Below, piece after piece: positions 1 through 27,428 of a DNA stretch of 27,428 nucleotides. Each line of letters begins with the position of its first letter. Position 1 is the stretch's first letter. Source of the DNA: a virus; the IMG/VR virus record IMGVR_UViG_3300000576_000018, positions 1 through 27,428 of that record; one strand, given 5' to 3'. The position numbers and the translations under genes were made by a program. The notes under the pieces are model-generated. The model saw only the letters and a program-made list of their open reading frames with translations, searched no databases and was not told the origin of the DNA.

Positions 1-889
1 ACTCAGTAGACGACCAGTAGGAGTTAGGAGCGAAACCCTCTCCAGCAGGCAATGTAGTATTTGTGGGTCCACCATCATTGACATACAACTGATTCAACTC
101 ATCACGAGCAGGCAGATACCAATCTGAAAAGCCATTGATCGTTCTGGTGGCTGTCCAGTTGCCAGCTGGATGTTCTGCATTGTCCATTGGACCATAAGTG
201 TTGCTGAATCCATCAACACATGAATCAGTTCCAGCTGTGGCGGTTCTTGTGGTCTTCCATTGACAAGTAGCACATCCAGACGCATTTGGTGACACGATCA
301 GCGCATAACATTGTCCAGCAGCACAAATGGTGCCAATGTAGAAACCACCACGAGCAGATTCACCGAAACTGGTCAAATTGAAAAAACTTGCCGGGGTGTT
401 TGCAGTTGTTGTTCCAAAGTTTGAGAAAAAACCTGTTTCTGACCGATGTCTTGCTCGAAACTCATATTCAGTTGACACTTCGAGATTCCCTATAGGAACC
501 ACAATTGAAGTCAGATTGTTAATATCATTTAATGACGTAAAAACAACTTCATTGTTCGAAGTGCGACGAATCTCCCAATCAGTAGATTCGTGTGAATCAG
601 CTCCTATCGTAACTGTAAATGCAGAAGTGGAAATCGTCGGATTTTCTGGAACGTCTGATGGAGCTCCTTCAACTGTGATTGTCGGTGTTTCGATCAGAAC
701 ATCATCTTTTGAAATGATCTGCTCCCAATCAGAACCATTGTAAAGATAGAACTTGTCTCGATCTGTATCAAAGACAGCCATTCCATTGCTCGGATCACTG
801 ATTGCCAATCGTTCAGCTGTTGTAAATCTTCCAGGTCGGAACACTTTGTCATCAAAAATGACTGTATCACCTTGAATCTTGATTGCCAT
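1..889 (-). CDS. Partial tail adhesin with C-terminal DUF1566 (C-lectin-fold type) domain
   Basis: A minus-strand reading frame opens at an ATG (887-889), beginning MAIKIQGDTVIFDDKVF, and runs open to the left edge, so the C-terminus is missing. The first ~60 residues resemble short N-terminal modules of T4-like virion proteins (a YLYNGSDWEQI-type segment). Residues ~65-165 look like an Ig/FN3-type beta domain (TPTITVEGAPSDVPENP, then STEYEFRARHRSETG). From ~170 on there is a Cys-containing DUF1566/Lcl_C-type domain with its hallmark GFSDWYLPARDELNQLY and YWSSTE motifs. Domains of this kind are C-type-lectin-like folds found in phage receptor-binding proteins and in targets of diversity-generating retroelements. 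I infer a host-recognition protein. The segment that would be hypervariable in such proteins lies beyond the window. It starts 8 bases after the stop of the 187-residue gene. Confidence 0.75.
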   Translation of the reverse strand, partial: MAIKIQGDTVIFDDKVFRPGRFTTAERLAISDPSNGMAVFDTDRDKFYLYNGSDWEQIISKDDVLIETPTITVEGAPSDVPENPTISTSAFTVTIGADSHESTDWEIRRTSNNEVVFTSLNDINNLTSIVVPIGNLEVSTEYEFRARHRSETGFFSNFGTTTANTPASFFNLTSFGESARGGFYIGTICAAGQCYALIVSPNASGCATCQWKTTRTATAGTDSCVDGFSNTYGPMDNAEHPAGNWTATRTINGFSDWYLPARDELNQLYVNDGGPTNTTLPAGEGFAPNSYWSSTE

Positions 890-897
890 TGTACCTA

Positions 898-1461
898 TTA
901 CTCCTGTTCGTGGTCTGGGAATGGATCAAACGGGTCAATTGAGCCCGGTGAGATGTTTGCTGCAACTTCAAAGATCTCGTCAAGTTGTTCTCCTGTAAGA
1001 CCCATTTGACTGGAAAGACTTTGAATCGTATTTGAGTTCTTGTTGATCTCAAGTGCATATTCCCATTCAGTCATCACGACTGTTTTTGCGGGCTCTTCAA
1101 GTTCATCGATGAAGTTCTGAATCTGCTCCAACATGCCGAGCTTGATCAGTGCAAGTCGAATCTGCAATGGAGTCGCAACTGATGGCTTTCTTGATCTCAG
1201 CTCTATTGAATGGAGTTCATCATATACTTCTTTTTGTAGGATTCGCACCACACCAGGAATATCAGTGTCAGCATCTTCATCACACGACCCATAAAACAAT
1301 GGGTAGTCATCTGGATGCTGGATTGGCCATCGGCTCTGGTCCCACCATTCAATGTCAAGACCTTTCACATCTGGAAATGTTGGGCCATTGCGCATTGGTG
1401 CTTTGAAGCACGGAACTTTTGTTCTTGAATCAACATGAGTGACTGCGATGTATTTTTTCAT
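898..1461 (-). CDS. Conserved tail-fibre-associated protein, 187 aa, function unknown
   Basis: The ATG at 1461 is preceded by a strong AAGGAG ribosome site. The N-terminal ~90 residues form a domain I do not recognise (VPCFKAPMRNGPTFP, then LDIEWWDQSRWP). The C-terminal part, from about residue 95 (TPLQIRLALIKLGMLEQI ... EWEYALEINKNSNTIQSL ... GLTGEQLDEIFEVAA), matches a helical domain often seen at the C-terminus of phage tail-fibre-adjacent or fibre-assembly proteins. It sits directly upstream of the DUF1566 adhesin, 8 bases away, so a role as a fibre-assembly chaperone or small structural partner of that adhesin is plausible, but that is inference from position. No membrane segment or signal peptide is visible; the protein ends in an acidic tail (PDHEQE). 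Confidence 0.7.
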   Translation of the reverse strand: MKKYIAVTHVDSRTKVPCFKAPMRNGPTFPDVKGLDIEWWDQSRWPIQHPDDYPLFYGSCDEDADTDIPGVVRILQKEVYDELHSIELRSRKPSVATPLQIRLALIKLGMLEQIQNFIDELEEPAKTVVMTEWEYALEINKNSNTIQSLSSQMGLTGEQLDEIFEVAANISPGSIDPFDPFPDHEQE

Positions 1462-1512
1462 GTTTAGCTGTTCTCCTTAGAAATAGGTGTAATAGACAAA
1501 TAGGTAAATGAA

Positions 1513-1602
1513 TCAAATAGGTTCTCCCCGGACAGCTCTGACTCTGCTGCTGTTAGTCTTGCCGTTGCCGTTCTGACCGCCGCTGAGGAAGTACTGGGTA
1601 CA
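1513..1602 (-). pseudogene. Orphan 3' end of a DUF1566 adhesin gene
   Basis: In a minus-strand frame different from both frames of the adjoining Ig-like gene, the bases encode TQYFLSGGQNGNGKTNSS followed by RVRAVRGEPI and a TGA stop (1513-1515). The ending RVRAVRxxPI directly before a stop is the usual C-terminus of DUF1566/Lcl_C domain proteins. No start codon or N-terminal domain is attached, so it looks like a gene tail left by a deletion or module swap. The stretch is richer in G+C (49 of 87 bases by hand count over 1516-1602) than the AT-rich DNA at 1640-2500. Its Asn/Ser/Gly codons are AAC, AGC and GGC, which differ only by A-to-G changes. Confidence 0.55.
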
Positions 1603-1645
1603 GTGACAGAAACGCCTGTTGTTGTGTTTGTGACAGTTTGAGCAT

Positions 1646-2071
1646 TTACGTGAGTTGTCGTGGTAGTATAAATAACAGACCTTCAAGAATCTTTATTCGA
1701 TCTCCACCAAACTTCACCATGATCAAATCGTATTGATATTTACCTGACTTTTTATTTCTTGTCGCTTCCGGAGAGATAAATAAATTAAGTTTATTTGTAA
1801 CTCCATTCACAACAACATCAAGATCGGCTTCAAATTGTACTACACTTGAATATATCTTCCTGATTTGGCAAAAGAATTGTTGATCTGTGATTTCAAATTC
1901 ATCACCATCGTCTGTTTCAAGTTCTAGTTCAATTAAAAAGTCGACTCCTTGATCAACATATAAATTTATCTGGTTGTCATAGTTCCTCACATGTATTTTA
2001 GTTTTATTTATCTTTTTACGAAATACACATTTTAAGTTATGATACCAATCAAAAAAACATATAGTCAACAA
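1646..2071 (-). CDS. Ig-like virion protein with apparent 3' frameshift
   Basis: The core (RNYDNQINLYVDQGVDF ... FFCQIRKIYSS ... SGKYQYDLIMV ... IKILEG) resembles a beta-sandwich protein family common in T4-like marine phages, where the ending is usually a V-x-EG-x-V-x-V strand. The open frame can be drawn back to a TTG at 2071, but homology to the family seems to begin near a GTG at 1990, just after a late-promoter motif; the residues before that look like untranslated AT-rich DNA. At the 3' end, the frame continues after ILEG as GLLFILPRQLT and stops at 1646. Stepping back one base at about 1679 instead gives ILEGSVIYTTTTTHVNAQT, which restores a beta-strand-like ending and stays open to a TAA at 1464-1466, just before the 187-aa gene. 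No canonical slippery heptamer is present, so a one-base deletion or a sequencing error is as likely as programmed frameshifting. Confidence 0.55.
   Translation of the reverse strand: MLTICFFDWYHNLKCVFRKKINKTKIHVRNYDNQINLYVDQGVDFLIELELETDDGDEFEITDQQFFCQIRKIYSSVVQFEADLDVVVNGVTNKLNLFISPEATRNKKSGKYQYDLIMVKFGGDRIKILEGLLFILPRQLT
2004..2012 (-). promoter_or_regulatory. Candidate late promoter (GATAAATAA)
   Basis: On the minus strand the bases read GATAAATAA, close to the T4 late -10 element TATAAATA. It lies 14 bases before the GTG at 1990, so if transcription starts there the GTG would be close to the 5' end of the message. The surrounding DNA is AT-rich, so a chance match is possible. Confidence 0.4.
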
Positions 2072-2208
2072 CGATCATGCTAAAGCATTGACCGTTTTCT
2101 TTTTCAAAAGAAGATAAATTGTGTTTTTCATAATTAGTTTTTGCCTAAATGAACAAGTGCTTTGAGCTTATAAGGTCTTCAAATTTGAAAGTAAAATAGC
2201 AACTTGCC
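2072..2208 (-). other. AT-rich spacer without a recognisable gene
   Basis: Between the Ig-like gene and the interrupted small gene there is AT-rich DNA with only a very short minus-strand ORF (starting MKNTIYLLLKKK, 18 codons), which I do not consider supported. A short near-palindrome, ATGCTAAAGCAT (around 2076-2087), is present. I see nothing else. Confidence 0.5.
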
Positions 2209-2487
2209 TTAATTTAGTCTTTGACAATACTCTATGGTTCCACCCGTGTTTATAAACCATAGATCTTTAGGTTTCATTGAGAGGGTATGAATACCGGATC
2301 GAGTCTTAAATTCAAAGATACTATCATCGTCTCGTCCTGCTCTTACTGTAGTACCAGACGCTATAGTGTTTTAGCTGTTATTAGAAGCTTTAGTTATAGC
2401 CTGTATAGAACCGTTATCCAAGCTATTGATATTTAACAGCTCGCAAGAATTGCCGATTACGTCCGTAACTGAAATTTTTATTGCCAT
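2209..2487 (-). pseudogene. Small virion-type gene interrupted by an in-frame TAA
   Basis: The ATG at 2487 has a good ribosome site (AAAGGAGACGAAG). It encodes MAIKISVTDVIGNSCELLNI and continues for 38 codons to a TAA at 2371-2373. The same frame then stays open for 53 further codons with sensible protein sequence (NTIASGTTVRAGRDDDSIF ... KPKDLWFINTGGTIEYC) before a TAA at 2209-2211. The TAA could be one base away from CAA (Gln). The MAIKI start resembles small proteins that precede fibre and adhesin genes in T4-like marine phages; the DUF1566 adhesin in this window starts the same way. It may be a broken gene, a sequencing error, or less likely a readthrough gene. Function unknown. Confidence 0.55.
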
Positions 2488-2517
2488 CTTCGTCTCCTTT
2501 GACTATTGGCGCTTGTG

Positions 2518-3942
2518 TTAATAATTTTTATTTTCTAAATGTATAATTCTGTCTTGTAATTCTTTAATTGCTTCAACTAATAGACCTACCATATTGCCGT
2601 ATGATACAGCTAGATTAGTTCCATCTTCCTTTACAGCTTCGGGAAGAACATTTTGTACATCTTGTGCAATTACACCGGTTTGTCTTTCACCTGTATCTAT
2701 ACGAGTATATGTATAGCCCGTTATAGCATTGACTTTATCAAGAGCATTAACAATTACGCTTAAATCGGTTTTCAATCTAAGATCCGAATTCGAACTAACA
2801 TCACCAACAGAAAAAAGATTTCTTACGTGAAAATTACCATCATAATTTACTCTTGTTGTGTTTGTTGGATCTGTAGTTCCGGCATAAAATCTGCCTGCGG
2901 CCTTTGATGTGCCAGTAACCGCAATGGCTGTAGAAAATGTTTTTACACCTTCTACCGTTTGGTTACCAGTTATATTTACTGTTGGTAACGTAATATTTTG
3001 AGAACCATCGAATGAAACTCCATTAATAGTGCGAGCTGTTGTCAGTGTTGCTGCACTACCGGTTGTGTTTTGATTTCCGGTTTGATTCACGCCGGGCAGG
3101 TTGATATTGGCGGTGCCGTCGAAGCTCACGCCGCCGATGGTGCGCGCAGTCTGCAGTGCCGTAGCAGTGCTCGCGTTGCCTAAGATATTTTCTACTGTAA
3201 GAGTTTTTGTACTTGGATTATATGAAAAATCCGATGCCGACACAAAAAGTTCATTCACATCTGTTGATGTGCTATCTGTAAATAGAATACCTCTTTCTTG
3301 ATTAGTAGTATCATCAGTTGTAATTTTTGTCTGCCCGAACGTGTCAAATACAACCCACACCGAGCCGTTGAAGATCAAGTCATATGTGACATAATCTGAT
3401 GTCAATGTTAGATTAGATACAGTTCCATCAATTGTGCTGATATCATTACCATTCCCAAGTATTAGTACATTATTGACGGAAGCCGTTTTTGTAACTACTC
3501 GAATGATGTCATCTTTTTCTGGAGAAGCTGGAAGAATGATTGAAAATGATGCAGCAGTGGAATCTGCAATGATGTAGTCATTGATTTCTGCATTGTAGTT
3601 GTCATTGATAAAGATAGGATTACCAAGTTCCCCACCAATCTCACCCCAATCAACACCATCATAGCCTTCAAATGTGTCAAGATCGGTGTTGAAACGAAGT
3701 GAACCAATCAAAGCACTCGGTCGTTCCGCTGTCGTCCCAATAGGAAGAATGAACTCACTGTCAGCGACCAAGGTATTTGCAGTAAATGTTCCAGTGAGAG
3801 TCGAGCTGCCTTCAACTGTGAAGCCAAGAGGTCCCGCAAGCATCACATTTTCATTTGCAAGATCGATCAAGTCGTTTGTTCGTTCAAGCCAAACCTGAAA
3901 GGTATCTGACGTCTCTATGTTCGTTATGTCTGTATTACTCAC
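2518..3942 (-). CDS. Tail fibre with S74 intramolecular chaperone
   Basis: A 474-residue fibre starting at a GTG (3942) with an AGAGG ribosome site. The N-terminus (FQVWLERTNDLIDLANENV) is typical of fibres that attach to T4-like baseplates. The middle contains a GYDGVDW segment and two ~35-residue shaft repeats at residues ~255-291 and ~295-328 (TARTIxGVSFDG). The last 89 residues form a Peptidase_S74 / endosialidase-type chaperone (SDLRLKTDLSVIVNALDKV ... TGVIAQDVQNVLPEAV). Ser386 and Lys391 have the spacing of the Ser-Lys dyad used for self-cleavage in that family, so the chaperone is predicted to trimerise the fibre and then release itself. The gene overlaps the 60-aa gene upstream by 8 bases and has a likely own late promoter at 3978-3986. 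It is a host-recognition candidate; the receptor is unknown. Confidence 0.85.
   Translation of the reverse strand: MSNTDITNIETSDTFQVWLERTNDLIDLANENVMLAGPLGFTVEGSSTLTGTFTANTLVADSEFILPIGTTAERPSALIGSLRFNTDLDTFEGYDGVDWGEIGGELGNPIFINDNYNAEINDYIIADSTAASFSIILPASPEKDDIIRVVTKTASVNNVLILGNGNDISTIDGTVSNLTLTSDYVTYDLIFNGSVWVVFDTFGQTKITTDDTTNQERGILFTDSTSTDVNELFVSASDFSYNPSTKTLTVENILGNASTATALQTARTIGGVSFDGTANINLPGVNQTGNQNTTGSAATLTTARTINGVSFDGSQNITLPTVNITGNQTVEGVKTFSTAIAVTGTSKAAGRFYAGTTDPTNTTRVNYDGNFHVRNLFSVGDVSSNSDLRLKTDLSVIVNALDKVNAITGYTYTRIDTGERQTGVIAQDVQNVLPEAVKEDGTNLAVSYGNMVGLLVEAIKELQDRIIHLENKNY
2959..3180 (-). repeat. Two tandem fibre-shaft repeats, one GC-rich
   Basis: Copy 1 (3070-3180, residues 255-291) and copy 2 (2959-3060, residues 295-328) encode related peptides, TARTIGGVSFDGTANINLP and TARTINGVSFDGSQNITLP. 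Copy 1 is strikingly GC-rich: 63 of 93 bases at 3088-3180 are G or C by hand count. Copy 2 has the AT-rich codon use of the rest of the gene. Confidence 0.8.
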
Positions 3943-4117
3943 ACTTGGCCTCTATTTGTTGGAGTGTTTTACTCAAGCTATTTATCCGTTCTTTGAGGAA
4001 TATCACATCATTCTTAAGTTGCTGAAATTCTTTATCTTTTTGTTTTTCTTTTCTGTATCTATTTAATTCAGCAACATCGGTTTCAACTAATGCCTTTGAG
4101 TAAGTATCTCGTATCAT
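3935..4117 (-). CDS. Small coiled-coil protein, 60 aa
   Basis: The ATG at 4117 overlaps the stop of the DUF4815 gene (ATGA), and its own end overlaps the start of the tail fibre by 8 bases, so it is translationally coupled on both sides. The sequence is highly charged, and its second half (FLKERINSLSKTLQQIEAK) has heptad-like spacing of Leu/Ile consistent with a coiled coil. There is no membrane segment or catalytic motif. Its position between the large baseplate protein and the fibre suggests a small connector or fibre-assembly factor, but this is inference; I do not recognise the family. Confidence 0.7.
   Translation of the reverse strand: MIRDTYSKALVETDVAELNRYRKEKQKDKEFQQLKNDVIFLKERINSLSKTLQQIEAKCE
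3978..3986 (-). promoter_or_regulatory. Candidate late promoter for the tail fibre (GATAAATAG)
   Basis: The minus strand reads GATAAATAG, inside the 3' half of the 60-aa gene and 36 bases before the GTG start of the tail fibre. Spacing and direction fit a T4-type late promoter (consensus TATAAATA) driving the fibre separately. Confidence 0.55.
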
Positions 4118-7100
4118 TCGAATGCAATTCCTCTGTAATCAAGAACTTTTGGAACACTTCCAACATCTTCTGAAAGCAAGTCGATCCGCACGGCGAATGA
4201 TCTATATCCTTCATATGTTCCGGTATCGTTAGTATATTCCACAATTCCAGTGTTTGAAGATTTAGAAGTATCCGGAATTTCATAGACGTATTCTTTATAG
4301 TCACTTGTATTTGAACCACTTGAGAATAAATCGGCACCAGAGATTTTTTCAAGTTCAATCCATGGATTGTTTCTTAGTGCTACTGGGTCTGCATCATTCT
4401 TTACTCTCAGATATGCTTTAATATCTGTTCCTAATGGTCTATAACCAGTAAGATAAAGTCTGAAATCTTCGGCATCAAAACCTTCTTGAAGTTCAACCCT
4501 CTTTGAAATGTATTTTGATGTTGTTGCAGGTGTATTTGTTATTTGATATATGTAAGCAAATAGCTGTGCAGTTTCAATATCGACCACCGGTGTTGTCGTG
4601 GGAATATCTTCCTTCTCGAGAGTCAATACTAATTTCAGATTCTTTTCTTGGTTTGTATCATTTGATTTACTGAATACGATACAACCTCTTTCATTGAATG
4701 CTTTATTTGCTGCAAATTCAAACTCTTTCGCATATGGGGGATCGGCAGTTGCACTTGGATCAATTGCCTTGACTGCAATTTTTACATTTGTGTTTTCATC
4801 TACAATTCGGTTGATCATTGCTTGGATATAACTTAATTCCAAATCATCCACAGTATCAACTTCTAATATAGCACCACTATCAAGACCTCTTACGGTATCT
4901 GTAGCTACAAATATTCTATCTTCACGTGCTGAAGACTGTTCAAGTATCAATAGATCAGGTTTTCTAGGATTAAAGTAAGAAACTGTTCCTGCCACGATAG
5001 GTTCTGATTGTAGTGTTCCACTAAATCTTGGAATTTTATTTACCACAAGTTCTGAACTAGATACTACTGAAACGACTCTAAAGATATCTTTATCCGTGAC
5101 ACCATTTTCAACATAAAAATAATCGCCTTGGTCATAAGCAGTAAGACCAGTGCCCGTAACTACACTGGTATTAGTTTGTAGATTTACAGTAAAGGTATTA
5201 GCACCTTTGAATGCATATGCCAATTCACCGTTTATGAATTTACCACTTACATTAACAGCTCTCAAGAATTCGTAATCGGTTGTTTCCAATTCAACCGTTC
5301 CGCTATTCACTTCGAAGTTATACCGGAATAGATCAAATTTAATGTCTTCATCTTGATATGCTGTCCATGCTCTGTTATTTGTAGATGTGAATAGTACACC
5401 GTCCCCCCAGTCAGCATTTACAGGTGCTCCTGTAAGTAAATCAGTGCCAGCCGGTTTTGTTGTGAAAATCAAGTAATCTGGATCATCTGCGTCTGGTTGT
5501 ATTACAATTGCATATTCTTTTTCTGCATCCAATCTAACTGGTGCATCAAAAATAATGCTAGTAGCAATAGACGCATCATCAGACACAAAAACTTCTGTTG
5601 ATCTAAGATGTTTCTTTCCAAATGGGATAATTTCCCAACCAGGATATCCATTTACTACTTCTCGAATCTGAATAGTCACACCATTTGTAGGACTTTTTCT
5701 TTTAAAGTATAGATCAATTCCACTCACATAAAGTGCATCAGCTTCTCTTGTCATTGAATCCTTCACAAAGAAAGTCTGTGCAAGAGGACATTTATTTCGT
5801 CTACCTTGTTGAACTTCGCGGTCCATTACAGTGCGAGTGGTTCTTTCTTCCAGAACTTGAATTTCAGGGAATCTTGTTGAAATAGTTGTTCCTACTTTAT
5901 CTACACTAAAATTGTAAGCATTATACTTCAATTTACCAAATGATGCTGCTGCAGCATCAATATTATCAAACAAGTCCACATCTGCAATTACAAGTTCTCT
6001 TTCGCCGACAAAAAATGTATTTTCTGGTATTTTGAAGATTGCAAACAATTCACCATTTTCGTTTGTTCTGACCGCAGTTCCAAAAGATCCGTTTTGTGCT
6101 ACTCTTGTATTTGTCGGGAGAGGACCCTGCGAATCACCAAAAAAAATACCAGGGGCAACATCGGAATCGATTGAAACTTCATCGAAGAAGAAATAATGTC
6201 TTGTGTTCGGGCGAAGACCATACATTTCTATCTGAACTTCACGAGAACGTATAAAAGGTCTGAATTGGAAATTTGTGACGAAATCTCCAACAAAATTTTG
6301 TTCTAATTCACCAGCCGTGACGCTCAATTCTCTAAAGACGTCTTCCCATTCTTGGAATGTTTGTGTAGTTGTAACTGTATTTGCTCTCTTACCGCTTCCA
6401 ATTTCCGCCGTATTTACTTCATTCCATTCATCTAGTAAGATAGATTGTTCCGAAGTAAGAGGTACAAACTCGCTTAGTGCTTCAGTAAAGTCTATAAAAG
6501 GTTGCGCGAGATCTAATTCTAATTCAGCTGGTGTTATAACAGTATCGTAAGCAACATCATATTCAGGTGTGAGAGCACCAGTTCCCAAGAAACTATATAC
6601 GTTACTTGTGCAAGATCTAAACCCAGTCGCATATTGTTGCTTTAAGAATCGAACAACTTTATTCGATGTAAGTGTTGTTACTGGACCTATTTGTTCAGTA
6701 TTAACTGTATCACTTACTCTCACGTTCATTGGGAATTGTTTCAGACTAGGTCTGAGAGTTGTATCTGAAACATCGATTGATGCTGAAAATGATGCATCAG
6801 TTACGTCAGCAATCGAAAGATCACGAAATGGATCTACTATAATACCATTCTTGAACCGATTGTTTCCGAATTCATCCTGTATTAGAAGATTTGCCGTTGC
6901 GGTTTCAAGAGCAGAAAGTGTTACGTAATAGACAAGACGATCCAATTTTCTGGAAATCTTATCAATATCTTTCATTGTATATGTTTTTACGGTTTTAGTA
7001 GAAAGAGATATCGCTTCATTTCTTCTATTTAATCTAAATGCCTCTTCGTTTGTAAGCAGAGGAAACCCTGGTACTCGAACTTCTGCTATAATCGTATTTT

Positions 7101-9501
7101 CTTTGGTGTCTAGTCTACCCTTCGCGGAACCACTTTCACCACCTGTAATATATTTGAATCTGCCATATGAACTTCCGACAATGTAATCAACACGACTTGA
7201 ATAGTATTCAATATCAAGAGAACCACTTGTATTCACAGAAGGAATTAGATAATTAATACCCGATGCAAACATTTGACTTGCTGCGGTTGGAAGTTCCACG
7301 GCCGTATCAGTCAAGAGTGTTGCAGCACCTTCTGTTGCGGCGTATGATGCAATTGGTGTCCGATATGGTCTGAAATCAAGGCAGGATTTCAGATCAAAAT
7401 TCTTTCCGTCTTGTGTGTCAAATGAAGGAATTTGATTAATGTCAACGTCAGTATAGCTTTCAATTGTGAAGAAATTGATACCAACTGTTGCGTCAATTCT
7501 AAAAGTTCTAATCTTAATCGTCAATACTTCTTCTGGTGGTGTCGCAGAACCAGGTATCTTTTCGATATAAGAATGATCATAGAAATTATCTTTTTGGTTT
7601 TGTACAAGCCTGAAGCTGGATGTAAAATCATTACCGCCAGTATCTTTTACTTCGAGAAGCTCAAGTACATCGGGCATACCCAGGGTATAGACAGTATTCG
7701 TATTTGAATATGTTGTTTTTACAAACACATCAAGAAGCTGTTTGACTCTTGGTGTAACATTTGTTTGACGGGCATTATAGTAAACAGTCACATCTTTGCT
7801 TGCTTCTGCTGTTTCTACAGATAAATTACCATTCATTAATAATTCTGCTGAAACAATATCAACTTTCTCCAGCGATCCTGATCTTGTAACTACTAGAATA
7901 TCTTTAAGTGTATCCTGATTAAATACTTCGTTTGCGCCAGGTATGATTTCAAATTCACCGGCACCATCAGTCGAGGTGTCAAATGATTTTCGGATTGAAA
8001 ATTGTACATTGTCTAGGTCTTTTGTAAATGGTCTATTGAAATTGAAGACCAATCTTGATTCGGACGAGTTGATTACTTTAGGTTCTATTTCAACTCTTCC
8101 ACCCGCTCCAGAACCGACGTAGGCAACATCGGAAAATCTTTCATCTTGATTCATTCTAACGCCGAACAGATATAGTCTATCTTCTAGTATGTTTGCAACA
8201 ATTGCAGAACCGATTGTTGCAAAACTAGCATTTGTCAGAGGTACATTTTGGAATGATCTTAGTGGCACATTACCTTCGATATTGACTATCTTAACGAAAC
8301 CGCCGTAATCAAAATTGACTGGCTGCGCAGAAATGGAAATTGTTTCTTCGACTGGTGGTATTGGAAATACTCTTTTCGTGTCATTAGAAACACGATAGCC
8401 TTTGGAATATGCAACACCTTCACCCATTTCTACAAAGAACTCATCACCGGAAGTTCTCTGTAGAATTCTCATTTGAAATGGTTTTTGTGTATAATCCCCA
8501 TGAGTTTCATATGCTCTTCTAGCGAGTTCTCTGTTAATCGAATTAAATTGTGTGACGTCTCTTGTTTGAACAGCTTCGCCATTCTCGTATCGTCTAAGAA
8601 TAAAGAACTCTGGATCTGCTTCTGCTTCCGAAGTTGGTCTTCTAACCAGCCGAGGGACCAGTAGTAATCTATCAGCGCCGGGTGCGTTCTCATTTGGTGA
8701 ACCACTGGCATTATCAAGAAGAGATGAATCTTGCTGAGATGTAATTATAGACTCATCAACAATGTAACCGACAGAAATATTATTCGGTTCTAATTCAAAT
8801 TCCACCGTCTCGTCAGATAGATATTTTTTAACAACGATCGTTTGTTCATCGACAAAAAGGAAATGTCCACGTTGAAATATAATACCTTCTGATGCGGTCA
8901 ATCCAAACGAATCACCTATTGGATCTGAAAAGCCGGTAACAGATGTGGTTGCAACAATACCATTATCTATTCTAGTTTCTACAAGTTCTTCGTTTATTTC
9001 TTCAGTTCTTAGTATGAATTCTCTAATTTGCAATGTATCATTTGGTTCATATTCTTTTTTCTCAATATTACTTACTTCAACAGTATTCAGATAGACAACA
9101 AAAAATGTATTTAGATCTGGTGCACGAGATTGAAAGCCTGAGGTACCCTGGACAATCAGAGCCTTCAAACCAAAATCATCTTTTATCTCGTAGTAATATT
9201 CGTCAATAGTTCCATTATCAACTTCTGTTCGCTCGACAAAATCCTCAGGTCTTATGCCGTCAAGTACTTTGATATATTTAAGATTGCGAAGTTCAGTAAA
9301 TGTACATCCTTTGATAATCGAACCTTCCTGGTATATATTTTCACCAAATTGTTCGATTTGATTTTGCAGTGTTGTCTGAAGTTGCGTTAACTCTCTTGCT
9401 TGAACGGCAAAACCGGGCTTGAATAGCACACGATAGTATTTCTTTTCAATATCATAATCATCAAAATATGGCGCAATGTTTAGATCTGTTTTAATGCTCA
9501 T
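4114..9501 (-). CDS. Giant DUF4815 virion structural protein, 1795 aa
   Basis: The N-terminus (APYFDDYDIEKKYYRVLF, then KPGFAVQARELTQLQTTLQ and IEQFGENIYQEGS) is the signature of DUF4815, found in large structural proteins of T4-like marine phages. The rest is beta-rich with many Thr, Asn and Asp residues and no visible enzyme motif. The gene directly follows gp8 and precedes the tail fibre, the place where T4 encodes gp9, gp10, gp11 and gp12. I therefore infer that it works at the baseplate rim, linking wedge to fibres. T4 gp10 is only about 600 residues, so this is a much larger protein and probably combines several modules. The ATG at 9501 is preceded by AAGAGG, and a late-promoter motif lies 136 bases upstream. 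Confidence 0.85.
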   Translation of the reverse strand: MSIKTDLNIAPYFDDYDIEKKYYRVLFKPGFAVQARELTQLQTTLQNQIEQFGENIYQEGSIIKGCTFTELRNLKYIKVLDGIRPEDFVERTEVDNGTIDEYYYEIKDDFGLKALIVQGTSGFQSRAPDLNTFFVVYLNTVEVSNIEKKEYEPNDTLQIREFILRTEEINEELVETRIDNGIVATTSVTGFSDPIGDSFGLTASEGIIFQRGHFLFVDEQTIVVKKYLSDETVEFELEPNNISVGYIVDESIITSQQDSSLLDNASGSPNENAPGADRLLLVPRLVRRPTSEAEADPEFFILRRYENGEAVQTRDVTQFNSINRELARRAYETHGDYTQKPFQMRILQRTSGDEFFVEMGEGVAYSKGYRVSNDTKRVFPIPPVEETISISAQPVNFDYGGFVKIVNIEGNVPLRSFQNVPLTNASFATIGSAIVANILEDRLYLFGVRMNQDERFSDVAYVGSGAGGRVEIEPKVINSSESRLVFNFNRPFTKDLDNVQFSIRKSFDTSTDGAGEFEIIPGANEVFNQDTLKDILVVTRSGSLEKVDIVSAELLMNGNLSVETAEASKDVTVYYNARQTNVTPRVKQLLDVFVKTTYSNTNTVYTLGMPDVLELLEVKDTGGNDFTSSFRLVQNQKDNFYDHSYIEKIPGSATPPEEVLTIKIRTFRIDATVGINFFTIESYTDVDINQIPSFDTQDGKNFDLKSCLDFRPYRTPIASYAATEGAATLLTDTAVELPTAASQMFASGINYLIPSVNTSGSLDIEYYSSRVDYIVGSSYGRFKYITGGESGSAKGRLDTKENTIIAEVRVPGFPLLTNEEAFRLNRRNEAISLSTKTVKTYTMKDIDKISRKLDRLVYYVTLSALETATANLLIQDEFGNNRFKNGIIVDPFRDLSIADVTDASFSASIDVSDTTLRPSLKQFPMNVRVSDTVNTEQIGPVTTLTSNKVVRFLKQQYATGFRSCTSNVYSFLGTGALTPEYDVAYDTVITPAELELDLAQPFIDFTEALSEFVPLTSEQSILLDEWNEVNTAEIGSGKRANTVTTTQTFQEWEDVFRELSVTAGELEQNFVGDFVTNFQFRPFIRSREVQIEMYGLRPNTRHYFFFDEVSIDSDVAPGIFFGDSQGPLPTNTRVAQNGSFGTAVRTNENGELFAIFKIPENTFFVGERELVIADVDLFDNIDAAAASFGKLKYNAYNFSVDKVGTTISTRFPEIQVLEERTTRTVMDREVQQGRRNKCPLAQTFFVKDSMTREADALYVSGIDLYFKRKSPTNGVTIQIREVVNGYPGWEIIPFGKKHLRSTEVFVSDDASIATSIIFDAPVRLDAEKEYAIVIQPDADDPDYLIFTTKPAGTDLLTGAPVNADWGDGVLFTSTNNRAWTAYQDEDIKFDLFRYNFEVNSGTVELETTDYEFLRAVNVSGKFINGELAYAFKGANTFTVNLQTNTSVVTGTGLTAYDQGDYFYVENGVTDKDIFRVVSVVSSSELVVNKIPRFSGTLQSEPIVAGTVSYFNPRKPDLLILEQSSAREDRIFVATDTVRGLDSGAILEVDTVDDLELSYIQAMINRIVDENTNVKIAVKAIDPSATADPPYAKEFEFAANKAFNERGCIVFSKSNDTNQEKNLKLVLTLEKEDIPTTTPVVDIETAQLFAYIYQITNTPATTSKYISKRVELQEGFDAEDFRLYLTGYRPLGTDIKAYLRVKNDADPVALRNNPWIELEKISGADLFSSGSNTSDYKEYVYEIPDTSKSSNTGIVEYTNDTGTYEGYRSFAVRIDLLSEDVGSVPKVLDYRGIAFE

Positions 9502-9518
9502 TCTGTGCTTTCAACCTC

Positions 9519-11102
9519 TTAAAAGTCTAATATGATTTTTATTCTTTCAGAACCACCTGTGGTCCGTTCAATGGGATCAACATCTGAAATAGTCAATACG
9601 TCGCCGCTTCGTGTTTCGTATGGTGAATAGTTAATACTATTTATCACGTAATTGATACCTCTATGCCTCAGAGGAAGATTAGAAACAAAAGTTTCCTGAT
9701 ACGGGCCATTATGTTCAGCAACAAAAATAGTATTAGTCGCTTGATTGATCTCGTGTATTATCCCCGTCACAACACCTTGAGAAACAGTGTCTCCAACTTC
9801 CATGCTGCCCGGAATAAAACTAAGAATCATTTCCAGTCTATGATCAAAAGTGCTTTCAGAAAATGCGATGTCAAAGTCTGGGTTTTTCACGAGCCCAATC
9901 TTACTGTATGACCCAGTATTTGGTATCACTGAAGGAAATGTGCTTTGAATGTTTGTGGATAACCCCAAATGTCTTACTTTGAGTTCTGAAAGCGCATTTG
10001 AGCCATGACCACCTCTCGGCGCAATGATAGGTCTTAATACACATCGCACATCTTGTCTATTTGGATTGGATGGATCAAAGGGACCGGGGTCGACAATTGA
10101 TGCTATTGCGGACGAGTAATCTTGGCCGAAATTCAAAATTTGGATGTCATTTATTCTCAGATTTACAGAATCAAAGATTGGAATCGCAGAAATACTGTTT
10201 CCAGTACCCTGCACAACAACACGAGGTAGAATTTCTATTGAATCCTCTGGATCTACATCAAATCCAGCTGGAGTCTCTATCGTGACGAAAGGCATGCCAC
10301 TGAAAAGACCAGACGAGACTATTCTTGTTTCAATTGCACCGATGCCTATCCCAGCATTAGATTTTTTGATGTAGATTGATCTATCTGAATAGGTGTTAGG
10401 CTCATCAAAGATTGGAATTTGATCCAGAGTCAATGAAAATAAATCTTTAAGAAAAATTCTTGTTATTGTTCCAGATGAAATCAGTTCGGATGCATTGACA
10501 GCACCTGTAATTCGCTCATATCCAAAATTATCTAATGGATTCTCGACGACTATCTTAAATATTCCTTTGGTTGCAACATCTTCTACTTGTTGACTTCTTG
10601 CAACAGGAATCAATCCATCAGTGCTAAATTTTTGAAATAAACTAAATGGAGTCGAAGTCATAAATTTCCAAATGTATCCATCACTCAATGCATAGATTCC
10701 ATCCGTGAATGCTGGATTGAACTGCGGTATCTGTGTTGATGGAGATCCAAGATTGTTTGACAAACACTTAAAGATATGATAGTTTTCAGACTCACCATCT
10801 GGTTCTACTGTGACAAAGAATGGTCGATCTTTGAGTTCTACAATATCATCATATTGAGTGTATACAGTCCCGTATTCCCAATTTCTAAATTTGATCATAA
10901 AGGAAACATCAGTTGGCGCGAATTCAATTCCGAAAATGACTTTTTCGAGAAATTCTCTCGAATCGGCATTGTTTCGGACTGAAACTGGTTGCTCGGTTTC
11001 AAAAGCATGAGATGCAAACAACCAAAAGTCATTTTCGTTCAGATTCTTTAAAAAATAATTTTCGACCAAATCATAGTCGAATTGTTCTACGCGAGTCACC
11101 AA
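9519..11102 (-). CDS. 8: Baseplate wedge protein gp8
   Basis: A 527-residue protein with clear T4 gp8-type segments: KVIFGIEFAPTDVSFMIKF, an NWEYGTVYTQYDD segment, YHIFKCLSNN, and especially LSDGYIWKFM (T4 has DGYVWEYL). It ends in ERIKIILDF, resembling the T4 gp8 ending EINILFTF. T4 gp8 is 334 residues and dimeric in the wedge; this one has an inserted or extended middle region (~200-440) rich in beta strands. The annotated start is a TTG at 11102 behind an AAAGGA site; the next codon, GTG at 11099, is equally possible. The gene lies 13 bases after the gp7-position gene, with a late-promoter motif 129 bases upstream of the start. Confidence 0.8.
   Translation of the reverse strand: MVTRVEQFDYDLVENYFLKNLNENDFWLFASHAFETEQPVSVRNNADSREFLEKVIFGIEFAPTDVSFMIKFRNWEYGTVYTQYDDIVELKDRPFFVTVEPDGESENYHIFKCLSNNLGSPSTQIPQFNPAFTDGIYALSDGYIWKFMTSTPFSLFQKFSTDGLIPVARSQQVEDVATKGIFKIVVENPLDNFGYERITGAVNASELISSGTITRIFLKDLFSLTLDQIPIFDEPNTYSDRSIYIKKSNAGIGIGAIETRIVSSGLFSGMPFVTIETPAGFDVDPEDSIEILPRVVVQGTGNSISAIPIFDSVNLRINDIQILNFGQDYSSAIASIVDPGPFDPSNPNRQDVRCVLRPIIAPRGGHGSNALSELKVRHLGLSTNIQSTFPSVIPNTGSYSKIGLVKNPDFDIAFSESTFDHRLEMILSFIPGSMEVGDTVSQGVVTGIIHEINQATNTIFVAEHNGPYQETFVSNLPLRHRGINYVINSINYSPYETRSGDVLTISDVDPIERTTGGSERIKIILDF
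9637..9647 (-). promoter_or_regulatory. Candidate internal late promoter (GTGATAAATAG)
   Basis: The minus strand reads GTGATAAATAG inside the 3' end of gp8, about 136 bases before the DUF4815 gene. The 11 bases are identical to each arm of the divergent promoter palindrome at 24476-24509. Confidence 0.5.
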
Positions 11103-11115
11103 TGTTTTAGTCCTT

Positions 11116-13584
11116 TTATTCTGTGCTTTCGACTAGATAGATGAAATCATTGTTAGCCTGAAATACATCAGGTGCATCAATCACTATCTCGCTAAACTGA
11201 TCAATTGTTTCTTGCGGAGTGTTCACAATGATATTTATCACATCAGTCTTACCAAACTGAGTAAATAGTTTCAATCCAGCTGGATGAACTATGTTTCGAT
11301 ATTCATCTTCATATTGACTTGTGTTTAATCCAGTGGTGATTTGATATGAATAAGCTTGATAAAAGAAACTATCCTGGATCACTTTTTCTCGATTTGTTTG
11401 AGACTCGAACGTTCTCCAGCGCCCTTCAGTAATACCTTGTCTGCTCACCGAAGCAATACCAACGATATTAGTTTCGTTATTGTTTTCTTTACTGACATTT
11501 ACAATATCCACAACACTGCCTTGTTCATATCCAAAACCACTGTCAGTGACATCAATCGATTCAATCTTTCCAACAACATCTTCAACATTCCCACCAATAA
11601 TAGCATTCAAGCCAAGAGGCGGATTTGTAAGATCTCGTTGAATGGAGATCACAGCAATTGCGATTGAAGTTCCTTCTTTGAAGATGGGCTCATCAGAAAC
11701 AAACGCACCGAATGAATGATGTTTGACTGTAATCTGATTTCCAACCACGCTAATAATCTTGCCGCGAACTTGAACCACTTCTGTACCACCTTCAAAGGTG
11801 CTTACAGTTCGAGTCTGTTGAACAATGTCACCGACAAACAAAAGAACACCAGCTGGAACTGAAACTGTCATGACTTGATTTCGAATGTTGAACTTGCTCA
11901 ATAGATTCTCTCGTGCGAGAACAAAAACATCAGTGACATGATCAACGCCAGGATTGATATTTGAAAGACTGCCAATTTCACCGATAACAAATTCTTCAGG
12001 GACAAATGCTTCGTTCAATGGCGTATCCAAATCTGGTATGATATCATTGATTCGAGTACCACTCATTTCTTCGATGGCCGGCGGTACTTCTGAGTAGTTG
12101 TTTGCATCTAATGGAACATCAAGAAAACTTTCTATCAAGTCTCCAATGATACGAATTGTCTCTGTGTTCTTGATTGACCCAATTTCAGCACGAGCGCTGT
12201 TATTAACCAGAGTAACAAATAGCGGTGATCTCGTTATGTTCGAGCCTATCGTTCTTCCTACGGTTTGAACATCAATGCCATCTTCAAAAAAGTAGTCATC
12301 TTCGATATCTAAAACTGGTTTTTGAAGTTCTACCGCTCTTCCTATAGTCTCAATTGGAAAGTTCTTTTCGAAGAAATACCGTTGTGTAGCTACATCTGGC
12401 TTTGTCTTGTCCAATACAGCAACAATAAACCCCTCTTCTTCAAACTCCACGGTCGCAAATACTTCAACACCATACGAATTTGTTTGGACAATCTGTTCAC
12501 TGGGGTTGAACTCATTTCCATCAGTTGGTACAAACAAAACTTGTTCTGTTAGCTCACGATAGTCAAGAAAGATGCCGATTGAATCCGATCTTTTACCAAG
12601 AACAGTCGCAAAAACATCTGTGTTTGCCTTTGACTGCTTAATTCGTTCATTTACAATAAACTCAGAACCAACCCCGCCTGCAAAGAAAATTGATTGTTCA
12701 GAAACCAGAATATCTGTGTTAGAAGTCGTGTAGCCATAGTTACCATCTTCAATCCGAAAACTAATCTCACCTGATATCTGCTCAGTGACAGACGTGACGA
12801 GGCCCTTTGCACCGAAACCTACATCAGATCGGATTTCAACAATGTCACCAATCTTATTACCGCCCGTCCCAGGTCCAGTAGCATCTATAGAAACTGATCT
12901 GAGCGATCCATAAACGCGACCATAGAACGTAAGAGGATTTAGGCTGTAGATATTATCAAAGCGAGTAAACTCACCCTTTACGTTATCTAAAAAAATGATA
13001 GGTATTGCACTATTGTTCACATTAATGAAAACAATGTTATCAATTGTTCCTTCAGCCTTTGACTTATCACCAAAAATTCGTACATTGATTAGTGAATCGA
13101 AGATGCTGGTGTCGGTAACACCATACAACTGTATGTAGGACCCAACCTGCCATCTCGATGTTGATGGCTTGAATATGTCTTGTGAAGGGAAATAAGTCTG
13201 AACTTCTTCATCAAAGAACAACTTGAAGAACAATTCTATTCCTTCTTTTGACCCCTTTCTTCGATAGAGATCAAGAATGTTTTTGACCGCAAATCTAATG
13301 TCTTCTTCAAAAAACAAGCCATTCAAAAACTTGTTTTTGAAAAAGATCAGCATCTTTTCAGCAGTAGAATCAATGTTACGATACTCATAAATGCGTCGAA
13401 TGTTATGAGTAGATTGTCTATTATCTTCTTCAAGAAAGCGATAGTATTCTTTTACAAGCTCTACAAGTTCAGCACCATTCTCACGATAAATTGCTGGAAA
13501 TTGACTTTCAATAGCAGAAGATGTTTTCTTCTGTTCTTTCAAAACAAAATTTGATAGTCTAGTTTCTTCGACTATATCTTTCAT
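11116..13584 (-). CDS. Baseplate wedge protein in the gp7 position
   Basis: An 822-residue protein encoded between gp6 and gp8, where T4 has gene 7 (about 1030 residues). The N-terminal ~150 residues are helical and charged: FPAIYRENGAELVELVKEYY, then NIRRIYEYRNID, then DLYRRKGSKEGIELFFKLFF followed by YFPS. The YRRKGSKEGIELFFKLF stretch resembles the YKGT...L signature of P2 gpI-type tail proteins, which are the structural equivalents of gp7 in the wedge. The remaining ~650 residues are beta-rich with repeated small domains. I infer it is the wedge partner of gp6, although direct similarity to T4 gp7 is not obvious by eye. The ATG overlaps the gp6 stop (ATGA), implying translational coupling. 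Confidence 0.65.
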   Translation of the reverse strand: MKDIVEETRLSNFVLKEQKKTSSAIESQFPAIYRENGAELVELVKEYYRFLEEDNRQSTHNIRRIYEYRNIDSTAEKMLIFFKNKFLNGLFFEEDIRFAVKNILDLYRRKGSKEGIELFFKLFFDEEVQTYFPSQDIFKPSTSRWQVGSYIQLYGVTDTSIFDSLINVRIFGDKSKAEGTIDNIVFINVNNSAIPIIFLDNVKGEFTRFDNIYSLNPLTFYGRVYGSLRSVSIDATGPGTGGNKIGDIVEIRSDVGFGAKGLVTSVTEQISGEISFRIEDGNYGYTTSNTDILVSEQSIFFAGGVGSEFIVNERIKQSKANTDVFATVLGKRSDSIGIFLDYRELTEQVLFVPTDGNEFNPSEQIVQTNSYGVEVFATVEFEEEGFIVAVLDKTKPDVATQRYFFEKNFPIETIGRAVELQKPVLDIEDDYFFEDGIDVQTVGRTIGSNITRSPLFVTLVNNSARAEIGSIKNTETIRIIGDLIESFLDVPLDANNYSEVPPAIEEMSGTRINDIIPDLDTPLNEAFVPEEFVIGEIGSLSNINPGVDHVTDVFVLARENLLSKFNIRNQVMTVSVPAGVLLFVGDIVQQTRTVSTFEGGTEVVQVRGKIISVVGNQITVKHHSFGAFVSDEPIFKEGTSIAIAVISIQRDLTNPPLGLNAIIGGNVEDVVGKIESIDVTDSGFGYEQGSVVDIVNVSKENNNETNIVGIASVSRQGITEGRWRTFESQTNREKVIQDSFFYQAYSYQITTGLNTSQYEDEYRNIVHPAGLKLFTQFGKTDVINIIVNTPQETIDQFSEIVIDAPDVFQANNDFIYLVESTE
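11231..11241 (-). promoter_or_regulatory. Candidate internal late promoter (GTGATAAATAT)
   Basis: The minus strand reads GTGATAAATAT inside the 3' end of the gp7-position gene, 129 bases before the gp8 start. It shares ten bases with the other GTGATAAATA motifs of the window. Confidence 0.45.
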
Positions 13585-15371
13585 CTTACTCTTACTTCTG
13601 TTATTGTGATGTCTATATCTTCATCTCTGATCTGAAGAACTTTTGTTTTAGGCGCGGTGACATTCTTTTCTCTTGTGTTTGCGCTGATCGTAATTCCTCT
13701 GCCTTCATAGAAATCAGCAATGAAGTCCGATAGTTTTACTATACCAGTGTCATAATCAACAGTTCCTGCATTAAGGCGAATGAACTCAAAAATGCCGCGA
13801 TCTCGATCCCTTGCATTAATGATATTAATTTGACCAAGCCCATTGTCTTCAAAGATTGCTTCAGTTCTATCAATAATAAAGCGACTGCTTCTGACAAATC
13901 TATTGAACGATTGGGTTCCTTCTGATCTGGCAAATCTACATGGACTCTGTAGAGGTTGACCGAAATCAAAGGTGGGATTTTCGGTTTTTCCAAATTCAGG
14001 TGCGTATAGAATGTATGGAGATGCATCGATGGTATTATTCAGAATAGAATTGTCAAGACCATCAATCAGTGTAGAAACTCTCGAAACTTCAAATCTTGCA
14101 CCAAACTTATCGAGTTCTTCTAAGCTGTAGTCTTTCAGTAGTTGTCTAATTTCTGCTTCAATTTGATCTTTTGACTTGCTTGTTAGCTTAGGATTGTATT
14201 TTACTTCGATTGACGCAAACAAATTCATGAACCGAGCAGGAAGAAAGATTGGCTGAATGCCCACTGGAGTCTTATCTCTAATGAATGCATTGTACCGAGT
14301 TCTCAATGTCTCAGTAAGACCGCCTTCAACATTCACTGAAATTGCAACTTTTCCGAATTGCGGGGGGTCGAGTTCATCACCACCAAAGACTGAGATATCC
14401 TTTATTTCATTGAATCTTTGTTTGAGCAGTATTTCGTAGTCTTGCTGTGTGACTGCTCTTTCTTGTACTTGAATTGATCTTGGAGCAAAGAACTTCGTAT
14501 CTTCTAATGATTCTTTTTCAGCACCGCCGATTGCATTCGAAACAGTTGCTACTGTTGCATTTTGCACAAAAGATGTTGTAAATCTACATGCACCATTTGA
14601 TTCGACACCAGAGGTGATTCTGTAAAGAATTGTCATCTGTACATTTTCTGCTGGAACTCTTCCGAACCTATTATTTCCAAAAACAATTTCATAAGTACCG
14701 TCAAAACTTGGCTCAATATAAAACACCGGATCATCCGAATCAACACCAAAGATGTCGCTTCTAAATGTATATTCTATTCTATCTAAAGGATCATCAAAAT
14801 TTTCGAAAACGGTAATACTAGAAACATCAATGTTAGTGTTGATCAACCGAATTGACTTTCTTGAACCGGACACGAAAAATGCCTCTCGAACCAACTCACC
14901 TTCAAAAATTTCAACGTCTTCGGCGACAAATTGATTATCGATTCTTCTTGCTACATAAGATTGTGTAGTAAAGAAGTTGAATCTATCTCCATCCTGTGTT
15001 GAAGTAAATCTGGTTCCTTCTGGAATTGTGATCACTGAGTTTGTATTTGCTGGGTCAGAAATGGTGACATTGACAACTGCTTTTGCAGACTTTGCTGACC
15101 TTGGCATATAGTTCAGTTCTTTTGCATGTGACACAATCGAATTTTCAAGATGTGCGCTATCCAAGAACATTTCAGAGATTGCCATGTTCGTATAGAAGTT
15201 GTTCTGATATGTATTATATGCAAGGACATCCAACAACACTGACATATTTGAGCCTTCAAAGTCAATGTCACGAAATCTTCCTGACGGATCGCCCCGAAGG
15301 AACTCTTTAAGTTGATTTTTTGCCTGAAAGAAGTCTAGTTCTGTTATTGGCAATACTGGTTTTGTTGGCAT
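13581..15371 (-). CDS. 6: Baseplate wedge protein gp6 (baseplate J-like)
   Basis: A 596-residue protein (T4 gp6 is 660). The N-terminus has the conserved gp6/baseplate-J pattern: FEGSNMSVLLDVLAYNTYQN, then FYTNMAISEMFLDSAHLENS, then HAKELNYMPRSAKSA. A later segment, RAVTQQDYEILLKQRF followed by VAISVNVEGG, matches the conserved central core. gp6 dimers form the iris ring around the hub and bind gp7 and gp25. The ATG at 15371 has AAGGTAAG upstream and lies three bases after the gp25 stop; the 3' end overlaps the next gene by four bases, so gp25, gp6 and the gp7-like protein form a tight translational unit, matching their joint role in the wedge. Confidence 0.92.
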   Translation of the reverse strand: MPTKPVLPITELDFFQAKNQLKEFLRGDPSGRFRDIDFEGSNMSVLLDVLAYNTYQNNFYTNMAISEMFLDSAHLENSIVSHAKELNYMPRSAKSAKAVVNVTISDPANTNSVITIPEGTRFTSTQDGDRFNFFTTQSYVARRIDNQFVAEDVEIFEGELVREAFFVSGSRKSIRLINTNIDVSSITVFENFDDPLDRIEYTFRSDIFGVDSDDPVFYIEPSFDGTYEIVFGNNRFGRVPAENVQMTILYRITSGVESNGACRFTTSFVQNATVATVSNAIGGAEKESLEDTKFFAPRSIQVQERAVTQQDYEILLKQRFNEIKDISVFGGDELDPPQFGKVAISVNVEGGLTETLRTRYNAFIRDKTPVGIQPIFLPARFMNLFASIEVKYNPKLTSKSKDQIEAEIRQLLKDYSLEELDKFGARFEVSRVSTLIDGLDNSILNNTIDASPYILYAPEFGKTENPTFDFGQPLQSPCRFARSEGTQSFNRFVRSSRFIIDRTEAIFEDNGLGQINIINARDRDRGIFEFIRLNAGTVDYDTGIVKLSDFIADFYEGRGITISANTREKNVTAPKTKVLQIRDEDIDITITEVRVR

Positions 15372-15374
15372 ATC

Positions 15375-15821
15375 TTACCTTACTCTATCTATAAACACAT
15401 CCACTGATAGCGGATCTTCTCTATTCTTTACATAAAAATAAATCGTCACCTGAACTCTATTATCGTCATATAAAGAAGTCACATCTATGTCAATGATTGA
15501 TACTCTTGGTTCAAAGTTATTTATCACATCTTTCACACGCTCTTCCAGAATCTTCAGTGTCACAGGTGTTGCATTTTCAAACAATGAAGCTCGAACATCT
15601 GAACCAATGTTTGGTTGCATCAAGCGTTCGCCTCGATCTGTCAAGATGAGGTTCTTTAGTGATTCCTTGATTGACTCCTCATTTGTTCGAAGAGCAAGGT
15701 CACCTGAAATTGGATTGACAGTTAGATCCTTGTGAAAGTCACTATAGAGCGTTCTCTTTTTTCGAAGAGGTGAAATAGTTGGATTCGGGTTGAACGGATC
15801 ATTAAGTGTTCTTGTTGACAT
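15375..15821 (-). CDS. 25: Baseplate wedge protein gp25
   Basis: A 148-residue member of the GPW/gp25 family (T4 gp25 is 132 residues). It has the family pattern from DLALRTNEESIKESLKNLIL and TDRGERLMQPNIGSDVRASL to the EPR motif at Glu104-Pro105-Arg106 (NNFEPRVSIIDID). gp25 joins the gp6-gp7 bundle and contacts the first sheath ring, so it helps trigger contraction. The ATG at 15821 has AAAGGA upstream, and a 12-base gap separates it from the 963-residue gene. The immediate gp25-gp6 order is widely conserved in contractile tail systems. Confidence 0.93.
   Translation of the reverse strand: MSTRTLNDPFNPNPTISPLRKKRTLYSDFHKDLTVNPISGDLALRTNEESIKESLKNLILTDRGERLMQPNIGSDVRASLFENATPVTLKILEERVKDVINNFEPRVSIIDIDVTSLYDDNRVQVTIYFYVKNREDPLSVDVFIDRVR
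15517..15527 (-). promoter_or_regulatory. Candidate internal late promoter (GTGATAAATAA)
   Basis: The minus strand reads GTGATAAATAA within gp25, about 145 bases before the gp6 start. The same bases encode Val-Ile-Asn-Asn of the gp25 core, so protein constraint could also explain the match. Confidence 0.35.
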
Positions 15822-15833
15822 ATTTAAAATCCT

Positions 15834-18725
15834 TTAAATGAACGATCTACTTCCAAGAGGTCCGGAAAGATTGAATTGAACAGTTCTATTTCCATACCTT
15901 GGAAACCTATTGTTTACATAATCAAAATAACCAAAACGAGAAGTATTACCTCCCGCCCAAGAACGCTGCGGCCCTGTATCAATGTGTATAAATGTTCTAT
16001 ATGATCCAATTCCTCTAAAACCTGCTTTATACGCCAAATTAGCAAATAATAATTGTGATCTAGGAGAAGGAATACTTACGTCTACTGCCATGCCCAATGG
16101 GTGATATCCCCTAGAACCTAATCTAAGTGCACTATTTATTGTTAGTGGTGGGTTCCCTGCGCCTACCCATTCTCTTGCTAAAGACACCAACCTACTTAGC
16201 ATATCAGGTCTTAACCCATCCCAACCTCTTCTGCCAGCTCGCCGGGATTTCGGACCCGGTGAATATCTTATCAGCCCTTGCCAAGTTTTCCCGAAAACAT
16301 CATCATATCTAGGTAGACCATTAAATGCGGCAGGAGGGATTGTGTCGATTCCAGAGGGTATAGTACCACCTGGCGGTACAGTAGTTCTTGCCCCAGTTAC
16401 TGGATCTATATGGGGTCTCGCTACAGTTGCGGGAGTTGCTGGATCTATATGGGGTCTCGCTACAGTTGCGGGCATGGAAGTCCCAGCGGCTCTTGCTGCT
16501 GCTATTCGTGCCTCTCTATTCAGTCTAATACCGCCTGCGGAAAACACACCTTGAAGTGTTTCGTCTGAGGCCGCACCCATTGCAGTTGTTGCTCCTGTAA
16601 ACTGAGTTATCATTTGCTGTACAGGTTCTAAAAACGAATCAAATATTCTGTCAATTTCATTAGCAAGTCTACAAAACCTCAGTGCAACAAATTCGGCTTG
16701 GGGTCTTCTAATATCCGTAGTTCTATCTGTCTGGTCGGTCAATACACCTCTGGCGGCTGCTATGGTTCTTTCAGCTCCTCTTTCAGACCCCGCCTCTCTT
16801 GCAACTGCAAGCAGTCTCGCCATTCGAGCAAATGTGTTTTGCATGTTATTAAAAACCCCATTATTCGAAAGACTTTCTATGTCAAAAAGTTCTGCTGAAG
16901 ATCTCAATCTTTGTGCTGCAGATCGAATCCTATCTTGCATTTGTTGATCTATGTGTTCTATTATGCCAGTTGCTGCAGCACCTTCAAGTTGAGTCTCAAG
17001 TGCTTGAAGCTGTCTCAACAATTCTCCAGAGAGTTCAGAATTGGCTGTTCCAACTAATGCAGTCACTCTTGCAATTTCTTCTCTAAGTGCTTCCATCCTA
17101 GATTCCGATATTTCTCTTGTTCGTTCCGGATCAGTTGTTGCAACATCCTCTGCTTCCTCTAGAGCTTCTCGAGTTGTTTCTCTGAATTGTTCCATCAAAG
17201 CGGTTTGATCGCCGAAAATTCGTGAAGTTGCGATCTGAGCAAGTTGTCTTATCTGCTGAATTTGTTGCATCAAACTTTGAACATCTATCATGGAAAATCC
17301 ACTGCCACTTTGAAGCTCACTAGAAATTGCTTGAAGCTGCCCTCTAAGACCATCAATGCCGCCATTCAACGATGATACTAATGATAACATTTGCTGTAAT
17401 TGTGCTTGACCGAAGTCTCCTTCTGACGGATTTGAAAGATTACCGAACATCCCTGCAACCTGATTGAATAGATTGATTGAATCTTTTGGATTCGAGTTTT
17501 GTGTTTCTATGTTGACAAAATCTTCATATTCGTCGATGTTTTCGATCATATATGAGAAAAAAATATCTTCTATTGAGGCAATCAATGCCTCTAATGAAAT
17601 GTTTAAGCTGGGGAGAATTGAGGACTCTTCATCAAACTCAATTCCTTGTTCTTCCGCGTCAATGTAATCGATGTAAACTTGAAAAAGATCTACATCCGTC
17701 ATTGTAATGGAACCATCTAAATCAAAATCGGCAATCAGCTTTTCATCTTCGGTCTCACGATTGAACAAACTTTTATTTGGTTCTATTTCATTTACAACAT
17801 CTTCTAATGCTTCTTTAATTGCCTCTAGATCCCAATCAATCTTTATTTTGCCTTTTTCACCTGTTGATCGATTGAAGAATTGTAATAAAATTCCTTGAGC
17901 AGCTGCAATCAACTCAAAGGCCTTTTTCATCCGTTCTTCCATCGTCTTGGAAGAATCTAAAATACCTTCTAATAAAGACTGAATGCTACTGATTTGATTA
18001 GATATCATTCCAAGTCTAGGATCTATCCTACTCAAAAGATCTTGGAATCTTCGGTCGGAACCGAGAGCAATAAGATTATTCAGAGAATCTATTTGGCCTC
18101 CCATTAAAGCATATACGTTTTCTATCAGACCACATATACTACTCAATTGAGAAAGACCTGAACCAAAGCTAGATAAAAATCTGTCTAAAACATTAAAGAC
18201 ACTTGATGAAGAATCGACAATTCTATCAGAAAAAGTATTTGGATCCAGACCAGTACTTCTCAACATAGTTGCAACTTCAGACGCGGTGATATCAGAGTTT
18301 TCTATTCGTTGAGATATGGAAGGAAATGTAGTTGCAAACGAAACAAAAAACGAATGGCCTATGTTGTCTACTGCATTTACCACACGCCGCCTGTCAGGGA
18401 AGATATTATTTTCTTTTGAAAATTTAAATAAATCCGACATGTCCACTACAGATCTATCATAGGTTTCGAAGAGACTTGGATCAACATGAGCGTCTCGAAA
18501 CTGTCGTTTTATATTAGTCGGAATTACCTTTTTTGAAATGATATCATTTCTAGTCTTTATTTCTTGCTTGATTTTTTGATTAAACTTTATTGTGATATCA
18601 TTAATAAGATCCTGATCAATTGGAACAAATTCTATTTCGGAAATTACTCTCAAATCCGTATCAACGGCCTCTTCTATTTTTTGATAAAACCGTTCAATGA
18701 AATCACAATCATTTACTACTGACAT
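15834..18725 (-). CDS. Baseplate-region protein with EF-hand loop and M15-like peptidase
   Basis: A 963-residue protein. The C-terminal ~110 residues look like a zinc D,D-carboxypeptidase/L,D-endopeptidase domain of the M15 type: SRGYHPLGMAVDVSIP gives His875 and Asp882, and TFIHIDTG gives His914 and Asp916, the usual metal-ligand and catalytic pattern. Residues 333-344 (DFDLDGSITMTD) form a textbook EF-hand/dockerin calcium loop. Residues ~430-700 are largely helical and Gln/Leu-rich. A Pro-rich linker with a duplicated PATVARPHIDP segment joins this to the peptidase. It is encoded between the gp5-like spike and gp25, so I infer a tail-tip protein that cuts peptidoglycan stem peptides during entry. 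A tape-measure protein with a terminal wall hydrolase is an alternative. The ATG at 18725 has AAGGGA upstream. Confidence 0.7.
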   Translation of the reverse strand: MSVVNDCDFIERFYQKIEEAVDTDLRVISEIEFVPIDQDLINDITIKFNQKIKQEIKTRNDIISKKVIPTNIKRQFRDAHVDPSLFETYDRSVVDMSDLFKFSKENNIFPDRRRVVNAVDNIGHSFFVSFATTFPSISQRIENSDITASEVATMLRSTGLDPNTFSDRIVDSSSSVFNVLDRFLSSFGSGLSQLSSICGLIENVYALMGGQIDSLNNLIALGSDRRFQDLLSRIDPRLGMISNQISSIQSLLEGILDSSKTMEERMKKAFELIAAAQGILLQFFNRSTGEKGKIKIDWDLEAIKEALEDVVNEIEPNKSLFNRETEDEKLIADFDLDGSITMTDVDLFQVYIDYIDAEEQGIEFDEESSILPSLNISLEALIASIEDIFFSYMIENIDEYEDFVNIETQNSNPKDSINLFNQVAGMFGNLSNPSEGDFGQAQLQQMLSLVSSLNGGIDGLRGQLQAISSELQSGSGFSMIDVQSLMQQIQQIRQLAQIATSRIFGDQTALMEQFRETTREALEEAEDVATTDPERTREISESRMEALREEIARVTALVGTANSELSGELLRQLQALETQLEGAAATGIIEHIDQQMQDRIRSAAQRLRSSAELFDIESLSNNGVFNNMQNTFARMARLLAVAREAGSERGAERTIAAARGVLTDQTDRTTDIRRPQAEFVALRFCRLANEIDRIFDSFLEPVQQMITQFTGATTAMGAASDETLQGVFSAGGIRLNREARIAAARAAGTSMPATVARPHIDPATPATVARPHIDPVTGARTTVPPGGTIPSGIDTIPPAAFNGLPRYDDVFGKTWQGLIRYSPGPKSRRAGRRGWDGLRPDMLSRLVSLAREWVGAGNPPLTINSALRLGSRGYHPLGMAVDVSIPSPRSQLLFANLAYKAGFRGIGSYRTFIHIDTGPQRSWAGGNTSRFGYFDYVNNRFPRYGNRTVQFNLSGPLGSRSFI
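16401..16472 (-). repeat. 33-bp direct repeat with 39-bp period
   Basis: The 33 bases at 16401-16433 recur exactly at 16440-16472. On the minus strand they encode the repeated peptide PATVARPHIDP in the linker just before the peptidase domain. The period of 39 bases keeps the reading frame (13 residues), so copy number could change without disrupting the protein. Confidence 0.9.
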
Positions 18726-18776
18726 TATTACTGTTTCCCTTATCAGTCAATTTATTGAGGATCGGTTTTGCCCAAA

Positions 18777-21407
18777 TTAACTATCTAAACTGGGCTCTTG
18801 TGTGGGTATTCGAAGTGAAGGCGTAGGCGGTGCAGCTGTTCTTCTTTCAGCTTCTGCAGCAGGTCCAGATATTCCCTGTCCTGTGTTATCATCAATGATT
18901 TCTCCTGCATTCGGCTCTGCTGGTGGAACATCATCCAACGAGTCTCCATAAGGAGCTGCCGTGATTGGCTCTCTATTGGTTGCTGGAGTAGCGCTAGCAC
19001 CGCTTGCGAGTTGAACAATGTCGTCTATATATACTGTTGTCCCTGTTAGTTTTGCTTCGCCGCTTGACAAAAAGTTCAATTCGCTTCCTTCTATGTTTGC
19101 AGCCCCATCAGATTTCATATGAAGTTGTGTTCCTTTCATGAACATACCAGCTGAGGCGTTCAATGACATTGATGCGGTTGAGTTGAGATCTAAGGAAGAT
19201 CCAGAATCCAAAACCATTGCAGCATTTGATCTTAGGTCCAACACGTCAGACCGAACTGCCATGAACGAACCAGCATTCATACTTATTGATGTTCCGGATT
19301 GCATCCCAATGTCGCCGCCGTCTGCTCTCAAGAATATGTTTTGATCTGGGTTGATATGCACGTTTCCTTCTGAAACTATATGAACTCCACTTTTACCATT
19401 CAAAGACAATGAGTTTCGACTACTTACACTCATGTTTTCTGTTGCTGCAATACGAACAGTTTCAGCTGATAAACTTATTGATTCATTGGATTGAAAACTA
19501 ATAGCACCCCCTGTTGATATGTTCAAATTATCCAAATCCGAAAATAAGCTAAGTGCAGCCCCTCTTAAATCAGCTCTATCTGCTCCATTTAACTCTAATC
19601 TGCGCCCTGCCCCTAATCTAGAATTTCCGTGGACAATTTGTTGATAATCGCCTTGCACTTCTTCAACGTAGTTGCCTTTTACAAGTAAGTGATAGTCTCC
19701 TTCAATTGTCATAATGTTAGTTCCACCGACATACACGTGATGGTTTCTGTCATGTATATTATAAGAGTCGGTAGTGGTTTTGTGAGTGACGCTTGTAGTT
19801 GATAGTTGTACGTAGGAACCGCTTTGGTGATAGATCATAATCCTTTCTGCTCCAGGGGTATCATCTATTTCTATTGCATGTCCCGACGCAGTTTCTATTA
19901 CTCTATTGTATGGGTATTGAGCATTGTATGCAGGTTCTGGCTCGTCCCAAGTTGTTCTATCTTCTGGCGCATAGTCCATATAGCCGCGATATGGTTCTGG
20001 TATATCTGGATTTGCTGGAGTCAAAGGATAATCTGCTCCAAGAATGCGCAATTCTTCAATCAGAGCTGCTTTTTCAGCTTCAAGTTCTCTCCGACGGGTA
20101 TTTACATCGGCCTCAGTTCCTATACGCGCTAATTCTGAATCTATTTGACTGATACGAGTTCTGATTTCTTCTATTCTTTGCTGATTGGCAGTTTGCTGCT
20201 CGCCTAGTCTACGTTCTTCTCCCGGCGTGATATCTGTCGGTGAAACTTGAGCATCTCCAGTTCTTCTTTGTGCTGCCAAAGTCCCCTCTGCAGCCGGAGG
20301 AACTGCATTTCTAGCATAATAGTATTCTGCTATAGAATTAGGTGTAATAACACCATTTCCAGCAGTTCTCCATCCTGGGTTTGCTCTCCAATATATTTGA
20401 CCTACTCCATAACGACTGAAAGTAAGACCTAGATCCCCGTTTGGGTCAATATTTCTGGAAAGAACAGCTGGCGCTGCTTGCACCAAAGGAAGTCCAGCGC
20501 CCCCACCAGACCATCCTCTTGCTCTGTGCTGGGCTAAAACTCCTTCATATAATCTTGCTTGTTCGGCAGGTGACAAAGCTGCTATTTGAGTGCTATTTAG
20601 ATCAGACCCCCAGGCAGATCTGCCATACAAAGTTCCCCTTCCCATTTGAAAGAGACCACCATAACCACCCCCCGGCGAAATTGTAGATGGATTAAATGCA
20701 GACTCCCCTCTTATAATGGCATAAACATCTTCTCTACTGACGTTATTATCTCTAATAATTCTTTCTAATACTTGTTGAAATTCAAGGTCATTATCTAGAG
20801 CATTTACTCTCTCCTGTATTGTTCTTCCTAAAGGAGCGGCCGGAGAACGCCCCGATGGGCTACCTTCTTCATCACCAAACCCTCTATCTTGGAAGGAATT
20901 TCCCCCAGGAGTATAATTTCTTGCTACACCTCCCGCAATTGGGATATTTGTTTCCCTAGATGTCGCTAAACCAGTGACATAAGTCTCGTCAGTAAACTCA
21001 CCGGTTGCAAGTCTCCCCATCGGAGAAAGCCCAATGTCTTGTGGACGTGACCCCAAAGATTCTCTATCATAGTTTTCAGCAGGAACAGCACCCCAGCCAG
21101 TTTGCTCAGGATTAATTGCTTCTAGTCGTTGAGCAGGAATAAGACCAAGAATCATAGGTTGTTGAGCATCACGCCCGTCAATGAAAAATCCAAACACCCA
21201 TGCATTCAGAGGAGGTGGAGTAAAGTTGACGTCATGGTGACCAAGAACCAAAGTTGCCCAAGGAAGATCTTCAGTAGGAATGTCTTGATTCGAACCATGC
21301 ACACCGAAAGCACGAACTTGAACTCTGCCTTCTTGTCTAGGGTCAAGTCTATTTTCAACAACTCCAATGAAAAACATTGGTTGAGTAAATCCAAGCCCAG
21401 TATCCAT
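18777..21407 (-). CDS. 5: Baseplate spike gp5-like with lytic transglycosylase-type domain
   Basis: I place the start at the ATG at 21407 (876 residues), one base after the hub gene stop and behind TAGGGGTGGG. Residues ~10-100 (FIGVVENRLDPRQEGRVQV ... LPWATLVLGHHDVNF) are the gp5/VgrG-type OB fold. Residues ~205-330 form an SLT/goose-lysozyme-like domain with likely catalytic Glu235 (YAIIRGESAFNPS, then GGYGGLFQMG). Residues ~400-455 are a charged coiled coil. From ~500 (ETASGHAIEIDDTPGAERI) the long repetitive sequence matches the triple beta-helix needle of gp5, which is longer than in T4. T4 gp5 carries a T4-lysozyme-type domain at the corresponding place; here a different fold is suggested. 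It should pierce the outer membrane and cut glycan strands. The C-terminal ~70 residues are Pro/Ala-rich and probably disordered. Confidence 0.85.
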   Translation of the reverse strand: MDTGLGFTQPMFFIGVVENRLDPRQEGRVQVRAFGVHGSNQDIPTEDLPWATLVLGHHDVNFTPPPLNAWVFGFFIDGRDAQQPMILGLIPAQRLEAINPEQTGWGAVPAENYDRESLGSRPQDIGLSPMGRLATGEFTDETYVTGLATSRETNIPIAGGVARNYTPGGNSFQDRGFGDEEGSPSGRSPAAPLGRTIQERVNALDNDLEFQQVLERIIRDNNVSREDVYAIIRGESAFNPSTISPGGGYGGLFQMGRGTLYGRSAWGSDLNSTQIAALSPAEQARLYEGVLAQHRARGWSGGGAGLPLVQAAPAVLSRNIDPNGDLGLTFSRYGVGQIYWRANPGWRTAGNGVITPNSIAEYYYARNAVPPAAEGTLAAQRRTGDAQVSPTDITPGEERRLGEQQTANQQRIEEIRTRISQIDSELARIGTEADVNTRRRELEAEKAALIEELRILGADYPLTPANPDIPEPYRGYMDYAPEDRTTWDEPEPAYNAQYPYNRVIETASGHAIEIDDTPGAERIMIYHQSGSYVQLSTTSVTHKTTTDSYNIHDRNHHVYVGGTNIMTIEGDYHLLVKGNYVEEVQGDYQQIVHGNSRLGAGRRLELNGADRADLRGAALSLFSDLDNLNISTGGAISFQSNESISLSAETVRIAATENMSVSSRNSLSLNGKSGVHIVSEGNVHINPDQNIFLRADGGDIGMQSGTSISMNAGSFMAVRSDVLDLRSNAAMVLDSGSSLDLNSTASMSLNASAGMFMKGTQLHMKSDGAANIEGSELNFLSSGEAKLTGTTVYIDDIVQLASGASATPATNREPITAAPYGDSLDDVPPAEPNAGEIIDDNTGQGISGPAAEAERRTAAPPTPSLRIPTQEPSLDS

Positions 21408-21408
21408 G

Positions 21409-22905
21409 TTAAAGCCCACCCCTAATTCTTCCTGCTTGATCTGTATTTGCAAGAATTGCATCTATTTCATCTTGATCTAACAATTCAGTTTGACTCCAGT
21501 CGCGCTTGATTAGAGTGTATGCATTGAACATTTCTTCGTATTTCATTTCATGCGTAATTGATCTCACTATATAGTTTCCAGTCAAATACTTGTTTTCTTT
21601 GAAGGAACCACTTTCACCACCATCAGCAAATACAAAATCTTTAACAGTCAGTTCCACAATATCACCGGCAGTGACATCAAATCTGCCAGGCCCTCTTGCG
21701 GACAATGTAATGCTTTGAATATGCTTTGAGTATGCATTTCTGTTAGTGACTATATCAGCATAATATGTTTCGGCTTGAAGCGCATTTTCACCAGAAGCAT
21801 CTCCACGAGTATAGTTTTGAATTATAAGCCATTCCTTTTGTACATCTTCATCACCGCGGTGTACTGTTTCTATGAATTGATTAGTATGTCTGTCAACTAG
21901 CCTTTGGAATCTACTTGGTGTACTTTGATACGAATCTCTCCTTTGAAAATAGCCATACTGAGTGTTAGTTTCGTCAGACTCGTCAAGTAAATTTAAAGTT
22001 CTTGATAGAATGTCTAGCTCATAGACTTTACTTCTGTATGCGCCGTTGTATATGTCATCAAAGCTATTCACTCTGTTTGTGTTTTCTATTATTTCAAGAT
22101 TATTTAATTGTTGCTCAAAATATTCAAGAGTATTTGGAATTGCATCTAAATATGTATACTTTTGAACCCTTTCTTCGTTTTCTTCTGCCAATCTAAATAA
22201 TTGTTCATCTGTAACATAATGATACCCTCTTGAACTTTCAAAAAATCTGAATAGACAAGAAGGGCTTTCTTCGGAATATGATCTTTTGCTAAGAAAAATC
22301 ATTGCTTCTTCTGGTCTCATTTTTGGTATCCAGCACCGAATCAGGCCTTCAGTTTCTTCAAGAAACAGTTCTTTTACATCGCTGCTTTCCTCAAAACTAC
22401 CTCTTATGTCAGCGTTTAAATAATATTTATCAAATAGCTTTTGAACAACATTCGATACTTTCAAATCCTTAAAAGCTCTTATAATTTCGTAAGTACCTGC
22501 CTTAAAAGATTGATATGAAACAAAATGCAAATCATATGTAACAGCATCATTAATGTCTTTAGTTTGGACGTTATCTATTTTGTAGACGAAACCAACAAAT
22601 CGAAATGGAGTTTCTACTCTTCCTGCTTCGGAGCCTCCATTTTCATTAATCGTCTTTGAATCAGCAATTTCTAAAATGATTTGTTCTTCGCCTCTTAATG
22701 GAGGTCTGTCGTCCTTCCCGTCTAATAGACCAACGGAATCGACTATATGAGCAGTCCCGAACATAGTTTCACTATCAATTGATGCAGAAATTGATAAGCC
22801 TGGGATCAATCCAGTAATGTCCAATTCACCAATATTCGAGTATTCGGACCTGATAACTGCTTTTTGTAGATTATAATATGCGGGATTTACAAAATTTTGA
22901 CTCAT
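21409..22905 (-). CDS. Baseplate hub protein, gp27-like
   Basis: A 498-residue protein immediately before the spike gene, where contractile phages encode the hub on which the spike sits. The sequence is consistent with a gp27/gpD hub: an N-terminal half with FRFVGFVYKIDNVQTKDIND and DLHFVSYQSFKAGTYEIIR, followed by a DLKVSNVVQKLFDKYYL segment, CLFRFFESSRGYHYVTDEQL, and a late RFDVTAGDIVELTVKDF segment near the C-terminus (YIVRSITHEM). T4 gp27 is 391 residues and forms the trimeric torus between tube and spike. The assignment rests on these features and on context rather than clear residue identity with T4. Its ATG overlaps the gp53 stop (TAATG), and its stop is one base from the gp5 start. 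Confidence 0.75.
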   Translation of the reverse strand: MSQNFVNPAYYNLQKAVIRSEYSNIGELDITGLIPGLSISASIDSETMFGTAHIVDSVGLLDGKDDRPPLRGEEQIILEIADSKTINENGGSEAGRVETPFRFVGFVYKIDNVQTKDINDAVTYDLHFVSYQSFKAGTYEIIRAFKDLKVSNVVQKLFDKYYLNADIRGSFEESSDVKELFLEETEGLIRCWIPKMRPEEAMIFLSKRSYSEESPSCLFRFFESSRGYHYVTDEQLFRLAEENEERVQKYTYLDAIPNTLEYFEQQLNNLEIIENTNRVNSFDDIYNGAYRSKVYELDILSRTLNLLDESDETNTQYGYFQRRDSYQSTPSRFQRLVDRHTNQFIETVHRGDEDVQKEWLIIQNYTRGDASGENALQAETYYADIVTNRNAYSKHIQSITLSARGPGRFDVTAGDIVELTVKDFVFADGGESGSFKENKYLTGNYIVRSITHEMKYEEMFNAYTLIKRDWSQTELLDQDEIDAILANTDQAGRIRGGL

Positions 22906-23447
22906 TAGCGAATAGACCTTTTGAACTCTTCGACAATTTGATTTCGATAGATCTTGTCAATCAACTGGATATTTCGTTTGTTTTCATTCTGTTGTTGTTC
23001 ATATTCATACAAACGAACAGCAGTTCCACTGGCCGTTTCGGCTGATACTCTGTAGATTTTTTCAGTATCTTCAGATTCTTTGAAATAGTAAACGATGTTA
23101 TCACTTCTTGTTTCATCTTGACCCCAACGAAGAACATCAAATCCAGTTCTGCCTGATACCTCTGAATACTTATCAATGAAATACTGATCAAATTCAACGT
23201 CACCCATCGGCCATTCATAATATGGATCTGTGATGTTGTTTGCTAGAAGAACTAGCCAAGTATCATCAACAGAACCATAATACAGTCTTGCAATATCTTC
23301 CGGTTTCTCACCTTCTCTGATTGTGAATGGCAAAAAGATGTAAGGATCATTCAAAATTGAGTCGCGAACTTTGCTACGACGAGTAATGTCTCTAACTCGT
23401 TTATCTTGATATTGGATTAGTGGATAGTTTGTGAAGTATCTTGACAT
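22905..23447 (-). CDS. 53: Baseplate wedge protein gp53
   Basis: A 180-residue protein (T4 gp53 is 196) with the gp53 core: YIFLPFTIREGEKPEDIARL, YYGSVDDTWLVLLANNITDP, YYEWPMGDVEFDQYFIDKY. This includes the LysM-like fold and the W-V-L-L-x-x-N-N-I-x-D-P-Y-Y signature. gp53 clamps neighbouring wedges together around the hub. Start and stop codons overlap both neighbours (TAATG on each side), so it is translated coupled to the gp48-like and hub genes. Confidence 0.92.
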   Translation of the reverse strand: MSRYFTNYPLIQYQDKRVRDITRRSKVRDSILNDPYIFLPFTIREGEKPEDIARLYYGSVDDTWLVLLANNITDPYYEWPMGDVEFDQYFIDKYSEVSGRTGFDVLRWGQDETRSDNIVYYFKESEDTEKIYRVSAETASGTAVRLYEYEQQQNENKRNIQLIDKIYRNQIVEEFKRSIR

Positions 23448-24463
23448 TATCTACCACCACCAAATAATGGTTCTGGAGTTTGTCTTACACCAGTAGCTTC
23501 GAAAGAATCGGCACCATAATCCTTAGCCGTATGTATGTCAGATTCGATAATATTCATTTGCATTTGAACAGCAGCAGGTCTGCCTCCTTTCAAAACTGAA
23601 ACTCCATTTGGCGTATAGTTTACGTTAAATGTTTGAACCATTGCAGTTTTGAAGAAATAATAAAAGTTTCCATCCAAGCCAACAAAAAAAACATCAACCA
23701 TAGAAGGATATCTAAACATCACATTTTGTGCAAGTTCCCCGCTAACATATTGCGGCAGTATGTTTTTGTTGATAGTCTTTATCACTCTTCTAAGATTTTC
23801 AGACTCATCCGATGATTTTGGAGCAACAGTCCAATTGAAACTATGAGTTTTCATGTCAACTCCTTCAAATGAAAGAGCTGCTTTTGGATTTATGAAAGTT
23901 CCCGTGCCCGCATCAACGCTACGACCCACATTGCCAGGGAGTGCCTTTCTCAACAAAAACGCAGCATCATTGGAAAAATCATCTAGTCTCCCTGTATTAA
24001 CACCCCCTTGCCCTGTTAAGGTTCTAAAAGCATTAGTTATAAGATCTCTTGTAAGACCGTAGGCATCGCCGCCGTCCGTGAATGCACTAGGTAATGCTGA
24101 TTGTATTGCATTAATAGCAGCATCTTGGAACGTGGAAAATCTTAATCCACCTGATGCAGAAGCCTCTGACATTACATTTGATAATACCGCTCCTCTTATT
24201 TCTTGCTCAAAAGACTGAACTTTAACTGTAAAAGAGTCTTGTATGTTTTCTGGTAGTGGCAAAAAGATTGTATCAGATACATTGCTTTCCTCAAGAGATG
24301 CAAAGGTTCTAGTCCCAGGAGCTCTATACTGGTAGTCTCTGAACATCAATAACATCCCATAGTTTCCGTCCTCCGCCGGAACTTGAAGATTTTTTGGTGT
24401 TCTGCTTATAGAAGCTGATCTTACAGTTTCTCTTGCTGGTCTAAACTGGTTTCTTTGTGGCAT
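23447..24463 (-). CDS. Tail-tube cap/initiator protein, gp48-like
   Basis: A 338-residue protein, first gene of the leftward late operon. A GVDMKTHSFNWTVAPKSSDE segment followed by LRRVIKTINKNILPQY parallels the T4 gp48 region FTWDLTPRSTEDLMAIINII, and the later TAMVQTFNVNYTPNGVSVL and PAAVQMQMNIIESDIHT resemble the tube-protein-like fold near the gp48 C-terminus. gp48 and gp54 are related baseplate proteins that start tube polymerisation on the hub; gp54 is the alternative call. The N-terminal ~25 residues are basic and probably disordered, and residues ~100-180 are Ala/Gly/Ser-rich. The ATG at 24463 has AGGA six bases upstream and a late promoter at 24499-24509. Confidence 0.7.
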   Translation of the reverse strand: MPQRNQFRPARETVRSASISRTPKNLQVPAEDGNYGMLLMFRDYQYRAPGTRTFASLEESNVSDTIFLPLPENIQDSFTVKVQSFEQEIRGAVLSNVMSEASASGGLRFSTFQDAAINAIQSALPSAFTDGGDAYGLTRDLITNAFRTLTGQGGVNTGRLDDFSNDAAFLLRKALPGNVGRSVDAGTGTFINPKAALSFEGVDMKTHSFNWTVAPKSSDESENLRRVIKTINKNILPQYVSGELAQNVMFRYPSMVDVFFVGLDGNFYYFFKTAMVQTFNVNYTPNGVSVLKGGRPAAVQMQMNIIESDIHTAKDYGADSFEATGVRQTPEPLFGGGR

Positions 24464-24475
24464 CTTGATCCTATT

Positions 24476-24509
24476 GTGATAAATAGTATATGTTAGTTCT
24501 ATTTATCAC
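24476..24509. promoter_or_regulatory. Divergent late promoters forming a perfect inverted repeat
   Basis: GTGATAAATAG (24476-24486) and its exact reverse complement CTATTTATCAC (24499-24509) are separated by 12 bases. Each arm contains GATAAATA, a variant of the T4 late -10 element TATAAATA. The left arm points right (toward the gene 4 relic and endonuclease) and the right arm points left (toward the gp48-like gene). This is the strand-switch point of the window, so a bidirectional late promoter is the simplest reading. Confidence 0.7.
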
Positions 24510-24522
24510 GAAAGAAAATATT

Positions 24523-24600
24523 TTGGGATCATATAAAGGAAGGTTTAGACCTAAGCAACCTGAAAAATATAAGGGTGACCCCACAAAAACCATAAAATAA
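24523..24600 (+). pseudogene. Relic of the 5' end of gene 4
   Basis: From a TTG at 24523 the plus strand encodes a 25-codon fragment beginning LGSYKGRFRPKQPEKYKG, then DPTKTIK and a TAA. It is nearly the same peptide as the start of the intact gene 4 at 25674 (SYKGRFKPKNPEKYKGDPTK). At DNA level the two copies match from TATAAAGGAAGG to about 24590, with many third-base differences, so they come from different phage lineages. After 24590 similarity stops abruptly. This is the stump left when the endonuclease cassette entered. Confidence 0.85.
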
Positions 24601-24618
24601 TAAATAGAATATGTTAGT
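24599..24618 (+). promoter_or_regulatory. Candidate late promoter of the HNH endonuclease gene
   Basis: ATAAATAGAATATGTTAGT (24600-24618) matches 18 of 19 bases of the rightward promoter region at 24479-24497. It begins right after the gene 4 relic and 60-80 bases before the endonuclease start. The following GTTAGT...ACTAAC (24613-24640) can pair as a hairpin and might control translation. Confidence 0.5.
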
Positions 24619-24676
24619 CGCGGATGGCAGTCCCACTAACTCTATGTTGAAACACCTAACGAGAGGAACACAGCTC

Positions 24677-25684
24677 ATGTCTATTTATAACACCGACACG
24701 TGCGCGGTATGCAGCACCACATTCAAATCTTTCAAATCTCTAAGTAATCACATTTCTGGAGCTCACGGCATTAGAGCAAAAGAATACTACGATTCCTACA
24801 TAGCAACAGAATCGGAAAAACACTGTGATTCATGTGGATGTACAGTATCTTTCATAAACGTCAGAAAAGGCTATAAGCATTTTTGTGAAAAATGCTCAAG
24901 ATCCATAGGAGCAAAAAGATTCAGAAAAGAACTGAAAGAAGATGAAGAGCGCTTTGAACAGTTCTCAAACAAAGTTTCTAAGAATCAAAAGAATATTTGG
25001 GCAGAAAGAGTTGAAACCGGTGAGTCAGAAGAAATAAGAGCAAGATCAAGGATTACATTTAGTAAAACAGTTTCTAAAATGTCTGAAGAAGAAAGATCTG
25101 TAAAGTTTGGTTGGCTAAATAAAATAGAAGATCCTAAAGAAAAAAAGGAAGCTATAGATAAAGTAATAAAACCTTTGGTCAATTTTTGGAAAGGCGATAG
25201 CAGCAGTATCAAAGAAGAAACGATTCAGAAAAGAAGAAACACAATGCTATCTAAGACCTCAGAAGAAAAAATAGAAATAACCAAGAAAAGATTTGCATCT
25301 CGGTATGCAACTTCTATGGATCTCATTGATATATGGTATAACGATAAAGAATCGAAAGAACTGTATTATAGAGCTGTTTGGGAATACACAGAGATTTCGT
25401 ATAATTACAATAAACACATCATAGACCCTCATAATCTTCGTGGATTTACAGATGGTACTGAATACCACTTGGACCACACTTATAGTATCATGCAAGGCTT
25501 CATTTATTCAGTTGACCCTAAAATAATAGGTCATGCATGTAATCTTCAGATACTCCCCGCTGTGGATAATCTTACTAAATCTGCTGAATGCTGGATTACT
25601 TTAGATGAACTGAATAGAAAAATAGGTCAGTTTGAGATAAATAATAAAAACACTTGGGTTGCAGAGGTACTAAATGAGCTATAA
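24677..25684 (+). CDS. HNH homing endonuclease with two zinc-binding motifs
   Basis: The frame is open from an ATG at 24611, but the ATG at 24677 is preferred: it follows AGAGGA by nine bases and starts the conserved part (335 residues). The N-terminus has a C2H2-like finger (Cys9, Cys12, His25, His30) and then a Cys-rich motif (Cys50, Cys53, Cys70, Cys73), probably DNA-binding. A charged helical region follows (~75-220). Near the C-terminus HLDHTYSIMQGF (His264, Asp266, His267), the NLQILP segment (Asn289) and DNLTKS (Asn298, Lys301) form an HNH nuclease site. Free-standing homing endonucleases like this cut related phage genomes that lack them and are copied in with flanking DNA. It sits between a relic and an intact copy of the start of gene 4, and its stop overlaps gene 4 by 11 bases. 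Confidence 0.85.
   Translation: MSIYNTDTCAVCSTTFKSFKSLSNHISGAHGIRAKEYYDSYIATESEKHCDSCGCTVSFINVRKGYKHFCEKCSRSIGAKRFRKELKEDEERFEQFSNKVSKNQKNIWAERVETGESEEIRARSRITFSKTVSKMSEEERSVKFGWLNKIEDPKEKKEAIDKVIKPLVNFWKGDSSSIKEETIQKRRNTMLSKTSEEKIEITKKRFASRYATSMDLIDIWYNDKESKELYYRAVWEYTEISYNYNKHIIDPHNLRGFTDGTEYHLDHTYSIMQGFIYSVDPKIIGHACNLQILPAVDNLTKSAECWITLDELNRKIGQFEINNKNTWVAEVLNEL
24681..24691 (-). promoter_or_regulatory. Possible leftward late-promoter match (TATAAATA)
   Basis: The minus strand reads GTTATAAATAG, containing the exact T4 late consensus TATAAATA, just inside the endonuclease gene. It would transcribe leftwards through the gene 4 relic into the gp48-like gene, 220 bases away. It may be coincidental coding sequence. 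Confidence 0.3.
25636..25644 (+). promoter_or_regulatory. Candidate late promoter of gene 4 inside the endonuclease gene
   Basis: GATAAATAA lies 30 bases before the gene 4 ATG, in the last codons of the endonuclease. It fits a T4-type late -10 element and could keep gene 4 expressed independently of endonuclease transcription. Confidence 0.5.
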
Positions 25685-26138
25685 AGGAAGGTTCAAGCCT
25701 AAAAATCCAGAGAAATACAAGGGTGACCCTACAAAAATCCGATATCTCAGTCTCTGGGAATTGTCCTTAATGCGTAAGTTTGATTCCCACCCTGACATTG
25801 TAGAATGGCAATCAGAAGAGATAGCCATACCTTATATGAATCCAGTCAAAGGTAAGACAAGTCGCTATTTTCCGGACTTCGTAATCAAAAAGCGTATCGG
25901 CGAGAATAAATACCAAATGATAATGATTGAAGTAAAGCCGAAAAAACAGACAATGCCACCAGACCCGTCAAAGAAACACAATACCCCAACAGGCAGAGTT
26001 TCACGAAGATATTTGAATGAGGCAGCGACATATGCAGTCAATGAAGCAAAATGGAAAGCAGCAATGAGATACTGCAAAGAACGAAACTGGATCTTCACTA
26101 TTATGACAGAAAAAGAAATTAAACCACTAGGAAAGTAA
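25674..26138 (+). CDS. 4: Head-completion nuclease gp4
   Basis: A 154-residue protein closely following T4 gp4 (150 residues): SYKGRFKPKNPEKYKGDPTK, IVEWQSEEIAIPYMNPVKGK, RYFPDFVIKKR, MIMIEVKPKKQT and EAKWKAAMRYCKERNWIF. Pro67-Asp68 and Glu86-x-Lys88 form a PD-(D/E)xK nuclease signature, with Glu29 (LWEL) a possible extra acidic residue. gp4 acts at the head vertex when the filled head is completed for tail joining. The start codon overlaps the endonuclease stop by 11 bases. Its 5' end is duplicated at 24523-24590, so the present copy of at least the first ~20 codons probably arrived with the endonuclease. The next gene begins directly after its stop. Confidence 0.92.
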   Translation: MSYKGRFKPKNPEKYKGDPTKIRYLSLWELSLMRKFDSHPDIVEWQSEEIAIPYMNPVKGKTSRYFPDFVIKKRIGENKYQMIMIEVKPKKQTMPPDPSKKHNTPTGRVSRRYLNEAATYAVNEAKWKAAMRYCKERNWIFTIMTEKEIKPLGK

Positions 26139-26732
26139 ATGGCCAAGATTTTTGACGACATATTAGTGAAAGGGATCAAGTCTGGTCAGGTGCCAGCTAG
26201 ATCCAGCACTGCACGTGAGTGGTTTAGAGAAAAAGCAAAAAGTATAGGTAAAGTTTCTGAAACTAGAATCCTTAGAGATGATACAGATAGACTCAAGAAT
26301 CGCACTGCGATAGGGAGGATGTATTTCTTTGTCTATGATGCAAAGCATAAAGCAACTTTACCTTACTATGATAAGTTCCCATTGATCTTTATGGTAGGTC
26401 CTGCAAAAAATGGATTTTTTGGCGTGAATACCCATTATTTGCCGTTGAAACTTAGAGCTCAACTAATGGACGGACTTTATGATATTACAAACAACAACCG
26501 CTATGATGAAAGTACAAAGCTAAGGCTTTCTTACGGTCTTTTGAAATCTACTGAGAACTTATCTCTATTCAAACCATGTTTTAAACACTATCTGAGCAGT
26601 CAGGTTCGCAGTAGATTTGTTTTGATAGAGCCATCGGAATGGGATATTGCATTATTCTTGCAAGTAGAACAATTCCAAGGAGCGTCAAAAACAAAAGTCT
26701 GGGCAGATTCGAGGAAGATCATTCGGGGTTGA
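26139..26732 (+). CDS. Conserved T4-like virion-assembly protein, 197 aa
   Basis: The ATG follows the gene 4 stop without a gap (TAAATG), with AGGA just before it, so it is coupled to gene 4. Recognisable conserved blocks are GRMYFFVYDAKHKATLPYYD, KFPLIFMVGPAKNGFFGVNT, HYLPLKLRAQLMDGLYDI, FKPCFKHYLSSQVRSRFV and ASKTKVWADSRKII. I recall this arrangement as a protein widely kept in T4-like phages, but its function is not shown by any motif here. T4 encodes gp2 (DNA-end protector) next to gp4, so it could be the gp2 counterpart; that is positional inference only. The C-terminus lies two bases from the convergent GIY-YIG endonuclease gene and may have been altered by its insertion. Confidence 0.7.
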   Translation: MAKIFDDILVKGIKSGQVPARSSTAREWFREKAKSIGKVSETRILRDDTDRLKNRTAIGRMYFFVYDAKHKATLPYYDKFPLIFMVGPAKNGFFGVNTHYLPLKLRAQLMDGLYDITNNNRYDESTKLRLSYGLLKSTENLSLFKPCFKHYLSSQVRSRFVLIEPSEWDIALFLQVEQFQGASKTKVWADSRKIIRG

Positions 26733-26782
26733 TGTTACTCAGATTTATGTCGGCATTTATCAAAATGCCATCTTAACATCAA
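26729..26782. terminator. Nested hairpin at a convergent gene junction
   Basis: TTGATGTTA (26729-26737) pairs exactly with TAACATCAA (26774-26782). Nested inside is GGCATTT-ATCA-AAATGCC (26752-26769), a perfect 7-bp stem with a 4-base loop. The outer left arm covers both stop codons of the convergent genes. It could act as a bidirectional transcription stop, but no T-run follows immediately on either strand, so termination is uncertain. Confidence 0.35.
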
Positions 26783-27428
26783 TCTACCACCGCTTTTGTT
26801 GCAATGAGGGCAAGTATAAATGACATTATGTGATTTTGAAATGTTATCCTTGTGTTCTTGAGTTTTAGGTTTTCCTTTCATTACAACTTTCATTTTGGCC
26901 GAATGTTCCGGTCTTTTCTTTCCATAAAAAGGATTTTTTTCGCCACTCATCCTAATACTAGCTTCCTGTTTGTATTCATCGGTATGAGCTTTACCGTAAA
27001 ATCCGTTATTCTTACCCTTACGGGTTTCACTCCGTTCTTTTCTTTTTTCTTCGGTAAGAAATATGCCTCTAGCCCAACCTTTGCCGGGACATTCGGTAGA
27101 TCTAATGGTAGTTATACCGTCATTCCAGAACAACTTACCGGTATTTGAAATATGTGAGGTTCTTATAGCATCACCATCACTTTCATTCAACCACTCATCT
27201 TTGTGAACGACATCTAGTCTTTTCAAAACCCTCTTTTCCCATTTTACAGCTGAATCCTCATCTGAAAATGTTTTTCTTATTTGGATAATATCGGGGTCGC
27301 CGAATTCAGAAATAAAGTTTGTTACTACTTTAGAGCTAGTAAAATACGTCGCCCAAAAATCGTCTGGGTGACATCCGGTTTCATACAGACATTTGTACGC
27401 CTTTGCATAACGAACTCCGTAATACCAC
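26735..27428 (-). CDS. Partial GIY-YIG/NUMOD3 homing endonuclease
   Basis: The frame stays open upstream of the TTG at 27226 to the window edge, so the true start is outside. The first visible residues WYYGVRYAKAYKC, with GCHPDDFWATYFTSSKVV and later SAVKWEKRVLKR, match the degenerate GIY-YIG nuclease type found in T4-like phage homing enzymes. A segment with WNDGITTIRSTECPGKGWARG follows, then two NUMOD3-type DNA-binding repeats (GKNNGFYGKAHTDEYKQ and GEKNPFYGKKRPEHSAKMK). A C-terminal zinc-binding motif closes it (CPHCNKSGGRLMLRWHFDKC). It is convergent with the 197-residue gene, two bases between stops, consistent with insertion of a free-standing homing gene at the end of a conserved gene. 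Confidence 0.8.
   Translation of the reverse strand, partial: WYYGVRYAKAYKCLYETGCHPDDFWATYFTSSKVVTNFISEFGDPDIIQIRKTFSDEDSAVKWEKRVLKRLDVVHKDEWLNESDGDAIRTSHISNTGKLFWNDGITTIRSTECPGKGWARGIFLTEEKRKERSETRKGKNNGFYGKAHTDEYKQEASIRMSGEKNPFYGKKRPEHSAKMKVVMKGKPKTQEHKDNISKSHNVIYTCPHCNKSGGRLMLRWHFDKCRHKSE

Follow-up and report, generated by a model that had tools for sequence, protein, structure and literature searches.

Organization of the gene 4 locus

The stretch of DNA analyzed here (27,428 nt, referred to as the window) derives from a T4-like phage and is an IMG/VR fragment. A set of tail and baseplate genes on the minus strand is followed, on the plus strand, by gene 4 and then gene 2 (DNA end protector; phrog_429, E = 1.2e-55). 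Gene 4 is assigned by matches to phrog_218 (E = 3.8e-54) and to the Pfam TnsA-like N model (E = 2.2e-23). Features of the locus are listed in Table 1. The palindromic late promoter situated between the two gene sets is also present immediately 5′ of the single gene 4 in three relatives that carry no nuclease gene at this site (L002, L003 and L006). The ATG of the complete, or working, gene 4 (position 25674) sits within the preceding nuclease gene, whose stop codon is at 25682–25684, giving an overlap of 11 nt. The working gene 4 itself is uninterrupted.

Table 1. Features at the gene 4 locus (positions are those of the window)
Feature	Position	Strand	Remarks
Tail and baseplate genes; position is that of the last, the tail tube cap gene	23447–24463	minus	
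Resident palindromic divergent late promoter (GTGATAAATAG...CTATTTATCAC)	24476–24509		Between tail tube cap gene (minus) and gene 4 (plus); read from the sequence
Stump, resident gene 4 5′ end	24523–24600	plus	TTG start, codons 1 to about 23, then TAA TAA
Stump/cassette junction	24592–24596		Gene 4 similarity stops after I23, right before the near-invariant YRS motif
Second late promoter copy (AATAAATAGAATATGTTAG)	24599–24617	plus	First part of the cassette; resembles resident promoter spacer TAAATAG-ATATGTTAG
Predicted RNA hairpin	24599–24690	plus	5′ arm, promoter box; 3′ arm, nuclease start codon
Putative homing endonuclease gene, 335 aa	24677–25684	plus	phrog_5104/23051; assigned by motif and relatives
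Putatively imported gene 4 5′ end, codons 1–24 of working copy	25674–25745	plus	
Probable cleavage/crossover region, R23-Y24-L25-S26-L27-W28	25740–25757	plus	From alignment and motif listing
Working gene 4 (head closure/TnsA-like nuclease fold), 154 aa	25674–26138	plus	

The start of gene 4 is present twice

Codons 1–23 of gene 4 are found two times in the window, once as a stump (24523–24597) and again in the working copy from position 25674. The second late promoter copy and the 335-codon nuclease gene lie between them. The stump is an open frame of 25 codons that begins TTG GGA TCA TAT and is closed by a TAA at 24598–24600 (LGSYKGRFRPKQPEKYKGDPTKTIK). A first-pass annotation of this DNA had reported the duplication at this place, with differences at third codon positions, and both observations are borne out. 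Stump and working copy are identical at 49 of 63 aligned nucleotides, with 9 of the 14 differences falling on third codon positions. The best ungapped 60-nt match between the two has 49 identities, whereas shuffled sequences (n = 2000) reach at most 37. Thus the duplication is not a chance similarity.

The duplicated length had been given as about 20 codons and the insertion boundary as 24590/24591. The similarity runs slightly further, to codon 22–23 (I23; ATA at 24592–24594 in the stump), and its end places the boundary at about 24592–24595 instead. This end directly precedes the codons for Y24-R25-S26, which are near-invariant among gene 4 proteins. The start codons differ, the stump beginning with TTG and the working copy with ATG. 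By BLAST, stump positions 24532–24584 match gene 4 of relative L001, and positions 24477–24589 match the promoter and gene 4 of relative L002. The stump had also been termed dead; it displays no visible degradation, its frame is intact and its TTG start is like that of relatives L002–L007.

Close relatives with and without the nuclease gene

Eight close relatives from viral contigs (L001–L008), with 75–90% identity in the gene 4 protein, were compared. Seven of these (L002–L008, representing five distinct sequences) are without the nuclease gene and show the promoter, a short leader and a single gene 4, as the first-pass annotation had predicted for phages lacking the endonuclease. The duplication is present in none of the seven. 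Four of the five distinct nuclease-free sequences (L002–L007) have a TTG gene 4 start as found in the stump. L008 and L001 have the ATG start of the working copy.

Short genes at the position of the stump are not found in any of the relatives. The stump could be read as a small functional leader gene or peptide kept by selection, given its intact 25-codon frame, TTG start and lack of obvious decay. This is barely credible, as no relative has a separate short gene there and the isolate phages K362 and Marzo, described below, keep only 5–8 nt of the resident start.

L001 is the nearest relative, at about 76–82% nt identity, and has neither stump nor nuclease gene. However, the 36 nt that precede its ATG-type gene 4 (L001 positions 2976–3011) represent the last 12 codons of the nuclease gene, in frame (NTWVSEVLDEL*) and with the same stop. 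The joining of a nuclease tail to an ATG-type gene 4 shows that the nuclease and the imported front end travelled as a unit, and that L001 lost most of the nuclease gene later. Which copy is foreign in the window itself we infer from the TTG start and promoter of the stump and by analogy to the isolate phages, the nearest relative, L001, being only about 76–82% identical. The stump would be the resident copy and the start of the working gene the import.

Occupied and empty alleles in isolate phages

A tblastn search shows a nuclease relative of 27% identity in Vibrio phage K362 and ten near-identical records (11 records in all). It is situated at the same site as in the window, between the tube cap gene and gene 4, and overlaps gene 4 (GTG at 4653) by 11 nt, as in the window. 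Phages K471 and K369 (97% identity) and D506 (95%) served as empty comparators. K362 equals K471 through the promoter and into gene 4, as far as its fifth nucleotide (ATGGC). There then follow a foreign leader, the nuclease gene and a foreign gene 4 start, the latter identical at 59 of 75 nt over the first 25 codons. Compensating 3-nt shifts occur shortly upstream of codon 28; beginning with the TGG of W28, the two phages agree at 485 of 489 nt. The differences are thus 16/75 in the gene 4 front versus 4/489 downstream (p = 7e-12). Over the corresponding part of gene 4, 2 of 90 nt differ between two empty genomes.

Within the leader imported 5′ of the K362 nuclease lies a short gene 4-like segment (S W E L V A F K), at about 3754–3790 of the K362 sequence (L083). 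It matches at 18 of 23 nt, and all five mismatches are at third positions (p about 0.002–0.007).

Stenotrophomonas phage Marzo has an unannotated open reading frame at the same site (L090:3010–3621), which displays a zinc-finger-like N-terminus. The N-terminal part matches residues 3–103 of the window nuclease. The sequence of Marzo agrees fully with that of IME-SM1, YB07 and Moby, its empty relatives, through nt 8 of gene 4 (ATGAGCCA); the foreign open reading frame and a foreign gene 4 start follow. The resident gene 4 start codon therefore now begins the foreign open reading frame. Near-identity to the empty relatives returns just past YRSSWEL, with differences at 19/73 positions in the gene 4 front versus 11/349 downstream (p = 5e-9). 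The Marzo open reading frame is without the nuclease motif and extends out of frame into gene 4; thus it looks like a decayed nuclease gene. The nuclease genes at this site form a decay series, from the intact forms of the window and K362 through the truncated one of Marzo to the 12 codons that remain in L001.

These comparisons show that in both K362 and Marzo the nuclease came in together with a foreign gene 4 front end of about 27–34 codons, as one co-linear block. On the right the block ends at the conserved YRSSWEL or within about 6 codons downstream, and its left edge is inside the resident gene 4 start. The flanking DNA transferred together with the nuclease is the foreign 5′ end of gene 4, with sharp right borders. 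The proposal of the first-pass annotation that the working 5′ end was imported along with the endonuclease is upheld by K362 and Marzo against near-identical empty genomes, and by the remnant in L001. Occupied and empty alleles at one site in close relatives are seen for K362 and Marzo, and the window is compared with more distant relatives only. "An unusually clear record" of homing without an intron, as the locus had been called, is an apt description of the isolates and less so of the window. The end swap is seen independently in the window's phage and in these two other phage groups, with reuse of the same site.

A local tandem duplication of the resident promoter and gene 4 start within one lineage, followed by entry of the nuclease gene between the copies and drift of the first one, would fit two observations from the window: the promoter copies share TAAATAG-ATATGTTAG and are closer to each other than to those of other relatives, and stump and working copy are about equally distant from relatives. 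It is nevertheless improbable. The TTG versus ATG starts, the share of third-position changes (9/14) and the intact frame of the stump are not explained by drift of a dead copy. The K362 and Marzo fronts are foreign relative to near-identical genomes, and neither phage has the resident start in tandem. More improbable still is an assembly artefact in which metagenome sequences of two co-occurring phages were fused between the stump and the second promoter. The window comes from IMG/VR as a fragment with no reads, and stump and working copy do come from different alleles, but the junction displays no long exact shared word to mislead an assembler and a similar architecture is found in the isolate genomes of K362 (11 records) and Marzo.

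The nuclease and its family

The window nuclease consists of a zinc-finger-like N-terminal part and a C-terminal D-H...N...N...K nuclease motif, of which D266, H267, N289, N298 and K301 are conserved across distant relatives. The family (phrog_5104/23051) is of unknown function. No match was found in Pfam, NCBIfam or PDB, and nothing in PDB significantly resembled the structure models of the whole protein or of the C-terminal domain. In the model of the C-terminal domain (pLDDT ~71), the strand-helix order around the conserved residues is the expected one. Against a viral structure library the models matched, with good E-values, only uncharacterised phage proteins, among them known members of the family. 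A direct search of viral contigs for close relatives of the window nuclease yielded none, and only distant ones were found.

In Campylobacter phage CP21 and in contig L099, the sheath gene is split by a family member that lies next to a group I intron core (Rfam RF00028; E = 9e-11 in CP21 and 9e-17 in L099). The loci are L099:1655–2900 and, in CP21 (L085), 1679–3132. The CP21 annotation shows split sheath genes and does not mention the intron. These matches come from Rfam scans on short ranges; a first combined scan missed both introns. A group I intron in the window or in K362 was considered and rejected, with no Rfam match in short-range scans and an uninterrupted working gene 4.

Group I intron cores are the classical setting of homing endonucleases, and their presence beside family relatives supports a homing role. 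On this basis, together with the motif and the model, the window nuclease likely has a homing function. As to the first-pass label of HNH endonuclease, no Pfam or NCBIfam model supports HNH, and the assignment as a homing endonuclease is supported by the D-H...N...N...K pattern and the intron-core relatives.

Other relatives are found between gp18 and gp19 in Tequatrovirus and Jiaodavirus. These are clean intergenic insertions with flanks mostly 93–100% identical to empty genomes, and a search there for an exchanged coding end or a gene 19 stump found neither. The front-end swap, with its borders inside coding sequence, is therefore specific to the gene 4 site and is not a property of the whole family.

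The second late promoter can pair with the start region of the nuclease gene (AATAAATAGA...TCTATTTATAA). The predicted hairpin has a fold energy of −20 kcal/mol and is weak against shuffled sequences (z about −1.7 to −1.8, with 8–11 of 200 shuffles as good), and possibly acts in translation control of the nuclease. A similar arrangement of late promoter and hairpin control has been reviewed for I-TevI, segB and mobE (PMC2988022). A perfect TATAAATA is present on the minus strand at 24682–24689.

The YRS motif

The sequence YRSSWEL occupies codons 24–30 of gene 4 and is near-invariant. Most phages have YRS at its start; the window has RYLS, K362 has YWRS, and Marzo keeps YRS. Altered forms are also found without an upstream nuclease gene (L031/L054/L060, L079 and L107). 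A search for the K362 allele in other phages found none, and a search for the window allele gave one window-like match, L107. An altered YRS was considered as a marker of nuclease-carrying phages and is taken as no more than suggestive, as L107 has the window-like allele with no nuclease gene upstream. Because the working gene 4 is whole, self-protection of an occupied genome must lie in sequence differences rather than in an insertion. That the imported allele is immune through its YRS changes is only suggested by these sequences.

Probable exchange of the 5′ end of gene 4

The locus is probably a scar left by a free-standing homing endonuclease that works through one-sided repair of a double-strand break and thereby exchanges the 5′ end of the gene it targets. 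The mobile unit would consist of the late promoter, the nuclease gene and substitute first codons (about 25) of gene 4. Judging from the borders, the nuclease probably cuts an uninvaded gene 4 at the YRSSWEL stretch. The right side of the break would be repaired by homology with the donor gene 4. The left side would be closed by illegitimate joining after variable resection, because little usable homology would be found there, the donor having the promoter and nuclease gene in that position. What remains of the resident gene 4 start would then vary, as it does between the window (23 codons), K362 (5 nt) and Marzo (8 nt). The donor front end would complete a working gene 4, and the imported allele would withstand cutting by its own nuclease.

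A more elaborate form of this scheme is that the stump serves the donor as a left homology arm, such that promoter, nuclease gene and resistant gene 4 start form a self-perpetuating "pseudo-intron". Each transfer would regenerate the recipient's stump and swap in a cut-resistant front, with no need for splicing. We consider this extension doubtful. The gene 4-like relic in K362 (18/23 nt) hints at a stump of an earlier round.

Exchange of the gene end would mean that a selfish nuclease can invade an essential structural gene at its coding start and yet leave it uninterrupted, since the invader supplies the gene end and involves neither intron nor intein. The pairs K362/K471 and Marzo/IME-SM1 represent the states before and after such an event in two isolate phage groups, and make the idea directly testable. 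A front-end swap would also explain abrupt N-terminal mosaicism in a conserved head gene.

Comparison with known mobile elements

Mobile open reading frames of fungal mitochondria form gene hybrids in Allomyces macrogynus atp6, in Glomus atp6, atp9, cox2 and nad3, and in Rhizopus atp9 (PMC3630166). As in the window, a free-standing endonuclease gene adjoins a foreign end of the target gene that has displaced the native one, and the foreign ends are divergent in DNA but similar in protein (PMC3630166). The fungal elements exchange the 3′ (C-terminal) end of organelle genes, whereas here a phage late gene is affected at its 5′ (N-terminal) end, and promoter and start codon must therefore be supplied as well. 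The fungal nucleases are also of a different family. The case described here is best read as a phage mirror image of the fungal mobile open reading frames. No report of a phage homing nuclease that swaps the N-terminus of its target gene was found among open-access papers.

In phage T4, MobA and the 50-nt translational bypass of gene 60 form a mobile cassette in which a piece of the target gene alters its own cut site. The nuclease travels with a piece of the target in both systems, but gene 60 is split or bypassed and gene 4 is uninterrupted. The family members in CP21 and L099 (split gp18) and in Tequatrovirus and Jiaodavirus (gp18/gp19) belong to the same family as the window nuclease. However, the former two are intron-associated, the latter are clean intergenic insertions, and none shows an exchanged gene end.

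The free-standing T4 homing endonucleases (SegA–G, MobA–E) likewise have the nuclease gene beside an essential target, late expression and flanking co-conversion (PMC2988022). Illegitimate one-sided break repair is known in T4 as well, with microhomology junctions and extensive degradation (PMC2988022). In contrast to the window, these endonucleases are usually intergenic, cut hundreds of bp away and leave no duplicated or exchanged gene end (PMC2988022). The borders here are within the first ~34 codons of the target gene.

Since flanking co-conversion is standard in T4 homing (PMC2988022), the locus might represent ordinary intronless homing, with the stump a chance leftover and the front swap functionally unimportant. 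We find this rather unlikely. The foreign stretch in K362 and Marzo ends at or just after YRSSWEL and not hundreds of bases off, the left edge is inside the gene 4 start in three of three cases, and the gp18/gp19 relatives insert without swapping coding ends. An end exchange by one-sided repair is the reading that we prefer.

Other nuclease-like genes near gene 4

A second homing endonuclease-like gene is found past gene 2 in the window (26735–27226, minus strand; NUMOD3, E = 5.8e-9). Identity to L001 is 96–100% over the first 200 nt of gene 2 (26147–26348) but about 82% in gene 4. This sharp jump suggests a recent exchange tract beside the NUMOD3 gene.

Contig L071 carries a GIY-YIG-type gene (101–868, plus strand; weak Pfam match, E = 0.008) directly 5′ of gene 4, with an overlap of 17 nt. 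Its gene 4 has FRS in place of YRS. This is possibly a different nuclease class that uses the gene 4 landing site. In contig L044 a gene at 2396–2989 (plus strand) shows NUMOD-like repeats by eye (GEKNGFYGKTHT...) and ends just before gene 4. It may be another nuclease relic at the gene 4 site.
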